Shown here piece after piece: positions 1 to 55,069 of a stretch of DNA of 55,069 bases. Source of the stretch: Bacilli bacterium. GTDB lineage: Bacteria > Bacillota_I > Bacilli_A > RF39 > UBA660. The position numbers were made by a program, and so were the translations under genes. The notes beneath the pieces are model-generated. The model did no database searches, was not told where the DNA came from, and was given only the letters and a program-made list of their open reading frames with translations. The DNA lies in contig JAFWHR010000014.1 of NCBI GenBank assembly GCA_017511945.1, forward strand, positions 1 through 55,069. The letters are read 5' to 3'. Positions within the stretch are counted from its first letter, which is position 1. Each line of letters begins with the position of its first letter.

Positions 1-702
1 AGTTGGAATATCTGGATTTTCTTCTTTAAATTTTAAATAATCTTTATATTTATGTCCATCATAGTTAGCTGGTTCTTTCCGTTTTTTATATTTGTTTTTA
101 AATTGTTTACGATTAACTTGTTCTTTTAAAGAAAAATTATCGATACCATATTCTTTAAAAACCCCCATTTCGATATAATTATATAGAGTTTTAATACATT
201 GCTTAATTTCTTTATGAGAAGATTTAATTTGATATAAAGATTGTCCTTTATCAAGAAGTGGTTTTAAAGTAGAAGCTAGCTCTTTTCTTTCTGAGGTAGT
301 TAAATTAATACCTTTTCTAAAATCAACTAAATCTGTTTTATATTCTTCATTAGTCTTAGAAGCGTAATAAAAATATTTGTCCAAATGACATTTGGCAAGA
401 TTTGGACATTTATTGCAAGCTCCAGGAGAACGATCTCTTTTATTACATTTTATTTCTTCATATCTTGAACATTGTTTTTTACAACCACCACATTCTTGTC
501 TGTGAATACAAATAGAAGGATAAATAAACTGGTTTCTTGGTTTAAATATTCTATGTTTTCTGATTTCTTTAGCCACAGTAGTTGGATCTTTACCAATAGT
601 TCTAGCTATGTTAATTTTCCTAGAACGATTTTCAATCCCTGTTTAAATAATTTTTCTTTCATCCAACGTAAAATGTTTATTGTCATGAGTAAGTTTTGAC
701 AT
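1..702 (-). pseudogene. IS30-family transposase, 5' part, interrupted by an in-frame stop
   Basis: Reading the minus strand from the ATG at 702-700 gives MSKLTHDNKHFTLDERKII, then a TAA at 645-643, then a frame that stays open to the window edge. After the stop come a helix-turn-helix (ARTIGKDPTTVAKEIRKHR) and a cysteine-rich segment with CGGC, CNKC and CPNLAKC, as in the N-terminal DNA-binding half of IS30-type transposases. The DDE catalytic half would lie left of the window. The TAA sits where related proteins usually have a sense codon, so I read it as a nonsense mutation and a dead or dying copy. A sequencing error is possible. The family call is moderately sure; the stop is seen directly. 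Confidence 0.75.
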
Positions 703-840
703 ATAATATAACCTCACTTTCAATGTCGAAACACCCATTTGAGATATTATATAAAAAGGAATTTAGTTTTACAAATCAAAACTGGAACTTTGTGCATAAC
801 TAAATTCTGTTTAAGAATATCGGAACTGGAATTTACTTTT
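703..840. mobile_element. Upstream end of the IS30-type element (boundary not resolved)
   Basis: This non-coding stretch lies between the transposase start and the ribosomal promoter. It holds a perfect 10-bp inverted repeat, GAATTTAGTT at 759-768 and AACTAAATTC at 798-807, and two copies of an AACTGGAA(C/T)TT-like motif near 780 and 824. These could belong to the terminal region of the element. The exact terminal repeat and target duplication cannot be fixed because the other end is outside the window. Confidence 0.4.
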
Positions 841-884
841 TCAATTCACACTTTTTTTAATGAATAAAAAATACAAAAAAACTA

Positions 885-913
885 TTGATTTTCATATAAT
901 TTTAATGTATAAT
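885..913 (+). promoter_or_regulatory. Sigma-A promoter of the S10-spc-alpha operon
   Basis: TTGATT at 885-890 and a perfect TATAAT at 908-913 are 17 bases apart. It is the only good promoter seen before rpsJ, and transcription would start near 920. It lies only about 50-100 bases from the end of the IS element. Confidence 0.75.
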
Positions 914-919
914 TATGAA

Positions 920-1047
920 CGTGTGACGTGCTTAGATGTGTGAGGTTGCTGAGACGCCAGGTTAAGTTGTAAATAATTTAAAAGGTGTATCAGGTTTTTT
1001 ACACGGAGCAAGTCTATACTAGATATAGGCGAGAGGAGGATACAATA
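920..1047 (+). ncRNA. S10-type ribosomal protein operon mRNA leader
   Basis: An untranslated leader of about 128 bases lies between the promoter and rpsJ. It contains GTGAGGTTGCTGAGACGCC, a GTGTA/TACAC hairpin near 984-1003, and GTCTATA-ctag-ATATAGGC (1012-1030), which can form a 7-bp stem just before the rpsJ ribosome site. I recall the same order of conserved blocks from the Bacillota S10 leader thought to give autogenous control of this operon. The identification is from memory of the motif; a covariance-model search would settle it. Confidence 0.6.
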
Positions 1048-1353
1048 ATGTCAAATAAAGTTCGTATCAAACTAAAATCTTTCGAACACAAAAACTTGGA
1101 CAAGGCATGTGCTAAAATAGTAGCAACTGTCAAAAGAACAGGAGGAAAAGTAATTGGACCTGTTCCACTTCCGACAGAAATCGAAAAGATTACAATTTTG
1201 AGAGCTGTTCACAAATATAAAGATTCACGTGAACAATTTGAAAAGAGAACACACAAAAGACTTATTGATATCGACACACCAAGCAAGGAGACTATAGATG
1301 CACTTAAACATCTTGAAGTTCCAAGTGGTGTTGATATTCAAATAAAATTATAG
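1048..1353 (+). CDS. rpsJ: 30S ribosomal protein S10
   Basis: A small-subunit head protein of 101 residues that also takes part in NusB antitermination in bacteria. The family signatures [15 protein letters not shown] and THKRLIDI are present, ending in GVDIQIKL. The start is ATG 1048, eight bases after GAGAGGAGG. The frame is open further upstream to 985, but those codons fall inside the leader RNA and do not match S10. It is the first gene of the operon and lies 12 bases before rplC. Confidence 0.98.
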
Positions 1354-1365
1354 GAGGAGAAAAAT

Positions 1366-2139
1366 ATGAAAGGAATCTTAGGTCGTAAAATAGGAATGAC
1401 TCAAGTATTTGATCAAGATGGAAAACTTACTCCAGTCACAGTAGTTGAAGTTACTCCAAACGTAGTAACTCAAATAAAGACTAAAGAAAATGACGGGTAT
1501 GAAGCAATCCAACTTGCAATGGGTACTAAAAGAGAAAAACTTGCGACGAAAGCTTCTGCCGGTATAACCGACAAAGCAAAAACTACACCTAAGCGCTTCT
1601 TTAAAGAAATTAGAGGTGTAAATGTAAACGACTACACATTAGGTCAAGAAATATCAGCAGATATTTTTGAAATAGGAGAAGTCGTAGATGTAACTGGAAC
1701 AACTAAAGGTAAAGGTTTCCAGGGATCAATCAAAAAATATGGTCAGCAAAGAGGACCAATGGGTCATGGATCACACTATCATAGAGGTCCAGGATCACTT
1801 GGAACAATGAGACCAATGCGTGTATTCAAAGGTAGAGGACTACCAAGTCACATGGGAGTGTTAACTGTAACAATTCAAAACTTAGAAATAGTTATGGTTG
1901 ATAAAGAGAACAATGCAATTTTAGTAAAGGGAAATATACCTGGACCTAAAAAAGGACTGGTAATCATAAAAAGTGCTGTCAAAAACATGGGTAAAGTTAA
2001 CAAAAGAACTGAATTAGTTAAATGGAACGATGAAACTACAGAAGACGCTAAAGAAGTTCAAGAAAAGAAAAAAGATGAAGTAGTAGAGTCAAAAACAGAT
2101 GAAGTTCAAAAAGAAACAAAAGAAAGTTCAGAGGCTTAA
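1366..2139 (+). CDS. rplC: 50S ribosomal protein L3 with acidic C-terminal extension
   Basis: An early-assembly 23S-binding protein. The core is recognisable from [15 protein letters not shown] to the [14 protein letters not shown] and [14 protein letters not shown] segments. At 257 residues it is some 45 longer than typical L3. The extra part (from about residue 215) is a charged Lys/Glu-rich tail without predicted fold, such as [14 protein letters not shown]. Such tails occur in some reduced Bacilli and Mollicutes. The ribosome site AGGAGGAG precedes the ATG. Confidence 0.97.
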
Positions 2140-2150
2140 GGAGGTAAATT

Positions 2151-2774
2151 ATGGCAAAAGAAAATATAGTTAACCTTAAAGGCGAAAAAGTAAGTGACAT
2201 TACCCTAAATGAAAAAGTTTGGAACATAAAACCAAATGACGCAGTAATATATGATGCAATAGTTCTTACAAGAGCATCTCAAAGACAAGGAACCGCAAAC
2301 ACAAAGACACGTAGTGAAGTGAGCGGTGGAGGAAGGAAACCATGGAGACAAAAAGGAACTGGACACGCAAGACAAGGTAGCACAAGAGCTCCACATTGGT
2401 ATCATGGTGGAGTAGTATTTGGACCACATCCAAGAACTTATAACAAAAAGATGAACAAGAAAGAAAGAATGCTAGCTCTTAAATCAGCACTATCATATAA
2501 AGTTTTAGATAAAAACTTAATAGTAGTTGATGATTTAACACTAAAAACTAATAAAACAAAAGATATGATTAAAATATTAGAAGGCTTAAAAGTATCTAAA
2601 AACATATTAATTGTAGTAAAAGAATTATCAGATAATTTAATACTAGCAACTAGAAATATTCCAAAAGTTGAATTACTTACATATGACGAGTTAAACGCAC
2701 TTGAAGTAATAGCTGCAGACTACATGATAATTACAAAAGATGCTGTTAAGTCAGTAGAGGAGGTGCTTTCTTAA
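2151..2774 (+). CDS. rplD: 50S ribosomal protein L4
   Basis: A 207-residue exit-tunnel protein, and in many bacteria the autogenous repressor of the S10 operon. The tunnel-loop signature GGGRKPWRQKGTGHARQG is intact at about residues 60-77. AAGGAGG lies upstream. Its stop codon overlaps the rplW start (TAATG), which suggests translational coupling. The S10-type leader upstream fits regulation of this operon, but L4 binding is not shown here. Confidence 0.98.
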   Translation: MAKENIVNLKGEKVSDITLNEKVWNIKPNDAVIYDAIVLTRASQRQGTANTKTRSEVSGGGRKPWRQKGTGHARQGSTRAPHWYHGGVVFGPHPRTYNKKMNKKERMLALKSALSYKVLDKNLIVVDDLTLKTNKTKDMIKILEGLKVSKNILIVVKELSDNLILATRNIPKVELLTYDELNALEVIAADYMIITKDAVKSVEEVLS

Positions 2775-3052
2775 TGGACAGATTTAGAGACATTATAAAA
2801 GCTCCAATAATTACAGAAAAATCACAGGAATTACAGGCAAAAGAAAACACTTTCGTATTTAGTGTAGATGTAAATGCAGGTAAAACTGAGATAAAGGAAG
2901 CTATTGAAAAATTATTCAACGTAGAAGTATTAAAAGTAAACACATTAAACACATATCCAAAGAAGAAGAGAGTCGGAAGATATGCAGGAAGAGCAAATAA
3001 AGTAAAAAAAGCAATTGTTAAATTAAAAGAAGGAAATTCAATAGAATTTTAG
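2774..3052 (+). CDS. rplW: 50S ribosomal protein L23
   Basis: A 92-residue protein at the tunnel exit, the docking site for trigger factor and SRP. Family features are IIKAPIITEKS at the N-terminus and the basic KKKRVGRYAGRANKVKKA loop. It starts at the ATG overlapping the L4 stop, with GAGGAGG inside the end of rplD. It is of normal length. Confidence 0.97.
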   Translation: MDRFRDIIKAPIITEKSQELQAKENTFVFSVDVNAGKTEIKEAIEKLFNVEVLKVNTLNTYPKKKRVGRYAGRANKVKKAIVKLKEGNSIEF

Positions 3053-3063
3053 GAGGTTAAAAC

Positions 3064-3891
3064 ATGGCAATTAGATCATATAGACCAACTACTAATGGTA
3101 GAAGAGGTATGACTACATTAGTTAATGAAGACATAACTAAAACAAAACCTGAAAAATCATTAGTTGTTACAATAAAGAAAAACGGTGGTCGTAACAATCA
3201 AGGTAAAATCACAGTGAGACATCACGGTGGTGGAGCCAAAAGAAAATACAGAATCATCGATTTTAAAAGAAATAAGGATGGTATAACAGGTACAGTTGCA
3301 TCTATAGAATACGATCCAAATAGAAGTGCTAACATTGCTTTAATTAATTACTCAGATGGAGAAAAGAGATACATAATTGCTCCAAAAGACCTAAAAGTTG
3401 GAATGAAAATAGAAAGTGGAGAAAAAGCAGACATCAAAGTTGGAAATTGTCTTCCACTATTAAATATTCCAGAGGGAACAATGGTTCATAATGTTGAACT
3501 AAAACCTGGAAAAGGTGGCCAAATGGCTAGAAGTGCAGGCTCTAGCGTACAAATACTAGGTAGAGAAGGAGAATATACATTACTTCGTCTAACAAGTGGA
3601 GAAGTTAGAAAAGTACTTAGTGTATGTAGAGCAACTATCGGTGAAGTAGGAAATGCCGATTATGAACTTGTAAATTTAGGAAAAGCAGGTAGAAAGAGAC
3701 ATATGGGAATCAGACCTACAGTTCGTGGATCAGTAATGAACCCTAACGATCACCCACATGGTGGTGGTGAAGGAAGAGCCCCTATCGGAAGAAAAGGCCC
3801 AGTTACGCCTTGGGGTAAACCTGCACTTGGATACAAGACGAGAAATAAGAAAAAGGCTTCAAACAAACTAATTGTTCGCCGAAGTAAATAA
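3064..3891 (+). CDS. rplB: 50S ribosomal protein L2
   Basis: A 275-residue 23S rRNA protein near the peptidyl-transferase centre. The hallmark C-terminal segment [17 protein letters not shown] includes the conserved histidine region, followed by [22 protein letters not shown] precedes the ATG. It is full length and shows nothing unusual. Confidence 0.98.
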
Positions 3892-3908
3892 GAAAGGATG
3901 ATTTATAA

Positions 3909-4181
3909 ATGGCTAGAAGTTTAAAAAAAGGACCATTCATTGATGAAAGTTTAATGAAAAAAGTAAAGACAATGAATGAATCTGGAAAAAAAGAAGTAAT
4001 TAAAACTTGGTCTCGCCGTTCTACAATTTATCCTGAATTTATCGGACACACATTTGCTGTTCATAATGGTAAAGAATTTATTCCTGTTTATGTAACAGAA
4101 GATATGGTTGGACATAAATTGGGTGAATTTTCAATGACACGTAAATTCGGTGGTCACGGCGATGATAAAAAGAAAAAATAA
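3909..4181 (+). CDS. rpsS: 30S ribosomal protein S19
   Basis: A 90-residue small-subunit head protein, recognised by [33 protein letters not shown] and GHKLGEF. It has a basic C-terminal tail. The ribosome site AAAGGATG is weaker than that of its neighbours. Confidence 0.98.
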
Positions 4182-4200
4182 TCTGGAAAGGATGATATAA

Positions 4201-4533
4201 ATGGAAGCAAGAGCAGTAGCAAAACACGTTAGAATTGCTCCTAGGAAAGCTAGACTTGTAATCGATCTAATACGTGGAAAAGACGTAAAAGAAGCAGATA
4301 CAATTCTATCAAACCTAAATAAAGAGGCTTCTAGATTAATTCACAAAGTTTTAAATTCAGCAGTAGCAAACGCTACAAACAATCTAGAACTTAATGAAGA
4401 TAACTTATATGTTAAAGAAGCCTATATCAATGAGGGACGTACTTTAAAAAGAGGACGTGCCGGGGCTAAAGGAATGCCAAAACCAATATTAAAAAGATCA
4501 AGCCACATTACAGTGGTTGTAGGTGAAAAGTAA
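4201..4533 (+). CDS. rplV: 50S ribosomal protein L22
   Basis: A 110-residue tunnel-wall protein. The signature is [18 protein letters not shown] near the N-terminus and [18 protein letters not shown], the tunnel beta-hairpin region where macrolide-resistance mutations arise in other species. The preceding site is GAAAGGATG. Confidence 0.98.
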
Positions 4534-4546
4534 AGGAGGTATTTGA

Positions 4547-5227
4547 GTGGGTCAGAAAGTTAGTCCAGTCGGACTTAGAATCGGAATTAATAAGACTTGG
4601 GAATCTAATTGGTACGCTGGAAATAAAGATTTTGCAAAATTTCTAGGTAACGACTATAAGATTCGTAAATTCTTAGAAAAAAGACTATCAAATGCTGCCG
4701 TTTCTAGTATACAAATAGAGAGAAATAGTGGCAAAACCGAGATAATTATCAATACAGCAAAACCTGGTGTCGTAATTGGTCACGGTGGAGATGAGATAGA
4801 AAAAATAAGAAAAGAATTAACAAGAGTTGTAGATGATGAAATACATATTTCAATTAAAGAAGTTAAAAACCCTAATCTAGATGCTGCTTTAGTTGCAGAA
4901 AATATCGCACATCAAATAGAAAATCGTGTTTCATATAAAATTGCTCAAAAGAAAGCAATTAGAAATACTATGAAATCAGGAGCAAAAGGTATTAAAACTT
5001 GGGTTTCTGGAAGACTTAACGGAGCAGAAATAGCCAGAGGTGAAGGATATACAGAAGGTAAAGTTCCAAGACATACCTTAAGAGCAGATATAGATTATGC
5101 TAGTAAAGAAGCAAACACAATCTATGGGAAAATAGGTGTAAAAGTGTGGATTTATAAAGGCGAAATCCTTGCTTCAAAAGAAGATAAGGGAGGTAAAAGA
5201 AATGGCAGTTATTCCAAAAAGAACTAA
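4547..5227 (+). CDS. rpsC: 30S ribosomal protein S3
   Basis: A 226-residue protein at the mRNA entry channel, with a KH domain ([20 protein letters not shown], about residues 65-84). It begins [14 protein letters not shown], encoded from GTG 4547 after AAAGGAGG. Its last 26 bases overlap the start of rplP, so the two are probably translationally coupled. Confidence 0.97.
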
Positions 5228-5633
5228 ATATAGAAGACCTCATCGTCTAAAATATGATGGAAAAGCTAAAGGAAACACTACCCTATCATTTGGAGATTAT
5301 GGACTAAAAGCTTTAGAAGGTGCATGGATAAGTCAACAGCAAATTGAAGCAGCCAGAGTTGCCATGACACGTTACATGAAACGTGGAGGAAAAGTATGGA
5401 TAAACATATTTCCACACCTATCACTTACCGCAAAAGGTATAGGAATGCGTCAAGGTAAAGGTAAAGGTGCACCAGAAAAATGGGTAGCCGTTGTTAAAGA
5501 AGGAAAAATCATGTTTGAAATTGCCGGTGTGAGTGAAGAAGTTGCTAGAGAAGCACTACGTTTAGCAATGCATAAACTTCCAATTAAATGTAAATTTGTT
5601 ATGAAGGAAAGTGGTGAGACAAATGAAAATTAG
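5202..5633 (+). CDS. rplP: 50S ribosomal protein L16
   Basis: A 143-residue protein next to the A site. The family start [11 protein letters not shown] and the [12 protein letters not shown] loop are present. I chose ATG 5202, which follows GGGAGG and begins at the conserved N-terminus. The frame is open back to 5169, but that part is only the shadow of rpsC. It overlaps rpsC by 26 bases and rpmC by 11. Confidence 0.96.
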
Positions 5634-5817
5634 TGAACTAAGAGAACTTAGTGATAAAGAACTAAAAGAAAAAATATCACAGTGCAAAGCAGAACTATTT
5701 AATTTACGTTTCAGTCAAGCTACAGGATCCTTAGAACAACCTAGTAGAATAAGAGAACTCAGAAAGGCAGTTGCGAGAATGAAGACAATTCTTCGCGAAC
5801 GTGAATTAGATATCTAG
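5623..5817 (+). CDS. rpmC: 50S ribosomal protein L29
   Basis: A 64-residue helical-hairpin protein near the tunnel exit: [17 protein letters not shown] at the N-terminus, [12 protein letters not shown] in the middle. ATG 5623 follows GGTGAG inside the end of rplP. Two GTG codons just upstream in frame (5611 and 5614) are less likely starts because they would add non-family residues. Confidence 0.96.
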
Positions 5818-5826
5818 GAGGAATTT

Positions 5827-6084
5827 ATGGAAAACATTAAACAAGAATTAACTGGAAGAGTAGTAAGCACAGCAAATGATAAGACAATTACAGTTTTAGT
5901 TGAAACTCACAAAATGGATAAAAAATATGGTAAGAGAGTTAAATACTCTAAAAAGTTTGCTGCACACGATGAGAACAATGTAGCTAAAGTAGGAGATATC
6001 GTAAGAATCGCCGAAACAAGACCACTATCAAAAACTAAACATTATCGTCTAGTTAAGGTAGTTGAAGAAGCTATTATATTATAA
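5827..6084 (+). CDS. rpsQ: 30S ribosomal protein S17
   Basis: An 85-residue OB-fold protein binding the 5' domain of 16S rRNA. It shows [20 protein letters not shown] and [27 protein letters not shown] precedes the ATG. Normal length. Confidence 0.97.
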
Positions 6085-6103
6085 CTAGAAGGAGGAATTA
6101 TCT

Positions 6104-6472
6104 ATGATAGCGCAGGAGAGCCGTTTAAAAGTTGCTGACAATTCAGGTGCTCGTGAACTTCTTGTTATTAGAGTGCTAGGTGGCAGCAAAGTTAAAACCG
6201 GAAATATTGGAGACATAATTGTCGGAACTGTAAAAAAAGCAATGCCTGGTGGAACCGTTTCTGAAGGGCAAGTCGTAAAAGCAGTTGTAGTAAGAACAAA
6301 ATATGGCCTAAGAAGAGAAGATGGATCATATATCAAATTTGATGAAAACGCATGCGTTATAATCAAAGATGATAAAAGTCCAGTTGGAACTCGTGTATTT
6401 GGACCAGTAGCTCGTGAATTACGTGAAAAAGACTTCATGAAAATAGTTTCACTAGCTAAAGAAGTATTATAA
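6104..6472 (+). CDS. rplN: 50S ribosomal protein L14
   Basis: A 122-residue intersubunit-bridge protein, highly conserved: [32 protein letters not shown] and [22 protein letters not shown] lies upstream. Nothing unusual. Confidence 0.98.
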
Positions 6473-6490
6473 AAATTGGGGAGGAATAAT

Positions 6491-6796
6491 ATGAAAATTA
6501 AAGTAGGAGATAAAGTTACCGTTATTGCCGGAAAAGATAAAGGCAAAGAAGGAACTGTTACAAAAACCCTTAGATCCACAGACAAAGTAGTTGTCGAAGG
6601 AGTTAATATAGTAAAAAAACATATTAAACCTACAAGTGGAGAAGATGGAAGAATAGCTGAAATAGAAGCCCCAATACATGTATCAAATGTCATGCTTTAC
6701 GACGATAAAGCAAAAAAGGCTACAAGAGTAGGCTATGAAAAAAAAGACGGAAAAAAAATTAGAATATCTAAAAAATCTAATAAAAAGTTTGATTAA
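6491..6796 (+). CDS. rplX: 50S ribosomal protein L24
   Basis: A 101-residue KOW-domain protein that initiates large-subunit assembly: [20 protein letters not shown] at the N-terminus and [12 protein letters not shown] in the second half. ATG 6491 follows GGGGAGG. An in-frame TTG at 6476 would place the ribosome site inside the gene and is rejected. Confidence 0.96.
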
Positions 6797-6816
6797 GATT
6801 TGAAAGGAGGGCATTT

Positions 6817-7356
6817 ATGAACCGCCTAGAAAAAGAGTATAAAGAAAAAATCGTACCAAACTTAACTGAAAAGTATGGTTACAAAAGTGTTATGGCTGTA
6901 CCACGCCTTGATAAAATAGTTGTCAATATGGGTGTTGGTGATGCGACTAGTAATAGTAAACTAATTGATGCAGCATGCGAAGATTTAAAGACAATTACAG
7001 GTCAAAAGCCAATAGTTACAAGAGCAAAAAAAGCAATCGCCGGATTTAAAGTAAGAGAAGGACAACCAATAGGATGTAAAGTTACTTTAAGAGGTGATAA
7101 CATGTATAACTTCCTAGATAAACTTATCAGTATAACACTTCCACGTGTTAGAGACTTTAGAGGTATAAGTCCAAAGTCATTTGATGGTAGAGGAAATTAT
7201 ACATTAGGATTAACTGAACAACTTATATTTTCAGAAATAGATTATGACAATGTTGTAAAAGTTCGTGGAATGGATATTGTGCTTGTTACAACTGCACAGA
7301 CAAACGAAGAAGCTTTAGACTTACTTAAAGGTTTCGGTATGCCGTTTAAAAAATAA
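6817..7356 (+). CDS. rplE: 50S ribosomal protein L5
   Basis: A 179-residue 5S rRNA-binding protein: [30 protein letters not shown], and the conserved [20 protein letters not shown] segment. AAAGGAGGG precedes the ATG. Full length. Confidence 0.98.
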
Positions 7357-7368
7357 TAGGAGGAATTT

Positions 7369-7554
7369 ATGGCGAGAAAAAGTATGGTAGTAAAAGCTGG
7401 TAGAGAGCCAAAATTTAAAGTGCGTAAATATACTAGATGTCAAATTTGCGGCAGACCACATTCAGTATTAAAAAAATATGGAATATGCCGTATTTGCTTT
7501 AGAGAGTTAGCATACAAAGGGCAAATACCAGGATTTACAAAATCAAGTTGGTAA
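7369..7554 (+). CDS. rpsN: 30S ribosomal protein S14, zinc-binding (type Z) form
   Basis: A 61-residue protein of the short C+ form. The zinc ligands are CQIC at residues 24-27 and CRIC at about 40-43, and it ends PGFTKSSW. Many Bacillota also carry a zinc-free paralogue used in zinc starvation; none is seen here. TAGGAGG precedes the ATG. Confidence 0.97.
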
Positions 7555-7570
7555 GAAGGGAGGACTTTAT

Positions 7571-7966
7571 ATGGTAGTATCAGATCCAATTGCTGATATG
7601 CTTACGAGAATCCGTAATGCAAATCAATTAAGATATAAAGAAGTTGAAATGCCAACTTCAAAGATGAAAGAAGAAATTGCGAGAATTTTAAAAGAAGAAG
7701 GATATATATCTAATTACAAAGTTAAAGAAGAAAAACCACAGAGTAAATTAGTATTATCTTTAAAATATGATAAAAAAACGCGTGTAATAACTGGACTTAG
7801 AAAGATATCTAAACCAGGACTTCGCGTGTATGCTAAAACAGATGAAATCCCTAGTGTATTAAATGGATTAGGTATTGCAATCGTCTCAACATCAAAAGGT
7901 GTTATGACAGGAAGAGATGCCAAAAACAAATCATTAGGTGGAGAGGTTTTAGCCTATATTTGGTAG
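7571..7966 (+). CDS. rpsH: 30S ribosomal protein S8
   Basis: A 131-residue 16S central-domain protein, and in other bacteria the autogenous repressor of the spc operon. Signatures are [15 protein letters not shown] at the start and [20 protein letters not shown] near the C-terminus. The ribosome site is GGGAGG. Confidence 0.98.
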
Positions 7967-7979
7967 AAAGGATGGTTTT

Positions 7980-8510
7980 ATGAGTCGTATAGGAAATAGA
8001 ATTCTAAACGTACCTGCTGGCGTTACTGTAGAAAATAATGGTAATATTGTAACAGTAAAAGGACCTAAAGGAGAACTTTCTACTGAAATAAACAAAAATA
8101 TTACTGTAAGCGTGGAAGGAGAACAGTTAAAAGTCGAGAGAAAAAGCGATATGTATAAGCACTTTCACGGAACAGCAAATGCCAATATTAGTAACATGAT
8201 TGAAGGAGTTACAAAAGGTTTTGAAAAGAAATTAGAAACTGTTGGAGTTGGATATCGTTTCGATGTTCAAGGAAAAAAACTAAAAGTAACAGCAGGATAT
8301 TCACATCCAGTAATGGTAGATATACCAGAAGGAATTACTTGTGAATGTCCAAGCAATACAGAACTTACTATTAAAGGTATAGATAAACAGTTAGTTGGAG
8401 AATTTGCCGCTAACGTAAGAAAGATTAGAAAACCTGAACCTTACAAAGGTAAAGGAATTCGTTACCAAGATGAGCACATCATCAGAAAAGTTGGTAAAAA
8501 AGCTGCTTAA
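7980..8510 (+). CDS. rplF: 50S ribosomal protein L6
   Basis: A 176-residue protein with two similar domains near the factor-binding site: [24 protein letters not shown], and the C-terminal [28 protein letters not shown] precedes the ATG. Confidence 0.98.
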
Positions 8511-8527
8511 GGAAAGGAAGAAGAATT

Positions 8528-8890
8528 ATGATTAAAAAGGTAAATCGTAATGAAGTGCGTAAAGCTAGACACACAAGAGTAAGAAATAAAATCTCTGGAA
8601 CTAAAGAAACTCCAAGATTAAACGTGTTTAGATCAAACAGTAACATATTCGCACAGATCATTGATGATACTAAAGGAGAAACTTTAGTAAGTGCTTCTTC
8701 AATTGACAAAGAATTAAAACTAGAAAATGGTGGAAATGTAGAAGCAGCTATTAAAGTTGGAAAACTAATTGCTGAAAGAGCAAAAAAAGCAAAAATAAAA
8801 AATGTAGTATTTGATAGAGGTGGATACCTTTATCATGGACGTGTAAAAGCACTAGCAGAATCTGCACGTGAAAATGGATTAAATTTTTAA
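8528..8890 (+). CDS. rplR: 50S ribosomal protein L18
   Basis: A 120-residue 5S rRNA-binding protein: [20 protein letters not shown] near the start, [19 protein letters not shown] near the end, and the typical C-terminus [18 protein letters not shown] lies upstream. Confidence 0.97.
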
Positions 8891-8903
8891 GGAGGGAATA
8901 TAA

Positions 8904-9407
8904 GTGGAAAGACGAAGAAGAGAAGCCCGTCCAAAAATATTTGACGAAGAAGTTATAAGTATTGGCCGTGTTACAAAAGTAACAAAAGGTGGTCGTCAAC
9001 TACGTTTTGCCGCAACAGCTGTTGTTGGAGATCGTAAAGGTAGAGTTGGAATCGGTTCAGGAAAAGCAGCAGAAGTTCCAACAGCAATCAAAAAAGCCGT
9101 TGCCGCCGCTACTAAAAATGTAACAAACGTTGCCATTGTTGGCGGAAACACAATCCCACATGAAGCAATAGGAACAAGAGGAGCAAGTAGAGTACTTCTT
9201 AAACCAGCAGTAAAAGGTACAGGAGTTAAAGCAGGGGGACCTGTAAGAACTGTATTAGAACTTGCTGGAGTAAAGGATATTTTATCTAAGTCACTTGGTT
9301 CAAGCACTAAAATAAACATGGCATATGCCACACTAGATGCATTAAAACAGCAAAAAACAGCCGAAGAAGTTGCAAGACTTCGTGGTAAGAAAGTAGAGGA
9401 ATTATAA
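8904..9407 (+). CDS. rpsE: 30S ribosomal protein S5
   Basis: A 167-residue decoding-fidelity protein with a double-stranded-RNA-binding domain: [19 protein letters not shown] and [18 protein letters not shown]. The start is GTG 8904 after AAGGAGGG. Its stop overlaps the rplO start (TAATG). In most Bacillota rpmD (L30) lies between these two genes; here there is no room for it. Confidence 0.97.
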
Positions 9408-9850
9408 TGAAACTAAATACTATAAAACCAAACGAAGGCTCAGTTAAAAATAGAAAAAGAGTTGGAAGAGGACCAGGATCAGGAACAGGTAAAACAGCTG
9501 GAAGAGGAGAAAATGGTCAGAAATCTAGAAGCGGAGGAGGAGTTAGAGTAGGTTTTGAAGGTGGTCAAACACCATTATTCAGAAGATTACCTAAAAGAGG
9601 ATTCTCTAACGCTAGATTTAAAAAAGTATATGCTGTAATTAATGTATCAGAATTAAATAAATTCAAAGATGGTGCAGAAGTAAATCCAGAAATATTAAAA
9701 GATATGGGAATAATAAAAAACGCTTTAGATGGGATAAAAGTACTTGGAAATGGTAAATTAGAAAAGAAATTGACAGTTAAAGCTAGTAAATTCTCATCTT
9801 CTGCTAAGAAACAAATAGAAAATCTAGGTGGAAAAGCAGAGGTGATCTAG
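9407..9850 (+). CDS. rplO: 50S ribosomal protein L15
   Basis: A 147-residue late-assembly protein. The Gly-rich basic N-terminus ([19 protein letters not shown]) and [18 protein letters not shown] are typical. Its ATG overlaps the rpsE stop, and the GTAGAGG ribosome site is inside rpsE. It directly replaces the expected rpmD position. Confidence 0.97.
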
Positions 9851-9855
9851 TCTTT

Positions 9856-11100
9856 ATGAAAAAGATCAAAGGATTTTTCAGTCCTGCAAATAAGGACCTT
9901 AGAAAAAAAGTATATTTCACATTTTTCTGTCTATTCATATTTAAACTAGGTACATCTATAACAGTACCAGGAACATCATCAGGATTAAATATGGGATTTT
10001 TAGAACTATTAAATGTAATGAGTGGAGGAGCCATGCAAAACTTCAGTATATTTGCATTAGGCGTAACACCATACATAACAGCATCCATCATAATGCAACT
10101 ACTACAAATGGATATAATTCCGTATTTCTCAGATTTAGCAAAACAGGGACAGACAGGAAGAAACAAATTAAATCAAATAACTAGAGTATTAGGTATAGTA
10201 CTTGCATTTGTACAAGGATATATGTTCTCATTCGCATTCATTAAAAATGGAACAGTTGCCCAGTATTTAGAAGTATCATTAGTAATGACAGCTGGAACAT
10301 GTCTTCTACTGTGGATTGGTGATGAGATAACTAAAAAAGGACTAGGAAATGGAACATCATTAATAATAATGGCAGGAATACTTGCTACAACTCCGCACAT
10401 GTTTACAGTAGCCTATTCATCATTAGTTTCATCTGCATCAAACACATGGCTTGGAATAGGACTATTTGCCCTATTTGTAATAGTATACCTAATAGTTGTA
10501 CTTGGAGTACTATTTGAAGAACTAGCAGCTAGAAGAATACCAATACAATATGCGAATAAAACAAACAACGTATTTTCAAGTAAGAGATCATATATACCAT
10601 TTAAATTGAACTCAGCAGGAGTAGTACCAGTTATATTTGCATCCGCACTTATATCAGTACCAGCTCTAATAGCTCAATTCTCAAAAAATGATAAGATGAT
10701 GGATTTTGTCCAAAAATGGTTAAGTCTATCATCACTAACAGGGTTTATGCTATTTGTAGTATTCGTACTAGCATTCTCATTCTTCTATACATTTATCGTT
10801 ATCAAACCAAAAGAGATGAGTGAGGATTTACAAAAATCAGGTGGATTCATTCCTGGAATCAGACCTGGAAAAGAGACAGAAAAATACATAAGTAAAGTAT
10901 TAATAAGATTATCTGTAGTAGGATCAATATTTCTAGCTATAATAGCAGGATTACCATACATACTAAGTATGACTACAGATCTACCTACTACCGTATCAAT
11001 CGGTGGTACAGGACTAATAATTGTCATAGGTGTTATATTAGATACTTATAAACAATTAGAAAGTAACCTAATCAGTCAAAGTTATAGGAGGAGAAAATGA
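9856..11100 (+). CDS. secY: Protein translocase subunit SecY
   Basis: The 414-residue core channel of the Sec translocon, with about ten hydrophobic membrane segments. Conserved parts are the plug/TM2 region (FALGVTPYITASIIMQLLQM) and the cytoplasmic loop ending QKSGGFIPGIRPG. The ribosome site GAGGTGAT lies in the end of rplO. It ends in TGA within ATGA shared with adk. Slightly shorter than typical SecY (about 430) but complete. Confidence 0.97.
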   Translation: MKKIKGFFSPANKDLRKKVYFTFFCLFIFKLGTSITVPGTSSGLNMGFLELLNVMSGGAMQNFSIFALGVTPYITASIIMQLLQMDIIPYFSDLAKQGQTGRNKLNQITRVLGIVLAFVQGYMFSFAFIKNGTVAQYLEVSLVMTAGTCLLLWIGDEITKKGLGNGTSLIIMAGILATTPHMFTVAYSSLVSSASNTWLGIGLFALFVIVYLIVVLGVLFEELAARRIPIQYANKTNNVFSSKRSYIPFKLNSAGVVPVIFASALISVPALIAQFSKNDKMMDFVQKWLSLSSLTGFMLFVVFVLAFSFFYTFIVIKPKEMSEDLQKSGGFIPGIRPGKETEKYISKVLIRLSVVGSIFLAIIAGLPYILSMTTDLPTTVSIGGTGLIIVIGVILDTYKQLESNLISQSYRRRK

Positions 11101-11732
11101 TTATCACATTAATCGCCCCTCCTGCGGCTGGAAAAGGGGCTATTTCAAACCTTATCTATGAAAAATATAACCTTCCACATATCTCTATAGGAGATTTACT
11201 TAGAAATGTTGAAGATGAAAAAATCAAAAAACAATTGGAAGAAGGCGCATTCGTAGATAACGAAATAGTTTCAAAACTGTTAAAGATGAGAACTTCAAAA
11301 CAAGACTGTAAAAGAGGATTTGTCTTAGATGGTTTTCCGAGAAACCTAACTCAAATAGATATATATGAAGAAATATGTAGAGAATGTAATAAAAAAAGCA
11401 TAATAATAGTCTTAGATATAGATAAAAAAATAGGTGAAAAGAGAATAACCGGAAGAAGAGTTTGTCCAAATTGTTCATCAGTTTACAACACAAACATAAA
11501 AGAAAACATGCCGCAAAAAGAAGATTCATGTGATAAATGTCAAACTAAGTTAATTCATAGAACAGACGACAGCCTAGAAACATACAATCATAGATATGAA
11601 ATATATGAAAAAGAGACAAAACCTATAATAGATTATTATTCAGATAAAATAAATCTCTACCACATTGATGGAACTAAGTCATTAAAAGAAGTATTTAAAG
11701 ATATTGATAGAGTAATAAAGGAGAATATATGA
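11097..11732 (+). CDS. adk: Adenylate kinase, zinc-lid form with altered P-loop
   Basis: Interconverts ATP + AMP and 2 ADP; 211 residues. The AMP-binding parts are normal (GDLLR, LDGFPRNLTQ), as is a four-cysteine zinc lid (CPNC and CDKC, about residues 123-149) followed by HRTDDSLETYNHR with the conserved arginines. The P-loop is unusual: APPAAGKGA at residues 7-15 instead of the family GxPGxGKGT. The essential Lys is kept but two glycines and the Thr are replaced. The start overlaps the SecY stop (ATGA), as usual for this operon. The family is certain; full activity is not. Confidence 0.93.
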   Translation: MIITLIAPPAAGKGAISNLIYEKYNLPHISIGDLLRNVEDEKIKKQLEEGAFVDNEIVSKLLKMRTSKQDCKRGFVLDGFPRNLTQIDIYEEICRECNKKSIIIVLDIDKKIGEKRITGRRVCPNCSSVYNTNIKENMPQKEDSCDKCQTKLIHRTDDSLETYNHRYEIYEKETKPIIDYYSDKINLYHIDGTKSLKEVFKDIDRVIKENI

Positions 11733-12475
11733 TAAGCATAAAGACACCAGATGAGATAGAAAAATTGAAAATTGCTGGAGAAATAACTGGAAGTACTCAT
11801 AATTACATTAAACAGTTTATAAAACCGGGAATAACAACCAAAGAACTTGATAAACTTGCTGAAGAATATATATTAAAAAGAGGCGCAACTCCATCATTTA
11901 AAGGTTATGACGGATTTCCAAATGCTGTATGTGCTTCAATAAATAATGAAGTAGTACATGGTATTCCAAGTAATAGAAAGCTAAAAGAAGGAGATATAAT
12001 ATCTCTCGATATAGGAGCTTGCTATGAAGGATATCACGGAGATTCAGCTTGGACATATCCTGTTGGAAAAATAGATGAAAAAACAGATTATTTACTAAAA
12101 CATACTGAAAAATCACTATTTAAAGGTCTTGAAGCAATAAAAGATGGCTGTAAAGTAGGAGATATTGGATATGCCGTTAGTAAATATGCAAAAGAACATA
12201 ACTTAAGTGTAGTTAGAGAATTAGTAGGTCACGGAGTTGGAAGTGATGTTCATGAGGAGCCAGATGTACCAAATTATGGTGCGAGAGGTATAGGTCCAAC
12301 ATTAAAAGAAGGTATGGTGATAGCTGTAGAGCCAATGCTAAACCTAGGAACTAGAAAGATATATATTAAAGAAGATGGATGGACTATAATAACTGCAGAT
12401 GATAAACCATCCGCACACTTTGAACACACAGTTTTAGTGACAAAAGATGGATATGAAATATTGACTAGGAGGTGA
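11729..12475 (+). CDS. map: Type I methionine aminopeptidase
   Basis: Removes the initiator methionine from nascent proteins; 248 residues. Substrate and metal residues are visible: VVHGIP (His), [13 protein letters not shown] (metal Asp pair), GHGVG (His), VAVEPM-type EP, and FEHTVLVT with the last Glu. It overlaps adk by four bases (ATGA), so SecY, Adk and Map form a coupled block. Confidence 0.97.
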
Positions 12476-12479
12476 TAAG

Positions 12480-12701
12480 ATGGCTAAAGAAGCAGTCATC
12501 GAACTAGAAGGAGTAGTAACAGAAAAGTTACCACGTGACGGGTTTGTAGTTGAACTCGAAAATGGACAAAAAATAATGGCCCACGTTTCTGGTAAAATGC
12601 GCATGCACAAGATTCGTATTTTACTAGGTGACAAGGTAAAAGTAGAATTATCACCTTATGATTTAACACGTGGGCGTATAACCTATAGAGTAACTAGGTA
12701 G
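12480..12701 (+). CDS. infA: Translation initiation factor IF-1
   Basis: A 73-residue OB-fold factor that binds the 30S A site. It shows [20 protein letters not shown] and [36 protein letters not shown] precedes the ATG, four bases after the map stop. Confidence 0.97.
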
Positions 12702-12712
12702 GAGGAATATTT

Positions 12713-12826
12713 ATGAAAGTTAGACCATCAGTAAAAAAGATGTGTGATAAATGTAAAATTATCAAACGTAATGGAAAAACAATGGTTATTTGTGTTAATC
12801 CTAAACACAAACAAAGACAAGGTTAA
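12713..12826 (+). CDS. rpmJ: 50S ribosomal protein L36, zinc form
   Basis: A 37-residue protein starting [15 protein letters not shown] and ending [11 protein letters not shown]. The zinc ligands CxxC, C and H are all present, so it is the C+ form. TAGGAGG lies upstream. It sits between infA and rpsM in the canonical order. Confidence 0.97.
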
Positions 12827-12838
12827 GGAGGTAAAGTA

Positions 12839-13204
12839 ATGGCACGTATTAAAGGTGTAGATGTACCTAATAATAAGAGAATTGAAATCGCACTAACATA
12901 CATTTACGGAGTTGGAAGAAGTCTTTCAAACACAATTCTAAAAGATGCCGGAATTGATAAAAATAGAAAAGCCGGAGAATTGAGCAATGAAGAACTTGTA
13001 AAAATCCGTGATGAAGTTAACAAATACATAACTGAAGGTGACCTAAGAAGAGAAGTAAATATGAACATCAAAACAAAGATGGAAATAGGATCTTATCAAG
13101 GTAACCGTCATAAAAGAGGATTACCTGTTCATGGACAGAGTACTAGAAGAAATGCCAGAACACGTAAAGGTAAACCAAAAACTATAGCTAATAAGAAAAA
13201 ATAA
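12839..13204 (+). CDS. rpsM: 30S ribosomal protein S13
   Basis: A 121-residue head protein contacting the P-site tRNA and L5: [20 protein letters not shown], the YGVGRS motif, and the basic tail [25 protein letters not shown] precedes the ATG. Confidence 0.98.
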
Positions 13205-13215
13205 AGGAGGATATT

Positions 13216-13599
13216 ATGGCTTATAAAGCAAGAAAGCGTAAGGTTAAAAAGAATGTCCCAGAGGGTAAAGCTTTTGTTCATTCAACATTTAATAATACAA
13301 TCGTAACCTTAACAGATAAAGATGGAAATGCGATTAGCTGGGCTTCTGCTGGAACATTAGGTTTTAAAGGAAGCAAAAAGTCAACCCCATTTGCGGCAGG
13401 TATGGCTGCAGAAGCCGCTGGAAAAGCAGCAGCTGATATGGGGATGAAAAAGGTTGAAGTATATGCGAAAGGTTTAGGTTCAGGACGTGAAACAGCAATA
13501 AGATCATTACAAACTGCAGGATTAGAAATTACATCAATTTCAGATGTAACACCTATCCCACATAATGGATGTCGTCCACCTAAGAGACCTCGTGGATAA
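13216..13599 (+). CDS. rpsK: 30S ribosomal protein S11
   Basis: A 127-residue platform protein: [36 protein letters not shown], and the conserved end [25 protein letters not shown] precedes the ATG. Full length. Confidence 0.98.
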
Positions 13600-13613
13600 G
13601 AAAGGAGCTCTTT

Positions 13614-14561
13614 ATGAACTTTGAAAAACCAGAATATAAAATTGTAGAATATGTCGAAAATAATCATTTTGGAAAATTTGAATTAGAACCTTTAGAGAGA
13701 GGTTTTGGACTAACACTTGGAAATGCCCTTAGAAGAGTAATGTTATCTTCAATGCCAGGATCTAGAATAGTTGCCGTTAAAATTGACGGAGTTATGCATG
13801 AATTCCAGACAATAGAAGGAGTATTAGAGGATGTAGTTGCTATCATTCTAAATTTAAAAAGTGTAGTCATAAAAAATGAATCAGATGAAGTTAAAACTGC
13901 AAAAATTTCAGTACACTCTGAAAGAGTAGTAACAGCCGGTGATATAGAATGTGATGACGACGTAGAGATAATCAACAAAGATCAAGTAATCGCAACACTA
14001 TCAAAAGGTGGAAAACTTGATATGGAATTAATTATTGCAAACGGAAGAGGATCAGCAATATCATCAGAAAACAAGAAATACATAACAGATGCTACACTAG
14101 GATATATTCCAATTGATTCAAATTTTTCACCAGTTGAGAGAATTAGTTATGATGTGGATAAAGCCCGTGTTGGACAAGATGCTTCATATGATAAACTTAC
14201 AATGGAAGTTCAGACAAATGGATCAATAAAACCAGAAGAGGCGATGGCTTTAGGTGCAAAAATATTAATTGAACACTTGAACATAGTGACAGATTTATCA
14301 GAGATAGCTGATATTACAGGTATTATGAATGCTAAACAAGAAGACAGTAAACTTAAAAAACTAGAGACATCAATTGATGATTTAGATTTTTCAGTAAGAG
14401 CATACAACTGTCTTAAAAGAGCAAACATTAATACACTTGGAGATTTAACACAAAAAACAGAATTAGAAATGATGAAAATACGTAATTTAGGTAAAAAATC
14501 TTTAAAAGAAGTAATGGACAAAATTAAAGAGATGGGGCTTAAATTTCGTGAAGAAGATTAA
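13614..14561 (+). CDS. rpoA: RNA polymerase alpha subunit
   Basis: A 315-residue assembly platform of RNA polymerase. The N-terminal domain has [20 protein letters not shown] (about residues 33-52). The C-terminal domain ([26 protein letters not shown]) is the part that contacts UP elements and activators. GAAAGGAG precedes the ATG. Complete. Confidence 0.98.
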
Positions 14562-14578
14562 TAGTTAGGAGGAATAAT

Positions 14579-14935
14579 ATGGCTTATAGAAAACTTGGCC
14601 GTGATAACAAACATAGAAGAGCAATGCTTGCTAATCTAACTCGTGACGTTATTAATAATGAGTCTATTAAAACAACCGAAACTAGAGCAAAAGAAGTTCG
14701 CAAGTTCGTAGACAAAATGATTACATATGGTAAAGATGGATCACTTGTTGCAAGAAGAAAAGCACTAGCTTTCATGCACAATGACAGAAAGACCGTAAGT
14801 AAAGTATTTGATGAACTTGCCCCTAAATATGCAAATAGAAAAGGTGGTTATACAAGAATTCTAAAATTAGATGAAAGAAGAGGAGACGACGCTTTAATGG
14901 TAATTTTAGAATTAGTTGAAGGAGATGCTAAATAA
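14579..14935 (+). CDS. rplQ: 50S ribosomal protein L17
   Basis: A 118-residue protein: [37 protein letters not shown], and [14 protein letters not shown]. It is the last gene of the operon; the terminator stem starts inside its last codons. Confidence 0.98.
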
Positions 14936-14949
14936 GGCATCTTTTTTTT
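14924..14949 (+). terminator. Terminator of the ribosomal operon
   Basis: The GATGC / GCATC stem, with eight bases between, is followed by eight T. It overlaps the rplQ stop codon. The short stem suggests modest strength. Confidence 0.75.
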
Positions 14950-14967
14950 ATAAAAAAGGTGTAAATG

Positions 14968-14976
14968 TGATATAAT
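14968..14976 (+). promoter_or_regulatory. Extended -10 promoter before the 239-residue gene
   Basis: TGATATAAT (TGn + perfect -10, the latter at 14971-14976), with only a poor -35. AGGAGG follows before ATG 14998. Confidence 0.6.
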
Positions 14977-14997
14977 GTTAAAGTAGGAGGGTATGAC

Positions 14998-15717
14998 ATG
15001 AAAAAGAGTTTAATAATATTTATAGTTTTACTATTTGCATCACTAGGACTGTTTACCTTTTCTGATGCAATACTTCCAGAAAAAACAGTAGTAAAAGAAA
15101 AAGAATATAAAGAAAAGTCGCCAGAAAATTTAGAGGAAATAGGAGATAAATTACTTAATATAGTTAATGAATATAATTTATATACATTAAGTGAAAACGA
15201 TAGTATTATATCTTATAGTACTAATTTATCAGAATCACAGATTAAATCAATGTATTTATATTTTAAAAGTAATAATATTATAATTAATAAAGATAACATA
15301 GATAAATACATAAAAGATTTATGTAATGAAATAAATACAGATTATCCAGATATAGTATTTAATCAATATCAAGCTTCAATTGCAACATATGATAAAAAGA
15401 AAAAAGATTACATAGTAAATGAAGAAAACTATGATATTCCTTTAATTAAACCAATTATAATAAAGAAAAATAACATTGAAAAAATAGGAGATAATTACGT
15501 ATTAACAGTATCACTAGTATATAATAACGAAATATCTTACTTCACAGACCCACTTTATAAAAATAAAATCACTAAACTTGATAACAGAGAACTAGAAGAT
15601 GCAAAAACATACTATGAACAAAACTATGAACAGTTTAAAAAAAATAAACCACTTTATAAATATATATTTGAAAAAGAAAATGACACTTTCTATTTAAAAA
15701 TATACGAAACAGAATAA
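14998..15717 (+). CDS. Unknown membrane-anchored or exported protein
   Basis: 239 residues, family not recognised. The N-terminus (KKSLIIFIVLLFASLGLFTF) is a signal peptide or signal anchor without a lipobox. The rest is hydrophilic, Lys/Asn/Tyr-rich, with no cysteine pairs or enzyme motif that I can see. It has its own promoter and AGGAGGG. It lies 16 bases before the VirD4-like ATPase and is probably co-transcribed with it, so it may be its membrane partner. That link is only inferred from position. Confidence 0.8.
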   Translation: MKKSLIIFIVLLFASLGLFTFSDAILPEKTVVKEKEYKEKSPENLEEIGDKLLNIVNEYNLYTLSENDSIISYSTNLSESQIKSMYLYFKSNNIIINKDNIDKYIKDLCNEINTDYPDIVFNQYQASIATYDKKKKDYIVNEENYDIPLIKPIIIKKNNIEKIGDNYVLTVSLVYNNEISYFTDPLYKNKITKLDNRELEDAKTYYEQNYEQFKKNKPLYKYIFEKENDTFYLKIYETE

Positions 15718-15733
15718 TAGAGGAGCTGATAAA

Positions 15734-17662
15734 ATGTTCAAATTTAGAATGATTGCTGAAAAAAGAGAATGGACATTATTTGGAATTTGGTGCTTATTAC
15801 TGATTTATTTAGTTCCAGTTGCCCTTTTAAATCTTCAGCAGTTTTTAAAAGCAGACATGAACAATTTATTTTATGGATTTAATCCATTTCCAGCATTTGC
15901 GCCAGGGTACATTGGATTTACAATACTGTGCTATATATTATCAGTTGCGGCAAGTTTTTACGTGGTTAGAGATAAATTCTTCGAAAAAACAGATAAAAAA
16001 TCAAAAGGATACTCTAGATGGATGACAGAAGCAGAATTAAAAAAAGAATTAAAACAAGTAAACGTACAGGCTGAAAAAGCAGAAGCTGGTGGAATTCCAC
16101 TTATCAATAATGGTAAAAAAATGTGGGTCGACGATGGAGAAGGACACAATATAATTATAGGATCAACAGGAGCAGGAAAAACACAAGTCGCAATTTTCCC
16201 ATTAGTTCACTCACTATCAAAACATGATGAGTCGATGATAATAACCGACCCTAAAGGTGAAATATATGAGACAACTTCAGACATGTTAAAGAAAAAAGGA
16301 TATAATGTAGTACTATTAAACTTTAGAAATCCACAGAATGGAAGTGGATGGAATCCTATGCACCTACCATATAAATACTTCAAAGAGGGAAATGTAGATA
16401 AAGCAAACGAACTTACAGATGACCTTGCAATGAACATATTATATGATGAAAATGCTCAGAGCCAAGATCCCTTTTGGGAAAAAACATCAGCCGATTATTT
16501 TTCAGGAATATGTCTAGGACTATTTGAAGATGCAAAAGAAGAAGAGATTAATCTAAACAGTGTTAATCTATTTACGACAGTTGGTGAAGAGAAATGCCCG
16601 CCAAATTCAGTATACGTAAATGAATACTTCAAAAGCAAAGATCCAAACAGCCCAGCGTATATTTCAGCCTCATCGACAATAGTATCACCAAAAGATACAA
16701 GAGGAAGTATATTATCAGTATTTAAACAAAAAATCAGACTATTTGCTGCAAGAGAAAACTTATCAGAAATGCTTTCACATAGTGACTTTGACTTTGAAGA
16801 TATAGGTAGTAAAAAGACAGCTGTATTTATAATAGTTCAAGATGAAAAAAAGACTTATCATTCACTTGTTACAATATTTCTTAAACAGTGCTATGAAGCT
16901 TTAGTAGATTATGCACAAAAAAATGGTGGAAAACTTCCTTATAGAACTAATTTCATACTAGATGAGTTTGCCAACATGCCACCATTAAAAGATGTTGATG
17001 CAATGGTTTCTGCCGCAAGATCTAGAAGAATGAGATTTTATTTTGTAATCCAAAACTATGCTCAACTTTCAGAAGTATATGGCAAAGAAAAAGGAGATAC
17101 AATTAGAGGTAATTGTACAAATATCTTATATTTAATTAGTACAGAATTAGAAGCGCTAAAAGAAATATCAGAAATGTGCGGAGAATATGAAATAAAAGAA
17201 AAAGATAAAGATGGAATAGAACACAAAGAGACAAGACCACTAATTACAGTAAGTGATCTACAAAGATTGAAAATGGGTGAAGTAATACTTCTTAGACTTA
17301 GAATGAATCCATTTAAAACCAAACTAAAACTAAATTATCAAATTAACTGGGGAGAGTCAGAAGGTCAAGGAAAAGTAGAATATCCACAAAGAGAAAAAGA
17401 AAAAGTACATATATTTGATTTAAAAGGATATGTAGATAAAAAAAGAGAAGAAAGACAAAAAAACTTATTAAATTCACTTAGTGGAAACAATAATACATTT
17501 CAAAATAAATCAATACAAAGTCAAAATGTACTTCCAAATTTAAACACTTTAAATAAACCTAAAACAGCAGAAGATATTTTGAAAAACCTAGATAGAAAAA
17601 TAGAAAATATCTCCAAAAAACAAGAGCCAGATTTAATGAAACCAATGAATGATGATAAATAA
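15734..17662 (+). CDS. Orphan VirD4/TraG-type coupling ATPase
   Basis: 642 residues. Two N-terminal membrane segments (about 16-38 and 55-76) precede a P-loop ATPase: Walker A GSTGAGKT at 143-150, MIITDPKGEIYE just after, Walker B in NFILDEFANMP near 408-418, and ARSRRMRFYFVIQN. This is the hexameric coupling-protein family that passes DNA-protein or protein substrates to a type IV secretion channel. Here there is no relaxase, VirB4, VirB6 or mating-pair gene nearby, only the anchored protein upstream. The C-terminal 100 residues are a low-complexity Asn/Lys tail. It may be a core-genome protein exporter or DNA pump, or a remnant of an old element. The family is sure; the role is not. Confidence 0.9.
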   Translation: MFKFRMIAEKREWTLFGIWCLLLIYLVPVALLNLQQFLKADMNNLFYGFNPFPAFAPGYIGFTILCYILSVAASFYVVRDKFFEKTDKKSKGYSRWMTEAELKKELKQVNVQAEKAEAGGIPLINNGKKMWVDDGEGHNIIIGSTGAGKTQVAIFPLVHSLSKHDESMIITDPKGEIYETTSDMLKKKGYNVVLLNFRNPQNGSGWNPMHLPYKYFKEGNVDKANELTDDLAMNILYDENAQSQDPFWEKTSADYFSGICLGLFEDAKEEEINLNSVNLFTTVGEEKCPPNSVYVNEYFKSKDPNSPAYISASSTIVSPKDTRGSILSVFKQKIRLFAARENLSEMLSHSDFDFEDIGSKKTAVFIIVQDEKKTYHSLVTIFLKQCYEALVDYAQKNGGKLPYRTNFILDEFANMPPLKDVDAMVSAARSRRMRFYFVIQNYAQLSEVYGKEKGDTIRGNCTNILYLISTELEALKEISEMCGEYEIKEKDKDGIEHKETRPLITVSDLQRLKMGEVILLRLRMNPFKTKLKLNYQINWGESEGQGKVEYPQREKEKVHIFDLKGYVDKKREERQKNLLNSLSGNNNTFQNKSIQSQNVLPNLNTLNKPKTAEDILKNLDRKIENISKKQEPDLMKPMNDDK

Positions 17663-17686
17663 AAAGTAGAAAAATCTACTTTTTTT
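17661..17686. terminator. Bidirectional terminator between the VirD4-like gene and murE
   Basis: AAAAAGTAGA and TCTACTTTTT form a 10-bp stem around AAAA, with A/T tracts on both sides. It serves the two converging genes; the murE stop lies inside it. Confidence 0.85.
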
Positions 17687-19043
17687 CTACATATTTTAAT
17701 ATTTCTTCACTATCATCTAAATGAACCTTAGTATGACCTAATATCTGATAATCTTCATGACCCTTACCTAAAAGTAATACAATATCGTCTTTATGTATCA
17801 TATCTAAAGCCTTTTTAATAGCTTCCCTTCTATCTAAACAAACCTCATAATTATCCTTTTTTACCCCTTTTAAAATATCTTTCATTATATTATCAGGATC
17901 TTCAGTTCTTGGATTGTCATTAGTAAAAATGACATAATCACTGTACTCAGATGCAATATTCCCCATAATAGGTCTTTTCATAGGATCTCTGTCACCACCG
18001 CATCCAACTAAAGTTATAACCCTGGCCTTAGCAAGTTCTCTATAAGCAGTAACAACCTTTAAAACTGCATCAGGTGTATGAGCATAATCTACAACCGCAA
18101 ACCCATCTTTAACCTTATATGTTTCACACCTTCCTTTAGGTGGATTAAGTTTAGAAGTAATATTTAAAATATCATCAACATTAATCCCTAAACTACAAAG
18201 TATTGAAACCATCGTCATATAGTTATATACGTTAAACTTACTAGTTAAATTAGTAGTAACACTATAATCTTTTCCACCATATTTAAAAACTATATCAGTG
18301 TGATCTGGATGAATATCAAAAGATTTAATATCATAGTCAGCATTACCAATTCCAAAAGTCTTAGGATAGTTAGATTTTTCAATAAATCTACTTCCAGCCT
18401 CATCATCTTTATTAACTATCATAATGCCATTATCTTTTAAATAATCTACAAGTTTTAACTTGCAATTTAAATAGTTTTCCATAGTTTTATGATAATCTAA
18501 ATGATCTTCAGTTAAATTAGTAAATGCGCAGACTTCATACTTAAGCCCCTCAATTCTATTTAAATCTAAAGCGTGAGAACTAATTTCCATAATTACATAA
18601 TCAACATCATTATCTAAACAGTATTCAAGCAATTTATAAATAGTTAAAATTTCAGGAGAGGTATTAGGTAAAACCTCAGAATAATCTCCACATAGAAATC
18701 CCAATGTTCCCATGTAAGCAGCTTTCTTGCCAAGTAGATTTAAAGCTTGATAAGCAAGATAAGCAGAAGTAGTCTTACCATTAGTACCCGTAATTCCAAC
18801 TAACTTTAAATTCTTAAAATCACCACTGTACTCATCAACTAATTTCTTTTGAAAATACTTAGCAGAATCTTTAACTACAGTTACAGGAATAGAAACATCC
18901 ACATCCTTCTCAGCAATAATCTCACTAGCACCATTTTCAATTGCAGACTTAATAAAATCATGACCATCTACAGTATAACCCTTAATAGCCACAAAAGTTT
19001 GCCCTTTTTTAACTTTTCTAGAATCAGTTTCATATTTAATCAT
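17676..19043 (-). CDS. murE: UDP-MurNAc-tripeptide synthetase (meso-DAP ligase)
   Basis: 455 residues; adds the third amino acid to the peptidoglycan precursor in the cytoplasm. The ATP-binding GTNGKTT is at 86-92. DNPR at about 376-379, with TEDP next, is the variant that recognises meso-diaminopimelate rather than lysine. KGRCE and YAHTPDA are also present. I start it at ATG 19043, five bases after AGAGGTGA; the frame opens 18 bases further upstream. It is a single gene outside any mur cluster. Confidence 0.95.
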   Translation of the reverse strand: MIKYETDSRKVKKGQTFVAIKGYTVDGHDFIKSAIENGASEIIAEKDVDVSIPVTVVKDSAKYFQKKLVDEYSGDFKNLKLVGITGTNGKTTSAYLAYQALNLLGKKAAYMGTLGFLCGDYSEVLPNTSPEILTIYKLLEYCLDNDVDYVIMEISSHALDLNRIEGLKYEVCAFTNLTEDHLDYHKTMENYLNCKLKLVDYLKDNGIMIVNKDDEAGSRFIEKSNYPKTFGIGNADYDIKSFDIHPDHTDIVFKYGGKDYSVTTNLTSKFNVYNYMTMVSILCSLGINVDDILNITSKLNPPKGRCETYKVKDGFAVVDYAHTPDAVLKVVTAYRELAKARVITLVGCGGDRDPMKRPIMGNIASEYSDYVIFTNDNPRTEDPDNIMKDILKGVKKDNYEVCLDRREAIKKALDMIHKDDIVLLLGKGHEDYQILGHTKVHLDDSEEILKYVEKK

Positions 19044-19102
19044 TAAATTCACCTCTATCATATTCTACATAATTAAATAAAAAATGTGATAATCCATAAA
19101 TA

Positions 19103-19131
19103 AATATAACATAGTTATATATTAATAACAA
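19103..19131 (-). promoter_or_regulatory. murE promoter
   Basis: On the minus strand, TTGTTA (19131-19126), 17 bases, TATATT (19108-19103), with TGT before the -10. A 7-bp palindrome (ATATAAC ata GTTATAT, 19104-19120) overlaps the -10 and spacer and could be an operator or chance. Confidence 0.6.
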
Positions 19132-19174
19132 GTTATAAAAATAATCAAAAAAAACTAAAATCCACAAAAAATCC

Positions 19175-19205
19175 ACAGAAAAAAATCCTTATAAAACAAG
19201 GATTT
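19175..19205 (-). terminator. Terminator of the MacB-like ABC transporter
   Basis: On the minus strand, AAATCCTT / AAGGATTT with a 7-base loop, then seven T. The region up to 19140 is otherwise AT-rich non-coding sequence with the murE promoter. Confidence 0.75.
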
Positions 19206-21576
19206 ATTCACTTCTTAAAGATTCAACCGGATCTTTCTTAGCGGCCATCTTAGATGGTATAGTTCCAGCAATGACATTTAAACCAGTACTTAATAATACT
19301 AGTATTAAAGCAGTACCAAATGGCATTTTTGCAATACCAGGTATTTTACCTAAAGCTTCAACTATCATACTAATTTGAATACAAAGTACAAAAGCTATAA
19401 ATACACCTAGTAATCCAGCAACCGCTCCTTCAATAATAGTCTCAGCTCTAAATACTCTAATTATATCTCTCTTAGAAGCACCAATTGCCCTTAAAATACC
19501 AATTTCTTTAGTTCTTTCTAAAACACTTATATAAGTTATTATACCAATCATTATAGATGAAACAATCAAACTAATAGCTACAAAACCAATTAAAACAAAT
19601 GAAATAATGTTAACTACGTTAGATATGCCACCAATTAAATTCTTCATCATATCAGAGTATTTAATAACTAAATCAGTTTTACCACTTTTTTTAACTTCAT
19701 CATTATATTTATCGATAAGTTTAACTATCTTATCTTTAGACTCATAATTTTTTGGATAAATACTTATAACAGAAGGTTCATCAATATCATATACACCTAA
19801 TTGCTTAGTGATAGCATCATATGTATTAGAAATACCATCAAATTCCTGACCAGTAATCACATTGGTAGTTTTATTATTGATCTGTCTACCATATATACTA
19901 GTCTTACTAATTTCATCAATAACATATTTAGTAAGATCACTTGAATAACCTACATAACTAGAAGAAGAATCTTTTTCTTTAACAACACCGACAATCTTAA
20001 TATCAAGACCATTATCAATAACATTCTTCATATATTCAGAATCATTACTATAATCGATAAAAATACCATTTTCTTCTTTATAGTAATCAGTATTTAAAAT
20101 TAACTTATAATTCTTATTGATTAAATCATTATAAGAATAACTAACAGACTGAACAGAATAATTTTCATCATTCTTTAACTTATCCATGTCTTCACTTAAA
20201 GTCTTTCTGTCTTTAATATTTAAAGCATATAATAGTGAATCACTAATAATGTTATCCTCGCCGACAACTAATACAATCTCATCATATCTCTTAGGTAAAG
20301 ATCCAGCTAAAAGTTCAAACTTTTTCTCATCATTTAACATAGTTTTAAATACAGAACTAACTTCATCAGATGTATTTAAATCAGAAGGATTAACCTTTAA
20401 ATAATCAGTAGTATAGACTTGTAAATCCAAATCATATGAATATATAATATCATTAGAATACTTCTTAAATGAGTTATTACTATCTATATATTTTTTAAAC
20501 TCTTTAGTGTTATTTTTTCTAGCAACACCTTTAGAAGATGAACTAGAACTTTTAACAATATCATCTTTAGAACAAATATGATTTTTATCACACTTTTTCT
20601 GATTTTTAGCTTCTTTTAAAGCCATACTAATAGAACCAAATAGATCATAATTAACTTTTTCAATATTTATAGGATAATCACTGAGTGAATCTTTCTCAAT
20701 ACTTTTCGCATAATTGTTAACTCCATTTGAAAGCGATAAAATAAGAGCAATTCCGATTATACCAATTGAACCGGCAAAAGCAGTTAAAAATGTTCTTCCT
20801 TTTTTAGTTAATAAATTGTTAAAAGAAAGAGATAGAGAAGTCAAAAGCGACATAGAAGTCTTTCTCATTTTTTTCTCATTTTTAACTTTTTCTTTACCAT
20901 CAAAAGGATTACTATCATTTACAATTAAACCATCTTTAAGTTCAATTATCCTATTAGAATACTCCTTAGCTAAATCAGGGTTGTGAGTTACCATAATTAC
21001 TAATTTATCTTTAGCAATCTCTTTAAGTAAATCCATTATTTGAATGCTCGTTTTAGAATCAAGTGCACCAGTTGGTTCATCTGCAAGAATAATTTCAGGA
21101 TTATTTACAATAGCCCTTGCAATAGCCACCCTCTGCATCTGCCCTCCAGAAAGCTGACTAGGTTTTTTATTAATGTGCTGCTTTAAACCAACTTTAGTTA
21201 AAGCATCTATTGCCCTTTTTTTTCTTTCAGTTTTAGATACTCCAGATAAAGTAAGCGCAATTTCAACATTTGCTAATACAGATTGATGCATAATCAAATT
21301 GTAATTTTGAAATATAAAACCAACTCTGTAATTACGATAAGAATCCCAATCTCTATCATCGTATTTTTTAGTGGAAATACCATCGATAATTAAATCGCCA
21401 GAATCATATTTATCAAGTCCCCCTATAATATTTAATAGAGTAGTCTTACCACTACCACTAGAACCTAAAATTGAAGTAAACTCATTTCTTCTAAAATTCA
21501 CATCAATTCCTTTTAGTACAGTCTGTTCGTTTTCACCAGCACTATAACTTTTTTTTATTTTCTTTAGTTCCAACAT
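19204..21576 (-). CDS. MacB-type ABC transporter, ATPase fused to FtsX-like permease
   Basis: 790 residues. The N-terminal ATPase has Walker [10 protein letters not shown] (38-46), signature LSGGQ (142-146) and Walker B ILADEP (163-168). Then come a first membrane segment near 265-285, a large extracytoplasmic domain of about 350 residues, and three C-terminal membrane segments with the FtsX-type motif [19 protein letters not shown]. The MacB/LolCDE-like family moves lipoproteins, peptides or antibiotics by mechanotransmission. In Bacillota such fused forms lie near peptide-resistance or envelope genes, but the substrate cannot be told. It stands alone with its own promoter and terminator; no two-component system is adjacent. 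Confidence 0.92.
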
Positions 21577-21595
21577 AAAAACACTCCTCGCTCAT

Positions 21596-21623
21596 ATTGT
21601 ATCAGAAAAACAAAAAATTTCAA
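21596..21623 (-). promoter_or_regulatory. Promoter of the MacB-like transporter
   Basis: On the minus strand, TTGAAA (21623-21618), 16 bases, TACAAT (21601-21596) with TGA directly before it. Confidence 0.65.
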
Positions 21624-21670
21624 GTTTTAACATTTTTATGGTCATAAAAAAATTATTTATATATTATAAC

Positions 21671-21699
21671 AAAAAAAACCAGCCTTTAAAAGACTAGTT
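21671..21699 (-). terminator. Terminator downstream of tRNA-His
   Basis: On the minus strand, AACTAGTC...GGCTGGTT forms a stem with G-U pairs, followed by a run of T. Confidence 0.7.
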
Positions 21700-21738
21700 A
21701 ATATATTATACTCGAAAAAATCAAGTAATCTTCCTCTA

Positions 21739-21815
21739 TGGGGCGGAATATCGGGATCGAACCGATGCATAACGGAACCACAATCCGCCGTGTTAACCAC
21801 TTCACCAATTCCGCC
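21739..21815 (-). tRNA. tRNA-His (anticodon GTG)
   Basis: The minus strand folds into a cloverleaf. The acceptor stem GCGGAAT pairs with ATTCCGC. The extra G at -1, diagnostic of tRNA-His, pairs with C73. The anticodon stem is GCGGA/TCCGT around TTGTGGT (anticodon GTG), the T arm is ATCGG-TTCGATC-CCGAT, and CCA is encoded. It lies just after the SNF2 terminator and is the only tRNA in the window. Confidence 0.95.
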
Positions 21816-21819
21816 ATTT

Positions 21820-21858
21820 AAAAAGACATATATATTTTACCAATAAATATGTCTTTTT
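21820..21858 (-). terminator. SNF2 gene terminator that contains the tRNA-His promoter
   Basis: On the minus strand, AAAAAGACATAT and ATATGTCTTTTT form a 12-bp stem with a 15-base loop, ending in T, 12 bases after the SNF2-type stop codon. The tRNA-His gene begins only five bases beyond it. Confidence 0.75.
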
Positions 21859-21862
21859 GCAA
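21834..21862 (-). promoter_or_regulatory. tRNA-His promoter inside the terminator hairpin
   Basis: On the minus strand, TTGCAA (21862-21857), 17 bases, TAAAAT (21839-21834), with TGG before the -10. The elements overlap the terminator stem and loop, so the upstream terminator and the tRNA promoter share the same DNA. Confidence 0.7.
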
Positions 21863-21870
21863 GTCTTTTT

Positions 21871-24800
21871 TTACTTTTCTCTATTGTCCATTGAAAGTAA
21901 TAATTTGATATCTTTTTCAGTAAGACGAGAAAACTCATTTTCACCTCTAGAATCACCTTCAATTAATACTTCAGCAAGTTTTCTTTTTTTATTTTGAAGT
22001 TCTAAAATCCTCTCCTCAATTGTACCCTTACTAATTATTCTAATAACTTCAACAGTATTCTTTTGACCAATTCTGTGAGCCCTATCAGTAGCCTGATTTT
22101 CAACTTGCGGATTCCACCATAAATCCAAATGAATGACAACTGTGGCTGAAGTCAAATTAAGTCCAGTTCCACCAGATTTAATAGTTATCATAAAAACATC
22201 AGTGTCGTCATTATTAAAATTATCCACAAGTTCCATCCTTTTTTTCGCAGAAACCTCACCAGAAATATAATAATAAGATACTTTATTGTTACTTAAATGT
22301 TGACCAACCATATCCAAAGCCTTTTTATAAGAAGAAAACAGTAAAATCTTATGACCATTAGACTTCTCCATATTGATTATCTCCAGTAACTGTTGAATCT
22401 TAGAACTTTCACCCTTATAGTTATCAAAGACCAAAGAAGGATCAATACATATCTGTCTAAGTTTAGTGAGAAGCTGTAATATCTTAAATCTAGCCCCTTC
22501 AAAACCTTCAGTTTTTATCATCTCTTCCATACTTTCCTTAGTTTTTTGAACCTCAAAGGCATATATTTTTTTCTGTTTATCATTAAGTTCAATAAATATA
22601 TTGTTATCAATCTTATCAGGTAAATCTTTAACAACATCCTTTTTCTTTCTTCTCAAAATAAAATACTTAATCTGCTTATTTAAACTATCCAATCTTCTAA
22701 CACTATCTTCTTCCATATTCTTAACATTATAGAGAGATTGAAACTTCTTATTATTAGCCAAATAACCAGGCATTATAAAATCAAATATACTCCAAAGTTC
22801 CATTACAGAATTCTCTAAAGGAGTACCAGTAAGCGCAATTTTAACATTAGAGTTTAACTTTTTAACCGTTTTAGTCACACCAGCATGAGGATTCTTTATA
22901 TTTTGCGCCTCATCTATCGCAACGAGTTCAAACTTCATTTTCTCATATGTCTCAAAATCATTTCTAACTAGACCATAAGAAGTTATTAAAACATTTGTAT
23001 CTTTATCACTTTTAAGCTCAGCAAGTCTTTGCTCTTTATTAGCTGAAAAAACCTTGTAACTTAAATCAGGTGAAAATTTATCAAATTCCTTTTCCCAGTT
23101 ATAAATAAGAGAAGTAGGAGATACAATAAGTATCTTAGAATTAGGTTTTTCCTTTAAGATTAATTTAATTAAATAAATAAGTTGAATAGATTTTCCAAGT
23201 CCCATTTCGTCTGCAAGTATTCCACCAAACCCAGTCTTATAAATGTTATAAAGCCATTTAACCCCATAAGATTGATAATCTCTTAAAATTTTCAACTCAT
23301 TTTTAGATAAATCAATATTTTTATCTTTGTATTCATAAAAATTTTTAATAAGATCGTCAAATTGATTGTTAGTAGAAATTATTCCCCCATAACCACTTCT
23401 CAAACTATCCAAGTAAATAGCTCTATATTTTGGAATTACACCATGGCCTTCATCTATTTCTCTATTAGATAGACCCATCTCATCAGTTAAAGACCCAATT
23501 TTCTTTATATTTTCATCTTCAGACAAATCAATAATATTTCCATTTTTAAGTTTATGATATTTCTTTTTACTTTTAAGAGAGGATAAAACATCAGACAGTT
23601 CATCATCCTCAATTCCATCCAAATTAAATCCAAAAGACAAAATATTATCTTGACCGATAGAAAAAGATACAGAATTATTAGACCTCTTAACAATATCAGT
23701 TCCTTTAATTCTCTCAGATGTAAATACTTCATATTCATTCAAAGAGAATATACCTTCCTCTAAAAAATATCCTATGTCGTCAATGTCATCTAATATTATT
23801 TTACCATCCTTTACATCAAAATTAAGTTCTTGTAATCTCCCAAAAATATTACTTTCATAACCTTCATCTCTAACTATCCCATCAACTTTATCAAATATAT
23901 TGATTTCTTTATCACCATAGTTTAATTTAACTTTACACTCTATATCATTATATCTAAAATCGAAATATAGTCTAGCATCAGGACTTTTAGTTATCACAAT
24001 TTCATCAACATCATCGGATATATTAATATTGTTTTTAACAATAGGAATAATGCCATTTGTAACCTTATTGATGTATTCCTTTTTAAAGGCAAGTCCATCA
24101 AGTTCATTTTCTCTTAAGTAGTAAAACAGATCCATAAGTTTTTTAGAAAGTACGTAAAGCCTACTATCATCATATATATATCTAGCTCCCTTAACTAAAG
24201 TAGAAAAATCTTTAATGTTCTCAATTGTTAAATTGAAAATGTCTCCATCTTTAGTTAGATTTATAATAAATGGATTTTCATCCGATACCCCAAAGTACTG
24301 TCTATCATTAATAAAGTATTCCCTATCCTTAAGTAATTTCATAAATGAATCAATATTGTTACTAAATATAATGTCACCACTATTATCAGAAGTCCCTCCA
24401 CCATCATCAGTAAAATCTAAAATTCTTTTATCTTTACTATCAAAATAGTGAAAAGCAGGATCATAAGTAAAATTTTTACTCATTTTATAAGGCGTTTCAG
24501 AAATATAACTGCTTTTAAAAGAAGTATATTTACCTTTTAAAGTGTACAATCTTTCTTCTCCAATTCTGTATCTGACTGATAAATAGTAACCGTGATAATA
24601 CTCATAACCACTATCTAGAGATATCTCTAAATTTAATCTTTTTCTTATATTAGAACTTTTTGGTCTATAAAAGGTATCTATTATTTGTGAACTGATATCT
24701 AACATGTAAGACATATCATTATAATTTTCATCACTAAAAAGTTCACTTTCATATTTTAACGCACAAGCAGCTACATGTTTACAAGAGTAATAATTGTAAA

Positions 24801-25032
24801 ACTGAGGACATTCACATTCGTAGCTATCAAATTCCCTACTGTTTATATCAGTACTTATATTGACATTGTAATAAAAATCACCTCTTTGAGATTTAACTCT
24901 AAAATATAAATCTTTTTTATCTCCGTCTAATTCTGTTTTTAAAAGTTTTATAAATCTCGCATTATAGTTTAATCCCCTAATAAATGAAGAAGGACCAAGT
25001 TCTTCAGTAATATAATCATACATCTTTTTCAC
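21871..25032 (-). CDS. SWIM-domain SNF2/RapA-like DNA translocase
   Basis: 1053 residues. A SWIM zinc finger (CEC...CKH, about 73-86) is followed by a long unrecognised middle region. The C-terminal SNF2 helicase core has DEMGLGKS near 610, AIDEAQN near 707, LTGTPLENS, and RAHRIGQ in motif VI. Such proteins remodel DNA-protein or RNA polymerase complexes; the bacterial role of the SWIM-SNF2 form is not well known. The start is GTG 25032 after AGAGGTGA; ATG 25023, with its own AGGTGA, is an equal alternative. It is divergent from the cotJ genes. Confidence 0.93.
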   Translation of the reverse strand: MKKMYDYITEELGPSSFIRGLNYNARFIKLLKTELDGDKKDLYFRVKSQRGDFYYNVNISTDINSREFDSYECECPQFYNYYSCKHVAACALKYESELFSDENYNDMSYMLDISSQIIDTFYRPKSSNIRKRLNLEISLDSGYEYYHGYYLSVRYRIGEERLYTLKGKYTSFKSSYISETPYKMSKNFTYDPAFHYFDSKDKRILDFTDDGGGTSDNSGDIIFSNNIDSFMKLLKDREYFINDRQYFGVSDENPFIINLTKDGDIFNLTIENIKDFSTLVKGARYIYDDSRLYVLSKKLMDLFYYLRENELDGLAFKKEYINKVTNGIIPIVKNNINISDDVDEIVITKSPDARLYFDFRYNDIECKVKLNYGDKEINIFDKVDGIVRDEGYESNIFGRLQELNFDVKDGKIILDDIDDIGYFLEEGIFSLNEYEVFTSERIKGTDIVKRSNNSVSFSIGQDNILSFGFNLDGIEDDELSDVLSSLKSKKKYHKLKNGNIIDLSEDENIKKIGSLTDEMGLSNREIDEGHGVIPKYRAIYLDSLRSGYGGIISTNNQFDDLIKNFYEYKDKNIDLSKNELKILRDYQSYGVKWLYNIYKTGFGGILADEMGLGKSIQLIYLIKLILKEKPNSKILIVSPTSLIYNWEKEFDKFSPDLSYKVFSANKEQRLAELKSDKDTNVLITSYGLVRNDFETYEKMKFELVAIDEAQNIKNPHAGVTKTVKKLNSNVKIALTGTPLENSVMELWSIFDFIMPGYLANNKKFQSLYNVKNMEEDSVRRLDSLNKQIKYFILRRKKKDVVKDLPDKIDNNIFIELNDKQKKIYAFEVQKTKESMEEMIKTEGFEGARFKILQLLTKLRQICIDPSLVFDNYKGESSKIQQLLEIINMEKSNGHKILLFSSYKKALDMVGQHLSNNKVSYYYISGEVSAKKRMELVDNFNNDDTDVFMITIKSGGTGLNLTSATVVIHLDLWWNPQVENQATDRAHRIGQKNTVEVIRIISKGTIEERILELQNKKRKLAEVLIEGDSRGENEFSRLTEKDIKLLLSMDNREK

Positions 25033-25052
25033 CTAAATTCACCTCTTAAAAT

Positions 25053-25081
25053 ATAATACTATAGCTTTAAATAATAGGCAA
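25053..25081 (-). promoter_or_regulatory. Promoter of the SNF2-type gene
   Basis: On the minus strand, TTGCCT (25081-25076), 17 bases, TATTAT (25058-25053). Confidence 0.6.
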
Positions 25082-25085
25082 ATAA

Positions 25086-25115
25086 CTATACTCCTTTTAT
25101 ATCGTAACATACCAT
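25086..25115 (+). promoter_or_regulatory. Possible sigma-E promoter of the cotJ genes
   Basis: CTATACT (25086-25092) and CATACCAT (25108-25115), 15 bases apart, resemble the mother-cell sigma-E pattern (ATATT-like -35, CATACA-T -10) with one -10 mismatch. No clear sigma-A promoter is seen on this strand. This fits spore-coat expression but rests on similarity only. Confidence 0.4.
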
Positions 25116-25133
25116 AATCTAGGAGGTAATTAG

Positions 25134-25619
25134 ATGAATAACTATTTCAATATGATTAAAAGTCAAAATGAAAAATCAAACAAAAGTGATATAAAACTAA
25201 AAAACAAACTAAAAAAACAAGCTGGAGATAACATGACCTTTAATATGCCCGGTTATAATAATGACTCAAATCCATCAAATCTTTACGACGTATATAACGG
25301 TTTTATAAGAGGAAATATGTTTAAACAGCTTTATAATAGGTACAAATTAGATAGACCATATGACGTTAAACCAATGAATAGACAAGCAGAAATACTAACA
25401 AAAGTCGATGCATATTGTTTTGCTGCTCATGATTTAAATCTATATTTAGATACACATCCAAACGATAGAGATATGATAAAACTGTTTAAAGAACTGTCTG
25501 AAGATTCTAAACAGGCAGTAAGAGAATATGAAAAAGACTATGGACCACTATTTGTTGATTCAAGTACTTCATACCCTTGGCAGTGGAACACATCACCATG
25601 GCCATGGGAAAACGATTAA
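25134..25619 (+). CDS. Spore-coat protein, CotJA-like segment fused to CotJB
   Basis: 161 residues. The C-terminal 85 residues match CotJB: MNRQAEILTKVDAYCFAAHD, LYLDTHPNDRDMIK, and the Trp-rich end PWPWEND. Ahead of this lies NGFIRGNMFKQLYNRYKLDR (about 56-75), similar to the short CotJA-type motif that in other spore formers is a separate small gene. The N-terminal 40 residues are Lys/Asn-rich linker. It would be a forespore-surface inner-coat component made in the mother cell. AGGAGG precedes the ATG, and cotJC follows 13 bases later. The CotJB call is strong; the CotJA part is probable. Confidence 0.85.
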   Translation: MNNYFNMIKSQNEKSNKSDIKLKNKLKKQAGDNMTFNMPGYNNDSNPSNLYDVYNGFIRGNMFKQLYNRYKLDRPYDVKPMNRQAEILTKVDAYCFAAHDLNLYLDTHPNDRDMIKLFKELSEDSKQAVREYEKDYGPLFVDSSTSYPWQWNTSPWPWEND

Positions 25620-25632
25620 GGAGGTTTTATAG

Positions 25633-26196
25633 ATGTGGAAATATGAAAAGAAACTGCAGTATCCAGTAAACATAAAAAATAGAGATTTAAATATGGCTAA
25701 AACCATATTGACACAGTATGGTGGACCAGCAGGCGAACTTGCAGCCGCATGGCAATATCTAGATCAAAGATACATAATGCCAGATGATAGAGGAAAAGCC
25801 CTACTTACAGATATTGGAACAGAAGAACTTGCCCATGTAGAAATTATATCAGCAATGTTATATCAACTAATGAAAGGAGCTACCAAAGAAGAATTAAAAA
25901 AAGCTGGATTAGACAGCCAATATGCTCAGTTTGGTAAAGACCTGTTCCCATCAGATGCATTTGGAAATCCATTTACAATGACATATATAAAAGTTTCAGG
26001 TGATTACATAGCCGACATCGAAAGTAATATGGGAGCCGAACAAAGAGCTAGAGCAACCTATGAACACCTAATGGACTTAACAGATGATCCTGATGTGTTA
26101 GGTCCACTTTCATTTTTAAGACAAAGAGAAATAATACACTACCAGAGATTCAAAGAACTGAGAAATTATTATTTAGAAATGAAAACCGACGGATAA
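25633..26196 (+). CDS. cotJC: Spore-coat CotJC, manganese-catalase-like protein
   Basis: 187 residues of ferritin-like four-helix fold. It opens MWKYEKKLQYPVNIK, as CotJC does. Metal-ligand motifs are visible: GELAAAWQYL, GTEELAHVEI (Glu and His), and the C-terminal REIIHYQRFKEL with Glu-x-x-His. Predicted to be a manganese catalase in the spore coat. AAGGAGG precedes the ATG. It forms a two-gene operon with the CotJA/B fusion. Confidence 0.94.
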   Translation: MWKYEKKLQYPVNIKNRDLNMAKTILTQYGGPAGELAAAWQYLDQRYIMPDDRGKALLTDIGTEELAHVEIISAMLYQLMKGATKEELKKAGLDSQYAQFGKDLFPSDAFGNPFTMTYIKVSGDYIADIESNMGAEQRARATYEHLMDLTDDPDVLGPLSFLRQREIIHYQRFKELRNYYLEMKTDG

Positions 26197-26212
26197 ATCT
26201 GTTGGTTTTTAT
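26182..26212 (+). terminator. Terminator after cotJC
   Basis: AAAACCGACGGA / TCTGTTGGTTTT is a 12-bp stem with two G-U pairs and a 4-base loop, then T. It overlaps the cotJC end. Confidence 0.75.
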
Positions 26213-26272
26213 AATAGATAAATATCACAAAAAAACCATTTTTGATGTATAATAAAAAAAGGTGAAATAATT

Positions 26273-28534
26273 ATGAAGTATGACATAAAAGATGGAGATT
26301 TAATCATAACCCCAAACCACATAAAAGAAGAAATATTAAAAGAAATATCAAAAGATAAAAAAATAATTAACTGCAAATTCATGACATTAAACAAACTAAA
26401 GGAATATCTATTTAAAACGTATGATGAATATACCTTATATAGAGTAATGAAAAAGTATAATTTGAAATATAAAATAGCCAAAGAATACCTAGATAATATA
26501 TATTTTAAAGATGTAATTTCAATAAATAATTACTTAAAGGAAAATAATCTACTAATAAAAAAAACTTTTCCAAATTTTAAAAGAATAATCATAATAGGTT
26601 ACAAAACATTAGAACTATACATTTTAGATAGATTAAAAATGAATGTACAATATTTAAATACTAAAGAAGAAAAGTATATTCATCAAGTACACGAATTTAA
26701 TAATCAAACTGACGAGATAGTATATATAGCTGAAAAGATAATTGAAAACTTAAAAGAAGTAACTCCAAATCAGATCAAATTAGTTATTCCAAATAGTGAA
26801 TATATAGTAGAAATTCAAAGAATATTTAAAATGTTTAATATACCTTTAAATATCAAAAATAACAGTAAAATATACTCATCAAAGACAGTAAGAGATTTCA
26901 TAGATGTTTTAAAAAAGACAAAAGATATGAATACTTCATTAGAATTAATAACAAAAAACGAAATATATAATACTATAATAGACATAATAAATAAACTTTA
27001 TAAGATAAAAAACGTAGATGACACCTACATCGAAATACTGGAAAACAAATTGAAAGAAACATCACAAAAAAATCAATACAAAGAAGGAGCCATAGATGTA
27101 ATACCATTTGAAGATATCCACAGTAAAAATAACTTTTACTTTATACTAGGATTTAATCAAAACAATATCCCTAAAATATTTTCTGATGATGATCTTTTGT
27201 CAGATAAAGAAAAAAAACACCTAGGAATGTTTACATCTATAGAAAAAAACAAACTAGAAAAAGAAAAAGTAAAAGACATTCTTACCACATATCCAAATAT
27301 ATATATATCATACAAATTAGAAGATAAATTTTCTACATATTACCCATCATCAATGATAAAAGAATTAAACTTAGAAGTGATAAAAGGAAGAAAGCCAAAA
27401 TTAAAGTATTCAAATGATTATAATAAAGTACTACTTTCCATCCTTTTAGATGATTACATAAACTATGGAGAAAAAGACAAAAGGTTGTACCCACTATGTA
27501 GTACATATAAAGATATAGAATATAAAACATATATTAATGAATTTAAAAAGATAAGTAATTTAAAACAGTATTTACCAAAACCATTTAACCTTTCATATAC
27601 ATCTATAAATAATTACTTTTTATGTCCATTTAAATTTTACATCGAAAACGTTTTAAAACTAAGTAAAATAACTGATGATTTTCCAATATTAATAGGTAGT
27701 CTAGTACATTATACACTTCAAAACATGTATGAAAAAGACTTTGACATTGACACATGTTTTAATACATACCTAAAAAATGTAGACATTTCACCCAGACAAG
27801 AATTTTTTATAAAAAAGATAAAAAACATTTTAAAAGAAGAAATAAAGGTAATAAAAATCCAAGATAATAATTCAAAGTTTAAAGAAATAATAAATGAAAA
27901 GAAAATCACAATTGACAAAGGAAATAACATTACATTTACAGGCATAATTGACAAAATAAGTAAACTAGATGATTACATAATTATTACAGATTATAAGACA
28001 GGAAGCAATATGTCAAATCTAGAAGGAATAGACGAGGGATTAAATCTTCAACTTCCCTCGTACATATACCTGATAAAAAAAGGACTAAATAGAGATTATA
28101 AAATAGCTGGTTTCTACCTACAAAAACTTCTTCATTCTAAACAATTAGACAAAGATATAGACATAACTGAAAATTTAAAATTAAACGGTTATACGATTAA
28201 CGATGAAAAAATAATAAACAAAATCGATAAAACATATGAAAATAGTAAAACAATTAAAGGTATGAAAAAGACGAAAACCGGATTTTACAAATATGCAAAA
28301 CTAATTGAAGAAAGTGAAATAGAAAAAATAGAAAACATAGTAGAAGAAAATATAGAAAAGGTAATTAAAGGAGTAGAAGAAGGATATTTCCCAATTAAAC
28401 CAAAAAAAGTAAAAAGAAAAAACATAAGCTGTAAATACTGTAAATATCAAGACTTGTGTTACTATAAAGAGGATGATATAAAGTATTTAAAATTAAAACC
28501 ATTAAAAGAGATAGTAGGTGATCAAAATGCCTAA
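26273..28534 (+). CDS. addB: AddB/RexB-like nuclease subunit, short form
   Basis: 753 residues; likely partner of AddA in double-strand-break end processing. The C-terminal nuclease has FTGIIDKI and ITDYKTG (Asp573, Lys575). Four cysteines for an AddB-type Fe-S cluster are visible: Cys451 in FLCPFKFYIEN and Cys720, 723 and 729 in CKYCKYQDLC. It is far shorter than B. subtilis AddB (about 1160). The N-terminus (DLIITPNHIKEE) has no Walker A, as also in lactococcal RexB. A TATAAT at 26248-26253 and AGGTGA precede the ATG. It overlaps addA by 8 bases. Confidence 0.88.
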   Translation: MKYDIKDGDLIITPNHIKEEILKEISKDKKIINCKFMTLNKLKEYLFKTYDEYTLYRVMKKYNLKYKIAKEYLDNIYFKDVISINNYLKENNLLIKKTFPNFKRIIIIGYKTLELYILDRLKMNVQYLNTKEEKYIHQVHEFNNQTDEIVYIAEKIIENLKEVTPNQIKLVIPNSEYIVEIQRIFKMFNIPLNIKNNSKIYSSKTVRDFIDVLKKTKDMNTSLELITKNEIYNTIIDIINKLYKIKNVDDTYIEILENKLKETSQKNQYKEGAIDVIPFEDIHSKNNFYFILGFNQNNIPKIFSDDDLLSDKEKKHLGMFTSIEKNKLEKEKVKDILTTYPNIYISYKLEDKFSTYYPSSMIKELNLEVIKGRKPKLKYSNDYNKVLLSILLDDYINYGEKDKRLYPLCSTYKDIEYKTYINEFKKISNLKQYLPKPFNLSYTSINNYFLCPFKFYIENVLKLSKITDDFPILIGSLVHYTLQNMYEKDFDIDTCFNTYLKNVDISPRQEFFIKKIKNILKEEIKVIKIQDNNSKFKEIINEKKITIDKGNNITFTGIIDKISKLDDYIIITDYKTGSNMSNLEGIDEGLNLQLPSYIYLIKKGLNRDYKIAGFYLQKLLHSKQLDKDIDITENLKLNGYTINDEKIINKIDKTYENSKTIKGMKKTKTGFYKYAKLIEESEIEKIENIVEENIEKVIKGVEEGYFPIKPKKVKRKNISCKYCKYQDLCYYKEDDIKYLKLKPLKEIVGDQNA

Positions 28535-31500
28535 CTGGACTAAAGAGCAGCAACAAGCAATTCTTGAAAAAGGCAAAAACATAATCGTATCAGCCGGAGC
28601 GGGAAGTGGAAAAACTGCAGTATTAACCGAAAGAGTAATAACACACTTAAAAAATGGAGTAGATATAAGTGATTTATTAATACTTACATTTACCAATGCC
28701 GCTGCCGCTGAAATGAAAGATAGAATAAGGACAAAGATAAAAGACTATGAACAGTTAATTGGCCAGTTAGATAAAATAGACTCGGCCTACATTACAACAT
28801 TCGATGCATTTGCCTTATCACTTGTTAAAAGATACAGCTACTTATTAAATATACCAAAAGACATAACCATTATAGAATCTAGTTTCATAAATTTAAAAAA
28901 AGAAGAGATATTAAATGAACTATTTGAAGGTTATTACACTAATAAAGATGAATACTTCTTAAAACTTATAGATGACTTTTCAGTAAAAAACGATAAGGAG
29001 ATATTTGAAAACATAATCTCACTATATAATAAGATTTCAAATACTTATGATAAAGAATCATACTTAAAAGATTACACAAAAAACCATTATGACGAAAACA
29101 GAATAAACTCATATATAGATGAATACATCAAATACATTCAAACAAAAAAAAATGATATAAAAGATAATATAAAAAACTTAAGTCTATATGTAGATGGAAC
29201 ATATATAGAAAGGGTAGATAATCTCTTAAATTCTTTTTTCGAATCAAATAGTTATGAAAACATGAAAAACAACATAATAACAAAACTTCCAAATATGCCA
29301 AGAGGTTCAGAAGAAGATGCAAAAGATATCAAAAAGGAATTAGTAAATAAATTAAAAGAAGTAGAAGAACTATTAAAATATGAAAATGAAAAACACATAA
29401 AACAGACATTATATAAGACAAAGGGTTATACAAAAATAATTACAGAAATATTATTAAAATTAGATAAAAGACTATTTGAATACAAACTGTCTAAAAATGC
29501 CTATGAATTTATAGATATTTCCAATATGGCCATTGATCTACTAAAAAACAATGAAGAAGTTAAAAATGAACTAAAAGAAAAATTCTACGAAATAATGATA
29601 GATGAATATCAAGATACCAATGATCTTCAGGAGATGTTTACAGGACTTATAGAAAAGAATAATGTGTATATGGTTGGAGATATAAAACAGTCCATATATA
29701 GATTTAGAAACACTAATCCAAAACTGTTCAAAGATAAATACAACTTATACAGTAAAGGAGAAAAAGGAATAAAGATAGATTTAAATAAAAACTTTAGATC
29801 TAGAAATGAAGTTTTATATGGCATAAACAAATTATTTGATAAAATAATGGATGAAGATATTGGAGGAGCTGAATATAGACATGAACACAGAATGATATTT
29901 GGAAATAGTACATACAATAATGTAAATAGAGAAAACTACGATTTAGAAATATTAAACTATATAGATTTAGAAGAATACTCAAAAGAAGAGATAGAAGCCT
30001 TTACAATTGCCAGCGACATAAAACAAAAAGTAGAAAAAGGCTATGAAATAATGGGAAAAGATGGTAAATCTAAAAAGATTAAATATGAGGACTTTGCCAT
30101 ATTGATGGACCGCTCATCTTCATTTAATATGTACAAAAAAATATTCGAATATCTCCAAATACCTCTAGCCATATATAGAGATAAAAAAATAACAGATTCA
30201 AAAGATATAAAAATAATAAACAATATATACACACTCATAATAAATATCCACAGCAAAAACTTTTCAAAAGATTTTAAATATTCATTTATATCAGTATCTA
30301 GAAGTTATTTATATCAAACAGACGATGATATAATAATTAAATCATTAAATAATTATAGAAGGACAGATCTATTTAAAAAATGTGAGAATTTATCAAAATC
30401 ATTAGATGAAAAGACAAATGAACAGTTAATTAAAGAAATAATAGATACATTTGAAATGTATAAAATGACAGTTAAAGATGCAGATGTATATGAACACCTA
30501 ACTATTTTAGATTCACTGATCAAAATAGCCCAAAACTTAGATGAATTAGGATGCACTCCATATGAATTTAAAGAGTATTTAACAAATATTTTAGAGAAGG
30601 GACTAGACATCAAAATAAAACTAAACAAAGGAAGCAAAGATGCCGTTAAAATAATGACAATACATACTTCAAAAGGTTTAGAATATCCTCTCTGTTACTA
30701 TAGCGGTCTATTTAAAGAATTTAATATAAGTGATTTGAAACAAAAGTTTTACTATGAAAAAAAATATGGAATTATAACCCCATATGTTGAAGAAGGACTA
30801 AAAACTTCTATACTAAAAATCTTATTAAAAAGAAATTACTTAAAAGAGGAAATATCAGAAAAACTTAGATTATTCTATGTTGCCTTAACGAGAGCGAGAG
30901 AAAAAATGATTATAGTTACAAGCATAACACCTAAAGAGTTTAAAGGAACAAATATTATAGATAGTAGTGTAAGACTTAAATATTTATCCTTTAAAGATAT
31001 AATAGATTCAGCTTATGAAATAGTAGAAAAATACATAAAAAATGTAGATACATCAAATATAAATTTATCAAAAAGCTATAACATATCAAAAAAATCATTT
31101 AATAAGAATAAGTTTATGACAGAAATGCCCATGAAAATAGAAGAGATAAACATACCTATCAAAATAAAAGATAAAAAACACTTCTCAAAAACAACACATA
31201 ACCTGCACTCATATAGTGAATCAAAAAACATTGAAATGGGACTTAAGATGCACGAGATATTTGAAAGATTTGATTTTAGTAAAGAAGATTACACAAATCT
31301 ATCAGATTTTGAAATAAAAAAAATAAAATCATTTATTAAAACGGGAATATTAAAAGATGCAATCTCTATAATTAAAGAGTATGAATTTATATATGAAGAA
31401 AAAGAAACAACATATCACGGAATAATAGATTTACTAATTTTAAAGAAAAAAGAAAACATAATAGTTGATTACAAATTAAAAAATATAAATGATAAAGAAT

Positions 31501-31607
31501 ATATTAATCAGTTAAATGGATATAAAAAGTACATAGAAAATGTAACAAATAAACCTACACAGATTTATCTATATTCAATATTAGACGAAGAGATAAAACA
31601 GTTATAA
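28527..31607 (+). CDS. addA: AddA-type helicase-nuclease
   Basis: 1026 residues, UvrD-like superfamily-1 helicase: Walker A SAGAGSGKT (22-30), TFTNAAAAEMKDR, Walker B DEYQDTNDLQ near 359, THTSKGLEYP-like motif V (IHTSKGLEYP), and motif VI FYVALTRAREKM. The C-terminal nuclease has GIIDLLI and IVDYKLK near residue 981. With AddB it resects DNA ends for recombination. The start is ATG 28527 with AGGTGA upstream; the GTG at 28518 is part of the ribosome site. It is shorter than B. subtilis AddA (1232). Confidence 0.93.
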   Translation: MPNWTKEQQQAILEKGKNIIVSAGAGSGKTAVLTERVITHLKNGVDISDLLILTFTNAAAAEMKDRIRTKIKDYEQLIGQLDKIDSAYITTFDAFALSLVKRYSYLLNIPKDITIIESSFINLKKEEILNELFEGYYTNKDEYFLKLIDDFSVKNDKEIFENIISLYNKISNTYDKESYLKDYTKNHYDENRINSYIDEYIKYIQTKKNDIKDNIKNLSLYVDGTYIERVDNLLNSFFESNSYENMKNNIITKLPNMPRGSEEDAKDIKKELVNKLKEVEELLKYENEKHIKQTLYKTKGYTKIITEILLKLDKRLFEYKLSKNAYEFIDISNMAIDLLKNNEEVKNELKEKFYEIMIDEYQDTNDLQEMFTGLIEKNNVYMVGDIKQSIYRFRNTNPKLFKDKYNLYSKGEKGIKIDLNKNFRSRNEVLYGINKLFDKIMDEDIGGAEYRHEHRMIFGNSTYNNVNRENYDLEILNYIDLEEYSKEEIEAFTIASDIKQKVEKGYEIMGKDGKSKKIKYEDFAILMDRSSSFNMYKKIFEYLQIPLAIYRDKKITDSKDIKIINNIYTLIINIHSKNFSKDFKYSFISVSRSYLYQTDDDIIIKSLNNYRRTDLFKKCENLSKSLDEKTNEQLIKEIIDTFEMYKMTVKDADVYEHLTILDSLIKIAQNLDELGCTPYEFKEYLTNILEKGLDIKIKLNKGSKDAVKIMTIHTSKGLEYPLCYYSGLFKEFNISDLKQKFYYEKKYGIITPYVEEGLKTSILKILLKRNYLKEEISEKLRLFYVALTRAREKMIIVTSITPKEFKGTNIIDSSVRLKYLSFKDIIDSAYEIVEKYIKNVDTSNINLSKSYNISKKSFNKNKFMTEMPMKIEEINIPIKIKDKKHFSKTTHNLHSYSESKNIEMGLKMHEIFERFDFSKEDYTNLSDFEIKKIKSFIKTGILKDAISIIKEYEFIYEEKETTYHGIIDLLILKKKENIIVDYKLKNINDKEYINQLNGYKKYIENVTNKPTQIYLYSILDEEIKQL

Positions 31608-31622
31608 AAAAAATTAAAACAA

Positions 31623-31652
31623 TTGAAAAAAAACATAAGCATATGATATAAT
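31623..31652 (+). promoter_or_regulatory. Promoter of the SPFH cluster
   Basis: TTGAAA (31623-31628), 18 bases, TATAAT (31647-31652), with TGA before the -10. Confidence 0.7.
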
Positions 31653-31682
31653 GAAAATGTAAATACGAAGGAGGTATAATTT

Positions 31683-32780
31683 ATGGGTTTAATTTTAGCC
31701 GCAGCTAAAGCCGTTGGAAGTGAACTACACGATCAATGGAAAGATTTTGTCAAATGTGAAGACATGGACATGAATACTTTAATGGTAAAAAAGACGACAA
31801 AAAATGGAGTTATTTCAAAGGGAAGTGGAATAATTGTCGCTCCTGGTCAAATAGCAGTCATATACGATCAGGGAAAAATCCTAGATGCAACCGCTGAAGA
31901 AGGAGTATATACATTCGACTCAGAGACATCACCATCATTCTTTGCTGGACAGTTTGGAGCGGTATTTAAAGATATGTGGACTAGATTCACATATGGAGGA
32001 AATGCTCCAAAAGATCAAGCAGTATTCTTTATTAATGCAAAAGAAATAATGGATAACAAATTTGGAACGCAGACACCAATACCTTGTTATGACTTTGACC
32101 ATATGATTCCAAATGCTATGACAGGAGGAGTAAACGCATTAAGAGTAGATGTAAGAGCATACGGTAATTATACATTTAAAATATCAGACCCAGCAGTATT
32201 TATGAAAGAATATGCTGGAACAGGTGAAATAGTTACTAAAGATGTCATTACTGAACAGATTAGATCAGAAGTAATAGATACTTTTAAAAGTGTCATCAAT
32301 GAACTAGGTTCAGAAAAATACAAAATAGGTATTGTTGGAATGCCAAGCCAAACAGGAAAAATAAAAGAGATAATGAGTGAAAACGTATATGACGAAGGAG
32401 TAAGAAGAAGAGGTCTCCAAATAGTTGCCCTAGTCATAGAATCGATAACTCCAACAGAAGAATCTGCAAAGAAAATCGACGAATACGAACACAACTCAAA
32501 CAGCAGAATGCAGCAGGGAAGAGTACTCGACGTTATGGATCATGCAGCATCAAATTCATCAGGAGCAGCAAATGGATTTATGGGAGTTGGCATGATGAAT
32601 ATGGCATCAGGCGGAATGAATACAGCAGTTATGCAAAATGCATTTACTGATGATACACCTAAAACTGAAGAAAAAACAGAATCAAAAGAAACTAATTCAA
32701 ATGCAAAATTTTGTACAGAATGTGGAACTAAACTAGAAGGAGCAAAATTCTGTCCTAACTGCGGAACAAAAGTAGAATAA
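31683..32780 (+). CDS. SPFH (YdjI-like) protein with C-terminal zinc ribbon
   Basis: 365 residues with no membrane segment. The N-terminal two thirds match the SPFH/virion-core-protein-like family typified by B. subtilis YdjI (SGIIVAPGQIAVIYDQGKI, ALRVDVRAYGNYTFKI, GLQIVALVIESITPTEE). A Gly/Met-rich linker leads to a zinc ribbon (CTECG and CPNCG, about 343-361). In Bacillus, YdjI works with YdjG/YdjH and PspA in membrane stress; that link is knowledge of the family. Here the next genes are Tim44-like zinc-ribbon proteins. AAGGAGG precedes the ATG. Confidence 0.87.
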   Translation: MGLILAAAKAVGSELHDQWKDFVKCEDMDMNTLMVKKTTKNGVISKGSGIIVAPGQIAVIYDQGKILDATAEEGVYTFDSETSPSFFAGQFGAVFKDMWTRFTYGGNAPKDQAVFFINAKEIMDNKFGTQTPIPCYDFDHMIPNAMTGGVNALRVDVRAYGNYTFKISDPAVFMKEYAGTGEIVTKDVITEQIRSEVIDTFKSVINELGSEKYKIGIVGMPSQTGKIKEIMSENVYDEGVRRRGLQIVALVIESITPTEESAKKIDEYEHNSNSRMQQGRVLDVMDHAASNSSGAANGFMGVGMMNMASGGMNTAVMQNAFTDDTPKTEEKTESKETNSNAKFCTECGTKLEGAKFCPNCGTKVE

Positions 32781-32812
32781 AGAGCGATAACAATAACCAC
32801 ACGCTCTTTTCA
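32779..32812 (+). terminator. Hairpin after the SPFH gene
   Basis: AAAGAGCG / CGCTCTTT with a 15-base loop, then TT. The ribosome site of the next gene follows within 10 bases and no new promoter is evident, so it may be a partial terminator that lowers downstream expression. Confidence 0.6.
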
Positions 32813-32829
32813 TTTAGAAGGAGTTAATT

Positions 32830-33687
32830 ATGAAAAAGAAATGTTTATTTTTACTAGCGCTTATCTGCCTATTATCATGTATCATAAATATAACTCCGCA
32901 AGGAGTAAAAGCAGACTCAGGTTTTGATTCAAGTTACAGTAGTGGCTCATCAAGTTCAGGTTCATCTTGGAGTTCATCTTCATATTCCAGTGGCTCATCA
33001 AGTTCATATCATAGATATGGTTCTTCTAATTATAATGACTCAGACTTTGTCGCAATGCTCCCAATAATCGTATTTATTGTAATTATGATTATAATAGCTA
33101 TAAGAAATCAAAATAAAACTACCTATACACCATTTAAACTAGATCACTCTAAAGAAGTGCCAGATGAAAAAGTAAAAGAATTTATAGAAGACTTTGATAA
33201 AAATACATTCTTAAATGATAGATTTAACGACTATAAAAAAGTTCAAGAAGACTGGATGAACTTTAACTATGACAGTTTAAGAGAAAACCTAACAGATGAA
33301 CTATATAACCAGTACGAGATGCAGTTAGATACACTAAAAGCAAAAAATCAAAAGAATGTCATGACTAATATTAATTATCATGATTCAATGATTACCGATA
33401 TTAATAAAGAAAATGGACTAATAACTGTAACTATGGAAATGTTAGTATCACAAATTGACTACTTAGAATCAGATGGAAAAGCAGTTAGAGGAAATAAAAA
33501 CATACCTATGAATATGCATTATGAATTAAAATTTGTTCTAACAGATATTGAAATAAACACCTGTCCAAACTGCGGAGCAAAACTAAATGCATCAGCATCC
33601 AACAAATGTGAATATTGCGGAAGTGTAGTATCAAAAGTTGGAAACAAGGCAGTACTAAGTAAAAAGGAGAATCTAAGACAAAAATGA
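32830..33687 (+). CDS. Tim44-like zinc-ribbon membrane protein, paralogue 1
   Basis: 285 residues. A signal-like N-terminus (FLLALICLLSCIINITP) is followed by a Ser/Gly/Tyr-rich stretch (about 30-70), a membrane segment near 77-95, a Tim44-like domain with FLNDRFNDYKKVQEDWMNFN and LTDELYNQYEMQL, and a zinc ribbon (CPNCG and CEYCG, about 240-262). Tim44-like domains bind membranes or unfolded chains in other systems. It resembles the 34285-35193 gene along its whole length. AAGGAG precedes the ATG. The function is unknown. Confidence 0.85.
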   Translation: MKKKCLFLLALICLLSCIINITPQGVKADSGFDSSYSSGSSSSGSSWSSSSYSSGSSSSYHRYGSSNYNDSDFVAMLPIIVFIVIMIIIAIRNQNKTTYTPFKLDHSKEVPDEKVKEFIEDFDKNTFLNDRFNDYKKVQEDWMNFNYDSLRENLTDELYNQYEMQLDTLKAKNQKNVMTNINYHDSMITDINKENGLITVTMEMLVSQIDYLESDGKAVRGNKNIPMNMHYELKFVLTDIEINTCPNCGAKLNASASNKCEYCGSVVSKVGNKAVLSKKENLRQK

Positions 33688-34220
33688 CAGTAGAACAGTT
33701 AATACAAAAAGATAATTCATTTTCGGAAAGTGGCTTTATCTCAAAAGTAGATAATACATTTATAATGCTATTGTCAGCAATAATGACAGATAACATGCCG
33801 AGAGTAAAACATAAAATAAGTGATGAACTATACAATAAATACACAAATTACGTAAACGAATTAAATAGTAAAAATACTCGTCAAATGTATGATGAGTTAA
33901 ATGTTAAATCAACACACATAAATGAAATAACAGAAGATGAAGAAAACTATATAATAAAAGTACTTTTAGTATCTAGATACATGGACTATTTAGCAGATAA
34001 AACTACATTTAAATTAATATCAGGAAACAATACCTCTAGAGTAGAAAAAGACAACATACTTACTTTTAAAAAGAGAAAAAACGCTCAAACAGAATCATCT
34101 GCAAGAGTGTGTCCATCATGCGGAGCAAACATCGATGCCAATAGTACTGGTATATGTCCATATTGCGGTTCGTCTTATAATACAGAGAGTTACGATTGGA
34201 TACTTACAGATATTGGGTGA
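33684..34220 (+). CDS. Tim44-like zinc-ribbon soluble protein, paralogue 2
   Basis: 178 residues, without signal peptide, Ser-rich part or membrane segment. It shares the ISDELYNKYTNYVNELNSKN pattern with its neighbours and ends in a zinc ribbon (CPSCG and CPYCG, about 142-161). The start overlaps the previous stop (ATGA), so the two are translated together. It looks like the cytosolic half of the paralogous membrane proteins, perhaps a partner subunit. The function is unknown. Confidence 0.83.
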   Translation: MTVEQLIQKDNSFSESGFISKVDNTFIMLLSAIMTDNMPRVKHKISDELYNKYTNYVNELNSKNTRQMYDELNVKSTHINEITEDEENYIIKVLLVSRYMDYLADKTTFKLISGNNTSRVEKDNILTFKKRKNAQTESSARVCPSCGANIDANSTGICPYCGSSYNTESYDWILTDIG

Positions 34221-34236
34221 TTAATTTCACCTTTTT
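34216..34236 (+). terminator. Terminator after paralogue 2
   Basis: GGTGA / TCACC with a 6-base loop, then five T. It overlaps the stop codon. Confidence 0.65.
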
Positions 34237-34239
34237 ATA

Positions 34240-34268
34240 TTGATGTAAACTAGTTAAGATGATATAAT
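34240..34268 (+). promoter_or_regulatory. Promoter of Tim44-like paralogue 3
   Basis: TTGATG (34240-34245), 17 bases, TATAAT (34263-34268), with TGA before the -10. Confidence 0.75.
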
Positions 34269-34284
34269 AAAACAGGGTAGAAAA

Positions 34285-35193
34285 ATGAAAAACAAACACT
34301 TTATATTAATAATGACAATAGGAATATTGCTAATAGGACTAAGTACATATAAATCAATAGAAGTTAAAGCTGATTCAGGATTTGATACTAGTTATAGTTC
34401 TGGAGGATCAAGTTCAAGCTCACATTCTAGTTCAGGCTTTTCATCAAGTAGTTCATATAGTTCAAGCAGTTACTGGGGAAGTAGTAACTATGAAAGACGT
34501 GACCCGGAAAGCTGGGAAATAATATCGGCACTAATCGTCCTTATTGTAGGAATAATAATTGTATTTAAAAAAGCCGGTTTTAAAAAAGAAGATTTTATAA
34601 AATTAAAAGAAGCAAGTGAAAAATATGCTGAAGAGTATAAAAATGCACAAAAATATGCGGGAGAACAAAGAAAAGAAAAACAGAAATTAATTGAAAAACA
34701 CATTAAAACTGATATAAATGTATTTTTAAACGATAGATACTTAGACTATTTAAAAGTTCAAGAAGATTGGATGAACTTTAATTATGAAGGATTAAGAGAA
34801 ATTTTAACAGATGAATTATACAATCAATATAAAATGCAGTTAGAAACCCTAAAAGAAAAAAATCAAAAAAATGTAATGAAAAGATTTAAATATATAGGTT
34901 CTTACATACTAGATATTTATGAGGAAAGTGAAAGAGTAGTAATTATAGTAGAACTAATCGTATCATTTGTAGATTACATAGAGCAAAACGGAAAAGTTGT
35001 TAGAGGTAAACGATTTAAGAAAATCACACATGACTATTTGCTACACTTTATTAAGAATACTAAAACAATAGATAAATGCCCAAACTGCGGAGCAAAAATA
35101 GAAGATAATAAATGCAAATACTGTGGAAGTATAATTCCGACAGCAAATAATAAATGGCTACTTTCTAAAAAGAAAAGTCTAAAACAAAAATAA
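34285..35193 (+). CDS. Tim44-like zinc-ribbon membrane protein, paralogue 3
   Basis: 302 residues with the same layout as paralogue 1: signal-like segment (ILIMTIGILLIGLSTY), Ser-rich stretch, membrane helix near 78-94, a charged coiled linker (KLKEASEKYAEEYKNAQKY), a Tim44-like domain (FLNDRYLDYLKVQEDWMNFN) and a zinc ribbon (CPNCG and CKYCG, about 266-283). Unlike paralogue 1 it has its own strong promoter. There is only a weak ribosome site (AGGGTAG). The duplication suggests adaptation or heteromer formation. Confidence 0.85.
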   Translation: MKNKHFILIMTIGILLIGLSTYKSIEVKADSGFDTSYSSGGSSSSSHSSSGFSSSSSYSSSSYWGSSNYERRDPESWEIISALIVLIVGIIIVFKKAGFKKEDFIKLKEASEKYAEEYKNAQKYAGEQRKEKQKLIEKHIKTDINVFLNDRYLDYLKVQEDWMNFNYEGLREILTDELYNQYKMQLETLKEKNQKNVMKRFKYIGSYILDIYEESERVVIIVELIVSFVDYIEQNGKVVRGKRFKKITHDYLLHFIKNTKTIDKCPNCGAKIEDNKCKYCGSIIPTANNKWLLSKKKSLKQK

Positions 35194-35217
35194 AGAGGAA
35201 ATACAAATCCTCTTTTT
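35192..35217. terminator. Bidirectional terminator between paralogue 3 and clpB
   Basis: AAAGAGGA / TCCTCTTT stem with an 8-base loop and A/T runs on both sides; the two genes converge here. Confidence 0.75.
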
Positions 35218-37333
35218 AAAGTTTCACCATTTTAGCTGTAAATTCATTACCTTTAACATCAACTAAAATAGTAGAATTAAACTTAACCTCTTCACTAATT
35301 ATAGCTTTAGCAATCAAAGTTTCAATATTTCTAGATACAAACCTCTTAATAGGTCTTGCCCCATATTTCTCATCATAACTAGAATCAACTATAAATTTTT
35401 TAGCCTTATCAGATAGTATTATCTTAATCTTTTTATCATTAAGTCTATCATCAATTTCTTTAACTATTTTATCGAGTATTTCATAAACTACATCTTTAGA
35501 AAGACTATCAAACACAATTATTTCATCTATTCTATTGATAAACTCAGGTTTAAAAGTTCTTCTAAGTTCTTCAAGTACTTTATCGTTACCTTCACCTTCT
35601 AAAATGTAATCAGAACCTAAATTAGAAGTCATAATTATTATAGTATTTTTAAAGTCAACTGTTCTTCCCTGAGAATCAGTAATTCTTCCATCATCAAGTA
35701 TTTGAAGAAGTATGTTAAATACATCCTTATGAGCTTTTTCAATTTCATCAAATAAAACAATACTATAAGGATTTCTTCTAACAGCCTCAGTAAGCTGACC
35801 ACCATCGTCATAACCAACATATCCAGGGGGAGAACCTATTAACCTCGCAACAGAGTGACTTTCCATATATTCACTCATATCTATTCTTATCATGTGCCTC
35901 TCATCATCAAATAGTTCATAAGCTAAACTTCTTGCAACCTCAGTTTTACCTACTCCAGTTGGACCTAAAAATATAAACGAACCGATTGGCCTATTGGGAT
36001 CTTTAATTCCAGCACGCGCTCTAATAATAGCCTCAGAAACTAAATGCAAAGCCTCATTTTGACCTTTAACCCTCTTTCCTAAATTATCCTCCAAATGTAA
36101 TAATTTATCCTTTTCAGTTGATGCAAGTTTACTTACAGGAATATTTGTCCATTTAGAAATTATAGAAGCAATACTCTCATCATCTACAGTATCACTTAAA
36201 ATGGCATTTTTATCTATTTTCTTAAGTTCAGCAAGTTCCTTTTCTAACCCAGGAATTACACCATGTTTAAGTCTAGCAATAGATTCATAGTCATACTTAG
36301 ATTCAGCAAATTCTAAATCAGTATTTGCCTTTTCTAACTCTTCTTTTTTCTTGTTAATATCTAAATTGACCCTTTTCTCTTCCTCCCAAGCATCTCTAAG
36401 ATTTTGCTCTTTTTCTTTAAGTTCACTTAACTTTTTATCAATTTCAATAATTCTATTTTTAGAAAAATCATCTTTTTCTTTTTTTAGAGCCTGTTTTTCA
36501 ACCTCTAACTGCATAATTTTTCTAGTTAAAGTATCTAAAGAAGTAGGAACAGATTCAAGTTGTACTTTAATTGTAGCACACGCCTCATCAACTAAATCGA
36601 TAGCCTTATCAGGTAAAAACCTATCAGTAATATATCTATCAGAAAGATTAGCAGCAGCAACCAAAGCCTTATCTTTAATAGTTACACCATGATATACTTC
36701 AAAACGAGATTTAAGACCTCTAAGTATAGTTATAGTATCAATTACATTAGGCTCAGACACAAGCACCTTCTGAAATCTTCTTTCCAAAGCTCCATCTTTC
36801 TCAATATACTTTCTGTATTCGTTCAAAGTAGTTGCTCCAATACAGTGAATTTCACCTCTAGCAAGCATAGGTTTAAGCATATTGCCAGCATCCATAGCCC
36901 CTTCTAAAGCACCAGCTCCAACAATCATGTGAATCTCATCGATAAACATAATAATCTCACCATCAGATTCCTTAACTTCTTTTAAAACTGCTTTTAACCT
37001 ATCCTCAAATTCACCTCTGTATTTTGCTCCAGCGATTAAAGAACCCATATCAAGCTCCCATACAGTTTTATCTTTTAAACTGTTAGGAACATCACCTTTA
37101 ACAATTCTCTGAGCAAGTCCTTCGACAATAGCCGTTTTACCGACACCAGGCTCACCAATTAAAACAGGATTATTCTTAGTCTTACGTGATAAAATTCTTG
37201 TAATAGATCTTATCTCATCATCCCTACCAATTATAGGGTCAACCTTACCATCTTTAACACTTTTAGTAATGTCTCTACCATATTTTTCTAAAGGTTTCTG
37301 TAAACCTTCCTGATACTCCTTTTCTGGATTCAT
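35216..37333 (-). CDS. clpB: ClpB disaggregase lacking the N-domain
   Basis: 705 residues. D1 has Walker A GEPGVGKT (60-67), the pore loop [11 protein letters not shown] and Walker B IIMFIDE. A full coiled-coil M-domain follows (about 275-385), then D2 with GPTGVGKT near 450 and YVGYDDGGQ. With DnaK it rescues aggregates in other bacteria. The usual 150-residue Clp-N domain is absent, and the promoter lies directly upstream, so this is genuine rather than a wrong start. The ribosome site GGAGGG precedes the ATG. Under CIRCE control. Confidence 0.95.
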
Positions 37334-37360
37334 TCCTCATCCCTCCTTTTTAACAAATAC

Positions 37361-37389
37361 AATATACCACATACATTAGCACTTGTCAA
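37361..37389 (-). promoter_or_regulatory. clpB promoter
   Basis: On the minus strand, a perfect TTGACA (37389-37384), 17 bases, TATATT (37366-37361). The -35 lies inside the CIRCE element. Confidence 0.85.
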
Positions 37390-37402
37390 GAGGGAGTGCT
37401 AA
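37376..37402. promoter_or_regulatory. CIRCE operator (HrcA binding site)
   Basis: TTAGCACTT, nine bases, GAGTGCTAA: the 9-9-9 inverted repeat of the HrcA operator with one mismatch. It covers the clpB -35, so HrcA would block clpB until heat stress. hrcA itself is not in the window. Confidence 0.93.
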
Positions 37403-37420
37403 AAAAATATTTTTAAACAA

Positions 37421-37449
37421 TTGGACTTTTTTTTTAAAATGTGTTAAAT
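37421..37449 (+). promoter_or_regulatory. Promoter of the 178-residue gene
   Basis: TTGGAC (37421-37426), 17 bases, TTAAAT (37444-37449). It is divergent from clpB and starts 18 bases from the CIRCE repeat. Confidence 0.6.
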
Positions 37450-37472
37450 TATAGGAAAAGGAGAGAAAATAT

Positions 37473-38009
37473 ATGAAGAGAGTTAAATTTGGCATTAATG
37501 ATGATGCAAATCTTTCAGCAGGATTTTCAAGAATTGATATGACTAATGTGTTAGGAGAATATTTAGACTCAATTAGTCTAGGAAATGAAAATTACTTAGT
37601 AACTAGAGTATTGCAATCAGAAAATGAAAAATATAATGGAAAAATCGATGTGAGAGAAATAGCTCAAGATGTTTGTACAGATGGTACCACTATTAATTAT
37701 TCAAGTAAAGAAAAGTCAGAGATGTGTCTAAAAATGGAGCAATTATTCAACAGTCCAGAGGCAAAAGAACAACTTAGGATAGGAGAACCTGTTAGTGGAG
37801 TATTAAAACAAAGCAACGTGTCATATATGCCAGCAAACATAATAGATATTTTTAGTAAAAAACATTTTGAAGCACAGACAGCAAACGTAACTTCAGTTGA
37901 TCCAGAGATATTTGAACAGTTAAAACAGATGACAAAAACTAGGATATCATCATTTAAAATGTACAGTCAAATAGTGAAATTTCAAAAAGAAACTTCAAAG
38001 ACAAAATAA
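37473..38009 (+). CDS. Unknown soluble protein divergent from clpB
   Basis: 178 residues, not recognised. It has no signal peptide, membrane helix or clear catalytic motif. It starts MKRVKFGINDDANLSAGFSR and has a helical C-terminus (FEQLKQMTKTRISSFKMYSQ). AAAGGAG precedes the ATG. It is monocistronic, with its own promoter and terminator. Placement beside CIRCE makes a stress role possible but untested. Confidence 0.8.
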   Translation: MKRVKFGINDDANLSAGFSRIDMTNVLGEYLDSISLGNENYLVTRVLQSENEKYNGKIDVREIAQDVCTDGTTINYSSKEKSEMCLKMEQLFNSPEAKEQLRIGEPVSGVLKQSNVSYMPANIIDIFSKKHFEAQTANVTSVDPEIFEQLKQMTKTRISSFKMYSQIVKFQKETSKTK

Positions 38010-38033
38010 GAGCCATTCAAACTTGGCTTTTTA
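38008..38033 (+). terminator. Terminator after the 178-residue gene
   Basis: AAGAGCCA / TGGCTTTT with one G-U pair and an 8-base loop, then T. Confidence 0.7.
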
Positions 38034-38034
38034 A

Positions 38035-38063
38035 TATACAAGCAGATAATAATATGATATAAT
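38035..38063 (+). promoter_or_regulatory. Sortase promoter
   Basis: TATACA (38035-38040), 17 bases, TATAAT (38058-38063) with TGA before the -10. Confidence 0.65.
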
Positions 38064-38090
38064 TCTAGAGAGAAAGAAAGGAGATAAATT

Positions 38091-38705
38091 ATGTCAAAGC
38101 TAAGTAATAAAGCAGTTGTGACAATATCGATATCACTTGTAATAATTGGTCTTCTTATATTCTCGAGCGACTATTTAAAATCAAAAAAAGAAAAAGCATA
38201 TGAAAAAGTAAGAATTTCACTTCAAACAGAGAAAGAAGATAATACGCCAAAAATAGTTGAAGAAGAACCTAAAATAGAAGAGCCAGTAGAAGTATTACCA
38301 AATGGATATTTAGGAATACTCACAATAGAAAAGATAAATCTCCAGCAAGGATTTTATGATAGAGATAATCCAGAAAACAACGTAGATAGAAATATTACAT
38401 TCCTAGATCCAACAAATTATCCTGACGAAAAAAACGGAAATGTATTCTTAGTGGCCCACTCAGGTTCCAGTTCAATTGCCTATTTTAAAAATCTATACCA
38501 ATTAGAAATAGGTGATATAGCATCAATAAGATACAAAGGAAAAACTTATACATATAAAATAGCAGATATATATACCGATATAAAAGATGGAACAGTAACA
38601 ATCTATAGAGATAAAAATAGATCAACCCTAACAATGGTAACATGCACTAAAGATGATGAGACGAGACAAACTATTTATATAGCCTATTTAGAAAGTGTGA
38701 ATTAA
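38091..38705 (+). CDS. Sortase (class D-like)
   Basis: 204 residues. An N-terminal signal anchor (about 8-26) and an acidic linker precede the sortase barrel. The catalytic triad is His123 (VAHSG), Cys185 (MVTCTK) and Arg192 (DDETRQ). It would join LPxTG-type proteins to peptidoglycan or to each other outside the cell. No gene with an LPxTG tail is found in the window, so substrates are elsewhere. AAAGGAG precedes the ATG. Confidence 0.93.
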   Translation: MSKLSNKAVVTISISLVIIGLLIFSSDYLKSKKEKAYEKVRISLQTEKEDNTPKIVEEEPKIEEPVEVLPNGYLGILTIEKINLQQGFYDRDNPENNVDRNITFLDPTNYPDEKNGNVFLVAHSGSSSIAYFKNLYQLEIGDIASIRYKGKTYTYKIADIYTDIKDGTVTIYRDKNRSTLTMVTCTKDDETRQTIYIAYLESVN

Positions 38706-38720
38706 CACAAAAACATCAAT

Positions 38721-38749
38721 TTGACGAAAATGTATAAAAATGGTAAAAT
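38721..38749 (+). promoter_or_regulatory. Promoter of lysozyme-like gene 1
   Basis: TTGACG (38721-38726), 17 bases, TAAAAT (38744-38749), with TGG before the -10. Same design as the promoter of gene 2. Confidence 0.7.
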
Positions 38750-38789
38750 ACTCACCGCTGTCTGAAAAAATATTCAAAAGAGGTGAAAA

Positions 38790-39524
38790 ATGAAAACTGA
38801 ACATATGATTAAGACATTATTAATCTTAATCACATTAACAGTTGCGATGAGTATTCATCCATTAATCACTGATGCATTAAACAGTGTAGATAGTGATAAT
38901 TTATCAAAAATACCTTCTAATAAGAGACTATTAAAAACACCAAACGAACTAAAATTAGAGATGAGAACTGATGAATTAAAGAAAATAAGAGAAGAAAAGA
39001 AAAGGGCTGAGGAACTCCAAAGACAAAAAGAAGAAGAAGAAAGAAGATTAGAAGAGGAAAGAATAAGAGCAGAAGAAGAGCAAAGAAGACAAGAAGAACT
39101 TCAAAAAGAAGTATACAATGGATTATCCTTAGGAGAACTTACAGATAAATTAAATCGTTCCCTAAACTCCACATTATCAGGTAAAGGTGAAAACTTTGCA
39201 AGATTATCATCAGAATATGGAGTTGATCCGTATCTTGCAGTGGCCATAGTAATGTTAGAAACAGGGTGTAAGTGGGAATGTAGTAACCTTGTTAAAACTT
39301 GTAACAATGTAGGTGGTATGAAAGGTGCCGGAGGATGTGGAGGCGGAGAATATGCCGCATTCCCATCACTTGATGAGGGAATAGAATCATTTATGAGTAA
39401 TCTAAATAGAAACTATTTCGCATATGGGTTAACCACACCAGAATCAATGGGTTCAAAATATGCAGCATCTACTACCTGGGCAGCACAAGTTAGAAGTTAC
39501 ATGAATGAAATAGAGGCTAAATAG
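38790..39524 (+). CDS. Membrane-anchored glucosaminidase/lysozyme-like protein 1
   Basis: 244 residues. N-terminal anchor (about 8-26), then a highly charged Glu/Arg coiled coil (58-107), then a lysozyme-like domain: YGVDPYLAVAIVMLETGC with probable catalytic Glu157, CNNVGGMKG, and a TTWAAQVRSYMNE end. Four cysteines (160, 164, 171, 183) could form disulfides outside the cell. It likely cuts glycan strands of peptidoglycan. It is a paralogue of 39701-40384 and lies directly after the sortase, but has no sorting signal. Confidence 0.85.
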   Translation: MKTEHMIKTLLILITLTVAMSIHPLITDALNSVDSDNLSKIPSNKRLLKTPNELKLEMRTDELKKIREEKKRAEELQRQKEEEERRLEEERIRAEEEQRRQEELQKEVYNGLSLGELTDKLNRSLNSTLSGKGENFARLSSEYGVDPYLAVAIVMLETGCKWECSNLVKTCNNVGGMKGAGGCGGGEYAAFPSLDEGIESFMSNLNRNYFAYGLTTPESMGSKYAASTTWAAQVRSYMNEIEAK

Positions 39525-39642
39525 TCTCTTTTTTCATTTTTAGAGAGATTATAAAATAATTATAATTTTCACAAATAATCTAGCCCTTTATTATTCAATA
39601 ATTTATAGTTGATTTAAAAAAACGAAAACAATTTTACACAAT

Positions 39643-39671
39643 TTGACACAAAAAAAATTATATGATAAAAT
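39643..39671 (+). promoter_or_regulatory. Promoter of lysozyme-like gene 2
   Basis: Perfect TTGACA (39643-39648), 17 bases, TAAAAT (39666-39671), with TGA before the -10. The remaining 39525-39642 stretch is AT-rich with no other feature. Confidence 0.8.
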
Positions 39672-39700
39672 TAACATCAGAAAAGTAGGAGAGATGATCT

Positions 39701-40384
39701 ATGAATTTAAATAAAAAAGTTACAGGTATTGTAATCTTTGGAGTAGTCCTTTCACTAGTACTTCCACATTTAATAACAAACTTAACATCAAAGTCATTAA
39801 ATTCAAAAAAAGCACACCTAGTTAATAGCTCATCAAAGGCAAGTCCAGATAGTGTTGCCATAAATACAAAAAAGGATTCAGCAGTTCCAACGGTTAAACA
39901 AACAGCTGAACCAGAAGTTAAAGAAGAAGCACCAGTAGAAGTAGAACAGCAACCCCAACCTGTACAAGAAGAAGTAAAACCAATTGTATATGATGGTATG
40001 ACATTAGATGAACTCGCACAAAAATTAGATAGATCACTTAAATCTACTCTTTCAGGAAAAGGTATGACATTTGCTACACTAGCTATAGATTTAGGTATTG
40101 ATCCATACCTATCACTAGCCATTGTTTTAGAAGAAACAGGTTGTAGTTATAATTGTTCAGCTGCAGTTAACAATAAAAACAATGTTGGAGGCATGATGGG
40201 TAGCGGAGGATTACTGTCATTTGAATCATTAGATGCAGGAATATCAGCCTTTATGAATAATTTGAAGAAAAACTACTATGATCAAGGACTTACAACTGCT
40301 GAAACAATAAATGGAAAATATGCATCATCAACAGCATGGTCAGGAAAAATAAATAACTATATTGAAAAAATAAGAAATACCTAA
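39701..40384 (+). CDS. Membrane-anchored glucosaminidase/lysozyme-like protein 2
   Basis: 227 residues, tandem paralogue of the preceding gene. Anchor at about 8-26, then a Pro/Glu/Val linker (60-95) in place of the coiled coil, then the same domain: ELAQKLDRSLKSTLSGKG, GIDPYLSLAIVLEETGC with probable catalytic Glu145, and NNVGGMMGSG. Two cysteines (148 and 152) match the first pair of its paralogue. Linker divergence against domain conservation suggests the two act at different distances from the membrane. Confidence 0.85.
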   Translation: MNLNKKVTGIVIFGVVLSLVLPHLITNLTSKSLNSKKAHLVNSSSKASPDSVAINTKKDSAVPTVKQTAEPEVKEEAPVEVEQQPQPVQEEVKPIVYDGMTLDELAQKLDRSLKSTLSGKGMTFATLAIDLGIDPYLSLAIVLEETGCSYNCSAAVNNKNNVGGMMGSGGLLSFESLDAGISAFMNNLKKNYYDQGLTTAETINGKYASSTAWSGKINNYIEKIRNT

Positions 40385-40409
40385 AACGTGATTTAATATC
40401 ATGTTTTTA
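40383..40409 (+). terminator. Terminator after lysozyme-like gene 2
   Basis: AAAACGTGAT / ATCATGTTTT, a 10-bp stem with one G-U pair and a 5-base loop, then T. Confidence 0.75.
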
Positions 40410-40441
40410 TTTTCAAAAACTAGAACTAAAACATTACATAT

Positions 40442-40449
40442 GGTACAAT
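40442..40449 (+). promoter_or_regulatory. Extended -10 of the polyprenyl synthase operon
   Basis: TGGTACAAT (-10 at 40444-40449), with no good -35. It lies after the terminator and 24 bases before the chosen ATG. Confidence 0.5.
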
Positions 40450-40472
40450 GTTATCAGGAAGTGAGTTTTAAT

Positions 40473-41678
40473 ATGAGTACTATTACAATATCAAATGAAA
40501 TAAAAGATAGTGAAGAATTTCTAAATTGGTATAAAAATAATAGAACAGAAAAAATCAAATTCAAAGGAAAATCAGAAAAAACAAGAAAAATGAAGGCTTT
40601 ATACAAATTTATAAAATTTCACGAAGAGACAAAAGAAAAATGTGAAATTAACATGAATAACTATAATAGTTTATTGTTAAATGAAGAAAATGAATTTATT
40701 AAGGAAGCTATGGAAAACTTCACATCATCAAATAGAGGTGGAAAGTATATAAGATCATCATTATGTGCCCTCGGATATAAAAGCTTTGGAAAAGAAGATG
40801 ATAAATATATACCGCTATCAACCGCACTAGAAATATTTCAAACGTCAATTTTAATTCACGATGACATAATAGATAATTCAAAAACTAGAAGAGGAATGGA
40901 CACAATACCAGTAAAATATAAAAAGATATATAGTAGTCCAATAAAGACAAATAAAACATATGAAAAAAAATTAGAAAACCTATCAAATTCACTCGCACTA
41001 TGTATAGGAGATATGGGTTTCTATCTCGCAAATCAAATAATGACTAAAAATTACAGAGATAATAAAAACTTGGCAAAACTACTAGAATATTATAATGAAA
41101 CAGCTATAAAAACTTGTAAAGGAGAAATGATAGATATCGCCCTTCCATTTTATGAAGAGTTCTATGGTAAAGAAAATTTAGAAAATCAAATAATAGAAAT
41201 ATATAAACTTAAAACATCTTGGTATTCTGTAGTAGGGCCATATGTAATGGGTGCCATATTATCAGGAGTAGATGATGAAAAAATAGAAAAACTAGAAGAT
41301 GCACTTATGAACTTAGGTATAGCCTTTCAAATAAAAGATGACATTTTAGGAATATATGGAGATGAAAAAAAACTAGGTAAATCAGTACATTCAGACTGTG
41401 AAGAATATAAACAGACAGTTTTATATTCTTATGCAGTAAATACTAAATACAAAGAAGAACTTCAAAAACTATATGGAAAGGAAAACCTAAAACCAAAAGA
41501 ATTTAAAAAAATACAAGATATCTTCATAGACTCAGGAGCAAAAAAATACTCAGAGCAGTTGATGGATAGACTTTTTAAAGAGAGTTTTAGTTTGATATTA
41601 TCACTAGATTTTATAAAAGAAAAATATAAAGAGATATTAATAGGCTTTGCCGAATATCTAAAAGTGAGATGCAAATGA
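40473..41678 (+). CDS. Polyprenyl (trans-isoprenyl) diphosphate synthase
   Basis: 401 residues. Condenses isopentenyl diphosphate units into a C15-C20 or longer chain. Family motifs are GGKYIR (89-94), the first Asp-rich DDIID (130-134) with RRG, and the second KDDILGIYGDEKKLGKS. It is longer than bacterial IspA (about 300), with some 60 extra N-terminal residues. I use ATG 40473 after AGGAAGTGAG; the in-frame ATG 40401 lies in the terminator. It overlaps the lipoprotein gene (ATGA), which is unusual for an ispA. Confidence 0.87.
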   Translation: MSTITISNEIKDSEEFLNWYKNNRTEKIKFKGKSEKTRKMKALYKFIKFHEETKEKCEINMNNYNSLLLNEENEFIKEAMENFTSSNRGGKYIRSSLCALGYKSFGKEDDKYIPLSTALEIFQTSILIHDDIIDNSKTRRGMDTIPVKYKKIYSSPIKTNKTYEKKLENLSNSLALCIGDMGFYLANQIMTKNYRDNKNLAKLLEYYNETAIKTCKGEMIDIALPFYEEFYGKENLENQIIEIYKLKTSWYSVVGPYVMGAILSGVDDEKIEKLEDALMNLGIAFQIKDDILGIYGDEKKLGKSVHSDCEEYKQTVLYSYAVNTKYKEELQKLYGKENLKPKEFKKIQDIFIDSGAKKYSEQLMDRLFKESFSLILSLDFIKEKYKEILIGFAEYLKVRCK

Positions 41679-42274
41679 AAAAGATATTATGTATAATCTG
41701 CATCTTACTATGTATAGGATGCACTCAAACAAAACCGGAAAAAATTAAAACTTCAAATGGAAAGTCAAAAACATACCAATTTTTCAAAAACTTTGACATA
41801 GAATGTTACTATATATCATTTTTTGACAGAAACGTATCAAAAAATGACGATACAAAAATAATTATGGCAAGAGATAAAGAAAAATACTACTACGAAATAG
41901 ATGGAGAGTCAAGAAGAGTTATAATTCAAAAAGATAATATTAAATACACACTAAACTATAATAATAAAACATATTCGAAAACTGAAAGTAGTATAGAAGA
42001 TTACACTAAAGGAATAATTCCGAAAGATATAGATAAACTAAAGACAGAAGGATATGAAAAAGGAAAAGAAAAAGTTTATGGAAACTACTATGAATATGAA
42101 AAGTATAAAAATGAGAATGAAAATTCAATATATTACTTTAGTAATGATAAATTAAAATATATAAAATATGAAAACGCTTTAAGGAGCGTAATGTTAAAAT
42201 TTAATGAAACAAAAAAGAAATACGACAAAACTATATTTGATATAAGCAGTGATTTTACAGAAATCACATATTAG
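41675..42274 (+). CDS. Unknown lipoprotein
   Basis: 199 residues. A short signal peptide ends in the lipobox LCIGC, so the mature protein would be lipid-anchored outside the membrane. The rest is polar and Lys/Tyr/Asn-rich, with beta-type sequence (YYEIDGESRRVIIQKDNIKY) reminiscent of LolA-like folds. The ATG at 41675 overlaps the previous stop; an ATG two codons earlier is possible. Probably in one operon with the synthase and the next gene. Confidence 0.8.
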   Translation: MKKILCIICILLCIGCTQTKPEKIKTSNGKSKTYQFFKNFDIECYYISFFDRNVSKNDDTKIIMARDKEKYYYEIDGESRRVIIQKDNIKYTLNYNNKTYSKTESSIEDYTKGIIPKDIDKLKTEGYEKGKEKVYGNYYEYEKYKNENENSIYYFSNDKLKYIKYENALRSVMLKFNETKKKYDKTIFDISSDFTEITY

Positions 42275-42288
42275 AAAGGACGAAATTA

Positions 42289-43350
42289 ATGAAAAAGATA
42301 TTAACACTTATACTAACGATAATATTATTCATTCCACTAGCTCATGCCAAAACCATAAACCACTCATATGCAGAAGTGGGAAGCAATATAGATTTTAATG
42401 AAAACGTAAATGGTGCATCAGCTCTAGCAGGTGATAACATATCATCAAATGGATATGTTAATGGAATAAATTTAATAGCTGGAAATGACATAGAACTAAG
42501 AGGAACAAGCGAATATGCATTGACCGCAGGAAATGTCATATCGATAAATGGAAATATAAAAAATGATGCATTTATTGCTGGAAATATAGTAGATATAAAA
42601 GAAAAGACAATAATAGAAAGAGACACTATAATAGCTGCATCAGATGTTCAAATATCGGGAGTAATCCAAAGAAATGTAACCATTTATGCGGCAAAAGTAG
42701 ATATCAAATCAGCAAACATTAAAGGAAATGTTAGAATAGTCGCTGAAGAGATAAAAATAGATGATCAGACAAATATTGAAGGAAAACTCTTTTACCCAAA
42801 AGATGCAAAAACTAAAATAAGTAGTAAAATAAAAAATATAACTAAAACACCAGCAATAACAAAAGACAAAGAGACGATTTTAGATATTGTTTTAAATAAA
42901 ATATGGTCAGCCCTATCATTAATATTGATATTTGCTCTATTAACATTATTCACACCAAAAATATTTGAAAAAATAGATTACAAATATGAAAAATTAGGAT
43001 TCAATAAAGTATTAGAACTTTTCTCTAAAGGACTTGTGTTTACCTTAATAGTTCCCGCAATTTCTATATTCTTACTGATGTTTCCATTTACAATTTCACT
43101 ATCACTCATAATGACCGCACTTTATATTATAATAATATACTTATCAAAGATCTTTACCGCATATCTAATAGGATATAAACTTTGGCAAAAGTACATTGAG
43201 AAACAGTACATTCCATTAATATCTGGATTACTGGGATTTACCATATTATTCATACTAGATTTAATACCAATAATTAGTCCAATCATAGTTATAATAAGTT
43301 TAATGATAGGAATAGGAATGATTACCGAAATGTATAAAAAACAATCATAA
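42289..43350 (+). CDS. Bactofilin-like beta-helix protein with C-terminal membrane domain
   Basis: 353 residues. A cleavable-looking signal peptide ending AHA is followed by a region (about 25-170) of repeating short turns such as NGVNLIAGND-type units (AGDNI, AGNDI, AGNVI, AGNIV) that look like a right-handed beta-helix of the polymer-forming (bactofilin) type. Four membrane segments follow at about 205-350. The signal puts the helix outside the cell, unlike cytosolic bactofilins. GAAAGGAC precedes the ATG. The function is unknown; a surface scaffold is possible. Confidence 0.82.
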   Translation: MKKILTLILTIILFIPLAHAKTINHSYAEVGSNIDFNENVNGASALAGDNISSNGYVNGINLIAGNDIELRGTSEYALTAGNVISINGNIKNDAFIAGNIVDIKEKTIIERDTIIAASDVQISGVIQRNVTIYAAKVDIKSANIKGNVRIVAEEIKIDDQTNIEGKLFYPKDAKTKISSKIKNITKTPAITKDKETILDIVLNKIWSALSLILIFALLTLFTPKIFEKIDYKYEKLGFNKVLELFSKGLVFTLIVPAISIFLLMFPFTISLSLIMTALYIIIIYLSKIFTAYLIGYKLWQKYIEKQYIPLISGLLGFTILFILDLIPIISPIIVIISLMIGIGMITEMYKKQS

Positions 43351-43398
43351 AAATGTCAATAAAATAAAACTTACATATAATACTTTGAGGTGAATGAT

Positions 43399-43854
43399 AT
43401 GTATAGTATTTATGAAGTAGAGACAAATGATACCTTATCTTCAGTTGCAAACAAAGTGGGAATAAGCATAGATGAACTTGCGAGTATAAACGGAATAATG
43501 GCAGGAACAATCTTAACTCCAGGCCAACTTATAATAGTTCCTAATAAGACAAATGAAAATGAATATTTCAAAAGATATAAAATAAGGCCCAATGACACGA
43601 TATATTCAATCGCAAAAGCAAACAATCTAAACCCATCAGATTTACTTAGACTAAATGGCTTAAATGAAAATGACATTATATATGAAAATGACACTATATT
43701 TATTCCAAGAGAAGGCGTAATATTTTACATAACAAAACAAGATGACACATTAAAGAAAGTATCAGAAAAGATGAACGTTAGACCAAATGATTTATCTAAA
43801 CAAAATGACATAATTTATTTAACTAACGATCAACTGATTGTTTACAAAAAATAA
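43399..43854 (+). CDS. Triple-LysM protein without signal peptide
   Basis: 151 residues with three LysM-like modules: YEVETNDTLSSVANKVGIS, YKIRPNDTIYSIAKANNL and YITKQDDTLKKVSEKMNV, each followed by an IIVP, IFIP or LIVY strand. LysM binds N-acetylglucosamine in peptidoglycan or spore cortex. With no secretion signal it may act in the mother cell, as spore-coat LysM proteins such as SafA do. That is inference. The start is ATG 43399 after GAGGTGA; GTG 43390 is part of that site. Confidence 0.9.
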   Translation: MYSIYEVETNDTLSSVANKVGISIDELASINGIMAGTILTPGQLIIVPNKTNENEYFKRYKIRPNDTIYSIAKANNLNPSDLLRLNGLNENDIIYENDTIFIPREGVIFYITKQDDTLKKVSEKMNVRPNDLSKQNDIIYLTNDQLIVYKK

Positions 43855-43877
43855 AGAAAATTTCTCTTTATTTTTTT
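43849..43877 (+). terminator. Terminator after the LysM gene
   Basis: AAATAAAGA / TCTTTATTT with a 7-base loop, followed by T. Confidence 0.75.
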
Positions 43878-43931
43878 ATCTACTTTTTTTTTACACAAAT
43901 TTGTTATATAATTATTTATAAGGTGATCAAA

Positions 43932-44336
43932 ATGAAAAAAATAATATTACTATTAGGAATTATATTTCTAGCAGCTTGCTCATCTGTTAAGACATATGAT
44001 GAGATAAGTTATAAAGAGTTAAATAACATGCTTAAAAACAAAAATGACTTTGTACTATTTATAGGTTCAAGTAAATGTTCCCACTGCAAAGAATATGAAG
44101 TATCGCTAAATAAAATAATTGGAGAGTATAACTTAGATATTAAGTATATAGATATTACAAAACTATCAGAAGAGCAGTATAGTGAACTCACATCAAAAAT
44201 ACCGATATCAGGTACACCTACCACAGTTTTTATAGAAAATGGTGAAGAAAAAGATACATATAATCGAATAGTAGGAAGCGTCAAATACAGTAAAATATTA
44301 GAAAAATTAAAAGATAATAACTATGTAAAGGATTGA
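43932..44336 (+). CDS. Thioredoxin-like lipoprotein
   Basis: 134 residues. The lipobox LAAC puts the lipidated Cys at 16. A thioredoxin fold follows: FVLFIGSSKCSHCKEYE with the redox pair Cys49/Cys52, and the cis-Pro loop ISGTPTTVFIENG. Likely reduces or oxidises cysteines outside the membrane. The start is ATG 43932 after AGGTGA; the GTG nine bases upstream is in the ribosome site. A TATAAT is at 43907-43912. It lies 4 bases before the Clp-like ATPase. Confidence 0.9.
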   Translation: MKKIILLLGIIFLAACSSVKTYDEISYKELNNMLKNKNDFVLFIGSSKCSHCKEYEVSLNKIIGEYNLDIKYIDITKLSEEQYSELTSKIPISGTPTTVFIENGEEKDTYNRIVGSVKYSKILEKLKDNNYVKD

Positions 44337-44340
44337 TAAG

Positions 44341-45360
44341 ATGACTGATAATTTAGGTAGACCGTTAAATGTAGTAGACGAAACATATGATAATATAGAA
44401 CCATTAGATAAAGAAAAATATCCTATAATAACTAACTACTGCGAAAACTTATCTACAAAAAAATATGTAACTAACCCCGCTATATCTAGAGAAGATGAGA
44501 TTAAAAAGACTATGATAGTACTTCTAACTCCAGATAAATCAGCTTTATTAGTAGGAGCAGCCGGTATAGGTAAGACCGCAATAGTAGAGGGAATAGCTTA
44601 TAAAATACAAAGAGGAGATGTTCCAAACAGTTTAAAAGGATATAACATATTAAAGATTAACTCATCATCGATGCTTGGAACTATGGTAGTAAATGGTAAA
44701 ACTGAAAGCGTAACAAACCTAGTTGTAAACGAGATAAAAAGAGCGCCAAAAACGATTTTATTCATCGATGAGGTACATACATTAATAGGTGGCTCTCAAG
44801 ATGGACCGATGGACCTAGCTAACATACTAAAGCCAGCACTAGATAGAGGGGACATTAAAGCGATAGGAGCCACTACAACTATAGAATATGAGACATATAT
44901 AGTAAGAGATAGAGCTTTTCTAAGACGTTTTGACAGAGTAGATGTAGAAGAACCAGATAGAGATGCTACTATAAAAATACTACTTGGAACCATACCGAGA
45001 ATAGAGTATAAAACAGGTATAAAGATGATTAATAATCACTTCCTTCAGACATTACTCATGGAATCGATAGTAGATGCAACATCTACATATAAAAGAGTAT
45101 ACGGCCTTTCAGCTATGTATCCAGATGTATCACTATCAGTTCTATCAGGTGCATTTTCAAATGCCTTATTAGAAAACAAAACAGAAGTAGGCATAATAGA
45201 CGTATATACAGCTATTAGAGATAGTAAGAGAATATACCCAGATAGTAGAGTCAAAGAATGTGAAGCCTTCAGAAATAAATTTGAAAGAATATGTTCAGAT
45301 GAAGGAATAGTTCTTCCTGTAGTAAAATTAGAAGATATTGAAACCGATGAAATCATATAA
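44341..45360 (+). CDS. Stand-alone Clp D1-type AAA+ ATPase
   Basis: 339 residues: one AAA+ domain of the ClpA/ClpB D1 type, with no Clp-N, M-domain or D2. Walker A GAAGIGKT (72-79), [12 protein letters not shown], Walker B ILFIDE (139-144), sensor GATT, and arginines in RDRAFLRRFDRV are kept. The D1 pore loop, KYRGEFE in ClpB, reads VVNGKTE here, so the aromatic translocation residue is missing. It probably hydrolyses ATP but may remodel or regulate rather than thread proteins. It sits between a thioredoxin-like lipoprotein and an anchored protein, pointing to an envelope process. Confidence 0.88.
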   Translation: MTDNLGRPLNVVDETYDNIEPLDKEKYPIITNYCENLSTKKYVTNPAISREDEIKKTMIVLLTPDKSALLVGAAGIGKTAIVEGIAYKIQRGDVPNSLKGYNILKINSSSMLGTMVVNGKTESVTNLVVNEIKRAPKTILFIDEVHTLIGGSQDGPMDLANILKPALDRGDIKAIGATTTIEYETYIVRDRAFLRRFDRVDVEEPDRDATIKILLGTIPRIEYKTGIKMINNHFLQTLLMESIVDATSTYKRVYGLSAMYPDVSLSVLSGAFSNALLENKTEVGIIDVYTAIRDSKRIYPDSRVKECEAFRNKFERICSDEGIVLPVVKLEDIETDEII

Positions 45361-45380
45361 TTAGACAAAAGGAGGAAAAA

Positions 45381-45896
45381 ATGAAAAAAATACCTAAAAA
45401 AAACTATTTAATATTAACTCTAATACTACTAATAGTAGTAGGAATTACATTTTATGCGAGAAGTTGGTACATAACAGCTAAAGAGTATTATTCAAACAAT
45501 TCAGCTGTAAAAGATGTAGTACAAGAGATTAATGAAATTGATATTGGAAGTTATGTTATAGAAACGCCCAATTTTATTCTCTACACTTCATCAGGAACAA
45601 ATTCAGATTTAAAGAATTTTGAAAAAGAATTTAAAGAATTAATAACACAGTTAGACATACAAAATAACGTGATATATTTAAACCTAGATAACGTAAACGT
45701 TAATGCTTTTACAAACAGTTTAAAAGAGAAATATTCATATAATGAGAAAATATCTAATCAAATATCAGATAGTTCATACTCTTCAATATATATTTTCACA
45801 AACGGAAAGATAAAGTATGTTTTAAATAATGCTAGTGAATACTCATCTTCATATATAAAATCACTATTAGAAAGTCAAGGGTATAAAAATGATTAA
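45381..45896 (+). CDS. Membrane-anchored protein, possible thioredoxin-like fold without cysteines
   Basis: 171 residues, not firmly recognised. One N-terminal membrane segment (about 9-26), then a globular part with YVIETPNFILYTSSGTNSDL and NNVIYLNLDNV, which recalls a thioredoxin strand order but with no CxxC. AAAGGAGG precedes the ATG. It follows the Clp-like ATPase by 20 bases and overlaps trmL by 8, so the four genes probably form an operon. Confidence 0.75.
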   Translation: MKKIPKKNYLILTLILLIVVGITFYARSWYITAKEYYSNNSAVKDVVQEINEIDIGSYVIETPNFILYTSSGTNSDLKNFEKEFKELITQLDIQNNVIYLNLDNVNVNAFTNSLKEKYSYNEKISNQISDSSYSSIYIFTNGKIKYVLNNASEYSSSYIKSLLESQGYKND

Positions 45897-46407
45897 TGTA
45901 GTATTATATGAACCAGAAATACCACAAAACACAGGTAATATTATGAGAACATGTGCAGCAACCAATACTAAACTTCATTTGATAAAACCACTAGGATTCA
46001 ACCTAGATGAAAAATCTATAAAGAGAAGTGGAGCCAATTACATAAAAAACTGTGATTACAAAGTATATGAAAATTATGAAGAGTTTTTAAAGACAAACAA
46101 AGGAGAATTTTACTATTTTACAAGATATGGAACTACACCACCGACAGAGTTTAATTATGCAGATTCAAAAGAAAACATATATTTAATTTTTGGAAAGGAA
46201 AGTACTGGTATTCCTAAAGAGATATTAAAAGACAATTTAGAAAGATGTACAAGACTTCCAATGACTGATAAAGTAAGAGCACTAAACTTATCAAACTGTG
46301 TTGCCATAATGGTATATGAAGTTCTAAGACAGCAAAATTATAATGATTTACTTAAATATGAACCATTTAAAGGAAAAGATTATTTAGAAAACTTGCACCA
46401 CAGCTAA
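45889..46407 (+). CDS. trmL: tRNA (cytidine/uridine-34-2'-O)-methyltransferase
   Basis: 172 residues, SPOUT-family knot methyltransferase acting on the wobble base of tRNA-Leu. Motifs are YEPEIPQNTGNIMRTCAA at the start, LIFGKESTGIP in the middle, and the knot RALNLSNCVAIMVYEVLRQ at the end. The start overlaps the upstream gene; there is no strong ribosome site, so coupling is likely. Confidence 0.94.
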   Translation: MINVVLYEPEIPQNTGNIMRTCAATNTKLHLIKPLGFNLDEKSIKRSGANYIKNCDYKVYENYEEFLKTNKGEFYYFTRYGTTPPTEFNYADSKENIYLIFGKESTGIPKEILKDNLERCTRLPMTDKVRALNLSNCVAIMVYEVLRQQNYNDLLKYEPFKGKDYLENLHHS

Positions 46408-46421
46408 AAACATGATATTAT
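46393..46421 (+). promoter_or_regulatory. Promoter of the 176-residue gene
   Basis: TTGCAC (46393-46398, inside the end of trmL), 17 bases, TATTAT (46416-46421) with TGA before the -10. Confidence 0.65.
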
Positions 46422-46446
46422 ATTATTAGAATAAGGAGGAGTAATT

Positions 46447-46977
46447 ATGGAAATATTCACAAATTGGATGTTTTGGGTAGTACTTGCAGGTATAGTATTT
46501 ATATTTGCAATTATAGGATTTTTAGTTGAAAGTAAGAAGAACAGAAAAGAAAAGCAATCCACAGTAAGTCCAATAGAAAATAAAGAAGATACGCTTAATC
46601 AAAATATAACAAAAGCACCAGAAGGTAATACAATAAATCTTGATGAAGTGAAAACTGCTAGTGAAGATAATTTTAATACAATGCCACAGGTAAATGTACA
46701 AAACATGCCACAGCAGGTAGATGAAATAAAAGCAGAAGAACCAGCAGCACAATTACAAGTTGAACAACCATCGGAATCGCAAGAAAATCCACAATCAACA
46801 GAACAAGCACCACAACCGACTGTTCAAGAATCACATATTAAAACAACTAGTGAAACTCAAAACACAACTGCCGAATCTACAAAACCGAATAATTTACCTG
46901 ATATTGCCGAAGAAGTTACTCAGGAAGCAGCAACACTATTCGACAGTGAAGATGATTCAGATGTTTGGAAAGTTTAA
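46447..46977 (+). CDS. Unknown membrane-anchored protein with disordered tail
   Basis: 176 residues, not recognised. One N-terminal membrane helix (about 7-28), a basic stop-transfer patch (SKKNRKEK), then about 130 residues rich in Gln, Glu, Pro, Asn and Thr that look disordered and cytoplasmic. It ends in a short acidic-aromatic motif, SEDDSDVWKV, which could be a docking peptide. AAGGAGG precedes the ATG. It may be a membrane tether for a cytosolic partner. Confidence 0.78.
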   Translation: MEIFTNWMFWVVLAGIVFIFAIIGFLVESKKNRKEKQSTVSPIENKEDTLNQNITKAPEGNTINLDEVKTASEDNFNTMPQVNVQNMPQQVDEIKAEEPAAQLQVEQPSESQENPQSTEQAPQPTVQESHIKTTSETQNTTAESTKPNNLPDIAEEVTQEAATLFDSEDDSDVWKV

Positions 46978-47001
46978 AAAGATGATCCACATCTTTTTTT
47001 T
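46976..47001 (+). terminator. Terminator after the 176-residue gene
   Basis: AAAAAGATG / CATCTTTTT with a 5-base loop and further T. Confidence 0.8.
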
Positions 47002-47022
47002 CTTAATAATGAGGAGGGGAAA

Positions 47023-47751
47023 ATGTCATATAACATAGAAGAAAAAAGAATTAACGATATATATGGAGTACTGTATAGGCCAAAGATAGATAAAAAAATT
47101 CCAATAATTATATTTTCACACGGTCTTGGAAGCACACATAAAAGTGGCGATATTTATGCAAAACACCTGTCAAAACTAGGATATGCATTTTATGAATTTG
47201 ACTTTAGAAATGGTGGAAACAAGTCAAAATCAGGTAATGACACAACCAAAATGTCAGTTATGACAGAAACTAATGACCTATTAGAAGTGTTAGAAGAAAT
47301 AAAAACGTGGAACTTTATTGATCAAGATAATATAATTCTAATGGGAGCAAGTCAAGGCGGATTAGTGACAGCTCTAATAGCTCATAAAGTAAAAGTAAAA
47401 CAGATAATATTACTATATCCCGCTTTTATCATTTGCGATATAGTCCATAAATACATGCCATCTATAGATAAAATTCCAGAAACATTTAACTTTCAAAACT
47501 GGGTTACATTAGGAAAACCGTATGCAAAAGACATTTGGGACTTAGATGCTTATACCGAGTCAAGCAAATATGAAGGTAAAGTATTAATCATTCATGGTAT
47601 GTTAGATCACCTAGTTCCAATTACTTATTCAAAAAAAGCCAATAAAATTTTTAATAATTGCACACTAAAAAAAATTAGAAATGCAGACCATGGATTTTAT
47701 GATGAAGACTTAAAAGAAGCATTAAAATACATAGAAGAAGTTTTAAAGTAA
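47023..47751 (+). CDS. Alpha/beta hydrolase (esterase-like)
   Basis: 242 residues, cytoplasmic. FSHGLGSTHKSG forms the oxyanion region, GASQGG holds the nucleophile Ser near residue 110, and LIIHGMLDHLVP and ADHGF give the Asp and His. It is similar to feruloyl-esterase or acyl-hydrolase types of gut bacteria. The substrate cannot be told. GGAGGGG precedes the ATG. No clear promoter separates it from the upstream terminator. Confidence 0.88.
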   Translation: MSYNIEEKRINDIYGVLYRPKIDKKIPIIIFSHGLGSTHKSGDIYAKHLSKLGYAFYEFDFRNGGNKSKSGNDTTKMSVMTETNDLLEVLEEIKTWNFIDQDNIILMGASQGGLVTALIAHKVKVKQIILLYPAFIICDIVHKYMPSIDKIPETFNFQNWVTLGKPYAKDIWDLDAYTESSKYEGKVLIIHGMLDHLVPITYSKKANKIFNNCTLKKIRNADHGFYDEDLKEALKYIEEVLK

Positions 47752-47778
47752 AATTTAATATTTATTTAAAAAGATAAT

Positions 47779-47787
47779 TATGATATA
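47779..47787 (+). promoter_or_regulatory. Extended -10 of cdaA
   Basis: TGATATAAT (-10 at 47782-47787) with a weak -35. GGAGG follows before ATG 47814. Confidence 0.6.
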
Positions 47788-47813
47788 ATTTAATAGTATC
47801 GGAGGTAGAAAAT

Positions 47814-48623
47814 ATGACAGTAGAATCAATAAGTGAAATTGCCCGCAAATTAATAGATGTACTATTTGTGTGGGCACTATTTTATATAATATTAAAAAGT
47901 TTAAGAAAAAACATGAAGATGATAATGTTATTCAAAGGAATATTAGTGATAATATTTACCAAACTGATTTCAACTTGGTTGGATTTAGTTACAATAGGGT
48001 ATTTTATCGACTACGTAATAGAGTGGGCACCCCTCGCACTAATAGTAATATTTCAACCAGAGATTAGAGATGCCTTAGAACAATTAGGTAGAGCTCAGTT
48101 CTTTACGAGAAAGAGAAACTTATCATTGTCAGAACTTGAAAACACTATAAATGAAATAGTTAACTCAGCAAATTACATCAAAAAGATGAGAATGGGTGCA
48201 CTAATAGTGATAGAAAGAGATAGTAGCCTAGCAAGTTATGTAAGCAAAGCTCAAAAAGTATATGCAGATGTATCAAGTTCACTATTATCTTCTATATTCT
48301 TTAAAAACAACCCACTTCACGATGGAGGAGTAATAATCGAAGGAGATAAGATAATCTGTGCAGGTGCAGTATTCCCAACAAGTGACAGTATGGCAATTAG
48401 TAAAAGATTAGGTACTCGTCATAGAGCCGCTTTAGGAATATGTGAAAAGACAGATGCTATTGCTCTAATAGTTTCAGAAGAGACAGGAAGAATATCACTT
48501 GCTATGAATGGAGAATTGATATATAACCTTTCATTGGATGAAGTTAGAATAAGACTAATAGAATCACTCGCACCTTCAGGGAAAATACTTAGAAGTGCAA
48601 AAGGCGGTGACATAAATGAATAA
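47814..48623 (+). CDS. cdaA: Diadenylate cyclase CdaA
   Basis: 269 residues; makes cyclic di-AMP from two ATP at the membrane. Three N-terminal membrane helices (about 15-90) precede the DAC domain, with NPLHDGGVII near 165-174 and TRHRAALG near 199-206, the two active-site motifs. c-di-AMP controls potassium and wall homeostasis in Bacillota. The gene overlaps cdaR by 8 bases. glmM, the usual third gene, is not next. Confidence 0.96.
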   Translation: MTVESISEIARKLIDVLFVWALFYIILKSLRKNMKMIMLFKGILVIIFTKLISTWLDLVTIGYFIDYVIEWAPLALIVIFQPEIRDALEQLGRAQFFTRKRNLSLSELENTINEIVNSANYIKKMRMGALIVIERDSSLASYVSKAQKVYADVSSSLLSSIFFKNNPLHDGGVIIEGDKIICAGAVFPTSDSMAISKRLGTRHRAALGICEKTDAIALIVSEETGRISLAMNGELIYNLSLDEVRIRLIESLAPSGKILRSAKGGDINE

Positions 48624-49965
48624 AAAAGTAGGTATTATAGGAAGATTTTTTAGATTAATTGATAGAAAGATAGTAGTGCCAGTAACTAGACTTTTGATGA
48701 AAATTGGCAAAGTATTTAGCAGTTCAAACAAAGCACTAGAAAATTTCTTATCAAAAAGTAATACATTGCTATTTGTCTCACTAGTACTCGCAATTTTAAT
48801 ATTTATAGTAATAGATCAAAGAATGACAATATTTACAAACACAAGTGCAGAAGTGTTAAAAGATAAAAAAGTAAACGCAATTTACAATGAAGAAGCATAT
48901 GTCGTAGAAGGATTGCCGGAAAAAGTAGATATTACTTTAATGGGAAAGAGAACAGATCTTTTTATAGCAAAGCAAACTTCATCAAAAGTATCAGTTGATC
49001 TATCAGGATATAAAGCAGGAACACATAAAGTAAATATAGATTATATTTCACCTTCAGATTCAATTGAATATAGTGTAAATCCATCAGTTGCCAATGTAAA
49101 TATATATAATAAAGTGTCAGTTACTAAAACGTTAACTACAGATATATTAAATCAAGACAATTTAGATTCAAAACTAGTTATTGAAGATATAAAGACGTCA
49201 ATTGATTCAGTTGTAGTCAAAGGAACAGATGATGAAAATGCAAATAACAGTTTAAAGAAAGTTGCTACCGTAAAAGCACTAGTTGACGTAGGTAGCATTA
49301 CAGAAACTGGAAATATGACAATAAAAAACATACCATTAAAAGCATATGATAAAGATGGAAAAATGTTAGATGTTGAAATAGTTCCATCAAAAATCAACGT
49401 TGATTTATCAGTTACATCACCAAGTAAGACAGTTCCAATAAAAGTTCAACCAGAAGGAGAGATAAGCTTTGGTAAAGCCATTAGTTCCATTCAATTAAAC
49501 TCATCAAATGTTGTAGTATATGGAAGTCAAAAAGCACTAGAACAAATCCAATATGTAACAGGTAAAATAGATGTATCAAATCTTAAAACAGATAAAGAAT
49601 ACAAAGTAGATCTAATTAAACCTAAGGGAGTAAAATCAATGTCTTTAAATAATGTAACCGCATCAATCACCTTAGGAACAGCAAGTGACATAGATATTCC
49701 AGACGTAAACATAGATGTCAGAAACCTCCAAGACGGATATACCGTTCAAGGATTAACTGAAAGTGATATTAAAGTAACAGTAAATGTTAAAGGCGTAGAA
49801 TCCGTTATAAAAACCTTAAAACCCGAAGATATAAGTGCATACATAGATTTAAAAGATTATAAACCTGGAGAATACGAAATACCAGTTAAAGTTGAAGGCA
49901 CAGACTCAAGAGTTCAATATCTTTCAAAAACAAAAAAGGTTAAAATAAAAGTAGTAGAAAAGTAG
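48616..49965 (+). CDS. cdaR: CdaR, YbbR-domain regulator of CdaA
   Basis: 449 residues. One membrane helix (about 50-68) is followed by an extracytoplasmic chain of YbbR-type beta domains, seen in repeated patterns such as VDISNLKTDKEYKVDL and AYIDLKDYKPGEYEIPV. CdaR modulates CdaA in other Bacillota. The start lies inside cdaA (GGCGGTGA ribosome site), so the two proteins are made together. Confidence 0.93.
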   Translation: MNKKVGIIGRFFRLIDRKIVVPVTRLLMKIGKVFSSSNKALENFLSKSNTLLFVSLVLAILIFIVIDQRMTIFTNTSAEVLKDKKVNAIYNEEAYVVEGLPEKVDITLMGKRTDLFIAKQTSSKVSVDLSGYKAGTHKVNIDYISPSDSIEYSVNPSVANVNIYNKVSVTKTLTTDILNQDNLDSKLVIEDIKTSIDSVVVKGTDDENANNSLKKVATVKALVDVGSITETGNMTIKNIPLKAYDKDGKMLDVEIVPSKINVDLSVTSPSKTVPIKVQPEGEISFGKAISSIQLNSSNVVVYGSQKALEQIQYVTGKIDVSNLKTDKEYKVDLIKPKGVKSMSLNNVTASITLGTASDIDIPDVNIDVRNLQDGYTVQGLTESDIKVTVNVKGVESVIKTLKPEDISAYIDLKDYKPGEYEIPVKVEGTDSRVQYLSKTKKVKIKVVEK

Positions 49966-49987
49966 AATTCTAAAATTCTATTTTTTC
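49963..49987 (+). terminator. Terminator after cdaR
   Basis: TAGAATT / AATTCTA with loop CTAA, then six T. Confidence 0.8.
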
Positions 49988-49998
49988 TATATAAACAG

Positions 49999-50027
49999 TT
50001 GACTTTAAATATAAAAAATATTATTCT
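49999..50027 (+). promoter_or_regulatory. Promoter of the DUF308 gene
   Basis: TTGACT (49999-50004), 17 bases, TATTCT (50022-50027). Confidence 0.7.
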
Positions 50028-50046
50028 TATATTGGAGGAATAAAAA

Positions 50047-50637
50047 ATGCTTAAAAAAATGAAAACAACTCTAATAGCCACATCAATTATCTATTTAATA
50101 GTAGGAATCACTATGTTAATATTTCCAGAAAATGTAAGTGATTTCATGTGTTATATGGTTGCGATTATGTTCCTATTTTTTGCTCTTGCGGGTATAGTTT
50201 TATACATGAAAACAGAAATTAAAACAGCTTATACCTCATCAGCTCTTATATTATCAATACTTATAGGAGCTTTTGGACTATACATACTTTTAAATCCGAG
50301 ATCATTTATATCATTTATACCATTAGTAATTGGAATATTCTTAATTGCCGATTCAATTGGTAAACTTTCCGCTGCATTTGATTTAAAAAAGATGAATTAT
50401 TCTAGTTGGTGGCATATGTTAATAGTCGCATTTCTAATATTGGGATTTGGATTCTTACTAGTCTTTAATCCATTTAAAGCAGTATCATTAAGTATAATGG
50501 TAATAGGAGGAATAATGATATTTAATTCAATATCAAACATAATTACACTATATAGCTATTCAAAAGCCGCAAAAGATGGAGAGAAAAAAATACTAGATGC
50601 AAAGATAGTTACAGTAAACGAAAAAACTTCCGAATGA
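50047..50637 (+). CDS. DUF308/HdeD-like membrane protein
   Basis: 196 residues with six hydrophobic segments in three similar pairs, each holding a LIVGITMLIFPE or GLYILLNPRSF type motif, as in the DUF308 (HdeD-like) family. HdeD is linked to acid stress in Escherichia coli; no role is established here. TTGGAGG precedes the ATG. Own promoter and terminator. Confidence 0.85.
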   Translation: MLKKMKTTLIATSIIYLIVGITMLIFPENVSDFMCYMVAIMFLFFALAGIVLYMKTEIKTAYTSSALILSILIGAFGLYILLNPRSFISFIPLVIGIFLIADSIGKLSAAFDLKKMNYSSWWHMLIVAFLILGFGFLLVFNPFKAVSLSIMVIGGIMIFNSISNIITLYSYSKAAKDGEKKILDAKIVTVNEKTSE

Positions 50638-50647
50638 GAAGTTTTTT
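50621..50647. terminator. Bidirectional terminator between DUF308 and DUF378 genes
   Basis: AAAAAACTTC / GAAGTTTTTT, a 10-bp stem with a 7-base loop; it ends both converging genes. Confidence 0.8.
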
Positions 50648-50847
50648 TATGCGTTTTCAATGTGATTGAAAAGAATACCTATATTAATAATACCAGCTAA
50701 TCCAACTAATATATATACAAGTTTTTCTAACATAGTTCCACTACCAAATATAGTAGATACTAAGTTAAAATCTAATATACCAATTAGTCCCCAATTTAAT
50801 GCTCCAACAATTGTTAAAACGAGACATATCTTTTGTAAAGTTTCCAT
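50647..50847 (-). CDS. DUF378 small membrane protein
   Basis: 66 residues with two membrane helices. METLQKICLVLTIVGALNWG at the start, with the NWGLIG motif, and VYILVGLAGI later are typical of DUF378. I start it at ATG 50847, after GGATGGTGG; the frame continues upstream to 50904 but adds only a non-family basic stretch. The function is unknown. Confidence 0.87.
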   Translation of the reverse strand: METLQKICLVLTIVGALNWGLIGILDFNLVSTIFGSGTMLEKLVYILVGLAGIINIGILFNHIENA

Positions 50848-50961
50848 TTTTTCCACCATCCTTTTTCTATAACTATCATATCCATTTTTTTTTAAAATAT
50901 TCATTCATATTATAAATAATTAAACAATATAATTTTATTGAAATTGAAAGATGGTGATTTT

Positions 50962-51951
50962 TTGAAAAAAATTTTAATTATTATTTGTTTTTGTCTAATT
51001 CTTTGTGGATGTGGAAGTTATACAGTTAAAGATGCACAAAAAGATTTAGAAAAGAAAATAAATAAACTAAAAGGGTATAGTTTAAACGGAGAAATGGAAA
51101 TAATAAACAATGATGACATATATAAATATGATGTAGATGTAAGTTACAGTAAATCAGATAAATTTAGAGTTTCACTAAAAAATAAAACAAATAATCATGA
51201 ACAAATAATTTTAAAAAATGATGACGGAGTCTATGTACTAACACCTAGTTTAAATAAAAGTTTCAAATTTCAAAGTGACTGGCCATACAACAATTCACAA
51301 GTATATTTACTTCAGACACTTTTGTCAGACATCCAAAATGACACAAACAAAAAATTCAAACAGACAAATTCAAATTACATTTTTACGACAAACGTCAACT
51401 ATCCAAACAACAGTGATTTAGTTAAACAAAAAATATATTTTGACAAAAAACTTAATCCAGTAAAAGTTGAAGTGATGAATGACGAAGATGATGTTTTAAT
51501 AAAAATGACATTTAAAAAAGTAGACTTTAATTCAAAACATAAAAATAACTATTTTGCTTTAGATGAAAACATGAAGACAAGTAAAGACGAAAAACAGACA
51601 AAAACAGTCAGTAAAATAGACGAAGAAATATATCCGATGTACATTCCCGATAATACAAAACTTGCAAAAAAAGAAACAGTAAACTTAGATAAAGGACAAA
51701 GAGTAATAATGACATTCGAAGGGGAAAGTCCATTTATGTTAGTTCAGCAAACTGCAACTATAACAGATGATGCAGTAATATCACTAGATGGAAATCCCTA
51801 TCAGATGGCCACAAGTGTAGCAGCGATTAGTGATAACATGGTCTCTTGGATCAGTGATGGAATAGAGTATTATGTCGTATCAAATGATATGTCCGAAGAA
51901 GAACTAGTAACAGTTGCAAGTTCAGTTGCCGTAATACCACAAAGTAAATAA
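50962..51951 (+). CDS. LolA/GerS-like lipoprotein
   Basis: 329 residues. The start is TTG 50962, preceded by GGTGAT, giving a short signal peptide with lipobox LCGC (Cys17). The N-terminal domain (SLNGEMEI, VDVSYSKSDKFRVSL, KQKIYFDKKLNPVKVEV) has the pattern of the LolA-like fold seen in GerS-type germination lipoproteins and RsiV/sporulation proteins. A C-terminal part (about 215-329) includes LVQQTATI and SDGIEYYVVSND, as in DUF4367-type domains. A TTG 24 bases upstream is a second possible start. A spore-germination role is only a possibility. Confidence 0.83.
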   Translation: MKKILIIICFCLILCGCGSYTVKDAQKDLEKKINKLKGYSLNGEMEIINNDDIYKYDVDVSYSKSDKFRVSLKNKTNNHEQIILKNDDGVYVLTPSLNKSFKFQSDWPYNNSQVYLLQTLLSDIQNDTNKKFKQTNSNYIFTTNVNYPNNSDLVKQKIYFDKKLNPVKVEVMNDEDDVLIKMTFKKVDFNSKHKNNYFALDENMKTSKDEKQTKTVSKIDEEIYPMYIPDNTKLAKKETVNLDKGQRVIMTFEGESPFMLVQQTATITDDAVISLDGNPYQMATSVAAISDNMVSWISDGIEYYVVSNDMSEEELVTVASSVAVIPQSK

Positions 51952-51973
51952 CTTCTCAAATAGAGAAGTTTTT
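51950..51973 (+). terminator. Terminator after the LolA-like lipoprotein gene
   Basis: AACTTCTC / GAGAAGTT with a 5-base loop, then T. Confidence 0.8.
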
Positions 51974-52000
51974 CAAATACTTTTTTTTTAAATATAAATG

Positions 52001-52009
52001 TGCTATAAT
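52001..52009 (+). promoter_or_regulatory. Extended -10 before the 218-residue gene
   Basis: TGCTATAAT (-10 at 52004-52009); the -35 region is only T-rich. Confidence 0.55.
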
Positions 52010-52030
52010 GTACAAAGACAGGAGGATATT

Positions 52031-52687
52031 ATGGCAAATAATAAAAACAAAAAGAATAAAAGCGGCAAAAAAAATAATAGTAGTCCAAAGAAAAAAGAAG
52101 TGAAAAAACAAATTGAAGAAAAAGAAGAAAAAAAGGAAACAGTTAACAAAAAACAAGAAGAAAAGAAAGAAACCATAAAAAATGCTAAAAAACAGTTAGT
52201 ATATGCATCATCAAACAATGATGAAATGACTAAACTAATTAAACTTATAATTGTTGTAACCGTAATAATGATAGTATTCTACTTTATTACAACAATAGTA
52301 ACGAGAAAAGCAAATGCTAAAAAGATAGCCGAAAAAGAAAAGTCAGAAAAAGTATCAATACAATATGAAAACATAATAATAGGTTCAATGTTAAACAAAG
52401 ATGGAGATTATTACGTTTTAATAGAAAAAGAAAATGATGAAAATTCAGATGAATATCAGACATTGATTCAAACTATATCAGTTAATGATGAAGCTCCTAA
52501 AATATATAAAGCAAACCTTACAGATAGTTTTAATAAAATATATCTATCAGAGAGTAATAATTATGAATCAAATCTAGATAACTTTAAAGTAAGTGGAACT
52601 ACACTTATTAAAGTATCTAATCATCAAATAAGTGAGACATATGATCAGCATGATAGTATAAAAGAAAAATTAAGTGAATTAAAATAA
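52031..52687 (+). CDS. Unknown single-pass protein with basic N-terminal tail
   Basis: 218 residues, not recognised. About 60 residues of Lys/Glu/Asn-rich low-complexity tail (cytoplasmic) are followed by a membrane helix (about 68-90) and an extracytoplasmic domain of about 120 residues with YYVLIEKENDE and KVSGTTLIKVSN. The topology suggests a wall- or envelope-associated bitopic protein. ATG 52031 after AGGAGG; an ATG 33 bases upstream lies between promoter and ribosome site and is rejected. Confidence 0.8.
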   Translation: MANNKNKKNKSGKKNNSSPKKKEVKKQIEEKEEKKETVNKKQEEKKETIKNAKKQLVYASSNNDEMTKLIKLIIVVTVIMIVFYFITTIVTRKANAKKIAEKEKSEKVSIQYENIIIGSMLNKDGDYYVLIEKENDENSDEYQTLIQTISVNDEAPKIYKANLTDSFNKIYLSESNNYESNLDNFKVSGTTLIKVSNHQISETYDQHDSIKEKLSELK

Positions 52688-52709
52688 GTGTAAACAAACA
52701 CTTTTTTTC
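52686..52709 (+). terminator. Terminator after the 218-residue gene
   Basis: AAGTGT / ACACTT with a 6-base loop, then T. It overlaps the stop codon. Confidence 0.75.
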
Positions 52710-52738
52710 TTTATTAACTGTTATAAATCTTAAGAATA

Positions 52739-52747
52739 TGTTATACT
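52739..52747 (+). promoter_or_regulatory. Extended -10 before the carboxyl-terminal protease
   Basis: TGTTATACT (-10 at 52742-52747), with no good -35. Confidence 0.5.
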
Positions 52748-52777
52748 TTTAATGTGAAAAACAAAGGATATGGTAAA

Positions 52778-54055
52778 ATGAAAAGTGAAGAAAAGACAAA
52801 GAATAAATTAAAAAAATTATCTAATGCATTAGGAAAAATAGATATTAGAAAGAGTGCCAATAATAAAAAAGATACCTCAAAAAAAGAGAATAGTAACTTC
52901 CAAACTAAAGAAGTTATAGTACTACTTATACTGACAAGTATAGTAAGCATACTTATGGGTGGGCTCATCTCATACAAACTGTATTTTAAACTTGGAAGTT
53001 CAGTAGATAAAGAGCTGGCAACATTTATTAAAAACTACGAATATATAGTCAACAATTACTATGATAAGATAGACAAATCAAAATTACTAGATGCAGCAGT
53101 TGCTGGAATGTTAGAGACTCTAGATAAAAATTCATCATATGTAGGATCTGAAGAAGATGATTTTAATCTTAAATTAGAGGGAAACTATGAGGGTGTTGGA
53201 ATACAGGTATATAATGATGAAGACAAAAACATAGTCGTATATAGTGTATTTGAAAACTCACCTGCCAGCAAAGCCGGTCTTAAAGAAGGCGATATATTAT
53301 TAAAAGTAGATGATGAAGAAGTAACAGGAAAGACTACTAAAGAAGTTTCAGAGATAATAAAATCAAAAAAAGGTGAATTTAAAATAACATATAAAAGAGA
53401 AGATAATACAAAAACTATAAAAATCACACTATCAAAAGTAGACCTTCCATCTGTAACTTCAAAAACTATAGAAAAAGATGGTAAAAAAGTTGGATACATT
53501 TATACATCAATATTCGCCTCTAATACAGATAAACAATTTGAAAAACATCTTAAAAAATTAGAAAAAGAAAAAATAGACAGTTTAATAATAGATTTAAGAG
53601 ACAACTCTGGTGGACATTTATCAGCAGCCGAAAACATAGTATCATTGTTCTTAGATTCTACACATCCAATATATCAGATAGAATCTAAAGGAGAAACAAA
53701 TAAATATTATTCTAAAGGAAACAAAGATAAAAAATACAAAATAATATTATTAGTAAACTCATCGAGTGCATCAGCTTCAGAAGTAACATCATCCGCTTTA
53801 AAAGAACAATGTGGAGCTACATTAATAGGTGAAAAGACTTATGGAAAGGGAACAGTACAAGAACTTCAAACACTTCCAGATGGACAGCAGTACAAACTAA
53901 CGACAAAAAAATGGTTAACATCTAAAGGCAAAGTAGTTGATGGTAAAGGATTAGAAGTGGATATAGAAGTATCATTAGATCCAAAATATGCAGAAGAACC
54001 AAAAGAAGAAAATGATAATCAATTTCAAAAAGCCTTAGAAGAGGCAGTTAAGTGA
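52778..54055 (+). CDS. C-terminal processing peptidase (S41, CtpA-like)
   Basis: 425 residues. Basic N-terminal tail, membrane anchor (about 47-67), a PDZ domain (GVGIQVYNDEDKNIVV to KAGLKEGDILLKVDDEEV), and the S41 protease core with the catalytic Ser in VNSSSASASEV and Lys in GEKTYGKGTVQ. It degrades or matures envelope proteins; close relatives act in sporulation signalling. The start is ATG 52778 after AAAGGA; the GTG 24 bases upstream would be almost on the transcription start. Confidence 0.95.
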   Translation: MKSEEKTKNKLKKLSNALGKIDIRKSANNKKDTSKKENSNFQTKEVIVLLILTSIVSILMGGLISYKLYFKLGSSVDKELATFIKNYEYIVNNYYDKIDKSKLLDAAVAGMLETLDKNSSYVGSEEDDFNLKLEGNYEGVGIQVYNDEDKNIVVYSVFENSPASKAGLKEGDILLKVDDEEVTGKTTKEVSEIIKSKKGEFKITYKREDNTKTIKITLSKVDLPSVTSKTIEKDGKKVGYIYTSIFASNTDKQFEKHLKKLEKEKIDSLIIDLRDNSGGHLSAAENIVSLFLDSTHPIYQIESKGETNKYYSKGNKDKKYKIILLVNSSSASASEVTSSALKEQCGATLIGEKTYGKGTVQELQTLPDGQQYKLTTKKWLTSKGKVVDGKGLEVDIEVSLDPKYAEEPKEENDNQFQKALEEAVK

Positions 54056-54079
54056 CACGAAAAGTGTCCTTTTCTTTTT
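54054..54079 (+). terminator. Terminator after the S41 peptidase
   Basis: GACAC / GTGTC with loop GAAAA, then CTTTTCTTTTT. Short stem. Confidence 0.65.
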
Positions 54080-54120
54080 ATAAAAAAAGATATATAATAA
54101 AGTAAAGAGGAGAGAAGTAT

Positions 54121-54654
54121 ATGGAAAAAATAAAAAAAGGAGATAAACTTCAAATACAATGCTATAAACATGATGGAAGAGTTCATAGATGTTGGGATGA
54201 AGCAGTTGTGTTGGACGTTAAAAAGGATTATATAGTTTTTGGGAATGAAAAGACAAAAGTAACAGAAGCATCGGGAAGTACATGGAGAACAAAAGAACCC
54301 GCAATAATGTACTTTTTTAAAGACAAATGGTATAACATAATCGTCCAGTTAAAAAAGACTGGAGTTACTTATTACTGTAATATCGCATCACCATTTATAA
54401 TAGAAGATGGTACAATTAAATATATCGATTACGATTTAGACCTGAGAATTTTTCCGAGTGGAAGTTTTAAAATACTAGATAGAGAAGAATATAAATATCA
54501 TAGAAGAAAGATGTGCTATTCAAAACAGTTAGACATAGTAATTAGACATGCATTATCAGAATTAATAGAGAATTATAAAAAGGGAATGAGTATGTTTCAA
54601 AGTGGTGTTAATTTAAAATACGAATATGAATATCAATGGCAAAAAAAAGAGTAA
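54121..54654 (+). CDS. DUF402 (Ntdp-type) nucleotide phosphatase
   Basis: 177 residues. The family is recognised by RVHRCWDEAVVL, RTKEPAIMYFFKDKWYNIIV, and the metal-site region YYCNIASPFIIEDGTIKYIDYDLDLRIFPSG-like segment with several Asp (YIDYDLDLRIF). Related proteins hydrolyse nucleoside tri- and diphosphates, and some decorate tRNA or peptidoglycan regulators. A TATAAT (54093-54098) and GAGGAGAG precede the ATG. It is the last protein gene before the rRNA operon. Confidence 0.88.
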   Translation: MEKIKKGDKLQIQCYKHDGRVHRCWDEAVVLDVKKDYIVFGNEKTKVTEASGSTWRTKEPAIMYFFKDKWYNIIVQLKKTGVTYYCNIASPFIIEDGTIKYIDYDLDLRIFPSGSFKILDREEYKYHRRKMCYSKQLDIVIRHALSELIENYKKGMSMFQSGVNLKYEYEYQWQKKE

Positions 54655-54700
54655 TTTTTATAAAAAAGCAGCATATATTATAAAGAAGGATAAAAAAATT

Positions 54701-54719
54701 AAAAAGTTTCAACTTTTTT
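54701..54719 (+). terminator. Possible terminator before the rRNA promoters
   Basis: AAAAAGTT tc AACTTTTT, ending in T and abutting the first rRNA -35. It may insulate the rRNA operon from DUF402 transcription. Confidence 0.5.
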
Positions 54720-54720
54720 G

Positions 54721-54749
54721 TTGACATACCTTTTTAAAAGTGATATTCT
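54721..54749 (+). promoter_or_regulatory. rRNA promoter P1
   Basis: Perfect TTGACA (54721-54726), 17 bases, TATTCT (54744-54749) with TGA before the -10. Confidence 0.85.
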
Positions 54750-54811
54750 ATTTGTGCATTTGACAGAAAACGACAAAAACAAAGCAAAATAACAGAAAGT
54801 GAAAAAAACAG

Positions 54812-54840
54812 TTGACAACTGTCAAATGATCTGATATATT
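54812..54840 (+). promoter_or_regulatory. rRNA promoter P2
   Basis: Perfect TTGACA (54812-54817), 17 bases, TATATT (54835-54840), again with TGA before it. TTGACAACTGTCAA around the -35 is a near-perfect palindrome. Confidence 0.85.
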
Positions 54841-54904
54841 ATCTAAGTATTTTTGAAAAGGCCTTTAATAAAAAGAAAAATTTAAAAAAACTTTTAAAAA
54901 AGCC

Positions 54905-54933
54905 TTGACTTAAAAAAATACATCTGATATATT
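54905..54933 (+). promoter_or_regulatory. rRNA promoter P3
   Basis: TTGACT (54905-54910), 17 bases, TATATT (54928-54933), with TGA before it. Transcription would start near 54940. Confidence 0.85.
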
Positions 54934-54966
54934 AGAAGTACTGCAACCGAAAAGAAGCAGTATGAA

Positions 54967-54980
54967 TGATCTTTGAAAAC
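54967..54980 (+). promoter_or_regulatory. boxA-like antitermination site in the rRNA leader
   Basis: TGATCTTTGAAAAC resembles the NusB/S10 boxA of Bacillota rRNA leaders. It follows an ACTGC/GCAGT hairpin at 54940-54961. The leader runs on to about 55036. Confidence 0.7.
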
Positions 54981-55036
54981 TGAGCAAAATGTCAATTCAT
55001 AAATAGCTAGGAAAAAATTTAAATTTAAAAATATTT

Positions 55037-55069
55037 TTTATTTGAGAGTTTGATCCTGGCTCAGGATGA
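55037..55069 (+). rRNA. rrs: 16S ribosomal RNA, first bases
   Basis: GAGAGTTTGATCCTGGCTCA at 55044-55063 is the universal 5' end of bacterial 16S rRNA; the gene runs off the window. The exact 5' end is estimated from the family pattern. Confidence 0.97.

Follow-up and report, generated by a model that had tools for sequence, protein, structure and literature searches.

A displaced VirD4-type coupling protein as a pointer to a probable resident, relaxase-less type IV secretion system in RF39 bacteria

The window, the whole stretch of 55,069 nucleotides analysed here, contains a 642-residue ORF that is a VirD4-type coupling protein of a type IV secretion system (T4SS), belonging to the CD1115 family. 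We consider it probable that this protein is part of a resident, vertically inherited, relaxase-less T4SS of a monoderm lineage, that its gene was displaced with loss of the C-terminal tail, and that it likely serves in trans a T4SS block left unassembled beside contig C16 of the same genome. The initial annotation had read the gene as an orphan exporter; as such the finding failed, but as a pointer it led to a lineage-wide resident T4SS of RF39, an uncultured order that is abundant in the gut and has reduced genomes and many auxotrophies (PMC6784871). The window genome (G000) is a MAG of 909,893 bp, 85% complete. The genus compared here appears to be the group of Candidatus Coprosoma in GTDB order RF39; Candidatus Coprosoma has been placed in family CAG-822 of that order (PMC8035907), and Candidatus Coprosoma intestinipullorum carries VirD4.

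The VirD4 gene and its product in the window

The VirD4 gene (15734..17662) and the ORF of 239 residues ahead of it (14998-15717), both on the forward strand, were each preceded by a purine-rich ribosome-binding site. The VirD4 product matched T4SS-DNA_transf (PF02534) with an E-value of 2.5e-57 and 195 bits against a cut-off of 20, scored above the cut-offs of TraG-D_C and TrwB_AAD_bind, and reached 318.5 bits with the NCBIfam profile of the VirD4 CD1115 family (NF045973, cut-off 250). It was the sole PF02534 match in the genome. The membrane anchors and the Walker A and B motifs annotated initially were borne out, as two N-terminal helices at residues 10-38 and 60-77 (15761..15964) were seen both as hydrophobic stretches and in the structure model, and the sequence contains GSTGAGKT at residues 143-150 (16160..16183) and FILDE at residues 407-411 (16952..16966), all on the forward strand. 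The structure model, for which 34 related sequences were used, had a mean pLDDT of 82.9, and its residues 91-558 shared the fold of Cag-beta (PDB 8dol, Z 32.6) and TrwB (1e9s, Z 27.6), which differ in showing only 14-18% identity and in serving Gram-negative systems with outer-membrane parts. The traits of a coupling protein, namely the N-terminal anchor, both Walker motifs, the RecA-like core and the all-alpha domain, were thus all present. A PADLOC match to mad8 (E 1e-8) was rejected as a weak signal common to ATPases, lying far under the CD1115 match.

The ATPase had been described as complete, which held for the core but not for the C-terminal tail kept by the relatives. The complete VirD4 proteins of the genus all carried a long variable tail ending in (V/I)TDDQFFDDFF and acidic residues, also written (V/I)TDDQFFDDFF(A/S/Q)D. 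The motif was matched in 74 of the 77 complete proteins from named genomes; among the three others, one had a one-residue variant and one had the motif in a separate small ORF at the same locus. The protein in the window ended approximately 100-170 residues earlier than its relatives, with a shortened tail (17429..17662, forward strand) devoid of the motif, and no exact coded copy of the motif was present elsewhere in the assembly. The motif seems to resemble a docking site, and its loss could mean a lost or altered function. It would be a defined target for pull-down and deletion experiments.

As annotated, the locus lies between a core ribosomal operon and murE, with rpoA-rplQ upstream and murE convergent downstream; behind VirD4 came the stop codon, then a terminator-like repeat and then murE. 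The base use, said to be like that of the neighbours, was so for VirD4 (GC/GC3 of 0.309/0.188), whereas the small ORF was distinctly lower (0.211/0.125). No other ORF of the window matched the T4SS or Tad proteins of the relatives at an E-value of 1e-3, in agreement with the earlier statement that no T4SS genes are in the 55-kb window.

The T4SS block and the inheritance of VirD4 in related genomes

In the relatives, VirD4 was the last gene of a long T4SS block on one strand. The block comprised about three small VirB2-like membrane proteins, a VirB6-like protein, a PrgI-like protein, a split VirB4, one or more wall hydrolases, a lipoprotein or anchored protein, and VirD4, followed by the housekeeping genes rhodanese-RmuC-RNase R-SmpB, which were named from the sequences as read. 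In a synteny survey of 80 VirD4 loci from named genomes, VirB4 was located upstream of VirD4 in 56 of the 57 loci that extended far enough, and 54 of 60 had rhodanese or RmuC on the downstream side.

VirB4 was divided into chains of 184 and 594 residues, and the orthologue of the latter occurred in 29 of 35 genomes of the genus with 79-100% identity. The VirB4 proteins scored above the cut-offs of PF19044 and AAA_10. The best profile for both halves was that of the mycoplasma ICE VirB4 (NF045975, Mbov_0397 family), from which they differ in matching as two collinear chains (347 and 56 bits) under the cut-off of 590 and in lying at a locus without ICE context. The VirB1-like peptidoglycan hydrolases exceeded the cut-offs of Peptidase_C39_2 and NLPC_P60 and had an N-terminal membrane helix. 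Among the VirB2-like pilins, one member exceeded the PF18895 cut-off (33.5 against 26.6), and 7 of 20 others were matched more weakly, with E-values up to 0.01. The identities of VirB6 and PrgI are putative, deduced from position, membrane topology and profile matches under threshold: the large VirB6-like protein lacked a Pfam match and was named from its position and hydrophobic stretches, and the 108-residue PrgI-like protein scored 15.4 bits against a PrgI cut-off of 27. No VirB8 was recognised among the block proteins of the relatives. A PDB search with the model of c3, the anchored protein often encoded just upstream of VirD4, gave no significant match.

A Tad-like block encoding a CpaF/VirB11-type ATPase, CpaB, TadB- and TadC-like proteins and pseudopilin-like proteins was found directly upstream of the T4SS block. 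T2SSE and RcpC/CpaB were above cut-off in the relatives and on contig C16 of the window genome, while the TadB-, TadC- and pilin-like proteins were assigned from position, size and hydrophobic stretches alone. Between VirB4 and VirD4, hydrolase and lipoprotein genes formed repeated, variable pairs in some loci (L131, L133), which would also fit an effector-immunity arrangement. Separately, a short VirD4-like ATPase of 337-375 residues, with the Walker A motif GGYKSGKT and no membrane anchor, was seen in several members of the genus (L068:8200-9300, also L042 and L051), next to a MerR-like regulator and with an apparent D-Ala carboxypeptidase, spmA and spmB downstream. The window itself encodes a 353-residue secreted or membrane protein without Pfam family (42289-43350), whose relatives (36-37% identity) in other genera were encoded immediately ahead of the VirB6-like gene (L172, L179, L189, L190, L195).

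VirD4 orthologues with 55-80% identity were present in 32 of 35 genomes of the genus, and their distances tracked those of rpoA and rplQ (Mantel r 0.76, p 1e-4, 22 genomes). Against most relatives, the ratio of the distance of the window VirD4 core to the rpoA+rplQ distance was at or below the median. The dN/dS value was approximately 0.09, with dS saturated. Accelerated evolution of the window protein was considered from its long-looking FastTree branch and rejected, as the divergence was not raised relative to rpoA+rplQ. The claim that VirD4 is resident was hence upheld, its divergence paralleling that of ribosomal genes and its core being under purifying selection.

As ICEs and plasmids of Firmicutes commonly encode VirD4 proteins of the CD1115 type, the gene could be the leftover of an integrated conjugative element, but we regard this as highly improbable. 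The window protein shares with that family (NF045973) a score above cut-off, the anchors, the Walker motifs and the all-alpha domain; the resident form differs from the ICE and plasmid proteins in the absence of relaxase linkage and in the long variable tail with conserved end found in the relatives. The best plasmid relatives showed identities of no more than about 30%, against 55-80% within the resident form, which occupies one locus across the lineage. The relaxase family PF03432 was detected in 9 of 36 genomes of the genus, on other contigs and in at least 7 of them together with a distinct ICE-type VirD4, these genes forming clusters separate from the resident one. Mob_Pre (PF01076) was detected in 14 of the 36, including one insertion downstream of SmpB in G013. 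Profile searches for these two families found neither in the window genome, nor, apart from the insertion in G013, was a relaxase of either family associated with the T4SS. The patchy spread and varying site of a conjugative element were also not observed, given the occurrence in 32 of 35 genomes and the same flank in 54 of 60 loci. Since the VirD4 distances follow the ribosomal genes and the relaxases lie on other, ICE-like contigs, the T4SS is concluded to be resident and relaxase-less. The non-conjugative role suggested initially is therefore likely.

Displacement of VirD4 and the assembly of the window genome

The placement of VirD4 in the window (DISPLACEMENT) was unusual, being in the rplQ-murE interval and away from the position of the T4SS block. 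The order rplQ-VirD4-murE was found at none of the relatives' loci examined, and neither rplQ, murE nor the 239-residue protein adjoined VirD4 in any of the 80 surveyed loci. The junction behind rplQ (14936..14997) would be one edge of the relocated pair; the stretch 3' of rplQ was variable in the relatives and never contained VirD4. A second displacement was observed in G004, in which VirD4 lies beside an apparent frr, whereas the T4SS block, located on a different contig, has c3 as its last gene and lacks VirD4. The arrangement in G004 indicates that VirD4 can move away without loss of the T4SS block.

The 239-residue protein (14998..15717, forward strand) has one N-terminal anchor and represents a lineage-specific family without Pfam family. 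Its gene lies on the same strand as VirD4 at a distance of 16 bp, and the two are probably co-transcribed in the window. Six relatives had homologues with 27-35% identity, all encoded at unrelated places, and in none of the loci examined did one lie beside VirD4. The idea of an operon partner was thus not supported, and the proposed check, whether the gene pair is conserved at this locus in related genomes, revealed the pair in none. Kinship to c5 or c12 was rejected, with profile probabilities of 16-35% confined to the anchor segments. The family showed a weak similarity to c3 (hhalign probability 75% over 77 columns, background at most 6%). This similarity, together with the 16-bp spacing on one strand, would be compatible with a stand-alone exporter made of VirD4 and the anchored protein. 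We know of no channel formed by VirD4 proteins alone. With the small protein unlinked and the same VirD4 closing a T4SS block in the relatives, the stand-alone exporter of the initial annotation is the least probable of the alternatives considered.

Contig C16 of the window genome carries an intact Tad block, its CpaF being 85% identical. The contig stops just after c38, inside an Rpn-type ORF, where the pilin and VirB genes begin in the relatives; the same kind of ORF occurs at that point in G025 with the VirB genes after it. RmuC and the orthologous RNase R were likewise missing from the assembly. The contig break at the left edge and the missing RmuC and RNase R indicate that the gap spans the whole expected T4SS block, and the failure to find VirB4 in this 85% complete assembly is therefore uninformative. 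No VirB4, VirB6 or pilin gene was seen in the genome, only their expected start point. Accordingly the term orphan does not suit an ATPase whose relatives end a T4SS block, in a genome with a contig break where that block should start. A lone RNase R in the window genome (L093, G000:C5:27987-29831) was 43% identical to the form of the genus and had a different gene context; it is a paralogue or derives from a contaminant contig.

Two other explanations bear on the same gap. The species may first have relocated VirD4 and then lost the T4SS block, leaving a true orphan that was kept for another task or is decaying. The unseen VirB4, the loss of the tail motif, of which the assembly has no coded copy elsewhere, and the lack of both VirD4 and VirB4 in G022 (91% complete), which suggests that losses may happen, agree with this explanation. 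We nevertheless judge it unlikely, as the assembly also lacks the genes on the block's flanks, the Tad contig ends at the left edge of the block, and the core of the window VirD4 is as constrained as in species bearing the T4SS. Moreover, VirB4 was also unseen in G005 and G014, where VirD4 is at a contig edge, because of assembly breaks. Alternatively, the rplQ side and the VirD4 side may be joined by chimeric assembly, VirD4 still being within the T4SS locus in the cell. The ordinary intergenic sequence on either side of VirD4, without rhodanese after it or the usual c3/c5 before it, and the clean substitution of the tail by a stop codon followed by a terminator-like repeat ahead of murE argue against a chimera, as does the independent displacement in G004 with the T4SS left behind. 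Even for a MAG of 28 contigs with 1.8% contamination and an arrangement unique among relatives, a chimera is thus quite improbable.

Proposed working and comparison with known systems

In the preferred reading of a resident T4SS with a displaced coupling protein, a membrane-anchored VirD4 hexamer would bind a putative protein substrate, and VirD4 and VirB4 would drive it through a VirB6/PrgI translocon for which the wall hydrolases may open the peptidoglycan. The VirB2-like pilins and the adjoining Tad-like fibre may contact another cell or a surface. In the window genome, VirD4 would have been relocated to the rplQ-murE interval behind the unrelated gene for an anchored protein, losing its disordered tail, and would most likely serve in trans the T4SS block in the unassembled stretch next to C16.

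To our knowledge, Gram-positive T4SSs are known nearly exclusively from conjugation. Dedicated effector translocators in Gram-positive bacteria are a long-standing question, and Patescibacteria are the one known exception for VirB2-type subunits (PMC12857230). The T4SS on the 89K island of Streptococcus suis has been reported to secrete protein (PMC12857230); it differs from the present system in its location on a transferable island and in that no VirB2-like pilins are reported there. The nearest known counterpart is the resident T4SS of Patescibacteria, which is chromosomal and mostly lacks a relaxase; its pilins are VirB2-like, hydrolases are encoded close to VirB4, and the coupling gene is frequently remote from virB4 (PMC12102498). 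The system is essential for the epibiotic growth of Ca. Southlakia epibionticum (PMC12857230). The RF39 system would share with it a chromosomal, lineage-wide and mostly relaxase-less state in reduced genomes, MPF-FATA-like VirB4, PF18895-type VirB2-like pilins, wall hydrolases encoded close to VirB4 and co-occurrence with a separate pilus system, and the distant coupling genes of Patescibacteria recall the displaced VirD4. It differs in the phylum, in the split VirB4, in the conserved C-terminal motif of VirD4, and in that VirD4 normally ends the same block, with a Tad-like block adjoining.

A broader reading is possible but rather doubtful: a Tad pilus and a relaxase-less T4SS with VirB2-like pilins would be fixed throughout RF39 for contact-dependent exchange with cells, in parallel to Patescibacteria, with the VirD4 motif as docking signal and the window species as a displaced, tail-less case. 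No description of an RF39 T4SS was found in the open-access literature, and subscription journals could hold one. If true, an RF39 T4SS with VirB2-like pilins would be a second case in a phylum other than Patescibacteria, and a lineage-wide system would suggest that RF39 cells rely on cell-cell contact.

Several other genes of the window were recorded. CotJB and manganese-catalase (CotJC-like) spore-coat genes were located at 25134-26196 in this genome of about 1 Mb, and relatives also carried spmA/spmB and GerA-like receptor genes (L068:14153-17861). A sortase gene was followed by two genes for glucosaminidase-domain proteins (38091-40381). Two Tim44-like-domain proteins with zinc ribbons, one having a Ser/Gly-rich N-terminal part, were encoded at 32830-34220, and a third ORF similar to this pair was located at 34285-35193.
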